Source of the DNA: Prosthecobacter algae
GTDB taxonomy: Bacteria > Verrucomicrobiota > Verrucomicrobiia > Verrucomicrobiales > Verrucomicrobiaceae
Reading direction: 5' to 3'
Length of the DNA: 64,000 bases
Assembly (NCBI RefSeq): GCF_039542385.1
Contig: NZ_BAABIA010000009.1
Location: forward strand, 124,001 to 188,000
Below the pieces are notes generated by a model that was not told the DNA's origin, searched no databases, and saw nothing but the letters and a program-made list of their open reading frames with translations. The position numbers were made by a program, and so were the translations under genes. Of the stretch, positions 1-64,000 are shown one piece after another; the stretch's first letter is position 1; each line of letters begins with the position of its first letter.

Positions 1-327
1 GGTGCAGATGGGGTGGTGATGACTTGGGACATGAACCTCGGCGAACGCAAAAAGAAGATCGAAGGCTGGACCAAGGAGGTCACCTCCCTCCAATACATCG
101 GCGCAACCAATCAACTCATCACCGCCGCTGGAGACAATCTAGTGCGAGTGGTGACGGATGAAGGCGCGCAGGTCCGCTCCATCGCGAATCTGCCCAATTT
201 CATGCAAGCCGCCGCCAGCACGCCCAGCGGGGCCTTGTTCATCGCTGGCGGTGAAGACAGCCTGCTGCGTCTGTGGGACGGTGCCAGCGGCAAAGAACTC
301 GCTTCGTTTGGGGCCAATTCACCTTAA
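1..327 (+). CDS. WD40-repeat protein, C-terminal end (5' truncated)
   Basis: The reading frame is open from the first base and ends with TAA at 325-327, so only the last 108 residues or so of a longer protein are present. They read as WD40 blades: alternating short beta strands with a typical blade ending near the C-terminus (LLRLWDGASGKELASF) and an earlier VVMTWDMN. WD40 proteins form beta-propellers that act as binding scaffolds. In Planctomycetes and Verrucomicrobia such proteins often carry an N-terminal cytochrome c domain and lie beside DUF1501 genes, as here, where a DUF1501 gene follows after 76 bp. Whether this copy has the cytochrome part cannot be seen. The GTG at 13 is internal and not a real start. 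Confidence 0.8.
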   Translation, partial: GADGVVMTWDMNLGERKKKIEGWTKEVTSLQYIGATNQLITAAGDNLVRVVTDEGAQVRSIANLPNFMQAAASTPSGALFIAGGEDSLLRLWDGASGKELASFGANSP

Positions 328-403
328 AGAGCAATTCTCACCTTTTGGTTATCCCGGCTCACATAGGCCGATAAAGTCTCGTTCTATCACACGTTTTTTT
401 CTC

Positions 404-1828
404 ATGTCATCGCTTCTTGAATCCCCCTCGATCATCCGCTGTGCGGGCCCCCAATTTTCTCGTCGAGGATTCATGCAGATCGGCCTCACAGGCTTTGCCT
501 CTCTTGGGCTTCCGGGGCTGATGCGTCTGCGGGCCGAAAATGCGCTGAAACCGCAGAGCGAGCGCACCGCCGTGATCATGGTCTGGCTGCCTGGGGGCCT
601 CTCCCACGTGGATTCGTACGATCCCAAACCTGACATCGGCAGCGAGTATCGCGGACCGTTTAAAACCATCAGTACCAAAGTGCCTGGCACCCAGTTCACT
701 GAACTGATGCCCATGCAGGCCAAGATTGCAGACAAGTTCACCGTCCTCCGCTCCATGAACCAGAAAGCTGGCGGGCACCCTGCCGGATCCATGCAGATGC
801 TTTCTGGAGATTCCGATGAAAGGGACAAGCCCAAACCCCGCTTGCCTGACTGGATGTCTGTGGCGCATTACCTTCGCTCCAAAAACAGCAAACGCTCGAA
901 TCCGCTGCCTAACTACATCGGTGTCAATCCGCCCCTGGAATACAATGGCCCCGCCTATCTGGGCGATGCCTATGCCCCCTTTGGGGTCAGTGATGACCCG
1001 AACCGCCCCAACTTCCAGGTGCCAAATATCGGCCTTTCCGATGATGCTGAGATGAAGCGCCTCAGTGACCGTGTGGCCCTGCGCAAAAGCCTAGACAAGA
1101 TGGAGCGTGCCTTTGATCGCGAGGGCGAATTGGGAGCTTTGGATGAATTTGAATCTCAAGCCGTCACCCTGCTTACCAATCCCCAGACCCGCGATGCCTT
1201 TGACCTCAGTAAAGAAGACACTCGCACACGGGACCGTTATGGCCGCAACCGCTGGGGCCAGCAACTCTTGCTCGCCCGACGTCTCGTGGAGTCAGGCGTG
1301 GAGATCGTCACCAGCAGCCTCAGCGGCCCCCTCTGCGGTCGAGTGAGTAATTGGGATGACCATGCGGTGAACCATCACCAGTTTGAAGCCCTGCGTTTCC
1401 GCATGCCCAACTATGATCGCGCCGTCTCGGCTCTGATTGAAGACATCTACGCTCGCGGTCTCAGCAAGCGGGTACTCGTCGTCGTCACGGGTGAGTTCGG
1501 TCGCACACCGAAGATCAGCTTTGACCGCAGCACTGGTGCTGGGGATGCAAGTGCCCCCGCAGGCACTTTGCAGCCAGGTCGCGACCACTGGCCACGCGCC
1601 TTTTCAAACATCTGGGCAGGTGGCAATATCCAGACTGGCGGCATTATTGGCGCCACGGACAAGCGTGGTGAAGACGTCATCGAGCGCCCATGCGGACCGG
1701 GTGATTTCCTCGCCACTATCTATCACCACCTCGGCATTGATTCGTCCAAAGTCACCATCAATGACTTCAACGGGCGCCCCACGCCCATCGTGGATCATGG
1801 CAAGCCCATCCCAGAATTGATCGCTTAA
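404..1828 (+). CDS. DUF1501 domain-containing protein, Tat-like signal
   Basis: A 474-residue protein of the DUF1501 family, which has an alkaline-phosphatase/sulfatase-like fold but no established reaction. The start at ATG 404 places a twin-arginine-like motif (SRRGFM, arginines 20-21) before a hydrophobic stretch, so export by the Tat route is likely. An open frame reaches back to 158 but overlaps the preceding gene and lacks sense. Family motifs are visible: a Gly-Gly-Leu-Ser-His motif at about residue 65, TGEFGRTPKI in the last third, and GRDHWPRAFSN followed by a Gly-rich segment. It follows the WD40 gene closely and may belong to the same transcription unit. It differs clearly from the second DUF1501 protein at 4821-6272, so they are paralogues of different subgroups rather than a recent duplication. 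Confidence 0.85.
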   Translation: MSSLLESPSIIRCAGPQFSRRGFMQIGLTGFASLGLPGLMRLRAENALKPQSERTAVIMVWLPGGLSHVDSYDPKPDIGSEYRGPFKTISTKVPGTQFTELMPMQAKIADKFTVLRSMNQKAGGHPAGSMQMLSGDSDERDKPKPRLPDWMSVAHYLRSKNSKRSNPLPNYIGVNPPLEYNGPAYLGDAYAPFGVSDDPNRPNFQVPNIGLSDDAEMKRLSDRVALRKSLDKMERAFDREGELGALDEFESQAVTLLTNPQTRDAFDLSKEDTRTRDRYGRNRWGQQLLLARRLVESGVEIVTSSLSGPLCGRVSNWDDHAVNHHQFEALRFRMPNYDRAVSALIEDIYARGLSKRVLVVVTGEFGRTPKISFDRSTGAGDASAPAGTLQPGRDHWPRAFSNIWAGGNIQTGGIIGATDKRGEDVIERPCGPGDFLATIYHHLGIDSSKVTINDFNGRPTPIVDHGKPIPELIA

Positions 1829-1882
1829 AACTTGCAGGCCAGTTGCAGATGCTAAGCTCGAGGGTTTGTTCTAGTTTTGATC

Positions 1883-2821
1883 ATGTCACACACTCTTCAG
1901 TTTGGCCCCTTAAGTTCAGCCGATCATGAGGCCGTCGCAGGCTTGCTTCACCGTTCCTTGGTCCAGTGGTATGAGAGCCGTCTTGGCCAAGGAGCCCGCT
2001 TTGGTGACAGCCCAGCACCCTTCCTGCTCTTTCCCCAAGTTTACGAAGCGCTGGACCCTGTCGAAGCCATCACTGTGCGTGATGATGTGACTCAGGCCAT
2101 TCTAGGCATCTGCTTCACCCATGAGAGGGAAACCCACCTCTCCATCGGCATCGTGGCTACCTCGCCTGAAGCGGCGGGAAAGGGCATCGCACGCCAGATG
2201 ATGCAGACCGCGTTGGACAAAGCTCTGGGCCTTGGAAAACGGGCTCGGCTCGTCTCCAGCTTGCTGAATCTGGACTCTTTCTCGCTCTACACACGTCTTG
2301 GTTTTATACCGGGGGCCATCTTTCAGGATGTACTGTTTAATGTCCCTGAAACCGGCCTAACCATTCCAGCCCCCGAGGGCCATGAGCGAGTGCGTCTCGC
2401 CAAAGTTGAAGATGCCATACGCATCGCAGACTTTGAGTTCGCCACCCAGGGCATTCGTCGTGAAAAAGACTTCCATTTTTTCCTGCGCAATGACGTGGGT
2501 GACTGGCGCGTCTTGGTGCAAGAAAATGCCGTGGGTGAGCTCACCGGCTACATGGTTGTCAGCGTGCATCCATCCTCCAGCATGATCGGCCCTGGCGCGG
2601 TGACAGATGAAAAAGCTGCTACAGCTCTTCTTTGGCAGGCACTCGATACCTTGAGGGGTAAATCCACCGTTATCCTCGTTCCTTGCTTAGCCCCAGGGCT
2701 TGTCAAAACCCTCTACCGCTGGGGTGGAAGAAACGTGGAACTCCATGTGGCCCAATGCACCTCAGCGCCATTACCAACGACAGGATTCGCCTTTCCAACT
2801 TTCCTCCCAGAATCCGCGTGA
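1883..2821 (+). CDS. GNAT-family N-acetyltransferase with degenerate second GNAT-like half
   Basis: 312 residues from ATG 1883; a TTG two codons upstream is less likely. The first half is a recognisable GNAT acetyltransferase. Residues 97-104 (AAGKGIAR) match the acetyl-CoA pyrophosphate-binding loop, followed by an amphipathic helix and the SLYTRLGF segment typical of the last GNAT motif. The C-terminal half, from about residue 165, again begins with an acidic, sensor-like segment (VRLAKVEDAIRIADFE) and carries strands like DWRVLV and LTGYMVVS, but has no clear CoA loop. A degenerate second GNAT-like domain is therefore inferred. The substrate is unknown. It is flanked by an upstream DUF1501 gene and a downstream ceramidase-like gene on the same strand, without tight coupling to either. 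Confidence 0.8.
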   Translation: MSHTLQFGPLSSADHEAVAGLLHRSLVQWYESRLGQGARFGDSPAPFLLFPQVYEALDPVEAITVRDDVTQAILGICFTHERETHLSIGIVATSPEAAGKGIARQMMQTALDKALGLGKRARLVSSLLNLDSFSLYTRLGFIPGAIFQDVLFNVPETGLTIPAPEGHERVRLAKVEDAIRIADFEFATQGIRREKDFHFFLRNDVGDWRVLVQENAVGELTGYMVVSVHPSSSMIGPGAVTDEKAATALLWQALDTLRGKSTVILVPCLAPGLVKTLYRWGGRNVELHVAQCTSAPLPTTGFAFPTFLPESA

Positions 2822-2875
2822 GTCTCACCTCCTTAAAGGCTCTCAGTTTCTGATGCTCCAGCTTTGTTCACCCTT

Positions 2876-4297
2876 ATGAAATCAATCGTCCTTTTCCTGG
2901 GCCTGCTCACGTTTTCCGTTGTCACGCAGGCAGCGGAAAAACCAGACCTCCAAGCCGGAGCCGCAGCGGTGGACATTACCCCTCAGCAGTTTCCCCTGAA
3001 CATGCCGGGGGGCTTCAGCGCCAACATGGCTGAGAAAGCGCACGATCCCTTTCATGCTCGCGCACTCGTCTTGTCAGATGGCATCACGCAGGTGGCCCTT
3101 GTGGTGGTGGACAATCTAGGAGCAGGCCCGGACGTGCTGGATGAAGTGAAAGCCATCGCCTCAACCAAGACAGGAATCCCGGCAGACAAGATGCTCATCT
3201 GCTCCACCCACACGCACAGTGGCCCCTCCCTGAATACACGCAGCGAGGCCGCCGCCGCGTATTACCAAAGGTTTGTACAAGGGACCGCCGCTGCCATCAT
3301 CCAGGCTCACGCAGCCCTCCGCCCAGCGGCGGCCGGGGCGGCAGCCCACCCGTTGCCAGATGAAGTCTTCAACCGTCGCTGGTATGTGAAGGATGGCAAG
3401 ATGCCGCTGAATCCCTTTGGCCGCCTGGACAAGGTCAAAACCAACCCAGGCACCAGCCCAGACGTCCTGGCACGCCCCGCTGGCCCCACCGATCCTGACA
3501 TCACTATTCTCTCGGTCCAAGACACAAAACGCAAGGCCCTGGCCCTCTTTGCCAATTACTCCCTGCACTATGTAGGCGGGGCTCCTCAGGGGCAGATGTC
3601 AGCCGACTACTTTGGTGAATTTGCTCGCATCATGCCCTCGCGAATGCGCTCTGATGAGGGTTTTATGGCCATGATGTCCAATGGCACTTCTGGCGACATC
3701 AATAACATCCCTTTTGGCGTGACTCGTCCCCCACGCGAGCCCTTTGAGCAGATCCGTATCGTCGCTCAAAAGGCTGCCGACACCGCCTGGTTAGCGCACC
3801 AAAAGATTGGCAAACACCGTTCGGACATCCAGCTTGGCATGCTGCAAAAAGAAGTCACACTCAAGTTCCGTCGGCCCACGCCTCAACAAGTGGCAGAGGC
3901 CCAAGCGGTGCTGGCGGTAAAGGATAAGGAAGCCATCGCCCAGCTCCCACGCCTGGCCCAAAACTATGCCCGCAACGTCATCGGCGCTGCAGAGCGTCCG
4001 GAGGAAACAATCACCGTGAAAATCCAAGCCCTGCGCATCGGCGACTTTGCCATCTGCGGCATCCCGTTTGAGACCTTTGTCGAGATTGGACTGGATCTGA
4101 AAAAGCGCAGCCCCTTCCCCCAGACGATGGTCATCGGCCTGGCCAATGCCCGTCATGGATACCTCCCCACTTTAGAACAACACCCCCTTGGCGGCTACGA
4201 AACCTGGCTGGGCACCAATCAAGTGCAGGAGGACACTTCCACCATCCTCACCGATCATTTGTTGGAAATGCTCAGCACCTTAAAGAGCGCACCTTAA
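2876..4297 (+). CDS. neutral/alkaline non-lysosomal ceramidase N-terminal domain protein
   Basis: A 473-residue secreted protein. ATG 2876 gives a clear signal peptide (MKSIVLFLGLLTFSVVTQA, with cleavage before AEKPD); the TTG at 2864 would only add four residues. The early AGAAAVDITP segment and the motif THTHSGPS at residues 111-118 match neutral ceramidases, in which these histidines bind zinc and the serine is catalytic. A later GDINNIPFG segment also fits. The family hydrolyses the amide bond of ceramide, but in Planctomycetes and Verrucomicrobia many single-domain members occur whose substrates are unknown, so lipid or other amide hydrolysis outside the cytoplasm is inferred. It ends 17 bp from the convergent MOSC gene. 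Confidence 0.82.
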   Translation: MKSIVLFLGLLTFSVVTQAAEKPDLQAGAAAVDITPQQFPLNMPGGFSANMAEKAHDPFHARALVLSDGITQVALVVVDNLGAGPDVLDEVKAIASTKTGIPADKMLICSTHTHSGPSLNTRSEAAAAYYQRFVQGTAAAIIQAHAALRPAAAGAAAHPLPDEVFNRRWYVKDGKMPLNPFGRLDKVKTNPGTSPDVLARPAGPTDPDITILSVQDTKRKALALFANYSLHYVGGAPQGQMSADYFGEFARIMPSRMRSDEGFMAMMSNGTSGDINNIPFGVTRPPREPFEQIRIVAQKAADTAWLAHQKIGKHRSDIQLGMLQKEVTLKFRRPTPQQVAEAQAVLAVKDKEAIAQLPRLAQNYARNVIGAAERPEETITVKIQALRIGDFAICGIPFETFVEIGLDLKKRSPFPQTMVIGLANARHGYLPTLEQHPLGGYETWLGTNQVQEDTSTILTDHLLEMLSTLKSAP

Positions 4298-4314
4298 CCT
4301 AACCAATTATTGGA

Positions 4315-4824
4315 TCAAGGCAGGCTTCGAAGGCAATTGGCTGGCATCGAAATGACTTCGATCTCCATGCCTTCGTGAAGCTGACCTCCCTCCAAGATTC
4401 TCATCCCGATGCCTGCCCCGCGACCTAGCGACTTGGTCATTCCAGGCACGGTGAGCCGTTGCAGATAGTCGCAGGGAGGCCTTGGCCGATGGTATTCCAG
4501 AAGCACATCTCCGATCCGCAACCGCTGCCCCACTAGGGATCGCAAAGCAAGGCCCCGAGTCACCAGGTTCCGCCGGTGCTCACCACGACGAATGGGAATA
4601 CCATCTTCCTGTGAAATGCGGTCAAGAACTTCACCGTCAATCAGAGTGATCTCGCAGTCATACCGCCCCGAATAATACCCCGTTCCCAGCGCATACCGAT
4701 CCCCTTTCAGCCCACGGCCTGTCACGGCCAAAATGGAAGACACCCGCTGCATGGGCAGCCCCCGTGCAGGTGAGATAAACAGAGCCTCCAGAAACGGCCA
4801 CGTCTCCGCAGGCTCGTCACTCAT
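4315..4824 (-). CDS. MOSC domain-containing protein
   Basis: A 169-residue stand-alone MOSC (molybdenum cofactor sulfurase C-terminal-like) domain. The GRGLKGDRYALGTG segment near residue 40, ITLID near residue 60 and the conserved cysteine in RPPCDYLQ (C118) are hallmarks. MOSC proteins bind or handle molybdenum-cofactor sulfur, and small single-domain forms are usually of unknown substrate. Its ATG overlaps the stop codon of the DUF1501 gene in an ATGA arrangement (4821-4824), so translation is probably coupled. It is the last gene of the PSD1-DUF1501-MOSC operon. That company is unusual for a MOSC protein and suggests a role in maturing or serving a redox or sulfur step of that unit, which is speculation. 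Confidence 0.85.
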   Translation of the reverse strand: MSDEPAETWPFLEALFISPARGLPMQRVSSILAVTGRGLKGDRYALGTGYYSGRYDCEITLIDGEVLDRISQEDGIPIRRGEHRRNLVTRGLALRSLVGQRLRIGDVLLEYHRPRPPCDYLQRLTVPGMTKSLGRGAGIGMRILEGGQLHEGMEIEVISMPANCLRSLP

Positions 4825-6272
4825 GCCAGCAACTCCGAAACGACTCTGGCCGCAGGATTTTCCACTAGAACTTGTTCCGTGCCATTGCGCTTGTAGGTCA
4901 GCTTTTTCGGGTTCAGACCAAAGAGGTGCAGAAGGGTGGCGTGATAGTCATAATGGTTCACCACCTTCTCCACCGCGTGGTGGCCAAATTCATCCGTCGC
5001 ACCATGGGCGTAGCCCTCTTTGAATCCGCCACCTGCCACCCACATGCTGAAGCCATAGGTATTGTGGTCACGGCCTACCGTGGTGCGGTCTTTTGCCCCG
5101 GCCCGGTTCTGAATCACCGGCAGACGCCCCATCTCACCACCCCAGTGAACCACGGTGGAATCCAGCAGCCCACGCTGCTTCAGGTCCAGCACCAGGGCAG
5201 CCGCAGGCTGATCCACTTGCTCACAGGCTTTTGGCAAAGAAGTCAAAATGCTGCTGTGATGGTCCCAGGTCTGATTGCCAGTAAAGATGGAGACAAACCG
5301 CACGCCCCGCTCCACCAGACGGCGGGCGATGAGGCAGCGTTTGCCAAACTCTTCTGTTGCCGGTTTGTCCAGCCCGTAAAGCTTCTTCGTGGCCTCACTC
5401 TCATGAGTGATGTCCAGGGCTTCCTTCGCAGCCGTTTGCATACGCGCAGCCAATTCAAAACTCTGAATGCGAGCCTCCAGATCACTTTCACCCGGGCGTG
5501 AATCTGCGTGCTCACGATTCAGCCGCTGGACGAAGTTTAGGTAGCGCGACTGCGCCTCGCCCTTCAGCGACATGGGGGGATCCAGATTGAGAATACGAGG
5601 CTCCTTGGAGCGCACCACCGTCCCCTGATACACGGAGGGCAGCCAGCCATTGCTAAAGTTATCCACGCCCAGCACAGGCAGGCCGCGCGGATCCGTCAGG
5701 GCCACATACGCAGGCAAGTCCTGGTTATCACTGCCCAGACCATAAGTGATCCAGCTTCCCAAAGTCGGGCGACCGCCCACGACCTGCCCATTCAGCAGAG
5801 CATAGATGGACTGGCCGTGATTGTTCACGCCCGTGTGCATGGAGCGGATGAGCGTCATCTCATCGGCAATGCTGCCCATGTAAGGGATGAGGTCGCTCAT
5901 CTCAATGCCGCTCTTCCCACGAGGCTTGAACTTCCACTGCGGCCCCATCACCTCCCGGCTAGCACCAGCGGCATCATCGTATTTGATCTCCCCGGGGAAG
6001 TCCTTGCCATCCAACTTCATCAGCTCCGGCTTCGGCTCGAACATGTCAATGTGGCTGGGCCCGCCCTGCATGAACATGGAGATCATCGCCTTCGCCTGGC
6101 CAAACCCGTGCGCCGGCTTGGGCGTGAGGTCAAAGTGCTGCGGAAGCCCCCCTGCGAGCGCCGGATTGGCCAGCAGACCTTGGTCTCTCAACAAGGAGGC
6201 CAAAGCGATGCCGCCAATGCCATAGGCACTGGATAAAAAACTACGACGGGAAACGGAGGATTCAGTCCACAT
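4821..6272 (-). CDS. DUF1501 domain-containing protein, Tat-like signal
   Basis: A 483-residue DUF1501 protein starting at ATG 6272, with a Tat-like N-terminus (SRRSFLSS, arginines 9-10) and a hydrophobic stretch. It shows the family's QGGPSHIDMFEPKPEL segment, HTGVNNHGQ in the middle, and VHWGGEMGRLPV with a following GRDHN in the last third. It overlaps the upstream PSD1 gene by 11 bp and the downstream MOSC gene by 4 bp. PSD1/DUF1501 gene pairs are very widespread in Planctomycetes and Verrucomicrobia. The pairing suggests that an exported cytochrome-containing protein and a phosphatase-fold partner act together at the cell envelope, but no reaction is established. Confidence 0.87.
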   Translation of the reverse strand: MWTESSVSRRSFLSSAYGIGGIALASLLRDQGLLANPALAGGLPQHFDLTPKPAHGFGQAKAMISMFMQGGPSHIDMFEPKPELMKLDGKDFPGEIKYDDAAGASREVMGPQWKFKPRGKSGIEMSDLIPYMGSIADEMTLIRSMHTGVNNHGQSIYALLNGQVVGGRPTLGSWITYGLGSDNQDLPAYVALTDPRGLPVLGVDNFSNGWLPSVYQGTVVRSKEPRILNLDPPMSLKGEAQSRYLNFVQRLNREHADSRPGESDLEARIQSFELAARMQTAAKEALDITHESEATKKLYGLDKPATEEFGKRCLIARRLVERGVRFVSIFTGNQTWDHHSSILTSLPKACEQVDQPAAALVLDLKQRGLLDSTVVHWGGEMGRLPVIQNRAGAKDRTTVGRDHNTYGFSMWVAGGGFKEGYAHGATDEFGHHAVEKVVNHYDYHATLLHLFGLNPKKLTYKRNGTEQVLVENPAARVVSELLA

Positions 6273-8928
6273 ACAAAAATTCGTTCGAGCTCATCAAGGC
6301 ATGGCACAGAGCCGTAAGACCAAGCAACTCAGGGGCTGCATCGTTCTTTTCAGGCGGACCCGTCACACGCTCCAGTTTGGCTGGGTGGGTTTTATAATAA
6401 GCTGTCTGCTCTTTTACAAAGTCCACCGCACCGAGCTGGTCGGCCATGCTGGGGGTGCGACCAAAGCTGAGCTGCCAGATGCGCTGCACCTGCTTTTCCA
6501 GATCGGCACCCACGTCTTTTTGCACACGCAGGGCAAAGTCCTGGGCGTGCTCGCGCATGTAGCCGTTATTCATCAGCAGCAGACTCTGTGGGCTGACGGT
6601 GGTCACGGGGCGGCTGGCGCAGTTGGCATCCGTCATGGCTGGGGCATCAAAGGCGGCAAACATTTCCAGAGGCGTGCTACGCCGTGCCTGCACATAGATG
6701 CTGCGACGATATTCCTCCCCATTCAGCGAGGTGTATTTGCCGGTCTGACGACCTGCCGTATCTCGCGTATCAATGCCAATGATGATCTGGCCTTCTTCGC
6801 TAAACGTCACCGGCACAGACTCGCCGCCCAGCTTGGGGTTCAGCTTGCCCGAGACAGAGAGGAAAGAATCCCGTATCGTCTCGGCTTCCAGACGCAGCAC
6901 ATTCATGCGGCTGAGAAGGCGGTTGTCCGGATCAATGCGATCCCTCTCCGCATCCCGTCGAGAAGACTGGCGATAAGTCGTGCTCGTCAGGATGAGGCGA
7001 TGCAGTTGCTTCAAGCTCCAGCCACTGCTCATGAATTCACTGGCCAGCCAGTCCAGCAGTTCGGGGTGACTTGGCTTCTCACCCAACTGACCAAAGTCAT
7101 CTGGGGTATTGACCAAGCCTTTGCCAAAGTGACGTTTCCACACCTGGTTGACGATCACACGCGCCAGCAGGGGATGCTTACCATCCGTCAAAGATTGCGC
7201 AAAGGCCAACCGCCGCCCCGTGGTGGGGACCGTGGCCGTTTTTTCCGGCACCTCGATCTGCCTCTGCCCGGCCAGGACCGTGAGGTCTCCTGGCTTCACC
7301 TTCTCCTTGGGCTGCTCGATGTCTCCCCGGTTAAAAATAAACGTGGCAGGCACCAGCTCAGGCTTCATGGGCACCTCGTCAAAGGCGTGCAGAAATTCTT
7401 CCTTCGGCTTATTGGCCCGCACGGCCGTGGCCTCTTCCGTCATCTTCTTCAGCGTGTCTGCGTGCTTGGTCTTGTAGGTGGTATCATAAAGATACAGCGA
7501 GCCCGAGCTGAGCTGGTTGATGCGCGGCCATGTTTTCAGCAGCTTCACCTGCTCAGGCGTGCGCATCTTCACCACGGTGCGGTAGGCTACCCGCAGAGTA
7601 TCGCGATCTTTCTCCGGCGCTTTGGCCAGTTCCTTCTCCAGCACTTCGGTGATGAACTCCTCCGCCTTCGCCAGACGCGCAGCATCCACCTTCTTAGCTT
7701 CGGCTTCCACCTTGGCGGCCTCGGCACGTTCCTCATCCGTCAAAAGGGAAACAAGCCGGCCATTCGGCACTTTCCAGCTTTTCGTGTTGAAGCCCGGCTC
7801 AAAGACCGCACGCAGACGATAATAGTCCGCCTGGGTGATGGGGTCATAACGATGGTCGTGACACTGTGCACAGCCGATGGTCATTCCATAAAAGGCCGTG
7901 CTGACGATCTTGATCGTGTCGGCGATGGTCGCATTTTGCGCCGCCTTGTCATTCATGGCCCCGGTTCCGTCTGCGGCCATGCGCAGAAAGCCCGTGGCCG
8001 TGATCTTCTCGATGGCCTCGGCATTCAGGTTCTTGTGCGGCTGCGGCACCATTTCGTCTCCAGCGAGCTGCTCCCGCACAAACTGGTCGAAGGGTTTATC
8101 CTTGTTCAAAGACTGAATGACATAATCCCGATACTTGAAGGCCCACTTGCGTTCCAGATCCTTGTCCGTGTAGCCATCGCTGTCCGCATACCCGGCGATG
8201 TCCAGCCAGTGGCGGCCCCAGCGTTCCCCATAGGCTGGCCGGGCCAGCAGGCGCTCAATGTGCGCCTCGTAGGCTTTGCGTGCCTCAGCAGCGCCCTGAT
8301 CCGACGCCTTGACGAAGCTTTCCACTTCTTCAGGAGTCGGCGGCAGGCCAGTGAGATCAAAGGTGATGCGGCGGATCAGCGTCACGGCATCCGCCTCAGG
8401 CGAAAACGAAAGTTGGTTAGGCGTGAGCTTGTCACTCACGAAAGCATCAATCGCATTGGTGATCTTCTGCGCATTCTTATTGGCCGCAGGCACCGCAGGC
8501 TTGCGAATGGGCTGGAGCGACCACCACGCACGATCTTCATCCGTGAAGACATGCTCAGGCCCCAGTGTCTGAGGCTCGGGCCGGGCCGTCTTTGCTCCCT
8601 GGGCGATCCATTGTTCAATGAGGGCGATCTCCTTGTCCTTCAGCTTGGCCTTGCCTTTGGGCATCTCACCTTCCTGCACCATCTTCAGCAGGTGGCTTTC
8701 AGCCACCTTGCCAGGAACGATGGCGGGGCCTTCATCACCGCCTTTGAGAATGAAACGCGCCAGCCGCACATCCAGGCCGCCTTTCATCTCCCCCTCTTCG
8801 CCATGGCAGTGAAAGCACTGCGCCTTCAGGATGGGACGGATGTGCTTTTCAAAGGTCACGGGCTCACTCGCGCCATGAACCAAAGGAGACAGCGTGGCGA
8901 GCAAAGGGAATAGGTGACGAAAGTGCAT
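6262..8928 (-). CDS. PSD1 and planctomycete cytochrome C domain-containing protein (PSCyt1-DUF1549-DUF1553)
   Basis: An 888-residue exported protein with signal peptide MHFRHLFPLLATLSPLVHGA. The N-terminal planctomycete-type cytochrome c domain has a haem-binding CFHCH (C38-H42). It is followed by DUF1549 (PSCyt2), which contains a second CAQCHDHRYDPI motif at about residue 352, and a C-terminal DUF1553 (PSD1) with NQVWKRHFGKGLV and DWLASEF segments. Length and domain order are those of the complete family. Two CxxCH motifs imply covalent haem and an electron-transfer or redox role outside the cytoplasm; the substrate is unknown. It is the first gene of the operon and overlaps the DUF1501 gene. 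A long open frame on the opposite strand (6301-8913) is a shadow of its codon bias. Confidence 0.9.
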   Translation of the reverse strand: MHFRHLFPLLATLSPLVHGASEPVTFEKHIRPILKAQCFHCHGEEGEMKGGLDVRLARFILKGGDEGPAIVPGKVAESHLLKMVQEGEMPKGKAKLKDKEIALIEQWIAQGAKTARPEPQTLGPEHVFTDEDRAWWSLQPIRKPAVPAANKNAQKITNAIDAFVSDKLTPNQLSFSPEADAVTLIRRITFDLTGLPPTPEEVESFVKASDQGAAEARKAYEAHIERLLARPAYGERWGRHWLDIAGYADSDGYTDKDLERKWAFKYRDYVIQSLNKDKPFDQFVREQLAGDEMVPQPHKNLNAEAIEKITATGFLRMAADGTGAMNDKAAQNATIADTIKIVSTAFYGMTIGCAQCHDHRYDPITQADYYRLRAVFEPGFNTKSWKVPNGRLVSLLTDEERAEAAKVEAEAKKVDAARLAKAEEFITEVLEKELAKAPEKDRDTLRVAYRTVVKMRTPEQVKLLKTWPRINQLSSGSLYLYDTTYKTKHADTLKKMTEEATAVRANKPKEEFLHAFDEVPMKPELVPATFIFNRGDIEQPKEKVKPGDLTVLAGQRQIEVPEKTATVPTTGRRLAFAQSLTDGKHPLLARVIVNQVWKRHFGKGLVNTPDDFGQLGEKPSHPELLDWLASEFMSSGWSLKQLHRLILTSTTYRQSSRRDAERDRIDPDNRLLSRMNVLRLEAETIRDSFLSVSGKLNPKLGGESVPVTFSEEGQIIIGIDTRDTAGRQTGKYTSLNGEEYRRSIYVQARRSTPLEMFAAFDAPAMTDANCASRPVTTVSPQSLLLMNNGYMREHAQDFALRVQKDVGADLEKQVQRIWQLSFGRTPSMADQLGAVDFVKEQTAYYKTHPAKLERVTGPPEKNDAAPELLGLTALCHALMSSNEFLYVD

Positions 8929-9009
8929 GACGGAGGAACCGTGGAAAATACGGTTTCCGCGCGCCAGTTTCTTGCCAGGACAGGCAGTTAGTCACTTTTG
9001 GATGCCTTT

Positions 9010-10983
9010 TTAGCCTAAAAGTGCCACCAACTTCTCCCGGATGGACTCCACCGTGAAGGGCTTCTGGATGAACGTGGTAGGGCCACCGTCATTCATCAGG
9101 TCCGTTGCCTGATGCGAGGAATAACCACTCATGATGATGATGGGCAGGTGGGGCATGCGTTCCCGCACCAGTTTGTAAACATCCCGCCCGTCCAGATTCG
9201 GCATCGTCAGGTCCAGCAGCACCACTTTGTAATTGACCGCCTGCTTCAGGATTTTTTCCAGCCCGCGCATACCATCTTCGGCCAGCTCCACCTGAAATCC
9301 CAGGTGGTTCAGCACAGCCTGTCCAGCCATGCGGATGGTGACTTCGTCATCCACAATCAGGGCATACCCCGTACCAAGCCAGGTGTTCGATTCAAAATTG
9401 GATTCCGCGACCGACTCCTCAGGCACCACCAAGGTCGGCATGTAAATGCGGAACGTCGTCCCGCCACCAGAAACACTTTCCACAGCAAGGTCACCGCCAT
9501 GACTGCGGACGATGCCCAAAACGGCTGCCAGTCCTAGACCTCGGCCCGTAAACTTCGTGGTAAAGAAGGGATCAAAAATACGTGCCAGAATCTCCGGCGA
9601 CATGCCCTCCCCAGTATCTTTCACCTCGATCATCAGGTAATCCCCTTCCTCGAGGGCACTTCCCACCCGGCAGGCATCCAGCCGGGCCTGTTCCACATGC
9701 ATGTAGCGGGTCTTCAGCTTGATCTTCCCTGGCAGGTCCTGCAACGATTCGGAGGCATTGATCACCAGATTCATGATCACCTGCTGGAGCTGGCTGCGGT
9801 CGCCGCTGATCTTGGGAATGTTGTCTCCCAGATCCAGCGAAAGAGCGGTTTTTTTACTGATGGCCGTCGTCAACAGTTGGGCCGTATCCCGGGTGAGTGA
9901 ATTGATGCACACAGCTTCTTTAGCCACGGGCCCCTGCCCCGCATAGGCCAGCATCTGGTTGCAAAGCTGTGCCGCACGTTCGGCTGCCGACTGGATGTCT
10001 GTCAGTCCACGCATCACCTGGGATTCCTTGGCCACAAAGACCTTGGCCAGCGAGGCGTTCATCGTGACCACGGTGAGAAGATTGTTAAAGTCATGGGCGA
10101 TCCCCGCCGCCAGCACGCCCAGGCTTTCCAGCCGCTGTGTCTCCTGCATTTTGGTCTCCAGCCGCCGCCGCTCCTCCTGCAGTTGCTTGCTGTGCGTGCA
10201 GTCACGAAAGACCACCACGCACCCATTGATCCGCCCCTCGTCGTCCCGGATGGGGGAGATGCTGTCATCCACCGGCAGCATGCGGCCATCCTTGGTCCGC
10301 AGGGACTTGTTTTCACCCATGTGGATCGTCACGCCGGCCTTCATAGCCTCGTCATAAAAAGACGGTGTTTCATTGACACCGTCTTCACCATAAATCGCCA
10401 GCACCTCTTCCAAAGGCTTTCCTATGGCCTCATAGCAAGACCAGCCAGTCACGGATTCAGCCAGCGGATTGATCAAAGTGACACGCCGCTGATCATCCGT
10501 GGCGATCACTCCATCTCCGATGCTGCGCAGCGTGGTGGCCAGCCAGCGCTCCACCTTGCGCAGGCGGCTTTCAGCACGATGACGATATAGGGCCATCTCA
10601 ATGGTGGCCCGAAGTTCACGCTCATCGAAAGGCTTCAGCACATAGCCAAACGGTTCCGTCTGCCCCGCACGCCGCAGGGTTGCCTCGTCGGCATGCGCCG
10701 TGACAAAGATCACCGGGACATTGGAGGTTTTCCGCAGATTGCCAGCCACATCGACACCGTCCATCCCATCGCGCAAATGGATGTCCATCAGCACCAGGTC
10801 CACCTTCAGGGTAGCCAGGGTGTTCAGGGCATCCACCCCATTGTCCGCAATACCGGCGACTTGATAACCCATCTGGGTCAGCCGTTCCTCCAAGTCCATC
10901 GCCACGAGGCTTTCATCCTCAACGATAAAAACCGTCAGAGGGCTACTGGCTGCTGGGGCTACAATATCACCGTAGATGGGCAT
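9010..10983 (-). CDS. hybrid sensor kinase: receiver-PAS-histidine kinase-receiver
   Basis: A soluble 657-residue protein without membrane segments. An N-terminal receiver (about 16-130) has the phospho-acceptor D67 and lysine K117. A PAS domain (about 145-260) follows, then a HisKA-type helix with the phospho-accepting H297 in HDFNN, an ATPase domain with N box near 405-410 and GLGL at about 482, and a C-terminal receiver with D591. The HDFNN form is that of PAS-linked hybrid kinases. With receivers at both ends it can take phosphate from another kinase and pass it on. It starts 23 bp downstream of the end of the membrane kinase at 11007-14039, so a phosphorelay between the two is likely. 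No DNA-binding output domain is present. Confidence 0.9.
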   Translation of the reverse strand: MPIYGDIVAPAASSPLTVFIVEDESLVAMDLEERLTQMGYQVAGIADNGVDALNTLATLKVDLVLMDIHLRDGMDGVDVAGNLRKTSNVPVIFVTAHADEATLRRAGQTEPFGYVLKPFDERELRATIEMALYRHRAESRLRKVERWLATTLRSIGDGVIATDDQRRVTLINPLAESVTGWSCYEAIGKPLEEVLAIYGEDGVNETPSFYDEAMKAGVTIHMGENKSLRTKDGRMLPVDDSISPIRDDEGRINGCVVVFRDCTHSKQLQEERRRLETKMQETQRLESLGVLAAGIAHDFNNLLTVVTMNASLAKVFVAKESQVMRGLTDIQSAAERAAQLCNQMLAYAGQGPVAKEAVCINSLTRDTAQLLTTAISKKTALSLDLGDNIPKISGDRSQLQQVIMNLVINASESLQDLPGKIKLKTRYMHVEQARLDACRVGSALEEGDYLMIEVKDTGEGMSPEILARIFDPFFTTKFTGRGLGLAAVLGIVRSHGGDLAVESVSGGGTTFRIYMPTLVVPEESVAESNFESNTWLGTGYALIVDDEVTIRMAGQAVLNHLGFQVELAEDGMRGLEKILKQAVNYKVVLLDLTMPNLDGRDVYKLVRERMPHLPIIIMSGYSSHQATDLMNDGGPTTFIQKPFTVESIREKLVALLG

Positions 10984-11006
10984 GGTATTTTTGATTTCCA
11001 GCAGGG

Positions 11007-14000
11007 TTAAACATCAAAAGTAATCTCAACACAACAACCGCCGCTTGTTGGCGGAAACAAAATTCGTGCACGAAGCTGGTGACTGAGTGACCGCACCAGC
11101 CGAAGCCCTAGAGTGCGCGAGCTCACGGGATCACTGCCAGGAGGCAGCCCATTGCCATCATCCTCCACCTGCAGTTGCATCTGCTTGCCGCCGGTGCGCC
11201 GCAGTGAAATGCGGATGCACCCCATCTCACGTCCCTTGAAGGCATGCTTGAAGGCATTGGTGATGAGCTCGGTGGCGATGAGCCCCAGCGGTATCGCCTT
11301 GTCCAGGTCCAGTTCCACATCATCACACTGGGTCTCCAGCCGAATATGGGTCATGCTGCTCGCCTGACCGCAGGCCATCAGATTGGCCACTTCGCACAGA
11401 TGCGCACCGAAATTGATGGTGGACAGATTGCCTGAGCGATAGAGCCGATCATGTACCATGGCCATGGCATGGATCCGAGTTTGGCAATCTTTGAAGATCG
11501 CTACATCCGCCGGATCATGTAAGGAACTAGTCTGGAGCTGGAGCAGGCTGGAGATGATCTGCATGTTGTTCTTCACCCGGTGATGGATCTCGCGCAGCAG
11601 CACCTCCTTTTCTTCCAAAGACGTTCTGATCTTCTCCGCCGCATTCTTTCGTTCAGTGATGACTTCTGTGAACATCACAATGCCGCCGATTTCCCCGCCC
11701 GCCTCCAGCCAAGGGCGGACCTCCCACCGCAGCCATTCTGTCTGTCCATCCTGGCGAATGAACATGTCCTCATCACGGCTTTCCACGGCCCCTTCCAGGC
11801 AGCGTTGATGAATGGCCTTCCATTCTGGACCGATCTCTGGGAACACCTCATAATGGCTGCGGCCCAAAAGCGGCTGCGCCTGCAGGTGATAGTCTTCCAG
11901 CCATCGTTGACTGGCCGCCACATAGTTCATTTTCAGGTCAAACATGGCCACCGCCGCAGGCGTATGCTCAATGAATTTGCGCAACTGTCCCTGTTGATGC
12001 TTGAGCACCAGGTCTGCCTCATGGCGCTGAGTAATGTCCTCAACCTGCGAAATGAAATAAGCAGGGCTGCCGTCATCTTCCTTCACCAGTGAGGCGGTCA
12101 GCAGCACCCAAACGATATGGCCACCTTTGCGGATGTAGCGCTTTTCCATCTGGTAATGGGTGATTTCGCCACGGATCAGCCTCGTCACATTCTCCAAATC
12201 TTTTTCCAGGTCTTCCGGGTGAGTGATGTCATGAAAGCGCTGCCCTGCCAGCTCCCCCTCCGTGTAGCCCACGATCTCACAAAGCGCACGGTTAACCGCC
12301 ATCCATCCGCCGTCTTGATCCAGTAGGGCAAAACCGATGGCCGAGTATTCAAAGGCATGGCGGAATCTCTCCTCGCTTTCCTGGAGTCTGGCCTCCGCCA
12401 TCACCTGCTTGGTGATGTCCGCATTGGTGCCCAGCATGCGCACAGGCCGGCCTTCCCCATCTTTTTGCACTATGGCCTTCGTCTGAATATAATGGATTGA
12501 ACCGTCTGGCCACACAATCCGAAACACCGTGCTAAAATCCGCACCCCCGCCCAGGGCCAGTTGCAGGGCGGCCACAGCCCCTTCACGGTCATCTTGATGC
12601 ATGCAGTTCTCCCAGATCTGATAGGAGGGTCCACCTTCTGGGCATGAGACTTGGTAGATGCGAAACATCGTTTCATCCCAGACAAGCTTGTTCGTCACCA
12701 CATCCCAGTCCCAGATGCCAATCCCGGAAGCCTGCGTGGCCAAAACCAGACGCTGAGAAATGTTTTCCAGCTTGCCAGTCGCCCGATGATGATCCGTGGC
12801 ATCGCGCCCTTCCGGCACCAGAAAGATCACCTTGCCCGCTTCATCAAAAACCGGACTCAGGGAGAAATCCACAGGTCGCCATTCCCCGGTCGAAGAACGA
12901 TAGACCGTTTGGTAATAGACGGCTTCGCCAGCAGCCGCCTTGGCAATGCTTTCACGTATCCGGGCTTGTTCCCTCTCATCCTGCCGCCACCAGGATACTT
13001 CCCAGAAATGCTTGCCGATGACGTCTTGCGCCGTCAAGCCTGTCGCCTCCAGGGAGGATCGGTTAGCCTCAGTCAGTACGCCGTCTGGGGTCAGCATTCC
13101 TATGAACTGGGAGGTGTTGTTGAAAATGCCACGGAAACGCCGCTCACGTTCCTCCAGACTTCTTGTTGCCCGCCTTTTAGCCATTGCCCGCAGTCTGTCA
13201 GAATGTTGCACCGTCTGCGCATGACGGAGGATCACCAAGATCAGGATCGCCATCGTCATTGTGCAGTAAAAGGCGGCGCCAAACTCCGTCGTGAGAGACC
13301 ATCGCGCCTGAGCCCAGAGGCGCACCAAACCAAAAACAAACGTCACTAGCAGGGCCAGCGGCAGTAGCTGTCGCACCAGCTTGCCCGCCGGACTGCGCGA
13401 CATCAGGATTCTCACCACCCCCTCGTGAGGCCGCAGCAAGGCCAGCCCCATGGAAAGGATCAGCAGGGCCAGCGAAGCCGGCAGGGAAACGATGCCAAAA
13501 ATCAAGTTAGGCCGCTGAGGATCACTGCCATACAGCAGACTCACCAAGGCCAGCCATCCAATCGCCGCCCCCAGGCCCGAAAAGAGGCTGAAAATCTTCT
13601 GCATCCGGCAGCGAACAGTGAGGAGCGCCACCCCAAAAAGCAGCATGCAAACCCCCGAAGCAGGCGATGGGCTGCGCATCCCTTCATGCACCCACGCTGT
13701 CCCTGAGAGTGCACTCATCAATATCCACGACCCCATCCCCAGGGGAATGCAGGCCAGCAACTGGCCCGCAATGCCTAGAGCAGGCCGCCACCTCCTTAAT
13801 TCCGGCCAGCGACTCGCCGAAACAAGAAGCATCGAAATGGCGGCCCCAAACAATCCAACGGCCGTGAGAATTTTCATGCTGGGCCACCCCGTCACCCAGC
13901 TCACCAGCAACGGCTGGCCCTGCCACCAGCCCAGGAACGTCAGACCACAGATGACTCCGGTTAAAAATGTGCAGATCACCACTCCCACACGGGCCGTCCT

Positions 14001-14039
14001 TTTCAATCGTGTCCGGGACAGGAGGTCTGCACAACTCAT
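11007..14039 (-). CDS. membrane multi-PAS sensor histidine kinase (HisKA_2 type)
   Basis: A 1010-residue protein from ATG 14039; a GTG at 14063 would add eight residues, and neither has a clear ribosome-binding site. Roughly residues 15-290 hold about eight membrane-spanning segments. Four PAS domains follow (beginnings near 310, 435, 560 and 685, the later ones with PAC-type DITQR and VITERK ends). The dimerisation helix with HHRVKNNMQ at about residue 819 marks a HisKA_2 kinase, and the ATPase domain shows [12 protein letters not shown] and EDDGNGLP. This kinase type usually signals through a separate receiver protein, and the next gene in the operon encodes one at each end. The membrane part resembles that of the hybrid kinase at 18542. 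The ligand is not predictable. Confidence 0.88.
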
Positions 14040-14143
14040 GAAGTAAACATAGGAACGACACACGTCAGCGCCAACATGAACCTCACCGAAAGCCCGAAAA
14101 ACTCACGGCAGCGGTTCCACACCGACCTTCCATCGCTTAAACT

Positions 14144-14172
14144 TTGGCAATTATCGACTTCGCCGTTAGAAT
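14144..14172 (+). promoter_or_regulatory. candidate sigma70-like promoter for the rhodanese-YceI/lipase pair
   Basis: TTGGCA at 14144-14149 and TAGAAT at 14167-14172 are separated by 17 bp, in the gap between the divergent kinase and rhodanese genes. It would give a leader of about 75 nt before ATG 14257. This is motif reading only. Confidence 0.35.
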
Positions 14173-14256
14173 CCAGGTGTCATGCCGTGAGCGAATTAAA
14201 GGTCAGACTTTTGTCGTTGCGTTACTCACCTGTGAGCATCTCCTTTTTCCCAGCCT

Positions 14257-15171
14257 ATGAACGCCTTTCACCGCCTCACTGCCAGTGACTTGAATGCCTT
14301 GCGCCATGAGGAGCCTAAGCTGGTGATCATGGACGTTCGCCTGTCGGATGACTATGAGCAGCGTGCCATTGAGGGCGCTGTCAACAATTGCGTCTATGAG
14401 GTCGCTTTTCAAAGCCGCCTCACCGATCTAGTTCCCGACCTGCAAACTCCAGTCTGCCTTTATGGGGAGTCGCAGGACAGCCATGAGGCCACAATGGCTG
14501 CCCAGAAATTGCTGCGGGCAGGCTATGCCAGGGTCCTCACACTCCAAGGTTGCCTGGCAGCCTGGACGACCGCCGGACTACCTCTGCAAGGCAACGGAAA
14601 CCAGCCCGAAATTCAACCTCTGCCCGCAGGCCGCCTACCGATTGATGTGACCGAAAGCAAGGTTGAATGGCTGGGCCGCAATCTCCTCAACAAACACTGG
14701 GGCCATCTACCCATCCGCTCAGGCCACCTCGACATTCGTCATGGTGAACTGGCGGGAGGTGAAATCATTCTTGGAATGACGGACATCACCTGCGACGACC
14801 TCGCCGGAAACCCCTATCACGATGTCCTCATCGCCCACCTGCGCAGCGACGACTTTTTTGACACCGAGATTCACCCCGAAGCCCGCCTCAAAATCCTCCA
14901 GGCCAAGCTGGCCCCCAAGGCAGCCCCAGGCACTCAAAACCTTCACATCACCGCCGAACTGACGCTGAAGGGCATCACCGCCCCCATTCAGTTCACCGCC
15001 GCAGCCGGACTGGCAGAAAATGGCCGTTATGCCGCCCAGGCTGCGTTCAGCATTGATCGCACCCGCTGGGGCGTCCTCTACGGCTCCGGCCAATTCTTTC
15101 ACAGACTCGCCGGACATCTGGTCAATGACCTCATCGAAATCCAGGTGCGCATCGTCACCCAGTCAACCTGA
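14257..15171 (+). CDS. rhodanese domain fused to YceI-like lipocalin domain
   Basis: 304 residues. Residues 1-110 form a rhodanese domain, with VIMDVRLSDDYEQRAIEGAVN and an active-site loop beginning with cysteine (VCLYGESQDSHEA) that could carry persulfide. Residues from about 126 to the end form a YceI-like domain (VTESKVEWLGR, SGHLDIRHGELAGGEI, then LHITAELTLKGITAPI), an isoprenoid-binding beta-barrel family. YceI proteins are usually periplasmic, but no signal peptide is present here, so this fusion is probably cytoplasmic. Its stop codon overlaps the start of the downstream lipase gene by one base (TGATG), indicating coupled translation. The combination suggests redox or sulfur stress handling, but no specific function is known. 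Confidence 0.87.
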   Translation: MNAFHRLTASDLNALRHEEPKLVIMDVRLSDDYEQRAIEGAVNNCVYEVAFQSRLTDLVPDLQTPVCLYGESQDSHEATMAAQKLLRAGYARVLTLQGCLAAWTTAGLPLQGNGNQPEIQPLPAGRLPIDVTESKVEWLGRNLLNKHWGHLPIRSGHLDIRHGELAGGEIILGMTDITCDDLAGNPYHDVLIAHLRSDDFFDTEIHPEARLKILQAKLAPKAAPGTQNLHITAELTLKGITAPIQFTAAAGLAENGRYAAQAAFSIDRTRWGVLYGSGQFFHRLAGHLVNDLIEIQVRIVTQST

Positions 15172-16757
15172 TGTTCCTCCGCTTCACAGTCTGGCTCATC
15201 TGCCTGCCGTTGCTCCTCGCCTCATGCGCTATGGCTCCGGCCAAAGTGCGGCGTGCCATGCAGTCGCCGATTCAAAGGCTGCAACCCACCGTCGAGCCCA
15301 GCCTCAGTGACCTGCTGGACACCGTGCTCGAGGAAGGCCCTGAATCCGCCCCTGGCAAAAAGGCCCTGGCCCAGTTCGTCGAAAGCTGGAAAAAACAGAA
15401 GCTTCCGACTAGCAGTTCGCTGCCCGCAGAGGGACCGCCCGCCAGCCGCTACCATGTGCGTTTTGAAGGTGATCCCTCCAGTCCCCATCCGCTGAACTAT
15501 TTCGACGAAATCCAGGCGACGGACGGGTTCAAAGTACTGCGTATCGACCATCACCTGCGGCCTGGCATTGGCGCCCCACTGCTGGCCCTGCGTGAAAACC
15601 AGCAGAGAGAGCCTATCGAACGTTTTTTCCCGCCCGAAGTCATTGCCAGGCCGCTCACCGCCGTGCTGGAAGCAGGCCCACCCCAAAGGACAGGACGCCA
15701 CATTCGCATCCGCCTGCTGTGTTCCCTGAAATACGAGACCCTCACTCAGCACGGCATCCAGCAACCCCTCGCCGCTGACTTTTCCATCCCCTGGGCCTCC
15801 GCCCTTTCACGCGCTGGCAAGCTGCGGCAGTCCGCCATCCTGGACATGCTCACCCGCACGCCGAAACGCCAGACCCAGCTTTACCTCATGGAGGCCTACG
15901 ATCCGCGCAAGGAACCGCTGATCCTCATCCACGGCCTACTCTCCACCCCGCTGGCCTGGGCCGAGATCAGCAACGACCTGTGGGCGGACGAAGCCATCCG
16001 CAGCCGCTACCAGATCTGGCACTTCCTTTACAACACATCGGCTCCCGCACTTTACTCCTCACGGATACTTCGCACCCAGCTCAAGGAGTTGCGCCGCCAG
16101 TTGGATCCTGAAGGGGATGATCCAGCCATGCAGAGGACCACCCTCATCACCCACAGCATGGGCGGGTTGATCGGCAAAAGCCTAGTGGTGAAACCTGGAG
16201 ATGCATTCTGGAATGCCGCCTTCACCCAGCCGCCTGAAACATTAAAACTGACCCCGGAAGACCGTTCTGTATTGAATGAAGCCTTTGAATGGCAGGCAGA
16301 CCGCAGCATCCGCCGCATCGTCTTCATCTGCACCCCTCACCGGGGCAGCGCATTTGCCGACAATCCCATCGGTCGCGCCGGCAGTTGGCTGACCAAGCCA
16401 CCCACGCCTTTCCAGGAGTTTTTCCAACGTGTCTCTGCGGCCAATCCCGGAGCTTTTACGCCTGCCTACGAAGCCCTTGGCCGAGGCCATTTAGACAGCG
16501 TCAGTGCCCTCTCTCCACGGCAGCCCACCTTGCGCATCCTGGCGGATCTACCCATTCCTGAGCATGTCCAGGTCCACAGCATCATCGGCAACCGTGGCAG
16601 CAAACTCCCCCTGGAAAAAACCAGCGATGGTATCGTCCCTTACACCAGCAGCCATCTGGAGGATGCAGATTCAGAATTGGTCGTGCCGACCAGGCACGGC
16701 GCGTTCCGTCATCCCGCTGCGATGGCTGAGATCTTTCGTGTGCTGAAGCTACGCTGA
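15171..16757 (+). CDS. alpha/beta-hydrolase lipoprotein, lipase/PGAP1-like
   Basis: 528 residues with a lipoprotein signal (LICLPLLLASC, lipidated cysteine about residue 20). From about residue 245 it is an alpha/beta hydrolase: PLILIHGLLSTPLAW forms the oxyanion region and LITHSMGG carries the nucleophile S329, followed by VFICTPHRGS. The C-terminal DGIVPYTSSHLEDAD and a late RHGAFRHP segment supply a plausible acidic residue and the catalytic histidine. The first 230 residues have no recognised domain. An envelope-anchored esterase or lipase is likely; the substrate is unknown. It is translationally coupled to the rhodanese-YceI gene, and the pair precedes the membrane-protein operon. Confidence 0.85.
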   Translation: MFLRFTVWLICLPLLLASCAMAPAKVRRAMQSPIQRLQPTVEPSLSDLLDTVLEEGPESAPGKKALAQFVESWKKQKLPTSSSLPAEGPPASRYHVRFEGDPSSPHPLNYFDEIQATDGFKVLRIDHHLRPGIGAPLLALRENQQREPIERFFPPEVIARPLTAVLEAGPPQRTGRHIRIRLLCSLKYETLTQHGIQQPLAADFSIPWASALSRAGKLRQSAILDMLTRTPKRQTQLYLMEAYDPRKEPLILIHGLLSTPLAWAEISNDLWADEAIRSRYQIWHFLYNTSAPALYSSRILRTQLKELRRQLDPEGDDPAMQRTTLITHSMGGLIGKSLVVKPGDAFWNAAFTQPPETLKLTPEDRSVLNEAFEWQADRSIRRIVFICTPHRGSAFADNPIGRAGSWLTKPPTPFQEFFQRVSAANPGAFTPAYEALGRGHLDSVSALSPRQPTLRILADLPIPEHVQVHSIIGNRGSKLPLEKTSDGIVPYTSSHLEDADSELVVPTRHGAFRHPAAMAEIFRVLKLR

Positions 16758-16814
16758 GGCAGTCAGCACTCAGTTTTGCTGCACAAAACCAATCCGTAAA
16801 AATTGAGGTTTAAA

Positions 16815-16844
16815 TTGACACTTTGTGCGACAAAGCATTATACT
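16815..16844 (+). promoter_or_regulatory. strong sigma70-like promoter of the membrane-protein pair
   Basis: A perfect TTGACA at 16815-16820 and TATACT at 16839-16844 are spaced 18 bp. The expected transcription start is near 16851, leaving only about 9 nt before ATG 16860, so the message is almost leaderless and has no Shine-Dalgarno sequence. Both elements are interleaved with two palindromes that probably serve as operators. Confidence 0.75.
16821..16835. promoter_or_regulatory. operator-like palindrome 1 (CTTTGT-N3-ACAAAG)
   Basis: A perfect 6-3-6 inverted repeat CTTTGTGCGACAAAG lying in the spacer between the -35 and -10 elements. An identical pair of arms recurs 22 bp downstream, two helical turns away, on the same face of the DNA. 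A dimeric repressor bound here would occlude RNA polymerase. Its identity is unknown and no regulator gene is adjacent; PadR-like proteins are one possibility. Confidence 0.7.
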
Positions 16845-16857
16845 TTGTCACACAAAG
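16843..16857. promoter_or_regulatory. operator-like palindrome 2 (CTTTGT-N3-ACAAAG)
   Basis: The second perfect 6-3-6 inverted repeat, CTTTGTCACACAAAG, has the same arms as the one at 16821 but a different three-base centre. It overlaps the end of the -10 element and the predicted transcription start, and ends two bases before the ATG at 16860. Equal arms with variable centres at a 22-bp step argue for tandem operator sites rather than RNA hairpins. Confidence 0.7.
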
Positions 16858-16859
16858 CA

Positions 16860-17660
16860 ATGCCAACCAGTCCTGCCATTCATCAACAGCTCAAGACTCT
16901 GGTCCAGGGAGATCCGTTGGTGCTGGCAGATCGCTTAAAGCAGCCAAATGATCGTCTAGCTTCTCGGTTCTTGGTTCTGGCCATCATCGTCGGCTGTGCG
17001 GCCTACGGCTTCGCCATCGGACTTTGGCGCGCGCCTTTGCAGGGAGTCTTTGTTGCCGTCAAGATGCCTGCCCTCATCTTTCTGACCTTGCTGGTGAATG
17101 GCCTCATCAACGGCATGCTGGGACTCCTGCTGGGATCCGGAATGTCCTTCCGCCAGACCCTGCGGGCCTGCCTGATGAGCTTCGCCATTTTCAGCCTCAT
17201 CGTGGGTTCGCTCAGCCCCATCGCCATCGCGGTCGTTCTGGATGCACCGAGGCCCGGAACCCCAGGAGCGGCAGACTGGTATCGGGCCATCCTGCTCACG
17301 CATACCACCATCATCGCGTTTGCTGGCATCGTGGCCAATCATAAGCTACTGCGGCTCATCCAGACGTTCTCCGGCAGCACAGCCACAGGCTGGCACACAC
17401 TCTTCGCCTGGCTGGCGGGCAACCTTTTTGTGGGAGCCCAGCTCTCCTACAACCTCAGGCCATTTTTTGGCAATCCGGACCTGCCCATTCAGTTCCTCAG
17501 GCCGGATCCTTTTGACGGCAGTTTTTATGAATCCGTGGGGCGGCTCGTCCTCGCCTCCATGCCCCAGCAGATCGTCCACCAGCTCGGACCCTGGCTGTTC
17601 CTGCTGCTGGCCTGCCTCGTTTTTCCTAAACTGAGCCGTGCGATCCGCCGCTGGTTATAA
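16860..17660 (+). CDS. multi-spanning membrane protein, Yip1-like, member 1 of a paralogous pair
   Basis: 266 residues from ATG 16860. An upstream TTG at 16803 lies before the promoter and is rejected. About six hydrophobic segments are visible (near 38-58, 68-92, 100-130, 142-165, 180-205 and 242-262). The cytoplasmic N-terminus reads LVQGDPLVLADRL, and the segment after the fifth helix reads LRPFFGNPDLPIQFLRP. It aligns by eye with the next gene product: both have a short N-terminal helix, an LWxxPLK/Q-like loop after the first helix and an LRPxxG motif after the fifth. Similar small membrane proteins are known to me from Planctomycetes and Verrucomicrobia without assigned function; a Yip1-like fold is an inference. 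Expression should be tightly controlled by the tandem palindromes. Confidence 0.8.
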   Translation: MPTSPAIHQQLKTLVQGDPLVLADRLKQPNDRLASRFLVLAIIVGCAAYGFAIGLWRAPLQGVFVAVKMPALIFLTLLVNGLINGMLGLLLGSGMSFRQTLRACLMSFAIFSLIVGSLSPIAIAVVLDAPRPGTPGAADWYRAILLTHTTIIAFAGIVANHKLLRLIQTFSGSTATGWHTLFAWLAGNLFVGAQLSYNLRPFFGNPDLPIQFLRPDPFDGSFYESVGRLVLASMPQQIVHQLGPWLFLLLACLVFPKLSRAIRRWL

Positions 17661-17679
17661 ACCCCATCCTCTTCCTACC

Positions 17680-18414
17680 ATGAATACAGAAGCCACCCCG
17701 CCACCCGCCCCAGTCCCTCCCGCGACTAAAATCACTTCGTCTCTGCACATAGAGCCGATGTCAGGCCCCGTGACACTTCTGAGTGTCATTGAGCACCTGC
17801 TAAAAAACCCCGGACGCATCCTGCACGAATGTCAGCAAGGCCGCCTGCAAGTGCCCGCCCGGTTGCTTCTCAGCACCCTCATTTCATTCAGCATCTTTGG
17901 CCTCCTCCTGGGCAGCTTCTCCGGCGGCACACAGCTCTGGGCCTCGCCCCTGAAAGTCACACTGGGCATCATCGCGGCGGTGCTGATCTGCCTGCCCAGC
18001 CTCTATATCTTCAGCGCGCTTGATGGTCTGGATGCCAGACTCAGCCAGATCTCCGCCGTCATGCTCAGCACCGTCGCTTTGGCCGGCCTGCTACTGCTCG
18101 GTTTCGCCCCGGTGATCTGGGTTTTCAGCACCTCCACAGAGTCCCTCGCCTTCATGGGTTTCCTTGGACTCATCTTCTGGATCATTGGCCTCTACTTCGG
18201 CTCGCGGCTCCTGCTCCAGACCGCCGCTATCCTGGGCATGCAGTCCACCGGATTTCTAAAAACCTGGCTCGCCATTTTCATCATCGTCACCCTCCAGATG
18301 TCCACCTCCCTGCGCCCACTCATCGGCACAGCAGACACCCTGCTGCCCGAGAAAAAGAAATTCTTCCTCCAACACTGGGTGGAAAACCTGGGCCAGGTAG
18401 ACATCAATAGGTAA
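17680..18414 (+). CDS. multi-spanning membrane protein, Yip1-like, member 2 of a paralogous pair
   Basis: 244 residues from ATG 17680, 19 bp after the previous stop. The N-terminal 30 residues are proline-rich and probably disordered (TPPPAPVPPATKI). Five or so membrane segments follow, with the conserved-looking SGGTQLWASPLKVTLG loop after the first and SLRPLIGTADTLL after the last, which match the equivalent positions of the upstream protein. The pair is therefore an old tandem duplication that has diverged strongly, and the products may form a heteromeric membrane complex. Function is unknown. The hybrid kinase gene begins 127 bp downstream on the same strand and could sense or respond to the same stimulus. 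Confidence 0.8.
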   Translation: MNTEATPPPAPVPPATKITSSLHIEPMSGPVTLLSVIEHLLKNPGRILHECQQGRLQVPARLLLSTLISFSIFGLLLGSFSGGTQLWASPLKVTLGIIAAVLICLPSLYIFSALDGLDARLSQISAVMLSTVALAGLLLLGFAPVIWVFSTSTESLAFMGFLGLIFWIIGLYFGSRLLLQTAAILGMQSTGFLKTWLAIFIIVTLQMSTSLRPLIGTADTLLPEKKKFFLQHWVENLGQVDINR

Positions 18415-18541
18415 GCCTGGAGCCTGGAATCGCATGATTATAAGGCAATTAGCACGATTCAAAATCGCTGCCCGCGCACATTAAACGAAATCCGCTTTGG
18501 ACAAGGAGACATTGTAACGGAAGCTATGATGTATTGCCTTT

Positions 18542-21058
18542 GTGACATCCAAGACGTTGCCGCCATCCCCTGCCCCAAGGGCTGATTCCCCCCTCCCGCT
18601 TGCCGGGCATGTGTGTGGCATCATTGTTCATGTCGTCAGCGCGGTGGTCCTGATGATTGGCCTGAGCAATCTGGCCGTCTGGTGGATACCGTCCCTGCAA
18701 TTTGTCGCGAGTTGGCCAGGAGCCATGTTCACGCGGGCAAACACGGCGCTGGCCCTCAGTGCTGGGGCTCTTTCATTGCTGCTTTGGCATCACGCGGGGA
18801 GACCCGCCAAACTAAATAGACAGCAGTTGGCTGCCAGTCTATTGGGAGCTATCCCCGCATTGATCGGGGGACTGACTTCTCTAGAATACTTTTCAGGCAT
18901 CAACCTGGGGGTGGATACATTGCTGGCAGCCGCCACTTTTCCCGGAGATCACGCCAACAACCATGTGGTCGCCCCGGGAAGAATGAGCCTCAATGCGGCG
19001 CTGTCTCTGTTTTTTCTGGGCGTTTCGCTCTGCGGGCTGGACTGGACGATTCATATTGGTCGCCCTCGCAGCATCTTCATTGCGCCCATCCTGGCGGTTA
19101 TGTCCGCGCTTCCGGCCTGCTTTGGCCTGGTGGGCTATCTCTCCGGCACAGGTGGCTTCACCGGCCTCCTCAAATCCACCAATCTGCTGCTGCATGCAGC
19201 GGTGGCTCTCGTGATGCTGGCCGTAGGCGTTCTGGCGGTTCGCGGTGAACGCCAGCCGGTAAGGCGCATTCTGTCACAGGGGGCGGGTGGCATGCTGCTA
19301 CGCTGGCTGCTTCCCGGCGCCACGGCATCTCTCATCCTCCTCGCCTGGTTGATTGGCAAAGCCCGGGCCTACGCCCATGTGGCTCCAGGTGAGGGCACGG
19401 CGCTCATGCTCTTTGGCGGGCTCATTCTCCTCTATGCCCTCATCGTCTCTGCCAGCCGCGCCGTGGATGTCCAGGAGGCCCGCGCCCAGCGTGCCAAGTC
19501 CGCCCTGCATGAAGAGGAACTCCGCAGCCGTTCCATCTTGGCGACTTCGCTGGATGGCGTCCTTCTCATGGACATGAATGGGCGGGTAAGAGACTGGAAC
19601 CAGGCCGCCGAACGCATCTTTGGCTGGCGACCTGAGGAAATTGTGGGCCAGATGCTGGCGGACCACATCATTCCAGAAAGACTGCGAGCCGCCCACAATC
19701 AGGGCCTGAAAAATTACCTGATCACCGGATCAGGTCCCGTGCTCGGCAAGCGGCTGGAACTTCCCGCCCTGCGCCGGGATGGCACCGAATTTCCCGTGGA
19801 ACTCAGCATCAATGCCGTCACGGATGCAGAGCCGCCCCTTTTTGTCGGTTTCATCCGGGACATTACGGAACGTCAAAAGGCTGAACAAGCCCTTCGGGAA
19901 GCCAAAGAACTGGCCGAAAAAGCCAGCCAGGCCAAAGATGACTTCCTCGCAGCCCTCTCCCACGAACTGCGCACACCGCTGACGCCAGTACTCCTCAGCG
20001 CCTCCGTTCTCAGTGAAGACCCACGCCTGCCCGAAGATGTGCGCCGCACGCTGGGCATGATCGAACGGCACGTTACTCTTGAGGCACGCCTCATCGACGA
20101 TCTGCTGGACCTCACACGCATCTCACGCGGCAAGCTGCACCTCCGCAAAGAGATTTGCGATCTGGAAACGCTCATTCATCACGCCGTCGAAATCATCAAA
20201 GAAGACGCGGCGGCAAAAAACCTCACCCTACGGCTGCGGCTCACCTCAGCAGCCCCTCGGCTGGCAGGAGATTCCGCCAGGCTTCAGCAGGTGTTTTGGA
20301 ATCTCCTCAAAAATGCGGTGAAGTTCACCCCTCATTCAGGGACCATCACGATCAGTACTTCCACAGACGAGCTTCAAAAGTTAGCCCAGATTACTGTGCA
20401 GGATACTGGCGTCGGCTTTGACCCAGCTAGGGCCGACCAGCTTTTCCTACCCTTTGAACAGGAAAAACCCGGCACCCAGCACCAGTTTGGCGGTCTTGGG
20501 CTGGGGCTGGCCATTGCTCGCGCCATCGTCAGCCTCCACGGAGGTAGCATCGCCGCAGCGAGCGAAGGCCCCGGCCAGGGAGCAACATTCATCGTCACCT
20601 TGCCCTTTGGCATTCTCACGGAAGAGGATCCCCCCTTGGAACCTACAGCCTTGGCCAATGGGCAGATAGCCAAACAAGTCCTGCAGATCCTTCTGGTGGA
20701 AGATCACGAACACACCCGCCAGGTGCTGGCACACCTGCTCCAGCGCTCGGGCCATCGCGTGCAGTGCGCTAGCAATGTGGAAGAAGCTCTCGGCATGGCT
20801 GACTCCGCCACCCATCGCTTTGACATTCTCATCTCCGACCTCGGACTGCCCGATGGTTCAGGCCTCGACCTCATGCAGCAACTGCGCAACCGAGGCCACA
20901 CCCTGCCAGGCATTGCCCTATCCGGCTACGGTATGGAGGAAGATCATCTCCGCACCCGTGAAGCCGGTTTTGCCTGCCACTTGGTAAAACCAGTCAAATT
21001 TGAACAACTGACCCAAGCTCTCTGTAGTTTCAAAATAGGCGAGGGGCCGAATATCTAA
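18542..21058 (+). CDS. membrane hybrid histidine kinase (membrane sensor-PAS-HisKA-ATPase-receiver)
   Basis: 838 residues from GTG 18542; the frame closes just upstream at 18527 and nearby ATGs are out of frame. Residues 20-310 hold about eight membrane segments, resembling the sensor part of the kinase at 11007-14039. A PAS domain (about 325-445, ending FIRDITERQK) leads into a HisKA helix with H474 in SHELRTPL, then an ATPase domain (FWNLLKNAVKF, GLGLGLAIARA). The C-terminal receiver (about 712-830) has phospho-acceptor D766 and a lysine in the VKP motif. With no DNA-binding output, signal must pass to a separate phosphotransfer or response protein. The gene follows the paralogous membrane pair. 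Confidence 0.88.
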   Translation: MTSKTLPPSPAPRADSPLPLAGHVCGIIVHVVSAVVLMIGLSNLAVWWIPSLQFVASWPGAMFTRANTALALSAGALSLLLWHHAGRPAKLNRQQLAASLLGAIPALIGGLTSLEYFSGINLGVDTLLAAATFPGDHANNHVVAPGRMSLNAALSLFFLGVSLCGLDWTIHIGRPRSIFIAPILAVMSALPACFGLVGYLSGTGGFTGLLKSTNLLLHAAVALVMLAVGVLAVRGERQPVRRILSQGAGGMLLRWLLPGATASLILLAWLIGKARAYAHVAPGEGTALMLFGGLILLYALIVSASRAVDVQEARAQRAKSALHEEELRSRSILATSLDGVLLMDMNGRVRDWNQAAERIFGWRPEEIVGQMLADHIIPERLRAAHNQGLKNYLITGSGPVLGKRLELPALRRDGTEFPVELSINAVTDAEPPLFVGFIRDITERQKAEQALREAKELAEKASQAKDDFLAALSHELRTPLTPVLLSASVLSEDPRLPEDVRRTLGMIERHVTLEARLIDDLLDLTRISRGKLHLRKEICDLETLIHHAVEIIKEDAAAKNLTLRLRLTSAAPRLAGDSARLQQVFWNLLKNAVKFTPHSGTITISTSTDELQKLAQITVQDTGVGFDPARADQLFLPFEQEKPGTQHQFGGLGLGLAIARAIVSLHGGSIAAASEGPGQGATFIVTLPFGILTEEDPPLEPTALANGQIAKQVLQILLVEDHEHTRQVLAHLLQRSGHRVQCASNVEEALGMADSATHRFDILISDLGLPDGSGLDLMQQLRNRGHTLPGIALSGYGMEEDHLRTREAGFACHLVKPVKFEQLTQALCSFKIGEGPNI

Positions 21059-21168
21059 GTAAGGCAATCGAATCCTCATTGCCTCGTATCCCACATTTTC
21101 AGGCACTCGGTTAAAACTATTTGCTTAGGAGAATCAACTCGTCGTATGAGAGAGTTTCATCCTCCCTC

Positions 21169-21918
21169 ATGAAGATCCCGACTCTCGCCCTGTTTGCCCT
21201 TGGTTGCTGTCTTTCGCTTAGCAATTGTTCTTCTAGCCTCAAGGTTTCGGCATCCAATCCGGTCCCGCCTATTTATGAGCAGGGAAATCCGATTTTGATC
21301 TCCAAAAAGCAAAATGAGGTGATGGTCCGCCTGCTTTCCGACCGGTTTTCAGGAGCCACTCACAGCTTGCCAGAATTCTTAGTGGTGGTGAACAACCGCA
21401 GCAAAGGCGTCATTGATTTCTCCACCGACAACGTCACGGCAACCAGTGGCGAAAAGAGTGTGCGCGTCTTCACCTATGAAAAGCTGCGCAAACGGATCGA
21501 GACCGAAGCCGCCATTCAGGCCTTCGCCGCCGCTATGAACGGTGCCTCACAGTCCATGGCCGCCTCCATGCCCCAACAGAGCTATCACACAGGCTCTGCC
21601 TATGCCTACGGCAGCGGCGGCTACGCCCGCGCCAACTACACCGGCACGACGACCACTTACAACCCCGCTGCCAGTGCCATCGCCAGATCTAACATCCAGG
21701 CCAATACCTCCAGCCAGATCAGTTCCATCGCCATGTCTAGGGATGCCGCACTGGGCGACACCACCTCCATGCTGCGGCGGGACACCATCATGCCAGGTGC
21801 CTTTGCTGGCGGTGTCGTCAAAATGTACGGTCAGGATCTGCGCCGAGGAAAGCCTCTCAAAATCACCGTTCAGATCCAGGGGGAACAGCACGATTTCTAC
21901 TTTGATGTGGGGCGCTAA
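21169..21918 (+). CDS. probable lipoprotein of unknown function
   Basis: 249 residues from ATG 21169; the frame is open back to 21121, but the signal sequence begins at MKIPTLALFALGCCLSLSNC. Several cysteines near residues 14-20 make a lipoprotein likely, although the best lipobox (LSNC) has an unusual asparagine before the cysteine. Residues 30-110 form a beta-rich domain (ISKKQNEVMVRLLSD, PEFLVVVNNRSKGVIDFS). Then follow a low-complexity Ser/Ala/Tyr/Gly segment (about 125-190) and a beta-rich end (LKITVQIQGEQHDFYF). No named family is recognised; the layout resembles envelope proteins that interact with other surface components. A short hairpin-like repeat (21062-21084) separates it from the upstream kinase gene. 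Confidence 0.75.
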   Translation: MKIPTLALFALGCCLSLSNCSSSLKVSASNPVPPIYEQGNPILISKKQNEVMVRLLSDRFSGATHSLPEFLVVVNNRSKGVIDFSTDNVTATSGEKSVRVFTYEKLRKRIETEAAIQAFAAAMNGASQSMAASMPQQSYHTGSAYAYGSGGYARANYTGTTTTYNPAASAIARSNIQANTSSQISSIAMSRDAALGDTTSMLRRDTIMPGAFAGGVVKMYGQDLRRGKPLKITVQIQGEQHDFYFDVGR

Positions 21919-22046
21919 TCGCCCAAGGTTCCGCCGACTGAAACATGCGGCTCCCGTAATGCCAACGGACGGTCGGGCACCCTTCTGCGAGCCAGCCTTT
22001 GCGTAGAAGGCGCAACTCGCCAGATTGGAGACAATCTGAAATAACT

Positions 22047-23237
22047 ATGCCAGCCTACCTCCGCATCGCCATCGTCGGATCCGGCACGGCAGGGCCTGCG
22101 GCCGCCCTCTTTCTCGCCCGTGCAGGACATGAGGTCACGCTATTCGAACGCGCCGCAAAAACCCTGCCCGTCGGAGCCGGATTTCTTCTCCAGCCCACAG
22201 GCATGGCCGTTTTAGAACGCCTGGGCCTGCGCACCGAACTGCTTCCTCACACAGCCCCCGTCTCCAGGCTGTATTGCCGCACTCGCAGCGGCCGTGTGCT
22301 GCTCAATTTATCGTATCAAGAGTTAGGCCAAAATCTCAAGGGAGCAGGCACTCATCGCGCGACTTTTCTGGACGTGCTTTTGAAGGCGATGCCTCAAGCC
22401 GGAGCAACCATACAATGGGGCACGACGATGGAACGGCTTTCCCGTGACAGCACAGGCCGCCCCCTGTTGCACGATACCGCAGGCTGCACCCATGGGCCGT
22501 ATGATCTTCTGCTTATCTGCGACGGTGCTCAGTCGGCTCTCCGCGCACAATGCGGTGTGCCCGCCCGAGTCCGCCGCTATCCCTGGGGGGCCTTATGGTT
22601 CATCGGCAAACGTACTCCCGAGTTTCATCCTCAGGAGCTCTGGCAATGTGTGGGCTCCACCCGCGAGCTCAATGGTTATCTCCCCACGGGCACGCACGAG
22701 GATTTGCTCAGCCTTTTTTGGAGCCTACGCTTGGATGCCATGCCCGAATGGAAAGCCACTCCCCTTGCTGTCTGGAAAGAGCAGATTTTGCGCCTTGCTC
22801 CTCAGGCAGAGACCTTCTTGCAGCAGATCGAATCCCACCAGCAAGTCGCCACCGCGACCTACCATGACGTGGTCATGCGCCAATGGCATGGGGACCGTAT
22901 CGCCATCCTGGGCGATGCCGCGCATGCCCTCAGTCCCCAACTGGGTCAGGGCGTTAATCTCGCCCTGATGGATGCCGCAGCCCTCGCCGATGCCCTGGCT
23001 CAATATCCCCTGGAGCAGGCCCTTCCCCATTACTCGGCCACCCGGCGCAGCCACCTTCGTTTTTACCAGTTTGCCACCCGCTGGAGCACGCCCTTTTTTC
23101 AATCCGATCTGCTTCCTCTCGGCTGGCTGCGCGACCTCGCCTTTCCGCTCATGCATCAGTTCCCCTGGATGCGCCGCCAAATGATCGCCACCATGGCGGG
23201 TGGAAAGACAGGGCCGCTGAGTGGGATGAGGCTGTGA
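22047..23237 (+). CDS. FAD-dependent monooxygenase (PHBH/UbiH-like)
   Basis: 396 residues. ATG 22047 directly precedes the Rossmann dinucleotide motif IVGSGTAGPAAA (residues 9-20); the open frame upstream to 21999 adds only basic residues. The second FAD motif GDAAHALSPQLGQGVNLALMD begins at G289, as in para-hydroxybenzoate-hydroxylase-type flavoproteins. These enzymes use NAD(P)H and oxygen to hydroxylate aromatic or polyketide-like rings, or act in ubiquinone or secondary metabolism. The substrate cannot be assigned: no biosynthetic neighbours are present, with a lipoprotein gene upstream and the minus-strand kinase-like gene converging 11 bp downstream. Confidence 0.85.
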   Translation: MPAYLRIAIVGSGTAGPAAALFLARAGHEVTLFERAAKTLPVGAGFLLQPTGMAVLERLGLRTELLPHTAPVSRLYCRTRSGRVLLNLSYQELGQNLKGAGTHRATFLDVLLKAMPQAGATIQWGTTMERLSRDSTGRPLLHDTAGCTHGPYDLLLICDGAQSALRAQCGVPARVRRYPWGALWFIGKRTPEFHPQELWQCVGSTRELNGYLPTGTHEDLLSLFWSLRLDAMPEWKATPLAVWKEQILRLAPQAETFLQQIESHQQVATATYHDVVMRQWHGDRIAILGDAAHALSPQLGQGVNLALMDAAALADALAQYPLEQALPHYSATRRSHLRFYQFATRWSTPFFQSDLLPLGWLRDLAFPLMHQFPWMRRQMIATMAGGKTGPLSGMRL

Positions 23238-23248
23238 TATTGTCTCAC

Positions 23249-23938
23249 TCAGAGATCATCATCGTCCACGTTATAGAAGGGATCATCAGGTGGGACAACC
23301 TCCCCCAGAGCCAATGCCTTAGCCTTAACAGCCGCCTCATGAAGTTTAGGATGGTGCTTCAGATAATAGTCTGGCAACTCTCCGATCAAGGCATCAATAA
23401 TGGTCGCTGAGCCATCAGGCAAACGTCGAATGTTGCCTTTGTGCAGGTCACTCAGCAGCCAGACTCTATGCTCAGCGTAAAAGACCCAGAGCTCATTGCC
23501 ATAAGACCCTTTGGGGGCCACTCCGTTCATCGCTTTCACTGCGAGTTCCTGATCTTTGTCAAAGTCATCATAAGCTTTGCAGCGAGGTTGTTTGACGATC
23601 AGATATTTACCATCCTTGGAGAGGCCTATAATCTCCGTCGGACAAGCGCCTGCTTCATGGAGTAGACAAATTTTATCCAGGATGTCTCCTAAAACTGCAG
23701 GCTGCTGGATGACTTCCACTTCGTCGGGTGGCCTTCCTTGAATCTGAAGTTTGAGTCCCATTGAGGCCCGATTTTCGGAATCCAATTTGAGATCAAACAG
23801 CTTATAAACGCATCCATAGGTACGATCAGCCCAAGCACTGGCTTCACGTCCCAGTCCGATGTTACCAAGATACTTGGAACTCATGCCTTCAACACCATCC
23901 TCCAGAAAGCCGAGATCCTGAAGACTGATCAATGGCAC
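23249..23938 (-). CDS. kinase-like protein, probably polyvalent-protein kinase type
   Basis: 229 residues if it starts at GTG 23938, two bases after the stop of the short ORF at 23941-24159; the frame stays open to a GTG at 24163, which would give 304 residues. The fold reads as a small protein-kinase-like domain. GLGREASAWADR followed by VYKLFDLK resembles the glycine-rich strand and the beta-3 lysine, LIVKQP a hinge strand, and LLSDLHKGNIRRLPDG-SATIIDA a catalytic loop with Asp and Asn and a following metal-binding Asp. This pattern resembles the kinase domain of polyvalent proteins carried by phages and conjugative elements. The acidic tail (FYNVDDDDL) is unusual. The gene is more A+T-rich than its neighbours and lies beside tRNA-fMet, both suggesting transfer. 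The target is unknown. Confidence 0.6.
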   Translation of the reverse strand: MPLISLQDLGFLEDGVEGMSSKYLGNIGLGREASAWADRTYGCVYKLFDLKLDSENRASMGLKLQIQGRPPDEVEVIQQPAVLGDILDKICLLHEAGACPTEIIGLSKDGKYLIVKQPRCKAYDDFDKDQELAVKAMNGVAPKGSYGNELWVFYAEHRVWLLSDLHKGNIRRLPDGSATIIDALIGELPDYYLKHHPKLHEAAVKAKALALGEVVPPDDPFYNVDDDDL

Positions 23939-23940
23939 TT

Positions 23941-24159
23941 CTAACGTCGAGGCTCTTCGGGCAAAGGAGTCAACCCAAACATCAGGCGGAAGCGATTCGC
24001 TGGATGCATCGTCTCGAGCCGTTTCCTTGATTGCGCGCGCCCGCTGTCGATTGAGTTCAGCACAAGCCTGCTGGTTTGGTCGGGAGATGACTCCAGCATG
24101 AACGAAAGTTGTTCCGCCCGTTCTGAAATCAAATTGAGGTTGTCCTGTTGAGTATTCAT
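23941..24159 (-). CDS. small protein upstream of the kinase-like gene
   Basis: 72 residues from ATG 24159 to TAG 23941. It overlaps the 5' extension of the kinase frame, and the two cannot both be coding here at full strength. By eye this frame uses more G/C in third positions than the extension does, and its product looks protein-like: an acidic helical start (LNLISERAEQLSFML) and a basic middle (SGRAQSRKRLETM) ending PLPEEPRR. The next gene can then start two bases after its stop, a coupled arrangement. No family is recognised. It could be a small partner or regulator of the kinase-like protein. Confidence 0.5.
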   Translation of the reverse strand: MNTQQDNLNLISERAEQLSFMLESSPDQTSRLVLNSIDSGRAQSRKRLETMHPANRFRLMFGLTPLPEEPRR

Positions 24160-24203
24160 TCACGATGTCGTTGTCGGTTTATGCCCCCCTCAATCTCAAG
24201 GTT

Positions 24204-24233
24204 ATCCTACTGATTCACCTTTCTGTGATGCAA
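24204..24233 (-). promoter_or_regulatory. candidate promoter of the kinase-like island
   Basis: On the minus strand, TTGCAT (24233-24228) and TAGGAT (24209-24204) are spaced 18 bp, with a start expected near 24197, about 38 nt before the ATG at 24159. It lies between the tRNA-fMet hairpin and the short ORF, so the island can be transcribed on its own. Motif reading only. Confidence 0.35.
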
Positions 24234-24290
24234 GCATAAAACAAGCCCGAAAAGTTTCATATTTGCTTTGGTTACGCACCAGAAACGGTG

Positions 24291-24316
24291 AAGGCCGTGC
24301 ATTGCTGCACGGCCTT
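24291..24316 (-). terminator. hairpin downstream of tRNA-fMet
   Basis: An 11-bp perfect inverted repeat (24291-24301 with 24306-24316) encloses four bases which on the transcribed minus strand read GCAA, a stable GNRA tetraloop. It begins four bases after the tRNA 3' end. No strong U run follows, so it may be a weak terminator or a processing and stability element. Confidence 0.6.
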
Positions 24317-24320
24317 CCTT

Positions 24321-24397
<77 letters not shown>

Positions 24398-24515
24398 ATC
24401 TTTTGGGATGTGAAGATGCCACAGGTCCCCAGGCATGCAACACCTTTTTGCTTCTTTCTCACACGGCTCTTGCAACATGCTCCGCGCGTGCTCGTTTCGT
24501 TCCCTCCTCATCACC

Positions 24516-25349
24516 ATGAAGTCCTACCTTACCCCTGCCCTGTTGCTGGCCCTGGCCACCACTCTCAGCGCGGCTGACAAGCCCGCTGCTGCTGCCCCTG
24601 AGAAACCGTCTCCCATTGGCTATTCCGATACTCCCGTGATCCCAGGTACCCAGTGGAAGGTGCATGACATCGACCGCCCACGGCCTGAATACGTGGCCCC
24701 AGGTGCCAAGCTGGGAGATGCCCCAGCAGATGCCATTGTGCTTTTCGATGGTAAAAATGCGGACGCTTTTGTCTCCTATAAAAAGGACGACAAGGGCAAG
24801 CCCACCAAGGAACTGGGACCTTGCGCCTGGAAAGTGGAAAATGGTGAACTCATCGTGGACGGTGGTGACTCCTGGACCAAGGAACAGTTCGCGAGCTGCC
24901 AGTTCCACATCGAGTGGAAAAGCGAGCCCCACACCGAAGGCAACTCCCAGAAAAAGGGCAATGGCGGTGTCTTCTTCATGGACCGTTATGAGTGCCAGAT
25001 GCTGGACACCTATAACAACCCCACCTATGCCGATGGCATGACGGGCTGTATCTATGGCCAGACCCCTCCGCTGGTGAATGCCGTGAAAAAGCCAGGCGAA
25101 TGGCAGAGCTACGACATCATCTTCACCGCGCCAAAACTGGAAGGCGATAAAGTGGTGGAGCCCGCCTACGTCACCACTTTTGTGAACGGCGTCTGCGTGC
25201 AGGTGCATACTAAAATCATGGGCCCCACCAAGCACAAGAACATCACCGACTACAGCGGCAGCTTCCCCGCCACTGCGCCACTGCGTCTTCAGGATCACAA
25301 AAATAACCCACCTGTGCGCCTACGTAACATCTGGGTGCGCAAGCTGTAA
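24516..25349 (+). CDS. DUF1080 (3-keto-disaccharide hydrolase-like) secreted protein
   Basis: 277 residues from ATG 24516, which gives a clean signal peptide (MKSYLTPALLLALATTLSAA); the longer frame from 24435 has no such signal. The DUF1080 domain begins with IVLFDGKNADAFVSYK and continues with CAWKVENGELIVDGGD, FHIEWKSEP, GNGGVFFMDRYECQMLD and ends in a beta strand with LRLQDHKNNPPVRLRNIWV. This is a concanavalin/LamG-like jelly-roll, and some members hydrolyse 3-keto-glycosides or bind sugars. It is exported and probably acts on carbohydrates. A strong terminator follows at 25392-25423, so it is likely monocistronic. Confidence 0.88.
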   Translation: MKSYLTPALLLALATTLSAADKPAAAAPEKPSPIGYSDTPVIPGTQWKVHDIDRPRPEYVAPGAKLGDAPADAIVLFDGKNADAFVSYKKDDKGKPTKELGPCAWKVENGELIVDGGDSWTKEQFASCQFHIEWKSEPHTEGNSQKKGNGGVFFMDRYECQMLDTYNNPTYADGMTGCIYGQTPPLVNAVKKPGEWQSYDIIFTAPKLEGDKVVEPAYVTTFVNGVCVQVHTKIMGPTKHKNITDYSGSFPATAPLRLQDHKNNPPVRLRNIWVRKL

Positions 25350-25391
25350 GCATCTCGCCACCCAGGCAGCATAGCCTTCGGTTTACTTCAC

Positions 25392-25423
25392 ACGCCCTGA
25401 CCTTCACCGGTCAGGGCGTTTTT
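25392..25423 (+). terminator. intrinsic terminator after the DUF1080 gene
   Basis: An 11-bp perfect stem (25392-25402 with 25409-25419) with a six-base loop is followed directly by a run of five T (25419-25423). Confidence 0.85.
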
Positions 25424-25481
25424 CTTCCCCTGTTGCATCCTGGCGCACATTCGCCACACTGGCGGCCCATTTTTCTCTGCC

Positions 25482-26720
25482 ATGGCCTACCTCAACGAAA
25501 ACTACCTCAAGCTCAAAGCTGGATACCTCTTCCCCGAAATCGCCCGCCGCGTGAAGGCCTTCACCGAAGGCAATCCGGAAGCCGCAAAGCGCCTCATCCG
25601 CTGCGGCATCGGTGACGTCACCGAGTCACTGCCTGAGGCCGTTCGCGCCGCCATGCACAAGGCTGTGGATGAAATGGGCGACCGCTCCAGCTTCCGTGGC
25701 TACGGCCCAGAACAGGGTTACGATTTCCTGCGCAACGCCATCGCCGACAACGACTACAAAGCCCGTGGCATCAACGTGGATGCCGATGAAATCTTCATCT
25801 CCGACGGCAGCAAGTGCGATACCGGCAACATCCTGGACATCTTCGGCAGCGGCAACAAAACCGCCATCACAGACCCGGTTTACCCCGTCTATGTGGACAC
25901 CAACGTCATGGCTGGTAACACGGGCGACGCCGATGAATCCGGTGCCTACGAAGGCCTGCATTATCTCAAATGCACCCCAGAAAACGGCTTCGTTCCTGAG
26001 ATTCCCAGTGAGCCTGTGGACCTCGTCTATCTCTGCTACCCGAACAACCCCACGGGTGCCACCGCCACCCGTGCGCAGCTTGAGGCCTGGGTCGCCTATG
26101 CCAAGGCCAATGGTACCATCATTCTCTACGATGCCGCCTACGAGGCCTTCATCCAGGATCCCGCCATCCCCCGTAGCATCTACGAGATCGAAGGTGCCCG
26201 CGATGTCGCCATCGAGTTCCGCAGCTTTTCCAAAAACGGCGGCTTCACCGGTGTCCGCTGCGCCATCGTCGTGATCCCGAAAGGTCTCATGGGCAAAAAG
26301 AAAGACGGCAGCCCCCTGGCCATCCATCCCCTCTGGAGCCGCCGCCACAGCACCAAGTTCAACGGCGTCAGCTACATCGTCCAGCGCGGTGCCGAGGCCA
26401 TCTACAGCCCCGAGGGCAAAGCCCAAGTCGCCGCTCTCATTGAGCACTACATGGGCAATGCCAAGCTCCTGGTCGAAGCCTGCAAAAACGCGGGCCTCCA
26501 GGTCTTTGGTGGCGTCAATGCCCCCTACGTCTGGGTTGGCTGCCCCGCAGGCGTGACAAGCTGGCAGATGTTCGACAAAATGCTCAACGAAGCCAACGTC
26601 GTCATCACCCCCGGCAGCGGCTTCGGCAGCGCCGGCGAAGGCTTCTTCCGCATCAGCGCCTTCAACAGCCGCGCGAACGTCGAAGAAGTGTGCAAGCGCA
26701 TTGCCGCCCTTCAAAAGTAA
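25482..26720 (+). CDS. dapL: LL-diaminopimelate aminotransferase
   Basis: 412 residues, a full-length class I/II aminotransferase of the DapL type. It starts [19 protein letters not shown] and has [13 protein letters not shown], the substrate-loop [11 protein letters not shown], the cofactor region CYPNNPTGA, and the PLP lysine in [10 protein letters not shown] (K251). DapL converts tetrahydrodipicolinate directly to LL-2,6-diaminopimelate using glutamate, the short route to lysine and peptidoglycan used by plants, chlamydiae and Verrucomicrobia. ATG 25482 matches the family N-terminus. It is flanked by terminators on both sides and stands alone rather than in a lysine operon. A long antisense open frame (25626-26714) is a codon-bias shadow. 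Confidence 0.96.
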
Positions 26721-26744
26721 TCATTGGTTAGTCTGTTTTTAAAA

Positions 26745-26777
26745 CGTCCAGCCTGCGAAAGCAGGCTGGGCGTTTTT
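26745..26777 (+). terminator. intrinsic terminator after dapL
   Basis: A 12-bp stem with one G-T wobble (26745-26756 with 26761-26772) closes a GAAA tetraloop and runs into TTTTT and further T bases. Confidence 0.9.
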
Positions 26778-26852
26778 GTTTTAGCCTGCCCGCTAACAAG
26801 GCCAGACTTTGGGCTCGACTCGAAAGGGCAGATTCACTTAGTCTCAGGGATC

Positions 26853-29489
26853 ATGCGCATTTGTCCGGTTCTGGCTCTGGGTTTCTTGCTCGTCTCCATC
26901 TCAGACGGCCCAAGTTTGCAGAGCCAGGAGGTGGCGATGGAGAGACGCACATTTCAGATCCCAGCGAATTTTCTAGAGCTCGGCGTATCCGCCAATCAGT
27001 CCGGAGAACCTGGAGCGGACGCTCCCTATTTCGCCTCCGCAAAGACGTTACTCTTGAAAGAGGGCATTGAGTTTCCAGCAGGTGCCGCAGTTTTTTTTGA
27101 TCCTGGGAGTGGGAAGATGACTGTTCAGAACTCGCCAAAAAACCTGGAACTCATCAAGGGGTTCGTTGAATCATTTCCAAAGACAAATCCACAGAATGTC
27201 CAAGTGACGGCTTACGTCATTCAGGCTCCAGGGGCTTTGCTTCGCCAGTTAAATGCCACGCAGCCATACGCTGAAGATCAGGCGGAAATGTTGCATCGTT
27301 TGCTGGCCGAGGCGGGCAAACACGGCTCGGGTGTGACGCTGCTACGCGGGATACAAACGAGTCAGCAGAGTGGCGAACCTTGTTTTCTAGACTGTGTGAC
27401 AGACCGCGAACATACATACAGTCTGACACTGGATGCCAATGGTTTTGCCAGCGCCCAGAATGACATGCAACGGCTGGGGATGAGCTTGCGAATCGATGCC
27501 TCCGCCGAAAGTGACGGTCACTCCCTGGGACTCACATTGGCACCAGAATTTAACGTGCGAGTGCGAACAGAAACTTCCAAACCAAGAACACCAGGAAAGA
27601 CCCAGGCCACCGTCCAGAAAACAGCCTTTGAAACCACGCTGACCATGAACAGCGGGGATACCCGCCTGGCCGGACTGTGGCCAGCCAACGGCGACACCTT
27701 GCCGGGTGAACACGATATAAGCCAAGCCCTGTTTGTGACGGGCCGGCTGGAGGTTCCCAAGGTTCTCGAAAACGACCCTGCACAGTTAGTCATGCCTCAG
27801 GATCTGAAAACGATGATGACGCATGAGTTCGACCTGCCCACGGCGATGCTGGAAGCGTTCGATGCCAGTCCAGGTGGGCTTGCAAAGATGCTGACCACGA
27901 ATGGAATAACACTCCCTGAGGGCAGTGTGGCAAGTCTCAACGAAGCAGGCCGGATGGTGGTGAAAACCACCCCCGAAGCACTGACGGAGGTGGACCAATG
28001 GACTCAGGAAATGATCAACCAAGCACCCGCGACGGTGGCCATGACCACGGAGATCATTCGTGGCCCCAACCGACTGATGCGCGACCTAACCGATGATGCC
28101 GCCATCACAGGAGATCACGAACAACTCCTGCAAAGGCTCCACGCAGCAGTTGCTCAGGGAGAGGCCCGCTGCCTGCATACCGCCCATCAGGAAAGCCGGG
28201 ACGGCGAAAAAACAGTGCAGCAATCGCACCTCAGCATGAGCCTCCTTTCAGAGATGACACGCCATGCTCACCCGCAGCCAAATCTGTTTTTCCAACCTCA
28301 CCTCACGGGCTTGGCTATCGAGATCACTCCGAAGGTAGAGGAAGATCGGAAAACCCTGTTGCTGGACTTTGACTTGAGCTACCCGTCCAGTCCCACAAGG
28401 CGATGGAAGGAAGTGCTTTCGGAAGGGGAATCCAAACCGAGCTTTTCCCTGCCCCGGCATGAGTTTGATCTCGCGAGGATGAGAGGACAACTAGTCTTCG
28501 CCAACGGCAGACCTCAGCTCATAGGTTGCTGGCAGACCTCAGGCGATGCCGAGATGCTGGATGCAGCTTTCATTACCTGCCGGGTGATCAGGCATCCGGG
28601 CCTGGTGGATAAGAAATCGGTCAAGCTGTCTGCAAACCGGCCCAAGGCTGGCGCCCCCACCGAATTCATCACCCAGACTTATTCCATGCCTTCCAATTTT
28701 TGGACTGTAATGGACAGTGCGGCCCTTTCCACGCCCCCTTCAGACAAGTCCAAAGCGGCCGTGGAAATGCTGCAAGCCAACGGCATCTCACTCCCCGCAG
28801 AATCACAGGTCACATACCATGAACTCAACTCACGCCTGACGGTGAAAACCACTTGGGAGGCCATGCAGATGGTAGATGCCATGCTGGGCGGCTGCGTGAT
28901 AGGCAGCAATCCTCAGAGGTGCATGCTGACACTTCATCTGATCCAGACCGACCGAACTACAGCCAACAAATTGCTAGCCCAACAAAGTGGTCGAAACGAT
29001 CTTAGAGAAGCGTTGCAATTGCTGCTTTCCAAAAAAGACACTCCTCAAGCCAAGATCCTAGCCACCCTTAGTAGCTGCACTTTCTCAGGTCGCGAGATCA
29101 AAATGCAGCATACCCAAGATCACCCGGTGCTGAGCGAAGTCGTGACAGACGAAAACTGTAATGTTGGATTCGAATATGAGCCACAAGCCATCGGTACAAC
29201 CTTTGAGGGGTCGTTATCATCCAGCCCTGACCGACTGACCTCCACGCTCGACTACACGCTTATCCATCACCCGGCAGCACCCGTACCCCGGATTGAAAAC
29301 ATCGAACAAGCGCCTGCCGCCGTGCCGATGGAACTGTCCGATGTGCCCACCGAAAAAGTGCAGTCCTCTATTACCTTCATGCCCGGTACGTCCCGGATCC
29401 TTGGTATGTGGAAACCCATCGGAACACCCGATCTAGAGGCACTGGACATCGTTCACATGGCCATCCTGGAAACAGCAGTGTTGCCATGA
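26853..29489 (+). CDS. secreted protein of three secretin-like modules, unknown function
   Basis: 878 residues. ATG 26853 gives a signal sequence (MRICPVLALGFLLVSISDG); the open frame back to 26724 crosses the dapL terminator. Three modules of about 285 residues begin near residues 32, 322 and 608. Each starts with a strand such as RTFQIPANFL, HEFDLPTAML or QTYSMPSNFW, then a GI-x-hydrophobic-P segment (GIEFPAGA, GITLPEGS, GISLPAES), a strand (KMTVQNSPKNLEL, RMVVKTTPEAL, RLTVKTTWEAM), and a larger beta-rich part ending in a TRLAGLWPANG-like turn. The short units resemble STN/secretin N-domains, and the larger parts resemble secretin beta segments. Function is unknown. It is not in an operon with pilus or secretion genes. 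Confidence 0.75.
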   Translation: MRICPVLALGFLLVSISDGPSLQSQEVAMERRTFQIPANFLELGVSANQSGEPGADAPYFASAKTLLLKEGIEFPAGAAVFFDPGSGKMTVQNSPKNLELIKGFVESFPKTNPQNVQVTAYVIQAPGALLRQLNATQPYAEDQAEMLHRLLAEAGKHGSGVTLLRGIQTSQQSGEPCFLDCVTDREHTYSLTLDANGFASAQNDMQRLGMSLRIDASAESDGHSLGLTLAPEFNVRVRTETSKPRTPGKTQATVQKTAFETTLTMNSGDTRLAGLWPANGDTLPGEHDISQALFVTGRLEVPKVLENDPAQLVMPQDLKTMMTHEFDLPTAMLEAFDASPGGLAKMLTTNGITLPEGSVASLNEAGRMVVKTTPEALTEVDQWTQEMINQAPATVAMTTEIIRGPNRLMRDLTDDAAITGDHEQLLQRLHAAVAQGEARCLHTAHQESRDGEKTVQQSHLSMSLLSEMTRHAHPQPNLFFQPHLTGLAIEITPKVEEDRKTLLLDFDLSYPSSPTRRWKEVLSEGESKPSFSLPRHEFDLARMRGQLVFANGRPQLIGCWQTSGDAEMLDAAFITCRVIRHPGLVDKKSVKLSANRPKAGAPTEFITQTYSMPSNFWTVMDSAALSTPPSDKSKAAVEMLQANGISLPAESQVTYHELNSRLTVKTTWEAMQMVDAMLGGCVIGSNPQRCMLTLHLIQTDRTTANKLLAQQSGRNDLREALQLLLSKKDTPQAKILATLSSCTFSGREIKMQHTQDHPVLSEVVTDENCNVGFEYEPQAIGTTFEGSLSSSPDRLTSTLDYTLIHHPAAPVPRIENIEQAPAAVPMELSDVPTEKVQSSITFMPGTSRILGMWKPIGTPDLEALDIVHMAILETAVLP

Positions 29490-29517
29490 GAATGAATGAA
29501 GCGGCGTTCCCTCATAA

Positions 29518-30993
29518 TCACTCCGCCCGGCCCAGGGGGCGGACTTCGGTGCCCACGGTCTGCGTCAGGCTGTCGCCAAGCTGCTGGCGAAAGGGCTCGG
29601 CGAGTTTTTTCAGACGCTCGACCACGTCAGGATGAGAAGCGCTAACGTCGTTGAGTTCGCCGATGTCCTCCTTGAGATGATACAGGGCAAGGGGTTGCTG
29701 GGCGACTTTGTAGCCGTGGCGGGTGGCGATACCTTCGATGCCGGATTGCGTGATGGCGGCGGGTTTCATGTTTTCCCAATTCGAGGGTTTGCCATCGCGA
29801 CCGGGGGTTTCATGAGGGGTGATGTAGGGGTGGGCAAAGTGGAGTTTCCACTCGCCACTGCGGATGGCCTGCAGCTCGCCACCAGCATAGATAGCGATGG
29901 CTTCATGCGGGCTTTTCGCCCCTTCTTTGCCTAACAAGAGATCTGTCACATCTTTGCCATCCTGTGTTTTGAGAGGGGCGGAAGCTTCGGCATCCTCACG
30001 CCAGGCCTGGAAGGTGGGCATGAGATCCATGGCCGTGAAGAGTTCTTCATTCACCTTTCCGGCAGGGACTTGGCCGGGCCAGCGGGCAATGAAGGGCACA
30101 CGGACGCCTCCTTCATAACTCGTCAGCTTTCCCTCGCGCAGTGGGGCGGCATTGCCAGCATGGTTGCCATAGCTGAGGAAGGGACCGTTATCAGACATGA
30201 AAAGGATGAGGGTGTTATCTGCCACGCCCGCCTGCTGGACGGCGGCGAGGATCATGCCCACGCTCCAGTCCAGTTCCTCCACCACATCGGCATACAGACC
30301 GTGCGGCGACTGGCCTCTGAAGCGATCTGAAGCAAAGATGGGCACGTGTGGCATGACGTGAGGCACGTAAAGGAAAAAGGGCTTCTTCTCATTGCGACGG
30401 ATGAAGCTGACGGCCTTCTCAGTGATGCGCCGGGTGAACTGGCTTTGATCAGGATCCACCTGCTCCACGGTTTCATCCTCGTAGAGCGGCAGTGGCGGCA
30501 TCTCAGCGGCGAGCGAGGGGTGAAACTTGCTGTTGTCGTTGGAATAAGGGATGCCCCAGAACTCGTCAAAACCATGCTTCATGGGGTGAAACATCGCCGC
30601 CGTGCCCAGGTGCCATTTGCCATGAATGGCAGTGCTGTACCCGCGCTGTTTGAAGAGTTCCGGTAGAAGAAACTCGTCCGGGTTGATGCCTTCTTTGCTG
30701 GTGTGATTCAGCGCCCCCTGCATGCCCACTCGATTTGGATAACAGCCCGTCATCAGCGCCGCGCGCGAGGCACTGCACACCGCCTGGGCCACATAAAAGG
30801 ACGTGAACCGGGTTCCCTCTGCGGCCAGACGATCCAGGTTCGGCGTGCGAATGGTTTTCGAGCCATAACAACCGAGATCGGAATAGCCCAGATCATCCGC
30901 CACGATGAGGATGACATTGGGCCGCAGGGCCTTGGCCAGCAGCGGCACAGAAGACAGGCTAAGAGCAAGAAGGGAAAGGAAAAGCAGTCGCAT
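29518..30993 (-). CDS. sulfatase (arylsulfatase family), secreted
   Basis: 491 residues from ATG 30993, which yields the signal peptide MRLLFLSLLALSLSSVPLLA; the frame continues upstream to 31038 without benefit. The metal site PNVILIVADDLGYSDLG follows immediately, and the sulfatase signature VCSASRAALMTG has its cysteine at residue 73, the residue converted to formylglycine by a maturase. IHGKWHLG and FMSDNGPF complete the family motifs. It hydrolyses sulfate esters, probably on polysaccharides outside the cytoplasm, as is common in Verrucomicrobia. It lies 95 bp after the TolC-like gene on the same strand but is probably functionally separate. No maturase gene is in the window. Confidence 0.93.
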   Translation of the reverse strand: MRLLFLSLLALSLSSVPLLAKALRPNVILIVADDLGYSDLGCYGSKTIRTPNLDRLAAEGTRFTSFYVAQAVCSASRAALMTGCYPNRVGMQGALNHTSKEGINPDEFLLPELFKQRGYSTAIHGKWHLGTAAMFHPMKHGFDEFWGIPYSNDNSKFHPSLAAEMPPLPLYEDETVEQVDPDQSQFTRRITEKAVSFIRRNEKKPFFLYVPHVMPHVPIFASDRFRGQSPHGLYADVVEELDWSVGMILAAVQQAGVADNTLILFMSDNGPFLSYGNHAGNAAPLREGKLTSYEGGVRVPFIARWPGQVPAGKVNEELFTAMDLMPTFQAWREDAEASAPLKTQDGKDVTDLLLGKEGAKSPHEAIAIYAGGELQAIRSGEWKLHFAHPYITPHETPGRDGKPSNWENMKPAAITQSGIEGIATRHGYKVAQQPLALYHLKEDIGELNDVSASHPDVVERLKKLAEPFRQQLGDSLTQTVGTEVRPLGRAE

Positions 30994-31088
30994 GAGAAAA
31001 AGAGCTCTCCAGCATCCGCAGGAGAGCCACCTGTTCAACGACAGAAACTGTCGCTGAATTGCGACAGATCATCGTCTCCGCATCCTTC

Positions 31089-32366
31089 CTACTTGCCCAC
31101 CGCTCTCTTCAGTTCGTGCTGGGCTTTGTTAAACTCCGTCACGGATTTGACTCGGCCTTGGCGGGCGCGGGTCAGCTCCTCACGGGCGAGGAGATACTCC
31201 AACACCACGCCGAGCTGGCTCGCCTGGCGGTCTTTCGCCAGCTTTACCATCTCTTCAGCAGCACTCACGGCTTCATCATTGATCGCCAATTGATCCTTGG
31301 CAGATTGCGCCTTCAACACGGCCTCCACCACCTCACGGCCAATAGCAGCTTTGACCTGGTTCGTTTGCAGGGTGATCCCTTGTTCCCGGGCTTCGGCGAT
31401 TTTCTGTCGTTGGCGATCAAACAAGCCGCCCGGGCCGATCTTCCACCCCAGGCCCACAAAAAAGTCCTGCTGGTCACTGAAATTGCCAAACTCACCCGCA
31501 TAACCACCCCCGAGCCCGCCGACGCTGTAACCGGCCTGCACGCTGGGGATGATGGGGGCCACGCGAGTGCGATCGCTTTCCAGAGCCGCAGCAGTATGCG
31601 CCGCCCCTACAGCACGCATCTCGGGCCGGTTCTGGCTGGCCAGCGAGATGAGCGTGGCCACTCCCCGAGTGCTCATCAGACTCACCGGAACGAGGTCAGC
31701 CTTGGCTGGACGCAAAGCCGTCTCCGGAGCCAGGCGTAAAATTTCTGCCAACGCAGCCGCAGCCAGATCACGTTTTTCCTGGCCCTGACGCATGCTGATC
31801 TTGGCCCGGCTCACCTGCGTCTTCACACGCAGAAGGTCAGCACGAAAGGCTGTGCCTGCATCAACGGCCCCGCCGAGCTGACCTGCATAATCTTCGGTTA
31901 GGCGAAGGTCATCTTCGATGACGGCCATGTCCGCCTCCGCAGCGAGGAGATCATAATAACGCACCACCGCTTCCTGAACGATGTCACGACGCGTCTTTTC
32001 AGCCAAGTGCTCCGCCGCCAAGGCCTTTTGTTTGGCAGCCAAAGCGCTGTAATAAATGTCGCCAGGAGACCAGTCAATCATCACCGCAGTACCCACCGTG
32101 TACTGCTGTTTGCGAGCATCAAAAACCGCGCCGCCAATGTCCTGCACCCGTCCTTCATGCCCGCGATAACCGGCATTCAAAGAAAGCGTGGGCCAAAAGC
32201 GCTGCCAGGCCTGCTTGGACTCCGCAATGGTCTCCGTATGCTTCACCCGGGCCTGCTCGATCTCGTCATTGTTCGCCCCAGCCAGCTTCATCACCGTAGG
32301 CAAGCTGACATGCATGGGCTCTGCCGCAGCAATGGATGCTAACAAAAAATACAAAAGGAATTTCAT
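31089..32366 (-). CDS. TolC-family outer-membrane efflux protein
   Basis: 425 residues from ATG 32366; a TTG two codons upstream is possible. After the signal peptide (MKFLLYFLLASIAAAEP) comes the tandem TolC-repeat structure: long helical stretches with heptads (for example AAKQKALAAEHLAEKTRRD and, in the second half, REQGITLQTNQVKAAIGRE), each followed by shorter beta segments. Members form the outer-membrane channel of tripartite exporters. It is the third gene of the efflux unit, 75 bp downstream of the adaptor gene, so it should dock with the RND pump encoded there. Confidence 0.88.
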   Translation of the reverse strand: MKFLLYFLLASIAAAEPMHVSLPTVMKLAGANNDEIEQARVKHTETIAESKQAWQRFWPTLSLNAGYRGHEGRVQDIGGAVFDARKQQYTVGTAVMIDWSPGDIYYSALAAKQKALAAEHLAEKTRRDIVQEAVVRYYDLLAAEADMAVIEDDLRLTEDYAGQLGGAVDAGTAFRADLLRVKTQVSRAKISMRQGQEKRDLAAAALAEILRLAPETALRPAKADLVPVSLMSTRGVATLISLASQNRPEMRAVGAAHTAAALESDRTRVAPIIPSVQAGYSVGGLGGGYAGEFGNFSDQQDFFVGLGWKIGPGGLFDRQRQKIAEAREQGITLQTNQVKAAIGREVVEAVLKAQSAKDQLAINDEAVSAAEEMVKLAKDRQASQLGVVLEYLLAREELTRARQGRVKSVTEFNKAQHELKRAVGK

Positions 32367-32441
32367 GGTCAAATAAAGCGGCTTAAAAGTAGCTACAGGC
32401 TATGCGACTGGGCCTTCACCCGCATATTTTGCCGGAGGTTC

Positions 32442-33443
32442 TCAGGGTTTCACCGTCACCTCCTGCCCGTCTGTCAAAGGCACCGCCCCCGGCAACAGGA
32501 TGAGATCTTCGGGCTTCAGTTCAGGAATCTCGACATTCACTCCGTCATTGAAGCCGGGCTTCACGGCTGTTTTGACGGCCTTGCCATTGACATGCTTGAA
32601 GACAAAGCTGTTCGCCTTCTCTTTTATTAACCCCGAAACAGGAATGATCGTGGCACCGTCATGCTGCTCCACCGCGATCCTGGCGGTGACGTAAAGCCCA
32701 GGGCGCAGGCGACCGTCTTCGTTTTTCAGATCGGCCTCGATAAGGAGGGTGCGTGTGGCCTCATCCAGTTCACCCGAAATGCGAGTGACAGAGCCTTTGC
32801 TCACGACACCAGCCAGGGCCTCAGCCTTCACTTCCACCTGCTGTCCGACTTTGAGAAAACCGCTTTCCAGTTCGATCACCGGTACCCGCGAACGCAAAGT
32901 GCTGGCGTCCACCAAATGCAGAAGCGTATCTCCGCCTTGGGCGGCGTAGGCACCTGGATCCACTCTCCGGGCGGCCACGGAACCAGCAAAGGGAGCCTTG
33001 ATCTGGGCAAACTCCAGCAGGGTGGCAGCGCGGTCCATGCCAGCTTTGGCGATGGCCAGCTTGGCCTCGGCATCATCCACCGACTGCGGTAAAATGAGAT
33101 CCGGTGATTTCTTCCGGGCTTCATGCAAGCGTTTCACCTCCACCTCAGCGGCAGTCACTTCTGCCCGATGACTGATGAGATCAGCCTCAAGTTCCGGCAC
33201 TTCGATTTCGATCAACTTCTGCCCGGCGGAGACTTGGTCTCCCAGATCGACAGAAACGCTTTTGACATAACCGGCCACACGCGCTTTCAGCGCCACCTGC
33301 TGCCAGGGCGCTAGCGTAGCTGGCAGGCTGATCCAACGATGGATGGCACCCTTTTGTGGCTTCGTGGCAGGGAGTTCCAAAGCGAAAGCGCCAGACGTGA
33401 CAAATGTCAGCAGCAGGATGATGAATTTAGAAACAGGCTTCAC
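32442..33443 (-). CDS. RND efflux periplasmic adaptor (membrane fusion protein)
   Basis: 333 residues from GTG 33443 with an N-terminal signal or anchor (FIILLLTFVTSGAFA). The biotinyl-lipoyl-like half KARVAGYVKSVSVDLGDQV and its partner IKAPFAGSVAARRVDPGAY bracket an alpha-helical hairpin (about 85-145). A beta-barrel domain (LKVGQQVEVKAEA, ISGELDEATRTLLIEA) and a membrane-proximal domain follow, the full order of HlyD/AcrA-type adaptors. It links the RND pump to the outer-membrane channel. It starts 47 bp after the pump gene. Confidence 0.9.
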   Translation of the reverse strand: MKPVSKFIILLLTFVTSGAFALELPATKPQKGAIHRWISLPATLAPWQQVALKARVAGYVKSVSVDLGDQVSAGQKLIEIEVPELEADLISHRAEVTAAEVEVKRLHEARKKSPDLILPQSVDDAEAKLAIAKAGMDRAATLLEFAQIKAPFAGSVAARRVDPGAYAAQGGDTLLHLVDASTLRSRVPVIELESGFLKVGQQVEVKAEALAGVVSKGSVTRISGELDEATRTLLIEADLKNEDGRLRPGLYVTARIAVEQHDGATIIPVSGLIKEKANSFVFKHVNGKAVKTAVKPGFNDGVNVEIPELKPEDLILLPGAVPLTDGQEVTVKP

Positions 33444-33490
33444 AGGATTTCAGGATTAACAAAGTTTGCGGAATGGGATCCAGGGATGCT

Positions 33491-36400
33491 TCAGTTCAGG
33501 GCTTTTGTTTCATACAAAGCGCCAGATTCATCATCTGGATCAAGCGATGCCGAGGTGGTTTTTTTGCTGGCGAACAAAGCGAACACAGCAGGCAAAACAA
33601 TGAGGGTGGCCACCGTGGCGAGGGCCAGGCCGCCCACCACCGCACGGCCTAGAGGGGCAGACTGCGCACCGCCTTCACCCAGGCCAAGAGCCATCGGCAT
33701 CATGCCAGCAATCATGGCGAAGCTGGTCATCAAAATAGGTCGCAAGCGGCTCACGGCACCTTCTACGGCACCTAGACGACGGTCCCCCAGATGACCGATG
33801 CGGGCACGGTCGGCAAAAGTGACGAGGAGAATGGCATTCGCCACCGCCACGCCCACCGCCATGATGGCCCCCATCGCAGACTGAATGTTGACGGTTGTTC
33901 CGGTAAAGAACAACGCCAACACCACCCCAGCCATAACGGCTGGCATGGTGGAGATGACAACCAAGGCCAACCGGAGGGACTGGAAATTCGCACATAGCAA
34001 AAGGAAGATCACCACAATGGCAATGATCAGACCCTTGCTAAACCCTTCATACAGTTGGTTATACGGGATCACCTGCCCACGGACATCCACCTTGGTTTTG
34101 CCATCCGGTGCCGGGCCCAGGTCGGCCAGCACCTGACGCACGGCGGCGATGGCGCTGCCAAAGTCCTTGCCCACAATATTGGCCGTCACGCTGACAATGC
34201 GCACCAGGTTATAGCGCTCATAGGTACCAACCGCAGTCCCTTTCTCAATCTTCGCCAAATTCCGCAGCAACACGGGCTTTCCCGTTTTAGAGGTCACCGG
34301 CATGTTTCCCAGGTGCTCGATGGACTGCGTGCGCTCCTCAGGAATTTGCACCTGGACGTTGAAGCTGATCCCTGTGGCCGGATCCGCCCAGAACACAGGG
34401 GCCGTAAAACGGCTGGAGGTGGTGGCGGCGACGAGAGAACGTGTCACATCCTCCACATCTACGCCTAACAAACCGGCACGTTCGCGGTCTATCTGAACAT
34501 TCACCGTCGGGGCATCCAACGTCTGAGCGATCTGCACATCCCTCATGAAGGGTAGCTCTTTTAGCTTGGCCATGATCTTCTCCGCATGCTCCTTGCTGGC
34601 GGGCAAGGCAGGGCCGCTGACAGCAATCTCGATAGGCGTGGGCGAGCCAAAACTCATCACGCGGCTGACGATATCCTGCGGCTCAAAAGACAGGCGCACA
34701 TCTGGCAGCTCACGCGCAAATATGCCGCGCAGTTTTCCCTGAAAAGCCTCCACTCTGACTCCGGCTTCCGGCTTCATCTGCACGGCCAGCCAGCCCTCCT
34801 CCGGGCCGCCATTCCACAGATGCACCAGGTTCACCGGGAAGCTGGAATTGTGCACACCCACCATGCCGATGGACATGTCGATTTTATCTTCACCACCGGC
34901 TTCCATAGCGATGGTCTTCAGGATCTGCTGGGCGATCTTTTCCGTGATGCCCACCTGGGTCCCACTCGGGGCACGAAAACGGATAGCAAATTGGCCGCTG
35001 TCCGTCTTTGGGAAAATCTCCGTGCCCAGGAATGGAGCGAAGGTGAGGATGATCAAGACGGCCCCCGCCAGATAGCCCGGCACCAGAATCCAACGGATGG
35101 CCACCGCTCCTTTCACCAGTCCCTGGTATCCGCGTCCAAGCAGGCTCAGACGGTTCTCTTCATGCTTCGTTTTCTTGGGCAAGAACCAGACCGATAATAC
35201 TGGCACCAGCGTGCTGGAAAGAATGAAACTGGCAAACATGGCAAACCCAACCGCTAAAGCCATGGGAACGAACAAGGCCTGTGCCGCACCGACCATGAAG
35301 AAAGCGGGAATAAATACCGCTAAAATGCAAAGCATGGCCAGCAGACGTGGCAAGGTCGTCTCCATCGTGCCATCCAGCGCCGCCCGCGCCAGGGATTTGC
35401 CACGCGCCAGATGGGTGTGGATGTTTTCCACTGTCACGGTGGCTTCATCCACCAGGATGCCCACAGCCAGTGCCAGACCACCGAGGGTCATGAGGTGAAT
35501 GTTTTGCCCGCTGATCCACAGGCCAAAAGCCGCAGCCATCAGGGACAAAGGAATGTTGATCACCACGATGAACGCCGTGCGCAGATCCCGCAAAAAAACC
35601 AGCACCATCAGCCCAGTGAGGGCCGCGCCCAACGCCCCTTCTTTGACCAGATCATTGATCGTCCGATTCACCACAGGAGTCTGGTCAAACTCAAAGCTCA
35701 CCTTGATGCCCGGCGGCAGCAGTTTCTGAAACTCCGGCACACTCTCACGCACCTTCTTCACCACCTCCAGTGTGGAGGCCTCCGCTCGTTTGGTCACTGG
35801 CAAGTAAACGGTGCGCTTGCCATTGGCCAAAGCATAAGAGGTGGTCACATCCGCACCGTCAGACACCGTCGCTACATCGCGGATGAAGACCGCACCTGCC
35901 TCAGTCTTCTTCAACGGCACGGCCTCCAGATCCTTGACGTTGGAGACGATCGCATTCGTCGGCACAATCGGGTAAAGCCCATCCAAGTTGATGTTTCCTG
36001 ATGGGCTGATCGGATTACCCCGCGAGATAGCCTTCACAATGTCATCCGGTGACAGACCATAGGCCTTCAAGCGGTCTGGATTCACATTCACCACGATGGC
36101 GCGCGAGCTGCCACCAAAAGGCGGTGGAGCCGAGACCCCCGGCAGGGTGGCAAAGGCAGGTCGAACTTTGTTTAGCGCCTGGTCCTGCATCTGATTCAGC
36201 GTGATGCCCGGATCATCCGTGGAAAAGACGAGGTACCCCACGGCCACGCTACCCGCATCAAATCGCATGATGAACGGTGCCACGGTCCCAGGCGGCATGA
36301 AGGCGCGCGAACGGTTCACCTGCGCCACCGTTTCAGACATGGCCTGGCTCATGTCCGTGCCAGGATGAAACTGCAGCTTCATGATGGAAGCCCCCTGAAT

Positions 36401-36652
36401 GGACTTGCTTTCCACGTGCTCAATATTCGCGATGTAGAGGAAGTGGTACTCGTAGCGGTAAGTCAGATACCCCTCCATTTGCAGCGGATCCATACCTCCA
36501 TACGGCTGCGCCACATAAATGGTGGGGATGCCCAGAGGCGGGAAAATATCCCGCGTCATCCGTTGCAGTCCCAGCCAGGCCCCCAGGCACACCGCCACCA
36601 CAGCGACGAGAACAGTCCAGGGATGGCGGAGGGCGAAACGAGCGAGATTCAT
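33491..36652 (-). CDS. RND efflux permease (AcrB/hydrophobe-amphiphile-like)
   Basis: 1053 residues from ATG 36652, at the conserved start MNLARFALRHPWTVLVAVVA; the frame open to 36688 adds 12 residues of no note. The length is right for an AcrB-type pump: a first membrane helix, a large periplasmic porter domain, a helix cluster around residue 340-520 (including TLGGLALAVGILVDEATV, where Asp and Glu are in the proton-relay helix), a second periplasmic loop, and a second helix cluster near the end (GAIMAVGVAVANAILLVTF). Substrate could be drugs, lipids or metals; heavy-metal signature residues are not evident. It is the first structural gene of the efflux unit, behind the PadR gene. Confidence 0.93.
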   Translation of the reverse strand: MNLARFALRHPWTVLVAVVAVCLGAWLGLQRMTRDIFPPLGIPTIYVAQPYGGMDPLQMEGYLTYRYEYHFLYIANIEHVESKSIQGASIMKLQFHPGTDMSQAMSETVAQVNRSRAFMPPGTVAPFIMRFDAGSVAVGYLVFSTDDPGITLNQMQDQALNKVRPAFATLPGVSAPPPFGGSSRAIVVNVNPDRLKAYGLSPDDIVKAISRGNPISPSGNINLDGLYPIVPTNAIVSNVKDLEAVPLKKTEAGAVFIRDVATVSDGADVTTSYALANGKRTVYLPVTKRAEASTLEVVKKVRESVPEFQKLLPPGIKVSFEFDQTPVVNRTINDLVKEGALGAALTGLMVLVFLRDLRTAFIVVINIPLSLMAAAFGLWISGQNIHLMTLGGLALAVGILVDEATVTVENIHTHLARGKSLARAALDGTMETTLPRLLAMLCILAVFIPAFFMVGAAQALFVPMALAVGFAMFASFILSSTLVPVLSVWFLPKKTKHEENRLSLLGRGYQGLVKGAVAIRWILVPGYLAGAVLIILTFAPFLGTEIFPKTDSGQFAIRFRAPSGTQVGITEKIAQQILKTIAMEAGGEDKIDMSIGMVGVHNSSFPVNLVHLWNGGPEEGWLAVQMKPEAGVRVEAFQGKLRGIFARELPDVRLSFEPQDIVSRVMSFGSPTPIEIAVSGPALPASKEHAEKIMAKLKELPFMRDVQIAQTLDAPTVNVQIDRERAGLLGVDVEDVTRSLVAATTSSRFTAPVFWADPATGISFNVQVQIPEERTQSIEHLGNMPVTSKTGKPVLLRNLAKIEKGTAVGTYERYNLVRIVSVTANIVGKDFGSAIAAVRQVLADLGPAPDGKTKVDVRGQVIPYNQLYEGFSKGLIIAIVVIFLLLCANFQSLRLALVVISTMPAVMAGVVLALFFTGTTVNIQSAMGAIMAVGVAVANAILLVTFADRARIGHLGDRRLGAVEGAVSRLRPILMTSFAMIAGMMPMALGLGEGGAQSAPLGRAVVGGLALATVATLIVLPAVFALFASKKTTSASLDPDDESGALYETKALN

Positions 36653-36846
36653 GCGGGAGCTAACGGAATCAAAAGTGAAGGCCAACAAACAATCGACAAG
36701 CGATTACGGGCACCGTAAAACGAAGCGTCGCAGTTTTCTTTCAAAAAGAACAAAAAGCCCGCTAAAAAAACGGATACTTCTCGGCATCAGCCTCAAGTTA
36801 GACTGTCTGGCTGACGGCCCCCCACCATGGACTCAATAAACGATCC

Positions 36847-37164
36847 TCAATGCCGCCCCACTTCCACGCCCAGTTCCTTGAGCTGTTGCCGCACGATCTT
36901 TAGCACGCCCCGCCCTTCCTTAGTGATGCGATAGGCCCGTGGTGCTTTCGGTCCACGTGAAGCATCCACCGTGGAGATCAGCCAGCCGTTTTTCTCCATT
37001 CTCTTCAGCAAAGGATATAGAGTTCCAGGACTGACATCATACCCATGATGGCGAAGTTCCTTGATCATCCACTGCCCCACCACCTCACCATCGGTGGCGT
37101 GGTACAAGATATGCACCTTCCAAAAAGAAAGGAGGATCTCGCGGTTGATCAGCTTTAGGTCCAT
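36847..37164 (-). CDS. PadR-family transcriptional regulator
   Basis: 105 residues from ATG 37164 (MDLKLINREILLSFWKVHIL); the open frame to 37266 encodes no plausible extension. The winged helix is clear: WMIKELRHHGYDVSPGTLYPLLKRMEKNGW is the recognition part (GTLYPLL is the PadR hallmark) and RAYRITKEGRG the wing, followed by a short C-terminal dimerisation helix as in subfamily-2 PadR proteins. PadR proteins repress by binding palindromes and are released by ligands. It precedes the RND-adaptor-TolC genes on the same strand by 194 bp, so it is the likely local repressor of the pump. A 7-3-7 palindrome lies 67 bp upstream. Confidence 0.92.
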   Translation of the reverse strand: MDLKLINREILLSFWKVHILYHATDGEVVGQWMIKELRHHGYDVSPGTLYPLLKRMEKNGWLISTVDASRGPKAPRAYRITKEGRGVLKIVRQQLKELGVEVGRH

Positions 37165-37231
37165 GGTAGGCGAGAAAACATTGGCCGCAATTAAGGCGGA
37201 TGCCAAGTCTCGAATGCAGAGTCTCAGGTAG

Positions 37232-37248
37232 GGGACAGCAACTGTCCC
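37232..37248. promoter_or_regulatory. palindrome upstream of padR-like gene, possible operator
   Basis: A perfect 7-3-7 inverted repeat GGGACAG-CAA-CTGTCCC lies between the end of the TPR gene and the PadR start, 67 bp before the ATG. Its size fits a PadR-type dimer site and would suit autoregulation. It could instead be a weak transcription-end hairpin for the TonB operon, although no T run follows on the minus strand. Confidence 0.45.
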
Positions 37249-37273
37249 TTCATGACACCTTGCCATGGATCCA

Positions 37274-37295
37274 TTACAAGCTGCGCTTCTTGTAA
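37274..37295 (-). repeat. inverted repeat after the TonB operon
   Basis: TTACAAG at 37274-37280 and CTTGTAA at 37289-37295 form a 7-bp stem with an eight-base loop, 39 bp past the stop of the TPR gene. It has no poly-T tail, so it is at best a weak terminator. Confidence 0.35.
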
Positions 37296-37333
37296 GTTCG
37301 CTCGATAGAGCAGCCGCAGATGCAGCCCGCCTG

Positions 37334-38704
37334 CTACTTGTTGCCCTTCTTCAAAAACTTCTCCAGGTCCTGGATCAGCTTCTGCACGCCGTCGCGGGGT
37401 TTGAGGTCGTTGGACTTTTTCAGCATTGGCAGCGCATCGGCCAGCTTGCCATCGGCGATGTTCATTTGGGCCAGACGGATGAGCGCATCGGGCTCGGTTT
37501 CTTTAATCTTGGTGGCGCGCTCGTAGTAGGCCGTCGCCTTCACACTGTCCTTGGCATCGGCGAAATGTTGCCCCAGCAGCATCATGGCACCGCCATCCAT
37601 CGGGTTCAGCTCCACCACGCGTTGCAGGATAGGGGCTGCGGCCTCACCTTTGCCAGCGGACATTTGCAGACGGGCCTCGACCTTCAGCATCTTGGCCTCG
37701 ACTTCTTTCGGCAGTTGCTTGTCTGACGTAGACTTGGCCTTGGCCAGCAGAAGTGAAGCTTCGGGCAGGGCGTTTTGGGCGGAGAGATTTTCTGCCACCA
37801 TGACGATGTGCGGCACATCTTCCGCTGGTTTTTTATCGCCTCGTTCCAGCCAACGGCTGAAGGCACTCAGCGCGAGGGCAGGTTCATTGGTAGCAAGATA
37901 GATGTCCCCCAGGCGCTTGATGTCATCGCCCTTGGCCTGGCCTCCACGAACCAAAATTTCAAGGTTCTCAGTCGCCTTGCCATTCTCCTTCATGGCGATG
38001 TAGGCCTCGGCCTGAAGGCTCAGCAGCTCGATACGGTCCGGGTGGTCGCGCAGGATTTCATCGCAGAGCGCAGCAGCTTCAGCGGCCTTCAACTGCTTGA
38101 GCTGGGCACGAACCAACCCCATCTTCCAGTCGAGCGAATCAGGCTCAAACATGAGCGCCTGGCGATAGGCGCTTTCAGCCGAGGAGGCACGTTCAAGGGC
38201 CAGCAATGAATAGGCCAGCAGACCGTAGGTGGGACCATCCTGAATACCCAGGCCGATGGCCTTGCCCAAGCTGGCGACGGCTTCTTTCCACTTGCTGGCC
38301 TTCACCTGCGCCATGCCGAGTCCACGCCAGGCGCGGCGAAAAGCCGGGGCCTTGTTGAGAGCGGAGAGAAACCACTTCTCGGACGGATCATTCATCCCAT
38401 TGTCCAGATAAAGGCTGGCCACCTGAAAATCGAAAATTGCATTGGAATCCTTGCCCACCACTTTGGACAAAAACTGGATGGCATCCAGCGGCTTCGCCAT
38501 CAGTGGCAAGAGCTGCTGCAAGATCTCACGATCCGCATCCTTCAGCTCCGGCTCCACATCCGGGATGTTGCCATAGGTGCCCACGAAGTAGCGTGCAAAA
38601 GCCGGATCATTCCACATCTGCAGGGCATAGGGGGCCTTGTGGGAGGAGGCCGCCTGGAGCTGAGAAAACCCAAGGAGCAAGAGGCCAGGGAGGAGACGCT
38701 TCAT
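37334..38704 (-). CDS. TPR-repeat periplasmic protein of the TonB operon
   Basis: 456 residues with a signal peptide (MKRLLPGLLLLGFSQLQAA). After an N-terminal unit of about 100 residues come TPR helices with typical spacing: AWRGLGMAQVKASKWKEAVA, LLAYSLLALERASSAESAY, IKRLGDIYLATNEPALALSA, ALIRLAQMNIADGKLADALP. TPR proteins are last in DUF3450-ExbB-ExbD-TonB operons of the Vibrio/Shewanella TonB3 type, where they help a specialised TonB act on its receptors. The start overlaps the TonB stop by 4 bp (ATGA), so translation is coupled. It is the last gene of the operon. Confidence 0.87.
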   Translation of the reverse strand: MKRLLPGLLLLGFSQLQAASSHKAPYALQMWNDPAFARYFVGTYGNIPDVEPELKDADREILQQLLPLMAKPLDAIQFLSKVVGKDSNAIFDFQVASLYLDNGMNDPSEKWFLSALNKAPAFRRAWRGLGMAQVKASKWKEAVASLGKAIGLGIQDGPTYGLLAYSLLALERASSAESAYRQALMFEPDSLDWKMGLVRAQLKQLKAAEAAALCDEILRDHPDRIELLSLQAEAYIAMKENGKATENLEILVRGGQAKGDDIKRLGDIYLATNEPALALSAFSRWLERGDKKPAEDVPHIVMVAENLSAQNALPEASLLLAKAKSTSDKQLPKEVEAKMLKVEARLQMSAGKGEAAAPILQRVVELNPMDGGAMMLLGQHFADAKDSVKATAYYERATKIKETEPDALIRLAQMNIADGKLADALPMLKKSNDLKPRDGVQKLIQDLEKFLKKGNK

Positions 38705-39384
38705 TCGAATCGGAAGGGGAGTTTCAGTTTAAAAGACACGGGCTTGCCGGCACGGGTGCCGGGCTTGAAGCGCCACTGGCGGGCGGCCTCGATGCAGGGA
38801 GCATTGATGGAAGGATCTGGCGTATCGGTCACATCCGCCTTGGAGACACTGCCATCAGGCCCCACCACGATGATCAGGTTAACGACCCCCTTGGCCTTTT
38901 GCCGCTGGGCCGTTGAAAGTTTCGGTGAGGCGCGGTTCACAGGTTCCGGCTTGTTATCAAGCTGGCCACCGGAAAGCATGTCTCCCATGCCACCCATGCT
39001 GCCGGAGCCGCTGCCACCGATGACCCCACTGCCGAAACCGACCGAGGAGCCAAAGCCCCCTTCCCCACCACCCGCGCCGGAAAGGGCGGAGCTGAGATCT
39101 GAAAGGCTGGCGGCACTGAGCGCAGGGCCAGGAGAAGAGGCAGCCGGAGCCGCCAGTTCGCGAAAGTCCTTCATGTCCTGTTCAATGTCAGGCACGGGCT
39201 CTTCCAGCTTTTCCTTGGGCTCCTCCTCCACCTTCTTCTCTTCTTTTTTGTTCACCTCCACCTCCACGAGCACTTCCTTTTTCTTCACGCCTTCTTCACC
39301 TTTAGGAATCAAAAAACCGCCAAAGAGGAATACGATGGCATGAAGCCCCAGGGCAGCGAGCAGGCCAACAACAGCTTGTTTCAT
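38701..39384 (-). CDS. TonB-family energy transducer
   Basis: 227 residues. An N-terminal membrane helix (VVGLLAALGLHAIVFLFGGFLI) is followed by a charged Lys/Glu-rich, proline-poor linker (about 28-75), a Ser/Gly-rich low-complexity stretch (about 80-140), and a C-terminal TonB domain (about 155-227) with GVVNLIIVVGPDGSVSKADV and AARQWRFKPGTRAGKPVSF. The missing proline-rich rod is unusual; the Gly/Ser region may do its job. It transmits the proton-motive force used by ExbB/ExbD to outer-membrane receptors. No TonB-dependent receptor gene is in the window, so its clients are encoded elsewhere. Confidence 0.9.
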   Translation of the reverse strand: MKQAVVGLLAALGLHAIVFLFGGFLIPKGEEGVKKKEVLVEVEVNKKEEKKVEEEPKEKLEEPVPDIEQDMKDFRELAAPAASSPGPALSAASLSDLSSALSGAGGGEGGFGSSVGFGSGVIGGSGSGSMGGMGDMLSGGQLDNKPEPVNRASPKLSTAQRQKAKGVVNLIIVVGPDGSVSKADVTDTPDPSINAPCIEAARQWRFKPGTRAGKPVSFKLKLPFRFE

Positions 39385-39408
39385 GACAGGAGGATCGTGG
39401 CAGCGAAG

Positions 39409-39816
39409 TTACTTCCGCTCGACGGAATGGGCGATCTTGGTGAAGCCAGCTTTGCGGGCCTCATCCAGCACGGTAACAATGAATTTATAAGGCACGTCGC
39501 CGTCTCCATTCACCACCACTTGGCCGTCTTTGTTGGCGGACTTGAAGCTTTGCAGGCGCAGAGGCAACTGGGCGGCATTGATCTTTTCCTTGTTGAAAAA
39601 GATCTCTCCTGTCTGGGCCAGGCTGAGCGTCAGGGTTGCATCCTTGTTATCCTTCGGGCTGGCCGTGGAGGCCGCAGGATTGTTCACCGTGATGCCTTCG
39701 TTCTTGGTCATGGAGAGGGACACCATGACGAATGTGGCCAGCAGGAAGAAGACCACGTCAATGAGCGGCACCACTTCGATCTTGGCGTGCTTTTTGGGCT
39801 TTTTGCGAAACTTCAT
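39409..39816 (-). CDS. exbD: ExbD/TolR-family biopolymer transport protein
   Basis: 135 residues with the standard layout: a basic cytoplasmic start (MKFRKKPKKHAKIEVV), one membrane helix (about 17-37) carrying the essential proton-conducting aspartate D20 in PLIDVVFFLL, and a periplasmic domain with DGQVVVNGDGDVPYKFIVTVL. With ExbB it forms the ion channel that powers TonB. It starts 2 bp after the ExbB stop and ends 24 bp before tonB. Confidence 0.92.
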   Translation of the reverse strand: MKFRKKPKKHAKIEVVPLIDVVFFLLATFVMVSLSMTKNEGITVNNPAASTASPKDNKDATLTLSLAQTGEIFFNKEKINAAQLPLRLQSFKSANKDGQVVVNGDGDVPYKFIVTVLDEARKAGFTKIAHSVERK

Positions 39817-39818
39817 GG

Positions 39819-41327
39819 TTAGGCGGGGAGAGGGTCCTGGCCGAGGGGCTTGCTGGCGGCGGCCTTGCCAGTGATCTGCTGGAGTCCACCACTTTCACCG
39901 GCCAACATCTGGCGGTGACGGTGGCGCAACTCTTCCTCGTGCTTCTTATTCTTCTCAATGATGAGCTCCATCTTGGAGGCCGCGACTTCAAGTTCATGCT
40001 CGGCATCTTCCACCATGTTGTTGAGGTAGTTGAAAGGCACCAGACCCGTCATGGCGATGACCAGACCGAAGGCCGTAGCGATGAGCGCCTCAGCAATACC
40101 ACCTGTAATGGCAGAGGGAGCCCCCATGTCCGCACCGATGGCGGCAAAAGAAGCCATCATCCCGGTCACCGTGCCCAGAAGTCCCAGCAGCGGGGCGATG
40201 GTCATGCCCGTATCGAGGACGAAGAAACCGCGTTTGAAGCGCTTGATCTCCATGGAGGCGGCCATGCCGAGCGCATCGGAGATGTTCGTTTCCACATGCT
40301 CAAGAGCGTGGGACAGGGCACGGGCCACGTAATCTTTGGATTTGCGGCCCAGATTGATGGCCTTGTCAAAACTGCCGGCTTCCACAGCCTCCAAAATCTC
40401 ATGCACATCCCTCGGCTGACGGCGTTTTTTCTCGCGCAGGATGAAGAAGATACGCTCCATGGCCGTGCCGAAAACCAGAATGCTGACAAGCAGGAGCGGG
40501 TGCATGATGGGACCACCGTGCTTGTAAGTGTCTAATAAACTGTGCTTGGTCACAAAGTCCTTGATGGCACCGCCCAGGGTGGCATCCAGCGGCAGCATGC
40601 CTTTGCCCGTCTCCACCAGCGTAGCGATGGAGGCATTGATCTCTGGGGTGATGCTGCGGATGATCGGCATGGGCGAACCGACCTGAGGCATCGCAATGCC
40701 AGAGCCCGTGCCGCCTTTGGCGGAAAAGAAGGCCATGGGACCGATGAGGGCAAATTTGCCATCCATCACGAAGCCCTGGCTGTCCACGGCCTGCCCTTCA
40801 AAACGGGTGCCACCGATGACTTCTGCAAGCCGGGTGATAGCCGCGCGGATCAGGCCGACCTGCGCCATGAAACGATCCTTCGCCGTGGCTTTTTCATCAT
40901 CACTCGCAGCCTTCGCCTTGTTCAGGGCCTCACCCAGACGCTGCAGTTCGCTGACGTGTACCTTGGACTCATAGCCCTTGGTAAACTCATCCATGATGTT
41001 CGTCAGGTAGGTGCCCTCATCGGTGGCCAGCTTGACCTCATTTTTGAGGTTCACCACGTTCAGTTCGGCCTGATCAAGCTCACGCGTCAGAGGCGCAAAT
41101 TTTTCCTGGAGAGATGCCAGTTCCGCTTCCGCAGCGGAGAGCTTGCGATTCATCGGCTCCTTGTCTTTGTCGATCTCCGCCCGCACTTTGGACAGATCCT
41201 CCAGGCTTTTTTCATAGTCCTTCTTGGCCGAGGTGGCGGCTGAATTGAACACTGAAGGAGTGGGCGCCTGCGCATGGGCCGTGGCCAGAGCCAGCCAGGG
41301 AGCGCAAAGAATAACAAAAGGTTTCAT
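39819..41327 (-). CDS. MotA/TolQ/ExbB proton channel with long periplasmic coiled-coil N-terminus (TtpC-like)
   Basis: 502 residues from ATG 41327, giving a signal peptide (MKPFVILCAPWLALATAHA); the frame reaches 41357 without improving it. Residues 30-190 are coiled coil (KKDYEKSLEDLSKVRAEID and similar). A first membrane helix is near 290 (GGPIMHPLLLVSILVFGTA), and the ExbB core follows, with the conserved helices LDTGMTIAPLLGLLGTVTG and EALIATAFGLVIAMTGLVPF. Ordinary ExbB is about 240 residues, so this is the long TtpC type of TonB3-like systems. Those also encode a short ExbB, which is absent here, so the long protein may do both jobs. Confidence 0.9.
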   Translation of the reverse strand: MKPFVILCAPWLALATAHAQAPTPSVFNSAATSAKKDYEKSLEDLSKVRAEIDKDKEPMNRKLSAAEAELASLQEKFAPLTRELDQAELNVVNLKNEVKLATDEGTYLTNIMDEFTKGYESKVHVSELQRLGEALNKAKAASDDEKATAKDRFMAQVGLIRAAITRLAEVIGGTRFEGQAVDSQGFVMDGKFALIGPMAFFSAKGGTGSGIAMPQVGSPMPIIRSITPEINASIATLVETGKGMLPLDATLGGAIKDFVTKHSLLDTYKHGGPIMHPLLLVSILVFGTAMERIFFILREKKRRQPRDVHEILEAVEAGSFDKAINLGRKSKDYVARALSHALEHVETNISDALGMAASMEIKRFKRGFFVLDTGMTIAPLLGLLGTVTGMMASFAAIGADMGAPSAITGGIAEALIATAFGLVIAMTGLVPFNYLNNMVEDAEHELEVAASKMELIIEKNKKHEEELRHRHRQMLAGESGGLQQITGKAAASKPLGQDPLPA

Positions 41328-41353
41328 ACAGTTAAAAAGCGGCAAAAAAAGGT

Positions 41354-42148
41354 TCAATCAATGGTGGCTGGTAGCTCGACGAGCTTGGGGCTCACCGTCT
41401 TTTTCATAACCTCAAGCACTTCAAGCATGCTCTTGGCGATGGTGGGATCTGTCTTCCACACCCAGGCATCCGTATTGGGGACACCCACGCCGCCGATGTC
41501 ACCGGCAGCATTGACAAAGTAAGCCTGCCCCAGACCGATATAGACCGTTTTCACCTCGGCCTTCTTGCCGTTGCCCACTTCATGAATTTCCGGCAGGGAG
41601 GCGATTTCCAAATTCGCCTTGTTCAGTTCATTCAGGACGCCCAGCACGTTCTGGTAGCGTTCCGCAGCCGTGATGTTTTTGACTTCGGCACCCTCCTTGG
41701 GAATGCGGTCTGCCAGTACTTTAATCTTCTCTTTGACGTTCGTCGGCACGCGAAGAACGAGAGCCCTCACACCTTTTTCCAATTCTTCAGCAGCCGCCAG
41801 CAAAGCATCGCTGGCCTCTTTGGCCTGGGCTTTCTCCAGCTCCACCTCAGCCGCACGTTTTTTGGCATCGGCCAGCTTGGTCTCAGCCTCAGCGATCTTC
41901 TTTTTCATCTCCTGCACGGACTGCTCTACCAGGGTAATTCGGCCTTCAAGGAGGGCCTTGCCCTGCTCCCACTCATGTCGCTCGGAGGCGATCAGGCGCT
42001 CCGTCTCAGCCCACTTTTGCAAAAGCGACCGAGCATGGTTCATGGAATCGCCCGCATCCGCAGGGGCAGCGGCAGGCTCGGCACCGGAGGCCAGGCCGAT
42101 CATGGCGAGGCACAGCATTGGAAAAAGTCTGAGGACGGAGGTGTTCAC
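41354..42148 (-). CDS. DUF3450-like periplasmic coiled-coil protein
   Basis: 264 residues from GTG 42148 with a signal peptide (LFPMLCLAMIGLASGAEP). About residues 40-125 are one long charged coiled coil (LEGRITLVEQSVQEMKKKIA, then AETKLADAKKRAAEVELEKA). The C-terminal part contains VYIGLGQAYFVNAAGDIGGVG and a WVWKTDPTIAKSMLE end, the pattern of DUF3450 proteins. Those precede the long ExbB in Vibrio- and Shewanella-type TonB operons, matching the position here 26 bp upstream. It probably contacts the coiled coil of the ExbB-like protein in the periplasm. It is the first gene of the operon. Confidence 0.82.
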   Translation of the reverse strand: MNTSVLRLFPMLCLAMIGLASGAEPAAAPADAGDSMNHARSLLQKWAETERLIASERHEWEQGKALLEGRITLVEQSVQEMKKKIAEAETKLADAKKRAAEVELEKAQAKEASDALLAAAEELEKGVRALVLRVPTNVKEKIKVLADRIPKEGAEVKNITAAERYQNVLGVLNELNKANLEIASLPEIHEVGNGKKAEVKTVYIGLGQAYFVNAAGDIGGVGVPNTDAWVWKTDPTIAKSMLEVLEVMKKTVSPKLVELPATID

Positions 42149-42514
42149 GTGGAATCAGTAGGACGGATTTCCCGCGCACGAGGACTTGTGAAGGGCCTAT
42201 GCTGCGGCCCGGATAGTGAAGTCACGTCCCTGAAATCCAAAGATGATTACGGTGACAAAACAGTCACAAAGGCTCTGCGACAGGGGCCCCAGAAAAGCTC
42301 ATTTGCCTTCCATTTGTGAAACGGTTCCGACAAACAGGGGGCCGTTCACCCTCGAAAAGCCGCGATCTTCGTTTCGCCAAATTCCGGCGTGAACCGTAAA
42401 TTGAGTGCCTGTTTCGTAACTCCCGGCTTTTGTCAACTTCCCTGCCCGCCTTGGCACTGAATCTGTTTCCTTGCTTGATCCCGCCATTCTGGCGATGAAG
42501 GAGTGCCCCGCCGA
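42149..42514. other. 366-bp divergent intergenic region
   Basis: This region separates the minus-strand TonB operon from the plus-strand ATP-grasp operon and should hold both promoters. No clear -35/-10 pair, riboswitch-like or tRNA-like structure is seen. Near its right end AAGGAG at 42498-42503 is a good ribosome-binding site for the ATG at 42515. An open minus-strand frame running from 42299 into the ATP-grasp gene does not look like a gene. Confidence 0.6.
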
Positions 42515-45058
42515 ATGTCCAACCCCAAGCCTTTCCCTCTCGAACCCCTTCCGCCTGCGGGCCAGTCCCAGCAGCAGCAGATGCGTGGCCTCGACGGATG
42601 CCTGCTCAATTACCGGGCCATGCCTGGCGTCTTTGACGAAATGGTGCTGCCCAACGGTGAGCTGCGCCCCCACTGGAAGACCTTTGGCAGCTTTCTCGCC
42701 CAGTGCTCAGATGCGGACCTGAAACAGCGTGGCGAAAGCATCCAGCGCCTGCTGGCAGACCACGGAGCCACCTACAACATCTATGACGATGCCCTGGGCA
42801 CCAGCCGCCCCTGGATGCTGGATCTGCTGCCCTTCATCGTGGCAGAGCAGGACTGGCGGCGTGTACAAGAGGGGCTGGATCAGCGTGGCCGCCTGCTAAA
42901 TGCCATCCTTCTGGACCTCTACGGCCCCCAGAAACTTCTGCGGGACGGGCTGCTCCCCCCTGGCATCGTCCAGGCCAATCCGAGCTTCCTTCGCCCCGTC
43001 ATGGGCGTCAATCCTCCCGGTGGAAAGTTCATTTTCTCACTCGGCTGTGACCTGGTGCGGGATGCCGGTGGCACCTGGCGGGTGCTGGCAGACCGCGCGC
43101 AGGCCCCTAGCGGCCATGGCTACACCCTGGAAAACCGCATTGTCATGTCCAACGTGTATGCGGAGGAGTTCAATGCCTCCCGCGTCCGTCGGTTGGCCAA
43201 CTACTTCGAGCTGAAGCGGGAGATGCTGCGCTCCCTCGCACCGAAACACCGCCATGGCGATGCAGGCATCCTCATGCTGACGCCGGGCCCCTACAATGAG
43301 ACCTACTTTGAGCATGCCTTCCAGGCGCGCTACCTCGGTTTCCCTCTCGTGGAAGGGGCAGACCTCACCGTGCGAGACCGGAATGCCCAGCTCAAAACCC
43401 TCGAGGGTCTGCGTCGGGTGGAGGTGATGGTGCGCCACGTGGACGATGTCTTTTGCGATCCACTGGAGCTGAATTCCGGCTCCCTCCTCGGCACACCCGG
43501 CCTCATGGAGGCCTGGCGCAGCGGCAATATCGCCATGGCCAATGGCCTGGGCACCGGTGTCATCGAAACCCCTGCCCTCCACCCCTTCATGCCAGGCCTC
43601 TGCCGCCACATCCTGGGGGAAGAGCTGAAGCTGCCCTGCGTCCCCACCTGGTGGTGCGGCCAGCGGCGGGAACTGGAGATGATGATGAAGGATCCGGACC
43701 GCTGGGTCGTGAAACCCGCCTTCGTACGCGGTGCCCGCGACCCCGTTTTCATCAAGGACCAGGAAAAGGAACAAAAGGCCCGCCTGCTGGAAAGCATCCG
43801 CGCAGCCCCGCATGAATGGGTGGCGCAGGAGGTTCTCAGCCTCTCCACCACCCCCACCTGGAACGGTAGCAAGATAGAGCCCCGCTCGCTCGTCTGGCGT
43901 GCGTTTGCCATCGCCCAGGGAGATGGCTTTGCCACCATGCCCGGTGGCCTGGCCCGCGTCAGCCCAGAGCCCCAGCGCTGGCTCGTCACCATGCGCAGTG
44001 GCGGCATCAGCAAGGATACCTGGGTGCTCGGCGATGGCACGGAGGACACCGCCTTTGGCCACCTCAGCCAGCAGCCCATCGTCATCCGTCCGGCCCGCCC
44101 GCCCAGCGGCGTCCCCAGCCGGGCTGCAGATCATCTCTTTTGGTTAGGCCGCTATGCAGAGCGGCTGGAGCTCACCGTGCGCATGGCCCGTGTCGTCATG
44201 CAGCGCCTCGCCAGCGAACGCGGCCTCGTGCAAAGCCGCGAGGCTCAGAGTTGCGTGGCACTGATGGTGGAGATCGGCCTGCTGCCCACCGGTACCACCA
44301 GCCTGCGCGACCACTTGCAGGCCCTGGTTCAAGACCCCAAACGCGACGGCAGCGTACCCGACCTCCTGGGCCGTCTGCGCTACAATGCCTCCGCCGCGCG
44401 CGACCGCCTTTCGGACGACATGTGGCGTCTCTTCAACCGGCTGGACCGCGATGCCCGCCTGCCAGCGGGACCGTTCAGCCTTTCCGCCGCACAGAGTGCG
44501 CTCGACACCCTTGTGCTAGATCTCGCCGCCCTGGGTGGCATGCAGCATGAAAACATGACCCGTGGCCACGGCTGGCGATTTCTGGAAATCGGCCGCCGGC
44601 TGGAGCGGGCTAACATCATCCTCACCCTCCTGCAAGGCACCCTAAAACAAGCCCCCCAGGATGACAGCATCCTCAGCCCCCTGCTGGAAATCTGTGACAG
44701 CACCATGACCTATCGCCGTCTGCACTTCGCCCGGCCCGTGCTGGCCCCGGTGCTGGATCTGCTGCTGCTCAATGATATCAACCCGCGCTCCGTGGCCCAT
44801 CAGCTCATGGTTCTTGGCCGTCAGGCCAGCCAGTTGCCCATGGATCCCACCCTGGACTCCCGCATGCCGGAAAAACAGCAGACCGACGTTCTCCTCTCAG
44901 ACCTCAGTTCGCTTAATCTCAATACCCTCGCCCGCACACCGGCGGAACTCCAGGCCGCAGTCACCGCCACCTGCGACACCCTGACCCTCGGCCTGGAAAA
45001 ACTCTCCGACATCATTACCGAGCATTACTTCAGCCATGCCATCCGGCGGATGGAATGA
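42515..45058 (+). CDS. circularly permuted ATP-grasp protein fused to alpha-E domain
   Basis: 847 residues from ATG 42515, chosen because AAGGAG lies 11 bases upstream; GTG 42503 overlaps that site. Residues about 25-525 are the circularly permuted type 2 ATP-grasp module. Visible pieces are VMGVNPPGGKFIFSLGCDLV, LTPGPYNETYFEHAF, RRVEVMVRHVDDVFCDPLEL, ANGLGTGVIET, RWVVKPAFVRGARDPVF and the late RVSPEPQRWLVTMRSGG. Residues about 535-840 are the helical alpha-E domain, starting SRAADHLFWLGRYAERLE. In many bacteria these are two genes; here they are fused. ATP-grasp enzymes form amide bonds to carboxylates, so a peptide ligase or modifier is expected. A transglutaminase gene follows, the usual partner. 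Confidence 0.9.
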   Translation: MSNPKPFPLEPLPPAGQSQQQQMRGLDGCLLNYRAMPGVFDEMVLPNGELRPHWKTFGSFLAQCSDADLKQRGESIQRLLADHGATYNIYDDALGTSRPWMLDLLPFIVAEQDWRRVQEGLDQRGRLLNAILLDLYGPQKLLRDGLLPPGIVQANPSFLRPVMGVNPPGGKFIFSLGCDLVRDAGGTWRVLADRAQAPSGHGYTLENRIVMSNVYAEEFNASRVRRLANYFELKREMLRSLAPKHRHGDAGILMLTPGPYNETYFEHAFQARYLGFPLVEGADLTVRDRNAQLKTLEGLRRVEVMVRHVDDVFCDPLELNSGSLLGTPGLMEAWRSGNIAMANGLGTGVIETPALHPFMPGLCRHILGEELKLPCVPTWWCGQRRELEMMMKDPDRWVVKPAFVRGARDPVFIKDQEKEQKARLLESIRAAPHEWVAQEVLSLSTTPTWNGSKIEPRSLVWRAFAIAQGDGFATMPGGLARVSPEPQRWLVTMRSGGISKDTWVLGDGTEDTAFGHLSQQPIVIRPARPPSGVPSRAADHLFWLGRYAERLELTVRMARVVMQRLASERGLVQSREAQSCVALMVEIGLLPTGTTSLRDHLQALVQDPKRDGSVPDLLGRLRYNASAARDRLSDDMWRLFNRLDRDARLPAGPFSLSAAQSALDTLVLDLAALGGMQHENMTRGHGWRFLEIGRRLERANIILTLLQGTLKQAPQDDSILSPLLEICDSTMTYRRLHFARPVLAPVLDLLLLNDINPRSVAHQLMVLGRQASQLPMDPTLDSRMPEKQQTDVLLSDLSSLNLNTLARTPAELQAAVTATCDTLTLGLEKLSDIITEHYFSHAIRRME

Positions 45059-45086
45059 CCCTCCTACCCTCCAACCTTAAACCCTC

Positions 45087-45968
45087 GTGCGTTACAACAT
45101 CATCCATCGGACCACGTATAACTACGAGAGCCCGGTCACCGTCGGCCACTACACGGCTCGGCTGGAGCCACGTGCCCTGCCTTTCCAGGAGTGTCCGTGG
45201 CATGAGCTGACCATCCGTCCCGAGCCAGTGCAGCGGTCCGAACGATCCGACTACTTTGGCAACGCGAGTGTGTATTTTGAAATCGAGGGCTCCCATCAAA
45301 AGCTGGAAGTCATCGCCCGAAGCCTCGTCGAAGTGGAAAGGGCCAAGATCTTTGACCCATCCCGCACACCTGCCTGGGAAAGTATTCGCGATGCCTGCCG
45401 CAGCGATGTTTTTAATGCCACCACGGCCGCAGGGGAACTGACCTTTGCCTCCACCCTCATACCCGTCGGCCCTCTGTTTGCTGACTATGCACGCCCCTCC
45501 TTCCCGCCCCGGAGGCCGATTCTGGAAGGTGTGTGCGATCTGAACCGCCGCATCAATGAAGACTTCATTTTCGACCCCGCCGCCACTGACTATGCCACCC
45601 CAGTGGAAAAGGCCCTGAAACAGCGGCGCGGCGTCTGCCAGGACTTCGCCCAGGTCATGATCGCCTGCCTGCGCTCACTCGGCTTGCCTGCACGTTACGT
45701 CAGCGGCTATTTAGAAACCATGCCTCCCCCAGGCCAGGTTAAGATGGTTGGTGCCGATGCCTCACATGCCTGGGTCTCCGTCTATTGTGGGGAAATCTGT
45801 GGTTGGATGGATGCCGACCCCACCAACAATGTGTTGCCCTCGGAACGCCACATCACCGTCGCCTGGGGGCGCGATTTTGCCGATGTCAGCCCGCTGCGCG
45901 GGGTCACCATCGGTGCGGGAGAACAGCGCCTGCAGGTCGCCGTGGATGTATTGCCGGAGCCAGACTGA
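45087..45968 (+). CDS. transglutaminase-like cysteine protease family protein
   Basis: 293 residues from GTG 45087 (MRYNIIHRTTYNYESPVTVG), the usual start of this bacterial family: an N-terminal beta domain (to about 95, with RLEPRALPFQECPWHEL) precedes the papain-like core. The catalytic triad is visible as C184 in RRGVCQDFAQ, H227 in ASHAWVSVY and D244 in DADPTNN. Such proteins usually cleave or form amide bonds, and here no signal peptide is seen. They occur next to circularly permuted ATP-grasp and alpha-E genes in many phyla. Together they are thought to make and remove a peptide-like linkage, whose substrate is unknown. It starts 28 bp after the fusion gene. Confidence 0.9.
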   Translation: MRYNIIHRTTYNYESPVTVGHYTARLEPRALPFQECPWHELTIRPEPVQRSERSDYFGNASVYFEIEGSHQKLEVIARSLVEVERAKIFDPSRTPAWESIRDACRSDVFNATTAAGELTFASTLIPVGPLFADYARPSFPPRRPILEGVCDLNRRINEDFIFDPAATDYATPVEKALKQRRGVCQDFAQVMIACLRSLGLPARYVSGYLETMPPPGQVKMVGADASHAWVSVYCGEICGWMDADPTNNVLPSERHITVAWGRDFADVSPLRGVTIGAGEQRLQVAVDVLPEPD

Positions 45969-45978
45969 GCACTCTCCC

Positions 45979-46290
45979 ATGCAGCTTCACCGCCACCCCT
46001 GTGGCTTCTTTTACTCCCAACCCTTCGCTGATTTTTTGAGCGAAAAAAATCTGGCTGAATCCCCTGCTCACGGCGGTGAACTGCTGGCCCTCGAGTATGT
46101 GCGCTGCCGTGAAGGTCCGCAGGCGGGTAATGCCTGGTGGCAGCTCACCTGGGTTTCCCTGCTCAGCACACCTGCCCACCATCGTTTCTTCGTGGGCGAA
46201 ACGGAGATCGCCCTTTCCCGGCAAACACTCACCGGACTTTCAGGCCACCTCCTGCACTATTCAGGCGGGCAGGTTGTCGTAAAACGGTAA
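45979..46290 (+). CDS. small protein of unknown function in the ATP-grasp/transglutaminase operon
   Basis: 103 residues from ATG 45979, 10 bp after the transglutaminase stop, on the same strand. No signal peptide or membrane segment is present. The sequence starts MQLHRHPCGFFYSQPFADF, has a central WWQLTWVSLLS strand, and ends LLHYSGGQVVVKR, suggesting a small beta-rich domain. I recognise no family. Its position makes it a candidate substrate, chaperone or accessory subunit of the ligase pair, which is guesswork. Confidence 0.6.
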   Translation: MQLHRHPCGFFYSQPFADFLSEKNLAESPAHGGELLALEYVRCREGPQAGNAWWQLTWVSLLSTPAHHRFFVGETEIALSRQTLTGLSGHLLHYSGGQVVVKR

Positions 46291-46328
46291 ACCGATAGTT
46301 TGCCTACCTCCACGGTGTTTACTGCCGC

Positions 46329-47375
46329 ATGAAACGCCGCACCCTCCTCGCCGCCGCCAGCACCGCCTTTGCCGCACCTTTCGTTAGGTCGCAGAGCAAG
46401 ACCAGCCTCCAGGGCAGCACCATCGGCCACGGCCAGCATCGCTACCAAGTGGACCTGGAATGGTGCAAGGCCCAGCGTGAGCAGCATCCCGTAAAAGACT
46501 GCCATGAAATGGTCATGGATGCCCAGAAGCGCCTCATCATGATCACCAATGAGGCACGCAACAACATCCTCATCTTTGACAAGGAAGGCCAGGTCCTCGA
46601 TGCCTGGACACTGAAGCTCAATGGCGGCCATGGCCTCACCCTCGACAGCCGTGATGGCAAGGAATGCCTCTGGCTCTGTGATCCCTCCGGCGGTGCCGTC
46701 ATCAAGACCACGCTGAAGGGCGAGGTCTTGATGAAACTGCCTCACGCCAAAGACTGCGGAGCCTATGACGCCATCTCAAAATACGCACCTACCGAGGCAG
46801 CCATCGCCCCCAATGGGGACATCTACGTGGCGGATGGCTACGGCTCCCAGTTCATCCTGCACTTTGACAGCCGGGGGAAATTCATCCGCAAGTTCGGCGG
46901 TCTCAGCACCCAGGCCATGAATGCCGGCAAGTTCATGCAGGCCCACGGCGTGGCCATTGATTCACGCGGACCGACCCCACTCGTTCTTTGCACCGAGCGA
47001 GTGCGCAATGAGTTCCATTGGTACACGCTGGATGGGCAATACGTCCGCTCCGTCTATCTCCCTGGGGCCTTCATGAGCCGCCCTGTCATTGCCGGTGATC
47101 TCCTGCTTTCCGGCGTCTGTTTTGGCATGAAGCCTGGGGACTATCGCATGTGGCGGGAGCGCGGTTTCATTGTCATCCTGGACAAGGACAACCGGGTGAT
47201 CTCCGCCCCAGGCGGCCAGCCCCCCGAATACGCAGGAGACCAGGTGAAACTGCTGCTGCAAGACCAACCCGTCTTTCGCAACGTCCACGACGTCTGCATG
47301 GATGATGAAGGCAGCCTCTACGCCTGCCAGTGGAATGCCGACAAGGCCTACCCTTACAAGCTGCGCAAGGTTTAA
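46329..47375 (+). CDS. NHL/6-bladed beta-propeller protein with Tat-like signal
   Basis: 348 residues from ATG 46329. The N-terminus MKRRTLLAAASTAFAAPF resembles a Tat or Sec signal. The rest reads as propeller blades: NILIFDKEGQVLDAW, GGHGLTLDSRDGKECLWLCD, EAAIAPNGDIYVADGYGSQF, AHGVAIDSRG, and DVCMDDEGSLYACQWN. NHL-type propellers bind ligands or act as lactonase-like or lyase-like enzymes; catalytic residues cannot be picked by eye. The upstream gene ends 38 bp earlier, so co-transcription with the ATP-grasp unit is possible. A convergent gene follows at 47412. Confidence 0.85.
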   Translation: MKRRTLLAAASTAFAAPFVRSQSKTSLQGSTIGHGQHRYQVDLEWCKAQREQHPVKDCHEMVMDAQKRLIMITNEARNNILIFDKEGQVLDAWTLKLNGGHGLTLDSRDGKECLWLCDPSGGAVIKTTLKGEVLMKLPHAKDCGAYDAISKYAPTEAAIAPNGDIYVADGYGSQFILHFDSRGKFIRKFGGLSTQAMNAGKFMQAHGVAIDSRGPTPLVLCTERVRNEFHWYTLDGQYVRSVYLPGAFMSRPVIAGDLLLSGVCFGMKPGDYRMWRERGFIVILDKDNRVISAPGGQPPEYAGDQVKLLLQDQPVFRNVHDVCMDDEGSLYACQWNADKAYPYKLRKV

Positions 47376-47411
47376 ACCGCGCACCTGCCTAACCAACATT
47401 TCGCCTTCTGG

Positions 47412-48797
47412 TCACTTCGGGGCGCGCAACCGTTCCAGCCCCGTTTCATCGGCACCGATGCCAGGTTCCGCAGCCGCGCCCTCTGTCCACTTCGAGTCCG
47501 CCTCACTGCTCACCTTGTTTTGAAACGCAGCAAAGCTCTTTTCCGTGAAGAAGTCAGGCCCTTTCCGCAGACTTTTCAGATCATACCGATTACCGCTCCC
47601 TTTCCAGACGGCTTCATCAAAGATGAGGACATCCGGCTTCGCCCCCCTACCCTTCACTACACTTTTCGTTAGGTTCATTTCGCCACCTGGAGTCACCGTC
47701 ATGTTGAGCCCCTCAAAGGTGCAGTTCTCTGCCACCAGCAGGCTGTTTCGTGTGATTTTGACATCGCCCGCTTTTCCCGGCGCACGACGGATCAGCACAT
47801 TCTTCAGCGTCACGCGACTCAGCCCTTTCTGAGGGCGGTCCACATGCTGGGCCACAGACAGCGGGTAGGCAGCACTGCTTTCCACCAGCACATTTTCCAT
47901 GCTGTGCGGGGAGTCGCCGATGAAAAAGATGTCATACCCCAGGCAGCCGCTGATGAAGACATTCTCGAAGTGGGTCACGCTGGAAACGGTGTCGCAAAGT
48001 CCGGTAGAGTTGCCCATGCTCACAAAGCCGTCCACGCGGCACTCGGCTGCTTCGTGGGCGCTGAAGCCATCGTCCCCACAATCAATCGCGGCGATGTTTT
48101 CAAACACGGTGTCCACCTGGTCGCCATGGATGTTAAAGCCGTCGTTATACACATGCGTGCAGGTGAGATTGCGCACCACCAGATGCGCCCCGTTGCCAGA
48201 TAGCGCCACACCGCTGCTGCGCAGAGGGTAGCGGAGGTTCGCTGCATCCAGTCCCTGCCCCGCAGGCAGCTTCACATAAAAGGCGTCCTCCTCCTGCACA
48301 TACGTCCACTCGTCGGGCAGCAGATCGGCCACTTTTTTCAGAGGCAGACTGGGACCTTTCGAAGTGCGTCCCATGTGGTTCATACGTCCATTCCAAAGGA
48401 AAAACCAGCGACCCAGGATGGCTGGATCCATGTGTGGCATGAGCTTCACTTTTCGGAACAGGCCATCTCCCAGAGACTCCCAGTCCACGGCCTGCACTGG
48501 TTCACTTCCCTCGATGACTGAGCCGTGGCCATCCACCGTCACCGGCTTGCCTGGCAGGCCTCGTTTAGCGGCCAGGACTACGCTTTCATGATAAGTAGCT
48601 TGGGTGAGGTGAACGGTATCTCCGGGCTGCGCCAGCTTCACGCCACGCGCGATCGTTTTCACCGGTGCAGACACACCGTCATTCGCATCGTGACCATTCA
48701 CCGGGTCCACCTGTATAGCAGACACGGAGGCACAAAAGAGCAGATAAGTCAGGAGAAAGACAGGCTTCATGAAAAAGGCGTAGGCCGCCTTCTTCAT
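47412..48797 (-). CDS. right-handed parallel beta-helix protein, secreted
   Basis: 461 residues from ATG 48797; ATGs at 48821 and 48770 are alternatives and all keep the signal segment (FLLTYLLFCASVSA). The sequence then shows the start of a pectate-lyase-like helix (DPVNGHDANDGVSAPVKTIA), GDTVHLTQATYHESVVLAA, and later rungs such as LVVRNLTCTHVYNDGFNIHG and NIAAIDCGDDGFSAHEAAEC. These proteins bind or cleave polysaccharides such as pectin, alginate or rhamnogalacturonan; the exact reaction is not evident. It is 39 bp downstream of malQ on the same strand. Confidence 0.84.
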   Translation of the reverse strand: MKKAAYAFFMKPVFLLTYLLFCASVSAIQVDPVNGHDANDGVSAPVKTIARGVKLAQPGDTVHLTQATYHESVVLAAKRGLPGKPVTVDGHGSVIEGSEPVQAVDWESLGDGLFRKVKLMPHMDPAILGRWFFLWNGRMNHMGRTSKGPSLPLKKVADLLPDEWTYVQEEDAFYVKLPAGQGLDAANLRYPLRSSGVALSGNGAHLVVRNLTCTHVYNDGFNIHGDQVDTVFENIAAIDCGDDGFSAHEAAECRVDGFVSMGNSTGLCDTVSSVTHFENVFISGCLGYDIFFIGDSPHSMENVLVESSAAYPLSVAQHVDRPQKGLSRVTLKNVLIRRAPGKAGDVKITRNSLLVAENCTFEGLNMTVTPGGEMNLTKSVVKGRGAKPDVLIFDEAVWKGSGNRYDLKSLRKGPDFFTEKSFAAFQNKVSSEADSKWTEGAAAEPGIGADETGLERLRAPK

Positions 48798-48836
48798 ACT
48801 CTGCCAAAGACCAAGATCCATCAGCCAAAAATGGCC

Positions 48837-50372
48837 TTACCTGCCCGCACCGGAGGTGATGTCCTTCATGCGTTCTTCGATTTCTGAAGTGAACTGATCC
48901 CAGGTGAAGCGCCAGCTCCAGAAATCGCCCATCTTGCCGGGAGTATTCATGCGCGATTCACTGCCCAGGCCCAGAAGGTCCTGCAAGGGCGCGATGGCCA
49001 TGCGGGCCTGCGATCCCCAGACAGCCCGGATGAAGTCCCAGTGCAGCTCGGTGCCGTCCGTCTTGGTATAACCAAGGATGGTACGACGCTCTGCCTGAAT
49101 CTGTTCCGCCGAGCGCGTCGTGTCTTCTCCCTCACCGCTGTTAAACAGGCCCAGCACTGTATCGTTGTCATGGGTGCCCGTGTAGGCCACCGACTCATCG
49201 GGGTAATTCTCTGGCACGTAGTCTTCGGAAAGACTGTCCGCCCCAAAGGCGAACTGCATCACCTTCATGCCTGGGAAACCATGGCGCAGACGCAGTTCCG
49301 TCACATCAGGAGTGATGATGCCTAGGTCCTCGGCAATAACGGGCACATCGTCCCCCATCTCGCCTTTCAGCGCCTCAAACAACGCATCACCTGGGGCCCC
49401 CACCCAACGGCCATTCACCGCCGTAGGCTCCGCAGCCGGAATCTCCCAGTAGGCAGCGAAACCACGAAAGTGGTCGATGCGAACGATGTCCACCATCTCC
49501 AAAGTCTTGCGCAGGCGCGATTTCCACCAAGCAAAGCCCTCGGCTTCATGCGCGCTCCATTTGTACAAAGGGTTTCCCCAACGTTGGCCTGTAGCACTGA
49601 AGTAGTCCGGCGGCACGCCGGCAACGACGATGGGATTCCCCCGTTCATCCAGTTCAAACAAGTCCGGCCTAGCCCACACATCTGCGCTGTCATGGGCAGT
49701 GAAAATGGGAATGTCACCAATGAGGCGGATGCCCAGTTCCTGGGCGCGGGCATGCAGTTTTTGCCACTGGCGGAAAAAGAAGAACTGCTGGGCCTTCACC
49801 TCCTCCAGCGCCTCATCCAGCCGCACCAGCGCATCGTTCATGGCTTCTGGTTGGCGCATGGCCAGTTCCACCGGCCACTCATTCCAGGGACGTCCACCAC
49901 ATTCCGCCTTGAGGGCGATGAAGAGGGCGTAGTCATCCAGCCAGTCGGCCTCGCGCTCGCAGAAGGCCTCAAATGCGCGTTCCAGCAGCGGGCTGGACTC
50001 ACACTGGCGGAGGAACCTCTGGCAGGCCAGTTTCAGGAAAGCCGTGCGCACCTCTTCCGCCGCGATGAAGTTCACCTTATGATCGGGAAAGGCCGGGATC
50101 ATGGCCAGATCCTGCGGGGTCAGCACCCCGTCATTGCGCAGGGAGTCAAAGCTGATCATCAGCGGATTGCCGGCAAAGCTGGACAGGCTCTGGTACGGGG
50201 ATGCCCCAAAACCCGTGGGCCCCAGAGGCAGCATCTGCCACAGTTTCTGCCCCATGCGATGCAGGGAATCCAGCCAACGGTGGGCTTCCGGACCGATTTC
50301 ACCGATACCAAACCTTCCCGGAAGCGAGGTCGGATGCAGGAGGATACCACTGGAGCGCGGAATGGAAAACAT
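48837..50372 (-). CDS. malQ: 4-alpha-glucanotransferase (amylomaltase)
   Basis: 511 residues from ATG 50372, starting MFSIPRSSGILLHPTSLPG as amylomaltases do; the frame open to 50411 precedes this. The GH77 motifs are present: QMLPLGPTGFGASPYQSLS, IRLIGDIPIF, VRIDHFRGFAAYWEIP (nucleophile region), PVIAEDLGIITPDV, and AYTGTHDNDT near the end. The enzyme transfers alpha-1,4-glucan segments in maltodextrin and glycogen metabolism. It follows the Ser/Thr kinase gene by 63 bp on the minus strand and precedes a beta-helix gene, rather than sitting with other glycogen genes. Confidence 0.95.
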   Translation of the reverse strand: MFSIPRSSGILLHPTSLPGRFGIGEIGPEAHRWLDSLHRMGQKLWQMLPLGPTGFGASPYQSLSSFAGNPLMISFDSLRNDGVLTPQDLAMIPAFPDHKVNFIAAEEVRTAFLKLACQRFLRQCESSPLLERAFEAFCEREADWLDDYALFIALKAECGGRPWNEWPVELAMRQPEAMNDALVRLDEALEEVKAQQFFFFRQWQKLHARAQELGIRLIGDIPIFTAHDSADVWARPDLFELDERGNPIVVAGVPPDYFSATGQRWGNPLYKWSAHEAEGFAWWKSRLRKTLEMVDIVRIDHFRGFAAYWEIPAAEPTAVNGRWVGAPGDALFEALKGEMGDDVPVIAEDLGIITPDVTELRLRHGFPGMKVMQFAFGADSLSEDYVPENYPDESVAYTGTHDNDTVLGLFNSGEGEDTTRSAEQIQAERRTILGYTKTDGTELHWDFIRAVWGSQARMAIAPLQDLLGLGSESRMNTPGKMGDFWSWRFTWDQFTSEIEERMKDITSGAGR

Positions 50373-50435
50373 GGTTGGTGGGATAAGACAGCCGAGGAGG
50401 GCTTCAATCAACCTCTAGCACAAACCGGGCCTGAC

Positions 50436-52949
50436 TTACTTTTGCACCACGCCCTCGGCCGTGATGGTCTTCCATTGCAGGATTTCCTGCTGGAAGGCCA
50501 CCTCGCCCGTCACCTTTTGCCACTTCTCACAGGCATTGATGAGGATGCTGCAGATGGAGCGCAGGAAGGGCGGGTCGCTCGTCACCGCTGGCTCCGTCTG
50601 GGAATGGCTCCACAGCAGCGCGGCATCGCGTTTTAGGTCATCCTGCAATCCCAGCAGCGCCTCCAGACGCACGATCTGGGACAGCTCGTAGATCCACTTG
50701 CCCCGGTCCGTGTTATACAGTCGCTCCATCTCCATACACTCCCGGCGAAAAGCTAGAGCGGCCTGGAGGTGTCCCGCCTCTTCACGGATCTCGGCTGCGC
50801 CACGCAGAGCCCTGGGCAGCAACTGATCATTTCCCTGTCCGCGCGCGATCAAAATGGCCTCGTCCGTAGCCCGGAAGGCATCCTGCATCCGGTCAGTCTT
50901 TATGTAATGCCGGGCCACTTCAATCCAGCGCCCCACCAGCGAATAGAATTCCGCCCCCTGCTGGGCCGCAGAAAGCCGGATGCTTTCCTCCAATGCCTGT
51001 GCCGCAGCCGCGTAGTTCCCTTGTTTGGCCTTGATCCGTGACAGCGTGCGCAGGGCCAGTCCACGGCCATTGGCAAAGGCCGGTGTCTCCGCCGTGCCAT
51101 ACAATCCCATCAGTTTCTTAGCGGTTTCCTCCGCCTTTGCGTAATCCCCCATGCCGAGCTGAAGGTCGGCCATGAAAAGCAGGTTGGACGCCTGCTTTTG
51201 CAAATCGCCCGGATTCGCATCCATGAATTCTTGCACCAGTGCCTGCCCTTCTTTGCCACGACCTTGTCGTGCCAGCTCCCGAGCATGATAGCGGGCCACT
51301 TCAAAGCGCTTTTCCGTATAGGCAGGCCCCATCGCCTTCCATTGCAGGCCGATCTCGTGATAATGCCTCAGAGCTTCCGGCTTATCTCCCGTATCCGAAT
51401 AGGACCGCGCCATCAGCAGCCGCGCTGCCAGAGTACGAGGATCCAATTCCCCATACAGCCCCAGCGCCAGCTTGTACTGTTGCTGGCAAAGCGGCAAGGC
51501 ACTGCGATAATCCCCCATCGCCATGAATATAGCGGTCAACTGGCCCAACAGATCAATTTGCAATTCAGGCTCTGCATGGAGGTTTTCCACCTCCTTCACA
51601 CTCTCGTTCACAGCCAGACGCAACGCCTCAGGATTTTTACCCTTGGCCACAAACTCGCCTGCCTGCCCCAGCAGTTGGCTAAGAAAGCTGTTGAGCGCAT
51701 GGGCTTTCTTCGACTGCGTTTCGGCCAGGACACGCAGGTGCTCCGCATTGGCACGTGCCGCCGATTCCTGCATGAAGGCGTAGGTGCTGACCGCTGCCAC
51801 GATGATGAGATTCACCCCGAGAATGGTCCCCAGGGCGAAGGCGGTACGGTTCCGCCGCACCAATTTCTTAAACAGGTACCAGTTCTCCGGCGGCCCGGCG
51901 CTCACGGGCTCATCATCCAGGTGCCGACGCAGGTCATCCGCCAGGGCATTTGCCGATTCATAACGCTGCTCAGGATTTTTCTCCAATGCCTTGAGGATGA
52001 TCCAGTTCAGGTCGCCTTCCAAGGCCTCTGGTTGCGAGGGAGAATGCTTGCCTGCCGCTAGACGCTGCCGTGCACGCAGGCTGGGCCGCAATGGCTCCAC
52101 CTCATAGATGCGCTGGAGCATGGCCGTGAGGGATGTCTTCTTGTCAGGCGTGTCGGATTCCAGCGGCGGCACTCCGGTGAGGAGCTGATAAAGGATGGCC
52201 CCCAGCGAGTAAACATCCACCCGCACGTCCACCACCTCAGCCCCCAGCGCCGCCTGCTCTGGGGCCATGTATTCGGGCGTGCCCATCACCATGCCACGCA
52301 CGGTGTAGGCGATGCTTTCGCCCCCGATACCCTCATCCGTGAGGGCTTTGGCAATGCCAAAATCAATGATCTTGGCGACAGGGCCCGTATCCCCCTCGCC
52401 CACCAGCACATTGGAGGGCTTCAGATCCCGATGCAAAACCGCCCGCTGATGGGCATGCTGCACGGCCCGGCAAACATCCAAAAACAGGCTGATGCGCTGC
52501 CGGAAATCCAACCCCGCCTCTTCGCAGTACGAAGTGATGGGCCGTCCCTTCACCAACTCCATGACAAAGTAAGGCCGCCCCAGCGGAGTCGTCCCTGCAT
52601 CCAAAACCACCGCAATGTTGGGATGCGACATCCGCTCCAGCGCGCGTCTTTCCGCGCGGAACCGCGACAGCACCGCCAAAGAATCCATCCCGGGCCGGAT
52701 CACCTTGATGGCCACGGTCCGCCGGATCGGCTTCGTTTGATCCGCCTGCCAGACGATGCCAAAGCCACCTTCCCCGATGCGTTTGACCAGGGTGTAGTTG
52801 CCGATCACATCCCCCGCTTGCTCCACCTGAGCTTCCGCCATCGGGTCAAACGAATCCTCGAGAGCCAGATCCAACATCGCCAGCGCATTGTGCGTGGGCG
52901 GGATCAGGCAGTCTGCTGAGGTCGTAGCCTGGGGGTTAGCGGGACTCAT
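50436..52949 (-). CDS. serine/threonine protein kinase with membrane helix and TPR-like extension
   Basis: 837 residues. The kinase domain (about 51-330) is complete: glycine loop GEGGFGIVWQ, K82 in VAIKVI, HRDLKPSN with catalytic D175, DFGIAK with D197, and MGTPEYMAPEQA. A proline-rich, acidic region precedes it. One membrane helix (TAFALGTILGVNLIIVAAVS) lies around 370-395, and the rest is a long helical domain with TPR-like repeats (about 420-800; for example YAKAEETAKKLMGLYGT and YAAAAQALEESIRLSAAQQG) presumably in the periplasm. This kinase-helix-TPR form is frequent in Planctomycetes and Verrucomicrobia; targets are unknown. No sigma-factor gene is next to it. Confidence 0.93.
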   Translation of the reverse strand: MSPANPQATTSADCLIPPTHNALAMLDLALEDSFDPMAEAQVEQAGDVIGNYTLVKRIGEGGFGIVWQADQTKPIRRTVAIKVIRPGMDSLAVLSRFRAERRALERMSHPNIAVVLDAGTTPLGRPYFVMELVKGRPITSYCEEAGLDFRQRISLFLDVCRAVQHAHQRAVLHRDLKPSNVLVGEGDTGPVAKIIDFGIAKALTDEGIGGESIAYTVRGMVMGTPEYMAPEQAALGAEVVDVRVDVYSLGAILYQLLTGVPPLESDTPDKKTSLTAMLQRIYEVEPLRPSLRARQRLAAGKHSPSQPEALEGDLNWIILKALEKNPEQRYESANALADDLRRHLDDEPVSAGPPENWYLFKKLVRRNRTAFALGTILGVNLIIVAAVSTYAFMQESAARANAEHLRVLAETQSKKAHALNSFLSQLLGQAGEFVAKGKNPEALRLAVNESVKEVENLHAEPELQIDLLGQLTAIFMAMGDYRSALPLCQQQYKLALGLYGELDPRTLAARLLMARSYSDTGDKPEALRHYHEIGLQWKAMGPAYTEKRFEVARYHARELARQGRGKEGQALVQEFMDANPGDLQKQASNLLFMADLQLGMGDYAKAEETAKKLMGLYGTAETPAFANGRGLALRTLSRIKAKQGNYAAAAQALEESIRLSAAQQGAEFYSLVGRWIEVARHYIKTDRMQDAFRATDEAILIARGQGNDQLLPRALRGAAEIREEAGHLQAALAFRRECMEMERLYNTDRGKWIYELSQIVRLEALLGLQDDLKRDAALLWSHSQTEPAVTSDPPFLRSICSILINACEKWQKVTGEVAFQQEILQWKTITAEGVVQK

Positions 52950-53060
52950 AGCCGTTCAGAACCAAGAAAACCTTTAATGCCGCGATCCGTCAAGATAAGA
53001 CGCACCCCGGCTCCCTTCTTCCTGCCACGCTCCCGATCCCAGAAAGGTGGGCCGGGCCTT

Positions 53061-53549
53061 TTACAAACCGGCCTTCTGCAACATCAGGTCTAGCTGCTGC
53101 TGGAACTGCGGCACATCTGCTGCGGGCGGCTTGTATCCCTGTGGCGATCCATTGAGCCCCAGTCGCCCCATTTGATCCAAAAACCAAGAGGCCTGCACAC
53201 CATCGCTGAAAGTCACCTTACCGCTGATGAGCGCCCCTGGAATGGCAATCTGGTCCGCACTCATCTGGAGGCTTCCGCCCGGCAAGGCCGGTGGTTCCAG
53301 TCCCTGTTCCCAGGATTCCAGTTCCGCTGGCTCCTCCACAGCAGCCGGGGCTGGCTCCGCAGGTTTTGCCACCTCACGCGGTTTGTCCTTGATGCGCACC
53401 CCCACATCCAGCATCAGCAGCCGGGCATCCAGGTAAGTCAGGGTGATGCCAAACTCCGTTTTCAGACGGTCTTGCACCTGATTGAGATTGGCACCATCAG
53501 CAGCCCAGATTTCGACTTGGGCCAGTTGTTCGGGGGAAAGTTGCGACAT
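53061..53549 (-). CDS. conserved hypothetical protein (lineage-typical)
   Basis: 162 residues from ATG 53549, no signal peptide. The N-terminal 50 residues form helices (LSPEQLAQVEIWAADGANLN, LKTEFGITLTYLDARLLM) that could be a small helical bundle. A linker of Pro, Ala and Glu (about 60-85) follows, and a C-terminal beta-rich segment (AIPGALISGKVTFSDGVQAS) ends in helices. Proteins like this recur in Verrucomicrobia with no assigned function, by memory. It is 19 bp from the next gene upstream and 111 bp from the kinase gene downstream. Confidence 0.7.
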   Translation of the reverse strand: MSQLSPEQLAQVEIWAADGANLNQVQDRLKTEFGITLTYLDARLLMLDVGVRIKDKPREVAKPAEPAPAAVEEPAELESWEQGLEPPALPGGSLQMSADQIAIPGALISGKVTFSDGVQASWFLDQMGRLGLNGSPQGYKPPAADVPQFQQQLDLMLQKAGL

Positions 53550-53568
53550 GAGAGGGGGGTTGGGCAGA

Positions 53569-54471
53569 TCAGCTCTTCATAGCACCCGTGACCAAAGCAC
53601 ACAGCTTCGCGGCTTGGTCACTCAGGGCCTTCACTTGCTCTAGCGTCAGTGGTTTATCCGCAGGCAGATCCATCAGCGGGATCAGTTTCTGGAAACCTTC
53701 ACGCAGGGTCTTCAGCGATTCATTGTTTTGCAGGCGCGGCCCCAGGTGCTCCAGGCTGGCCAGGTAGTACTCGGCGATGTCCTTGCGCAGCAGGCGCAGG
53801 CTTTTCTCCGGCGTGTAATTGTCATAAACACTGCGGGTGGCGATTTCGAAGGCACGCAACCAGCCGCCCAGGCTCACGAGGTGGGCGATGTCCACATCCC
53901 GTAGCTGGACCATTTCGGCCTCCACGTCCGCCTGGGTCAGCGCCAGCTCCGTGCGCAGCTTGTCCCAGTGACCTTCGATGCTGTGCTCGAAAAGGCTCTG
54001 CGTGTGGCGGTTCATGCGGCTGCCCGTGCCCAGGACTTTCGCGTACTTGATCAGTGCACGGCCCACATCTTCCATGGCCTCCACTTTCTCGCATTGGACG
54101 ATGAGAAATCCATCCGCGATCAGCGTGCCCAGGCCCAAGGAGACGAGCACGCGGTCCGAGGGCGTCTGGCGGGAAATGGGCCGCTTCAGCGCATCGTAGG
54201 ACAGCTTGCCCAGGCCATCCAGCATTTCGAACAGTTTGCGGATGCTCGGCGTCGTGAACTGGTTCACGCCAAATTCCTCCCGCACATGCTCATCTCCTAG
54301 GAGATCGTCCGGGATGGCCATGCGCTGGCCCTCCTGCCCAGGCAGAGGTGGAACGGGCGGCTTGGGCGGTGCCTCAGGCGCGGGTGTCTGTGCCCAGCCT
54401 CCCACCAGAGTGAGGGCGGTAAACACGCCCACAAGACAGGCGCGGGCAGAGAATGGACGGGCGGGAGACAT
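53569..54471 (-). CDS. secreted hypothetical protein, helical
   Basis: 300 residues from ATG 54471 with a signal peptide (LVGVFTALTLVGGWAQ) and a Pro-rich segment after it (APEAPPKPPVPPLPG). The remainder is mostly alpha helical (FEMLDGLGKLSYDALKRPIS, SLFEHSIEGHWDKLRTELAL, LRLLRKDIAEYYLASLEHLG), with no membrane segment. I do not recognise a family. It leads the minus-strand series 54471 to 47412 (unknown, unknown, kinase, malQ, beta-helix) with gaps of 19-111 bp, and may be co-transcribed with the small protein after it. A divergent rimO gene begins 144 bp upstream. Confidence 0.7.
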   Translation of the reverse strand: MSPARPFSARACLVGVFTALTLVGGWAQTPAPEAPPKPPVPPLPGQEGQRMAIPDDLLGDEHVREEFGVNQFTTPSIRKLFEMLDGLGKLSYDALKRPISRQTPSDRVLVSLGLGTLIADGFLIVQCEKVEAMEDVGRALIKYAKVLGTGSRMNRHTQSLFEHSIEGHWDKLRTELALTQADVEAEMVQLRDVDIAHLVSLGGWLRAFEIATRSVYDNYTPEKSLRLLRKDIAEYYLASLEHLGPRLQNNESLKTLREGFQKLIPLMDLPADKPLTLEQVKALSDQAAKLCALVTGAMKS

Positions 54472-54614
54472 GGCTGTTGAAGATATACGTGGGCGCTACA
54501 CCTATTTCCAGCGATTGCTAGACCTTGTTTTGAAACAAGTGCCCTGTCATTTTCCCCTGGAAAGCCCATCTTCTCCTTTCCTCGGGCCTTTTTACCCGTA
54601 TTCTCCGCGCCCCT

Positions 54615-55967
54615 ATGATCAAAGTCGGTCTCGTTTCCCTCGGTTGCGCCAAGAACCTCATTGACTCCGAAATCATGGTCGGCCACCTCCAGCAGGCAGG
54701 CATGACCATGACCCCGGAGGCAGACCTGGCCGATGTGCTCATCATCAATACCTGCTCCTTCATTGACATGGCCAAGAAGGAAAGCGTGGGTGCCATCCAC
54801 GAAGCCGTGGATGCCCGCGAGGAACAGCAGAAGCGCAAAAAGCAGAAGATCATCGTCGCTGGCTGCCTGTCCCAGCGTTTCCGCGAAGAGCTGCCGACCC
54901 TGATGCCCGATGTGGATGCCTTCATCGGCCTGGACCAGATCACCGAAGTCGCCCCTATCATCCAGCGCCTCATGGGCCAGGAGCAGCAGGAAAACCTAGT
55001 CACCAAAGGTCCGCAGTACATCCCGGACTATGACACGCCCCGCTTCCGCCTCACGCCGAAGCACTTCGCTTACATCAAGATTGCCGAAGGCTGCAACCAC
55101 ACCTGCTCCTTCTGCATCATCCCCCGCATCCGTGGCCGCCACCGCAGCCGCACCCAGGAAAGCGTGGTCAAGGAAGCCCGCCAGCTCATCGAAAGCGGCG
55201 TGAAAGAGATCAATCTCATCTCCCAGGACACCACTTACTTTGGCATGGACAAGTGGGAAGGCGAACGCCCGAAACCCCGCAGCGAGGTGGACTCCACCAA
55301 AGGCCACTCCCTCTCCACCCTCATCCGTGAGATCAATGCCATCCCAGGTGATTTCTGGATCCGCCTTCTCTATACCCACCCTGCGCACTGGAGTGATGAC
55401 CTCATCGCCGCCATCGCCGAAAGCCCGAAGGTGGCCCGCTACATTGACATGCCGCTGCAGCACATCAGCGACAACATGCTCACCCTGATGAAGCGCGAGA
55501 CTGACGGTGCCTACATCCGCAACCTCATCAAGCGCATCCGCGCAGGCATCCCGGACATCGCCATCCGCACCACCTTCATCGTCGGCTTCCCCGGCGAAAC
55601 CGATGCCGATTTCAACGAACTGATCCAGTTCATCGAAGATGAGAAGTTCGAGCGCGCTGGCGTCTTCAACTACTCCCGCGAAGAAGATACACGCGCCGCC
55701 AAAATGGACGGCCAGATCCATCACATGACCCGCAAGGCCCGGTGGAACGAAGCCATGCGCGCCATCCAGCGTAGCGTCGAGCAGGTGAATCGCCAGCAGG
55801 TCGGACGCACCCTTCGCGTACTCGTCGAAGAACCCGGCGTGGCCCGCAGTGAGATGGACGCCCCGGACATTGACACCACCGTCTTCGTGGACAAAAAACT
55901 TCCCGTCGGCAGCTTTGCCGATGTCACCATCAAAGACTGGCGCGGCTACGATCTCGTGGCTGGCTGA
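54615..55967 (+). CDS. rimO: ribosomal protein S12 methylthiotransferase
   Basis: 450 residues. The N-terminal methylthiotransferase domain has its three cluster cysteines C11 (LGCAKN), C47 (NTCSF) and C84 (AGCLSQR). The radical-SAM motif EGCNHTCSFCIIP supplies C160, C164 and C167. A TRAM domain closes the C-terminus (RTLRVLVEEPG, then VDKKLPVGSFADVTI). It attaches a methylthio group to aspartate 89 (E. coli mature numbering; D88 in older numbering) of ribosomal protein S12 using two 4Fe-4S clusters and SAM. The FIDM segment after C47 and the sequence length favour RimO over MiaB. It is transcribed alone; a small hairpin with four T follows. Confidence 0.95.
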   Translation: MIKVGLVSLGCAKNLIDSEIMVGHLQQAGMTMTPEADLADVLIINTCSFIDMAKKESVGAIHEAVDAREEQQKRKKQKIIVAGCLSQRFREELPTLMPDVDAFIGLDQITEVAPIIQRLMGQEQQENLVTKGPQYIPDYDTPRFRLTPKHFAYIKIAEGCNHTCSFCIIPRIRGRHRSRTQESVVKEARQLIESGVKEINLISQDTTYFGMDKWEGERPKPRSEVDSTKGHSLSTLIREINAIPGDFWIRLLYTHPAHWSDDLIAAIAESPKVARYIDMPLQHISDNMLTLMKRETDGAYIRNLIKRIRAGIPDIAIRTTFIVGFPGETDADFNELIQFIEDEKFERAGVFNYSREEDTRAAKMDGQIHHMTRKARWNEAMRAIQRSVEQVNRQQVGRTLRVLVEEPGVARSEMDAPDIDTTVFVDKKLPVGSFADVTIKDWRGYDLVAG

Positions 55968-56002
55968 GGCTTACGCTGAAGAGCGGAGCCTGCCAGAAAA
56001 CG

Positions 56003-56024
56003 GATGGTATTTTGACCATCTTTT
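56003..56024 (+). terminator. weak intrinsic terminator after rimO
   Basis: A 6-bp stem (GATGGT at 56003-56008, ACCATC at 56015-56020) with a six-base loop is followed by four T. Short, so only moderately convincing. Confidence 0.4.
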
Positions 56025-56123
56025 GCACGTTGGTCACAGATTCAGGGCAAAGCTTATCCTCAAGGCCAGTCTCCCAGAGAAGATGGTAGTCAGGCCTGAG
56101 GCTTTGATTTCATTCTGCGGGCA

Positions 56124-57620
56124 ATGCCCGACCCAATCCAGCCCGGCGAGCTGCCGCAGCCTCCTACGGCACCTTCGTCGCCCAGACCTTTCCCCCCGTC
56201 CGGCGGAGGTGCCGCCTATGCATCAAACCTGGGCTACCCAGTCCAGCCAGCCTGGGAGATGCACACCCCGCCTCAGGCGACAGCCGGCAGGGCCACGCCT
56301 TCATCCTCAGACTCACAGCCTATCCATGCGGAAGAAACACCCATCGTGGTGGAGGCGCTGCCAGAGCTGCCCAGCCCTATCCGCCCGCCGAGCACAGGTT
56401 CGTTTGCTGGCAAACAGATGCCAGGCTGGCTGCTGGCCTGGAGGAAAATCGGCGGCGGATCATTGACGGCCAGTCTGCTGATCCATATCGGGCTGCTGTT
56501 CGCCGCAGGTCTTGTCGTCGTTGTGAGTCAGGGCATGGAAAAGCGGGTGGATTTCCTCCCCGGCGGCGGCACCCAGCAAGGGGCACAGGCCTCCAGCGAA
56601 ATGCAGCACCAAGTGCAGCAAAAAAAGCGCTCGTCGCTGAACAAGGCTCTGCCGATGCAAAAACTGGTGAGCAAGTCCCTGACGGCGGAAATCACCCTGC
56701 CGGATGCTCCACTGAGCCTAGTGGACCTTCCTGACGCCAGCAGCTTCATCGGAGCAGGAAAGATCGGCAGCGGCGGATTCGGCACAGCCGGGGCTGGCGG
56801 AGGCTTCGGCAGTGGCTTTGGAAGCGGTGCCGTGAAGGGGTTTTCAGGCATGACTTTTTTTGGCAAGCTGGGCGGTGAAGGCATGCCGGGGACGTTTTAT
56901 GACCTGAAACAGACCCCTGACCGCAAGGTCACCGGATACACCGATTCCGAGGCGGCCTATGCGGAGATCATCAACAACGCGGCTAACAAAAAGTTTGCTC
57001 CCGAAGCCATGAAGGGATTTTACAAGGCGTCCCAGCAGATGAGCTTCACCTTTCTCGCCATCCCGAACATGTCGGCAAATGAAGGCCCCAAGGCCTTTGC
57101 GGTGGAACAGGAAGTGGAGCCTCGCGCTTGGTTCGTCCACTACACCACCTCCATCCAGGCACCGGAGCCGGGAGACTATCGTTTTGTCGGCTTCTTTGAT
57201 GATGCCCTCCTCGTTTACATCAATAACAAGCCCGTCATTGATGCCTCCTGGTACCCAATCAACGATCACGGGGAGAAAAAACGCGACCCTGAAATCCGCC
57301 AGGATTTCGGAGGCCCCCTCATCTCCGGCAATCGCCATGCCTATGTGGGCCGTTGGTTCAAGCTGAACAGCCCCGCACGGATTGACATCGTCATCGGCGA
57401 GCGCCCTGGAGGCCGGGTGGGTGGACTGCTCCTGATCCAAAACAAAAAGAAAAAATACGTCCTGCGTGCGGATGGCACCCCCATCCTCCCCGTCTTTGCC
57501 ATGAGTCCCCTCGGCATGGAAGGAAGCAAGCGCCTGAGCGAATTTAAGAACGGCGATGTCCCCTTTGAAATTGCCCCCGACACACCCGTTTTCAAGATGT
57601 GGAAATCGGCTTTCGACTGA
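56124..57620 (+). CDS. TonB-like membrane-anchored protein with C-terminal PA14-like domain
   Basis: 498 residues. A proline-rich cytoplasmic part (1-100) precedes one membrane helix (about 113-136, SLTASLLIHIGLLFAAG), which looks like a TonB N-terminus. Then follow a region starting DFLPGGGTQQ, SLNKALPMQKLVSKSLT and TLPDAPLSLVDLPD, a Gly/Phe/Ser low-complexity stretch (about 210-245), and a beta-rich domain from about 290 with the PA14-like PEPGDYRFVGFFDDALLVYI. PA14 domains usually bind carbohydrate. A single-span protein with an extracytoplasmic sugar-binding or structural domain is likely, and similar proteins recur in Verrucomicrobia. Function is unknown. Confidence 0.75.
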   Translation: MPDPIQPGELPQPPTAPSSPRPFPPSGGGAAYASNLGYPVQPAWEMHTPPQATAGRATPSSSDSQPIHAEETPIVVEALPELPSPIRPPSTGSFAGKQMPGWLLAWRKIGGGSLTASLLIHIGLLFAAGLVVVVSQGMEKRVDFLPGGGTQQGAQASSEMQHQVQQKKRSSLNKALPMQKLVSKSLTAEITLPDAPLSLVDLPDASSFIGAGKIGSGGFGTAGAGGGFGSGFGSGAVKGFSGMTFFGKLGGEGMPGTFYDLKQTPDRKVTGYTDSEAAYAEIINNAANKKFAPEAMKGFYKASQQMSFTFLAIPNMSANEGPKAFAVEQEVEPRAWFVHYTTSIQAPEPGDYRFVGFFDDALLVYINNKPVIDASWYPINDHGEKKRDPEIRQDFGGPLISGNRHAYVGRWFKLNSPARIDIVIGERPGGRVGGLLLIQNKKKKYVLRADGTPILPVFAMSPLGMEGSKRLSEFKNGDVPFEIAPDTPVFKMWKSAFD

Positions 57621-57731
57621 GCACTCTGACAAATCTGACCTGCGGACAAAGCGGAGGCTTCAAAGGCTGACCGCGTTCCTGGTTGCCCTCGGCCCCATCC
57701 CGCTGCATGTAACGGGTTCCCTTCCCCGCCC

Positions 57732-58901
57732 ATGCCCACACTTTCCATCCAGCCACGCGCACGCATTTTTCACGGTCACGTCTGGGTCTATGCCACCGAG
57801 ATCAAAGGCCGCTTCGGCGAGCCCAAGCCTGGAGACGTGGTGCAGTTGCAGGACGCCCGTGGCAAGCCGATGGGCAGCGCCATTTACAATCCGCAGTCGC
57901 AGATCAGCGCTCGGCTGTTTTCCTATCGCCGACAGGATCTGGACCTGGACTTTTTCATTCGCCGTATCGAACGGGCCCTCAAAGTACGCACCGATGCCGG
58001 GGTGGATACCAGCCTCTGCCGCGTGGTGTGGAGCGAATCCGATGGCCTGCCAGGCGTGGTGGTGGACCGCTATGGCGACTACCTCGTCCTGCAAACACTG
58101 ACCCTGGCGATGGCCATGCGGCAGGATCTCATCATCCAGGCCCTGGTGCAGATTTTCTCGCCCAAGGGCATCGTCCAGCGCAACGAAGGCGGTGTCCGCA
58201 AAGCCGAGGGGCTGGAGCAGGTGAAAGGCGTGGTTTATGGCGAAACGCCAGAACCTTTTGTTGTCCGCCATGAAGGCAGCGCCTTTCATGCGGACCTGAT
58301 TGAAGGCCAAAAGACTGGCCTGTATCTCGACCAGCTCGACAACTACCAGCACGCCGCCAAGCTGGCCAAAGGCCGCCGGGTGCTGGATTGCTTCAGCAAC
58401 CAGGGCGGCTTTGCCCAGGCCTGCGCCCTGGCCGGGGCCACCGAAGTCACTGCGGTGGACATCAGCGAAAGCGCCACCGAACTGGCCAAAAAGAACGCCG
58501 AAATCTCCGGCGCCAAAGTCACCTTCATCGCAGCGAACTGCTTCGACTTCCTCAAGCAGCAGGAATCCAGCGGGGCGACTTACGACCTCATCATCCTCGA
58601 TCCGCCCTCCTTCACGAAGACCAAGGCCAATGTGAAGGACGCCATGCGCGGTTACAAAGAGATCCATCTTCGTGCGCTGAAAATGCTGCAGCCCGGTGGC
58701 ATCATGGCCACCTACAGTTGCAGCCATCACGTGAGCACAGGCGAATTCCACGCCAGCATCGAAGACGCCGCTGTGGATGCCCGCAAAACTCTACGCCGCG
58801 TCGCGATGTACAGCCAGCGCCCGGATCACCCGATCTTGGCCACCATCCCGGAGACCGAGTATCTGGTGGGCTATGCCTACGAGGTGGTCGCCGCTTGGTA
58901 A
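57732..58901 (+). CDS. class I SAM-dependent rRNA methyltransferase (RlmI-like)
   Basis: 389 residues. An N-terminal PUA-like domain (ARIFHGHVWVYATEIKG, then GDVVQLQDARGKPMGSAIYN) is followed by a central RlmI-type region (VVWSESDGLPGVVVDRYGDY) and a Rossmann methyltransferase with motif I VLDCFSNQGGFA and motif IV LDPPSFTK. The YKEIHLRALKMLQPGG and YSCSHHV segments match the RlmI (YccW) family. E. coli RlmI makes 5-methylcytosine at 23S rRNA position 1962; the same substrate is probable but not shown. It has a strong terminator after it. Confidence 0.9.
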   Translation: MPTLSIQPRARIFHGHVWVYATEIKGRFGEPKPGDVVQLQDARGKPMGSAIYNPQSQISARLFSYRRQDLDLDFFIRRIERALKVRTDAGVDTSLCRVVWSESDGLPGVVVDRYGDYLVLQTLTLAMAMRQDLIIQALVQIFSPKGIVQRNEGGVRKAEGLEQVKGVVYGETPEPFVVRHEGSAFHADLIEGQKTGLYLDQLDNYQHAAKLAKGRRVLDCFSNQGGFAQACALAGATEVTAVDISESATELAKKNAEISGAKVTFIAANCFDFLKQQESSGATYDLIILDPPSFTKTKANVKDAMRGYKEIHLRALKMLQPGGIMATYSCSHHVSTGEFHASIEDAAVDARKTLRRVAMYSQRPDHPILATIPETEYLVGYAYEVVAAW

Positions 58902-58930
58902 ACCAAGCGATTGTTTGCTTTCGTCCATCA

Positions 58931-58962
58931 ATCGCAGGTCTCATGGGCCTGCGATTTTTTTT
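58931..58962 (+). terminator. intrinsic terminator after the rRNA methyltransferase gene
   Basis: An 8-bp perfect stem (ATCGCAGG at 58931-58938, CCTGCGAT at 58948-58955) with a nine-base loop runs into eight T (58955-58962). Confidence 0.85.
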
Positions 58963-58971
58963 GGTTCCGCG

Positions 58972-60852
58972 CTACTCGTGAAACTGCAGGGAATAGAGCT
59001 TCTGATACAGCTCGCTGCTCTTCAGCAGTTCCTCGTGATTGCCCACATCGGCGACTTTGCCATCTTGCATCACCACGATCTGGTCTGCCTGCATGATGGT
59101 GGAAAGACGGTGCGCGATGGCGATGACCGTCTTGCCCTCAGAAAGGACATGGATGGCCTCCTGGATGATCTTTTCCGTCTCCGTATCCAGCGCGCTGGTG
59201 GCTTCATCCAGAAGCAAAATCGGCGCATTGCGCAAGATGGCGCGGGCGATGGAGAGACGCTGCTTTTGTCCGCCTGACAGGTTGCAGCCTGAATCCCCCA
59301 CGATGGCCTGGTAACCACCCTGCTGCGCCAGGATGAACTCGTGGGCATGGGCTTTTTTCGCGGCAGCAATGATCTCCTCCTCCGTTGCATCCAGACGACC
59401 GTAGCGGATGTTTTCGCGGATGGTGTCGTGGAAGAGGAAGGTGTCCTGGCTGACGAGGCCGATGTTTCCGCGCACGCTGTCCTGCGTGACGGTGCGGATA
59501 TCCTTGCCATCAAGCAGCACCCGTCCCGAGTCTGGGTCATAGAATCGAAGCAGCAGGGAAAAGAGCGTGCTCTTCCCGGCCCCGCTGGGACCGACGAGGG
59601 CGTAAAACTTGCCAGGGGCCAGATCCAGCGTCACCCCGGTGATGGCGGCTTTGTCCAGCTTCGTGCCGTCAATCTTCCCATAGGTGAAGGCCACGTTTTC
59701 AAACGTCACGGCCCCTTTGATGCGAGGCAGCTGAGGGGCATCGGGCAGGTCTTGGATATCGGCAGGGCGGTCCAGAAGATGCACCACCTTGTTCACGGCA
59801 AAGACCGTCTTTTGCATCAGGAGGTTCACCTTGCTGAGTTCCTTCGCCGGCGGGTAGATTTTGGTCAGGGCCATGACCAGCACAATCAGCTCACTGGCAC
59901 CGCGATTCTCGATCCAGAAATACACGAGCCCTGCAGCGATGCCAACGGAGGCGACGGCCTCCACAATCGGTCCGATCAATTCCATCGCCTGGGTCCAGCG
60001 CAGCATGTTCTTGCACATCTCTGCATTCGCGCGGTCAAATCGTTCCACTTCATACTCTTCGCGTGCATAGCCTTTCACCAGACGGATGCCGGTGAAGGAT
60101 TCATGCATGGTGGTCATCATCGCGCCCACTTCCTTTTCTTCACGGGACCCGGCCTTGCGCACCTTGCGGCCGATCGCGATAATCGGCGCGAGGCAGAGGG
60201 GAAAAATCACCAGCGACATGAGGGTGAAAAACCAGTCTTGGGAAAACAGCACCCACAGAATGGTGATGATGGTCAGCGGCCGGTTGGTCAGCAGCTGCAC
60301 CAGTTGGACGGCGTTCGTCTGCGCCACCCGCGACTGGTTAAACACGGTCTGCATCAGCTCACCTGCCTTGGCATGGCTGAAAAAGGCAGGCGACTGCCGC
60401 AGGATGCTGCGGAAGACATCGCTGCGCATGTGAAAGAGCATTTTGTTTCCCACCCAGGCCAGGCAGTACTTGTTCAGGTACTCCAAAAAGCCGTTTAAAA
60501 ACATCAGCACCGGGATGCAGGCACAGGCGAGTATGACCCCCGTCAGCCCCACGGGTGTATCGGAGGCCAGACCCAGCATCTCGGCGATGTTCACCTGGCC
60601 TAGGATCGGGAGGTTCAGCGGCTGCCCCAGAGTCTTGCCCTTGCCATCCAGGACCAATTGGAAAATGACCTGGAACCCCACGATCAACACCCCATTGAAC
60701 GCAGCTGCGACGATGCCAATCAGGATGCCGACGATGAAACGTCCCATCCAGGGTTTCAGGTATTGCAGGATGCGCCCATACGGCATCTTTAACTGCGCGA
60801 TCTCAGCATCGGTCATCTGAGAAGGATTCTTCGAAAAAGGGGCTTCAGCCAT
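58972..60852 (-). CDS. ABC exporter, fused permease-ATPase (MsbA-like half-transporter)
   Basis: 626 residues from ATG 60852; the open frame to 61125 crosses the divergent araD start and is rejected. After a 45-residue cytoplasmic start come six membrane segments (the first near WMGRFIVGILIGIVAAAFNG; others near VILACACIPVLMFLNGFLEY). The C-terminal ATPase domain has Walker A GPSGAGKS, signature LSGGQKQR, Walker B ILLLDEATSALD and the switch AHRLST. Homodimers of this type export lipids, lipid A precursors or drugs; which one is not decided by sequence alone. It is a single gene divergent from araD. Confidence 0.92.
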   Translation of the reverse strand: MAEAPFSKNPSQMTDAEIAQLKMPYGRILQYLKPWMGRFIVGILIGIVAAAFNGVLIVGFQVIFQLVLDGKGKTLGQPLNLPILGQVNIAEMLGLASDTPVGLTGVILACACIPVLMFLNGFLEYLNKYCLAWVGNKMLFHMRSDVFRSILRQSPAFFSHAKAGELMQTVFNQSRVAQTNAVQLVQLLTNRPLTIITILWVLFSQDWFFTLMSLVIFPLCLAPIIAIGRKVRKAGSREEKEVGAMMTTMHESFTGIRLVKGYAREEYEVERFDRANAEMCKNMLRWTQAMELIGPIVEAVASVGIAAGLVYFWIENRGASELIVLVMALTKIYPPAKELSKVNLLMQKTVFAVNKVVHLLDRPADIQDLPDAPQLPRIKGAVTFENVAFTYGKIDGTKLDKAAITGVTLDLAPGKFYALVGPSGAGKSTLFSLLLRFYDPDSGRVLLDGKDIRTVTQDSVRGNIGLVSQDTFLFHDTIRENIRYGRLDATEEEIIAAAKKAHAHEFILAQQGGYQAIVGDSGCNLSGGQKQRLSIARAILRNAPILLLDEATSALDTETEKIIQEAIHVLSEGKTVIAIAHRLSTIMQADQIVVMQDGKVADVGNHEELLKSSELYQKLYSLQFHE

Positions 60853-60997
60853 GTGGATGTAAAACAACCGCCAGCAGCACCGGCGGGTGAGACGCCTACC
60901 ACGGGACAGGGGTAGCGTCGAGATGAAGTTCATCCTTGCCAAACGCAGATCCCCGCTCTTGAAAAGCAGCCTCTTCCAACCCAAAGTTCTCTCTCCC

Positions 60998-61696
60998 ATG
61001 ACACTCTCCGAACTCAAAGCCCAAGTCTGTGCCGCCAACCGTGCGCTGGAACCCAGCGGCCTAGTGAGGCTGACCTGGGGCAATGTCTCCGGCATAGATC
61101 GCGCCTCCGGCCTGTGGGCCATCAAACCCAGCGGGGTGGACTACGGGGCACTGACCCCTGAGGAGATCGTAGTCATGGATCTCGAGGGCAACATCATCGA
61201 AGGCAAGCTGCGCCCGTCCTCGGATACCAAAACGCACCTGCACTTATACCGCGAATTTCCTGAAATCGGCGGTGTGACCCACACTCACAGCCTGCATGCC
61301 ACAGTGTTTTCTCAGGCTGGCCGCGAACTGCCCTGCTATGGGACGACCCATGCGGATCACTTTTATGGCACCGTTCCCCTGGTCCGCGCCCTGACGCCAG
61401 ATGAAGTGGCCAGCGACTACGAGCATTACACAGGCGTGGCCATCGTGGAGCGTCTGCGTGAACTGAACCTCAGCCCCATGGAGATGCCTGCGGTGCTGCA
61501 ACTGCATCACGCTCCTTTTACCTTCGGCAAGAATGCCATGGACTCGCTGAACAACAGCATCGCCCTGGAAATGTGCGCCCACATGGCCCTGCAATCACTG
61601 GCCATCAATCCAGCCTTGGCTCCCATCCCGTCTCACATCCTGGACAAGCACCATCTGCGCAAACACGGGCCTGGTGCTTACTACGGGCAGAAGTAA
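60998..61696 (+). CDS. araD: L-ribulose-5-phosphate 4-epimerase
   Basis: 232 residues from ATG 60998; the frame open to 60887 includes non-coding sequence. The start MTLSELKAQVCAANRAL and the spacing align with E. coli AraD: D76, H95 and H97 (in THTHS) fall at the same numbers as the catalytic acid and zinc ligands, with a third zinc histidine in LQLHHAPFTFG and the essential tyrosine near the C-terminus (GAYYGQK). It interconverts L-ribulose 5-phosphate and D-xylulose 5-phosphate in arabinose use. No other ara genes are nearby; a broader class II aldolase role is possible. Confidence 0.93.
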   Translation: MTLSELKAQVCAANRALEPSGLVRLTWGNVSGIDRASGLWAIKPSGVDYGALTPEEIVVMDLEGNIIEGKLRPSSDTKTHLHLYREFPEIGGVTHTHSLHATVFSQAGRELPCYGTTHADHFYGTVPLVRALTPDEVASDYEHYTGVAIVERLRELNLSPMEMPAVLQLHHAPFTFGKNAMDSLNNSIALEMCAHMALQSLAINPALAPIPSHILDKHHLRKHGPGAYYGQK

Positions 61697-61756
61697 TGCG
61701 AGAGCATGGGCCGAAACCACCCGTTTTCAACGGAGGCATCGGTACCCGGTCATCTC

Positions 61757-62137
61757 TTACTTCATCTCTGGCTCTTCCTCGCCTTCGGGCAGTGGATCCG
61801 CCGGAGGTGGGAGGTTGTCGATGGCGTTGAGAATCTTGACCCCACGCTCAACTGAGTTATCCAGGCGGAAGAAAATCTGCGGGGAATTCTTCATGATGAC
61901 CCGCTTATGCACCTCACGCTGGATGGCTCCACGAGCCTTATTGAGCTTTTCAATGATGGCCTCCTGATTGCCGCTGGTGGTGATGATACCAATGTAGGCA
62001 AAGGCCTGCTTTAGGTCTGGCGTGGCACGCACGTCATGGACCGTGAGGATGGCGTTATCCATGCGATAGTGACGCTCCAGCACCATGCTGAGCTCTCTTT
62101 TCACCAGTTCGCTGACGCGTAAGACTCGTTGGGACAT
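61757..62137 (-). CDS. rbfA: ribosome-binding factor A
   Basis: 126 residues, the usual RbfA size. It shows the KH-like motifs: QRVLRVSELVKRELSMVLER, the conserved LTVHDVRATPDLKQAFAYIG, and RVIMKNSPQIFFRLDNSVERG. RbfA helps late 30S maturation and 16S processing. The 20-residue acidic C-terminal tail (PEGEEEPEM) is typical. It lies 100 bp downstream of infB, the standard infB-rbfA order. It converges with araD. Confidence 0.94.
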   Translation of the reverse strand: MSQRVLRVSELVKRELSMVLERHYRMDNAILTVHDVRATPDLKQAFAYIGIITTSGNQEAIIEKLNKARGAIQREVHKRVIMKNSPQIFFRLDNSVERGVKILNAIDNLPPPADPLPEGEEEPEMK

Positions 62138-62237
62138 ATCGAAAATTAAAAGGTTCAGGGTGCAGGGTGACTGGGTCCAGAACGGAGCCAGGCATCACTG
62201 CCCAAACTCCGCACATTGAACCCCGAACCCAAAACCA

Positions 62238-64000
62238 TCACAGAGTCTGGGCAAACTTCTCGAGTTCGTAACACTCGATGACGTCGTTCTCTTCGTAATC
62301 GCTGAAGCCTGTGAGCTTGATACCGCACTCGAGGCCGTTGCGGACTTCAGGAACTTCGTCGTGGAAACGACGCAGGGTTTCAAAACCACCGTCATAGACG
62401 GCCTGGCCATTGCGCAGCACGCGGGCGCGCTGCTTGCGGTCGATACGGCCATCGGTGACGATGGAACCGCCGACGTAACCGCGGTTGACCTTGAAGACCT
62501 GCTTCACCTTGGCATGGCCCAGCACCTTCTCGCGGGTGAGCGGGTCGAGCATGCCCGTCATGGAATCCTTCACCTGGTCGATGAGTTCGTAGATGATGGA
62601 GTAAAGCTTGATCTGCACGCCTTCGCGCTTGGCCACGCTGAGAGCCTTGTTTTCGACCTTCGTGTTGAAGCCGATGATGACGGCGTCGGACCCGGAGGCG
62701 AGGAGCACATCGGACTCGGTGATCGGACCCACATCGGAGTGGAGGATCTTCTGGTTGATCTTGTCGCTGGTGATCTCGCCCAGGCACTTGACGATGGCTT
62801 CCACAGAGCCCTGCACATCGGTCTTGAGGACGATCTTGAGGGTCTTCTTGTTGCCTTCGTCGATGCTGTTGAAGAGAGACTCCAGAGTGGAGCGACGGGT
62901 GACCGTCAGCTTCTTCTGGCGCAGTTCTTCCAGACGCTCGATGCTGAGCTTCTTCACGGAACGTTCACTGTCCATCACCACGACTTCATCACCCACGTGA
63001 GGCATGTCGCTGAAGCCGACGAGTTCGACCGGCATGCCGGGACGGACTTCCTTGATCGGCTGGCCGCGGTCATTGATGAGAGCACGGGACTTGCCCCAAT
63101 GCGGACCGCAGATGAAAGGCTGACCCACTTTGAGGGTGCCCTGACGGACGATAACGGTGGCCACAGGGCCTTTGCCCTCGACCATGGAAGATTCGATGAC
63201 GGTCGCGCGGGCTGGAGCCTTCGGATCAGCCTTGAGTTCCAGAACTTCAGCCTGGAGGGCCATCGTCTCAAGCAGGCTGTCAATGCCCAGGCCGGACTTG
63301 GCGGACACTTCCATGACTTCGGTGTCGCCACCCCAGTCAACAGGTGCGAGACCAATCTCCTGCAGCTGGCCCTTCACACGCATGACGTCTGCCGCAGGCA
63401 GGTCACACTTGTTGATGGCGACCATGATGGTCACATCGGCCGCTTTAGCGTGATTAAGAGCTTCACGGGTCTGCGGCATGATGCCGTCATCCGCAGCAAT
63501 GATGAGTACTACGATGTCGGTGACGTGTGCGCCACGGGCACGCATGCCGGAGAACGCGGCGTGACCGGGAGTGTCAATGAAAGTGATCGGCTTGCCATCG
63601 TGGAAGACGCTGTAGGCACCGATGTGCTGGGTGATGCCGCCAGCCTCACCATGGGTGACCTGGGTCTTGCGGATGGCATCGAGAAGGGAGGTCTTGCCAT
63701 GGTCAACGTGACCCATGAAAGTGATGATCGGAGCGCGAAGCTCCAGCTTCTCCTCTTCGACTTCCTCGACAATCTGGGCGGTCGGCTCAACGATGACTTC
63801 TTCCACTTTGTGGACACCGGCACCTTTTTCGCGCTTCTCGCGCTCAAGGCGGAAGCCGTGCTTCTCACAAACTTTTTCGGCGACTTCAATGTCGATCGCC
63901 TTGTCCGCATTGGCGACGAAGACCTTCAGGGCAATGAGATCCGCGATGATCTTGAACGGACGGAGGCTCATGCGCTCGGCCAATTCTTTGACGATGATCG
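62238..64000 (-). CDS. infB: translation initiation factor IF-2 (5' truncated by the window end)
   Basis: The frame is open to the right edge at 64000 (about 587 residues seen), so the N-terminal part lies outside. The visible start ([20 protein letters not shown]) is the conserved IF2_N domain. The GTPase follows with P-loop GHVDHGKTS, switch DTPGHAAF and NKCD, then domain II ([12 protein letters not shown]), the IF-2-specific domain III with [10 protein letters not shown], and domain IV ending [13 protein letters not shown]. It recruits formyl-Met-tRNA to the 30S subunit. A TTG at 63983 is internal, not a start. rbfA follows. Confidence 0.97.

Follow-up and report, generated by a model that had tools for sequence, protein, structure and literature searches.

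Two perfect palindromes that overlap the promoter of a membrane protein gene pair, P1-P2, in Prosthecobacter algae are very probably the operators of an HTH_34 autorepressor that would occlude the P1 promoter, with P1-P2 as an outlying target in a regulon of few members. The palindromes lie in a stretch of 64,000 nucleotides that was analyzed as a whole (hereafter the window), and the candidate regulator gene lies at a second locus in the same genome. The operator pair appears to be real and conserved, and sequence comparison allows its most likely regulator to be named. A promoter motif without an assigned regulator is thereby converted into a candidate regulator-operator pair of the HTH_34 winged-helix family that lends itself to testing, and a second IspH isozyme is linked, in many Verrucomicrobiota, with membrane proteins of families without names.

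The window contains, as the initial annotation had claimed, two perfect CTTTGT-N3-ACAAAG palindromes with a step of 22 bp from start to start, which we designate putative operator 1 (CTTTGTGCGACAAAG, 16821-16835) and putative operator 2 (CTTTGTCACACAAAG, 16843-16857). They are the only exact copies of this pattern in the 6.12-Mb genome, in which a reversed control pattern is found 0 times. With two mismatches allowed, the window holds three palindrome matches, an unremarkable number that 24 of 100 shuffles also reach; what is distinctive about the palindromes is the exact pair and its conservation, not the two-mismatch count in the window. A promoter scan places a near-consensus promoter over the pair on the plus strand, with a -35 hexamer TTGACA (16815-16820) and a -10 hexamer TATACT (16839-16844) that span 16815-16844 with an 18-bp spacer and agree with the consensus at 11 of 12 positions. 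Operator 1 falls within this spacer, while the last two bases of the -10 hexamer are the first two of operator 2, which ends two bases before the ATG of P1 and would cover the transcription start as positioned from the promoter match. The same match would make the P1 mRNA near-leaderless. The proposed interlocking of promoter and palindromes is upheld by the match and its overlap, but the promoter match by itself is modest evidence, because the 2.3-kb region contains two promoter-like matches compared with 0.7 in shuffled sequences. An artificial operator pair searched for in E. coli genomes gave 0 matches. On the opposite strand, a second promoter match (TTGGCA/TATAAT, 11 of 12 positions, 16837-16866, minus strand) points into the upstream hydrolase-like gene; its -35 lies within P1 coding bases, and this hexamer is absent from the sequence of the relative L004.

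P1 (16860-17660, plus strand, ATG at 16860) encodes a 266-aa multi-helix membrane protein of a family without a name, and P2 (17680-18414, plus strand, ATG at 17680), which follows after a gap of 19 bp, encodes a 244-aa multi-helix membrane protein that is a distant relative of P1. The earlier description of the two as paralogous finds weak support in a profile-profile comparison (probability 88.8%, E = 2.5e-6 over 162 columns). When 13 P1 and 12 P2 members were compared with Pfam, none scored above the gathering score and no family matched more than one member (best E-values of 0.72 among P1 members and 0.019 among P2 members); an NCBIfam scan of P1 and P2 gave nothing usable, and a profile search of PDB sequences, done for P1 only, returned no match up to an E-value of 1. 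The AlphaFold models of P1 and P2 are helical, with mean pLDDT values of 84.0 and 74.9, respectively. Their fold matches in the PDB are weak and typical of helical bundles, and were set aside: for P1 the best Foldseek E-value is 1.3 and the best VIA-align Z is 6.0 (rmsd 4.5 over 139 residues), and for P2 the best VIA-align Z is 6.1 (rmsd 11.2 over 113 residues). Upstream of P1 are genes for a rhodanese-YceI fusion and for a hydrolase-like protein that falls below the Pfam cut-off, and downstream of P2 is a hybrid histidine kinase. A Pfam scan of these neighbors bears out the remark that no regulator gene is adjacent, as far as DNA-binding regulators are concerned, and the kinases near P1-P2 were rejected as the regulator since the scan finds no DNA-binding domain in them. 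The rhodanese domain and the YceI-like domain are joined in a single protein (14257-15168, plus strand). The region is flanked by a pair of large PAS histidine kinases (11007-14063, minus strand, and 18542-21058, plus strand); the N-terminus is hydrophobic in both, and the second carries a C-terminal receiver domain.

Conservation of the palindromes was followed in two overlapping sets, some assemblies surely being the same in both: 56 genomes, our own included, of which 14 have a P1 match, and a scan of named genomes that provided 80 P1 loci, these being the best of 132 and mostly from Verrucomicrobiota. The operator reading survives this comparison upstream of orthologues, with patchy conservation. 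A perfect (10/10) CTTTG-N5-CAAAG site lies within about 350 bp upstream of P1 in 19 of the best 80 of 132 loci and a 9/10 site in two further ones, whereas 40 of the same best 80 of 132 have neither an upstream site nor a regulator gene in the locus. The double site is kept in close relatives; the 22-bp pair recurs in four of them (L004, L005, L006 and L090), each with TTGACA or TTGACG directly before operator 1. Elsewhere there is a single site (L007), a pair 17 bp apart (L011 and L012) or a pair 68 bp apart (L013), and L008, L009, L010, L014, L015 and L016 have no site before P1. The spacing of paired sites varies: it is 22 bp in the window, 33-35 bp in front of the regulator operon in relatives, and 17 or 68 bp upstream of some other P1 genes. 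The repressor might bind cooperatively, as the initial annotation proposed. In a scan of 13,312 combinations of arm and spacer over 69 non-redundant upstream sequences, drawn from 80 (79 loci and the window), the CTTTG-N5 palindrome ranked first with 16 of 69; an overlapping extension reached 10, a sub-pattern 4, and the next combination 3 or fewer.

We consider it extremely unlikely that the sites reflect chance, or conservation by recent common descent only. Close relatives do not provide independent sites, and the test on independent pairs described below is not significant alone; however, perfect sites with different centers stand upstream of P1 proteins that are only 48-56% identical to that of the window, and across the 80 loci (581,510 bases) the CTTTG arms give 70 sites compared with 0 to 9 for each of 19 other arms with identical composition. 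Of these 70 sites, the 19 loci that have an operator before P1 account for 26, the 21 regulator-gene loci for 41, and the other 40 loci for 3. The pattern of conservation also bears on the notion that the repeats work at the RNA level or as hairpins in DNA, in the manner of an attenuator, a terminator or a recombination site. Hairpin formation is possible for perfect palindromes, but transcription from the inferred start would leave out palindrome 1, which is upstream of it, the arms are kept as the sequence CTTTG/CAAAG and not for pairing alone while the centers vary, and the sites recur before three different operons, which makes this a very improbable role. In the tree, the P1 of a record titled Planctomycetaceae (L099) is nested among Verrucomicrobiaceae, pointing to a misbinned contig or a transfer.

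A relaxed palindrome search of the genome, which returned eight sites, led to contig C11, where the genes for a membrane protein, MEMB (219 aa), a 100-aa winged-helix protein and IspH follow one another in this order. The MEMB and winged-helix genes overlap by 4 bases, and sites are located upstream of MEMB and in the interval that separates the winged-helix gene from ispH. Matches to ACTTTGYNNNRCAAAGT with no or one mismatch number five in the genome, two at P1 and three around the MEMB-winged-helix/ispH locus; the 34 sites with two mismatches look like background, the total of 39 comparing with 55 for a reversed control that is not split by mismatch. The winged-helix protein (C11:102425-102724, minus strand) matches HTH_34 (PF13601) with an E-value of 1.2e-21 and 77.1 bits against a cut-off of 27. 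The genome has three HTH_34 matches, of which two are above the cut-off, the second being at C11:30030, and only that at 102425-102724 is strong. By sequence, the nearest solved relative is the HTH_34 protein PH1061 (PDB 1UB9), which matches residues 14-95 of the regulator (E = 2.6e-6). An identity as an ArsR/SmtB metalloregulator was rejected, since the protein scores 34.8 bits against a cut-off of 55 on the NCBIfam model HTH_metalloreg and an alignment of 16 regulators has no cysteine among its invariant or nearly invariant columns. A Pfam scan of two MEMB proteins gave no family above the cut-off, and hence no known membrane partner family, and MEMB shows no relationship to P1 or P2 when compared with them.

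Across the 56 genomes, our own included, the regulator is matched in 39, and ACTTTGN5CAAAGT sites number 78 compared with 9 for the reversed control. A strong regulator match and the motif are both present in 33 genomes and both absent in 17, so that 50 of 56 are concordant (Fisher p = 1e-8, uncorrected for kinship, with the weak regulator matches in G006, G044 and G052 scored as absent). Among the six discordant genomes, three (G010, G045 and G047) have the regulator together with CTTTG-N5-CAAAG sites whose outer bases differ, two (G003 and G039) carry one site each, with an off-consensus center, and G034, an incomplete assembly (87% complete), has a P1 operator pair and no strong regulator match. 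Thirty regulator loci were fetched, and 29 could be located by sequence pattern. A perfect site lies upstream of MEMB, that is, of the regulator operon, in 27 of the 27 loci with enough upstream sequence; 24 of those 27 have a second site (9 or 10 of 10) at a distance of 33-35 bp, and all 29 located loci have a perfect site between the regulator and ispH.

Co-location and co-occurrence thus make the HTH_34 protein a strong candidate for the regulator that would recognize the palindromes. The initial annotation had regarded both the repressor and the function of the proteins as not known; the regulator gene found to co-occur with the motif, that of HTH_34 (PF13601), supplies a named candidate for the former. 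It is unlikely, in our estimation, that the sites are operators of a different, unlinked regulator and that the HTH_34 gene is merely another of its targets. Motif co-location does not distinguish a regulator from a co-regulated gene, G034 has operators and no strong HTH_34 match, and the genome holds the further HTH_34 match above the cut-off at C11:30030. Against this, every testable relative has sites on both sides of the HTH_34 operon, regulator and motif agree in all but six genomes, and autoregulation by the encoded winged-helix protein is the simplest reading.

The regulator and P1-P2 are also found side by side. Among the P1 loci (best 80 of 132), 21 hold a winged-helix gene, 23 an ispH and 17 a MEMB gene; those with the winged-helix gene mostly have ispH as well, the commonest order being site-MEMB-winged helix-site-ispH-P1-P2. 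One group of loci adds DUF1361 and two membrane-like proteins without a family name, and in L151 and L160 the regulator genes are downstream of P1-P2. All 21 P1 loci with a winged-helix gene have at least one perfect site, and 19 have two or more. The gene preceding the regulator is MEMB in our genome, and likewise in 16 of the 21 P1 loci with a regulator; the L166 locus starts inside the regulator gene, and L146 has another open frame before it. The latter locus, from Pontiellaceae (L146:1479-6771), combines two perfect sites with the regulator, P2 and two consecutive genes of P1 type.

At the level of whole genomes, a strong regulator is present in 18 of 19 genomes with an operator before P1 as compared with 9 of 31 without one (Fisher p = 3.6e-6, uncorrected for kinship). 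This test covers 50 of the 80 genomes, includes near-duplicate rows such as L090 and L091, and scores weak matches as absent (four of the 22 operator-less genomes counted as lacking the regulator, and the sole exception among the 19). When the operator label is mapped on a quickly built tree of 79 P1 rows, 10 changes are required; of seven independent pairs, about 4.8 differ in the expected way, 0.1 in the opposite way and 2.0 show no difference, giving a phylogeny-corrected median p of 0.0625, which has the same direction and is not significant alone. The 22 of 31 operator-less P1 genomes without a strong regulator match (four of them with weak matches) indicate that P1-P2 is not dependent on the regulator. 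Conversely, 9 of the 31 lack the operator before P1 despite a strong regulator match, including the close relatives L008 and L009 (the same as L096 and L095). Many P1-P2 pairs, including an Akkermansiaceae group with a thiG-like neighbor and the pairs of sulfur bacteria, have no operator, and the genomes tested among them have no strong regulator match, with the one exception of Venteria; we conclude that P1-P2 has a use of its own. It seems that P1-P2 has been drawn into the regulon, or lost from it, more than once. Inspection by eye of the P1-P2 neighbors at five loci of sulfur bacteria and their kin revealed no common gene.

The window's own genome, the only one for which this count was made, has two IspH genes of different types (C1:838685-839710, also L264, and L024:3511-4356). 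The IspH of the regulon is a second isozyme; it is short, and the other genomic copy has a long N-terminal extension. With 237.1 bits on IspH/LytB (PF02401), where the cut-off is 24.5, the regulon IspH belongs to the family, and it keeps the motifs GMCFGV, HNPVV, AHG, TSCPL, QTT, DTVC and NSNNT. The cysteines of GMCFGV, TSCPL and DTVC, which we take to be the three cluster ligands, are all present. The IspH proteins of the 23 P1 loci share 43-53% identity with the C11 copy compared with 24-37% with the other copy, showing that the IspH of the regulon forms a distinct and consistent line in these P1 loci.

In the mechanism that we propose, a dimer of the HTH_34 protein would bind each CTTTG(T/C)-N3-(A/G)CAAAG site. 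At the P1 promoter, one bound site would lie between the -35 and -10 hexamers and the other over the inferred start, positions at which the bound protein would keep RNA polymerase off. Repression by the HTH_34 protein would extend to its own operon, where its gene comes second after MEMB, and to the adjoining second IspH isozyme, with P1-P2 as a satellite operon of the regulon here; in other Verrucomicrobiota, P1-P2 is often directly downstream of the regulator and ispH. We favor autorepression because of the sites in the spacer and over the start, the near-consensus hexamers, and the sites before the regulator's own operon. The alternative that the HTH_34 protein activates, or acts as a switch, instead of repressing appears quite improbable: although some winged-helix proteins activate transcription, and a twin site on a promoter could also serve an activator that remodels the spacer, the sites occupy the spacer and the inferred start, hexamers so close to consensus need no activator, and four relatives share the layout. 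With the HTH_34 protein as a repressor that has no added sensor domain, the signal probably enters via MEMB or a small ligand, since a regulator of ~100 aa without a conserved cysteine must leave the signal to a partner or ligand. Release from the sites would then cause MEMB, the repressor, the second IspH and P1-P2 to be made together. If true, this would give P1-P2 its first functional context and offer a starting point for understanding why two IspH enzymes are retained in such bacteria.

This type of switch is familiar. SdpI sequesters SdpR at the membrane. As in SdpRI, the gene for a small winged-helix protein, here a putative repressor, shares one operon with the gene for an integral membrane protein, and by this likeness MEMB is a candidate sensor; the sdpRI genes of Bacillus subtilis are described as encoding their own repressor and a membrane anti-toxin (PMC6818787). 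The present system differs from SdpRI in that MEMB has no Pfam family, the regulon adds IspH and P1-P2, and the regulator scores 16.3 against 100 bits on the repress_SdpR model, on which grounds membership of the SdpR family was rejected. In the literature searched on HTH_34, PF13601 and PH1061, no operator or regulon is described for the HTH_34 family, nor did we find in the literature searched a description of the palindrome motif, the regulon, the link to a second IspH or the P1-P2 family.

An envelope or isoprenoid role for P1-P2 is a guess from IspH and the occasional CreD targets. As a tentative and rather doubtful extension, the system might be a stress switch for the membrane or isoprenoid supply, in which MEMB would sense the state of the membrane or of the lipid carrier and hold or free the HTH_34 protein, and a backup IspH and a P1-P2 complex (in some lineages DUF1361 or CreD) would be brought in upon failure of the envelope or of the housekeeping IspH. 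CreD is linked to envelope integrity (PMC4689548). It was rejected as a core member of the regulon, with a site at 1 of 30 CreD (PF06123) loci from a sample of the phylum, and the window's genome has no CreD match. Perfect sites do lie upstream of creD in two relatives (L170:3234-3283 and L237:1442), which indicates that creD can join the regulon. Perfect sites were also seen before other open frames of ~200 aa that resemble membrane proteins (L174:3128 and L177:2057), and these are possibly further members of the regulon.
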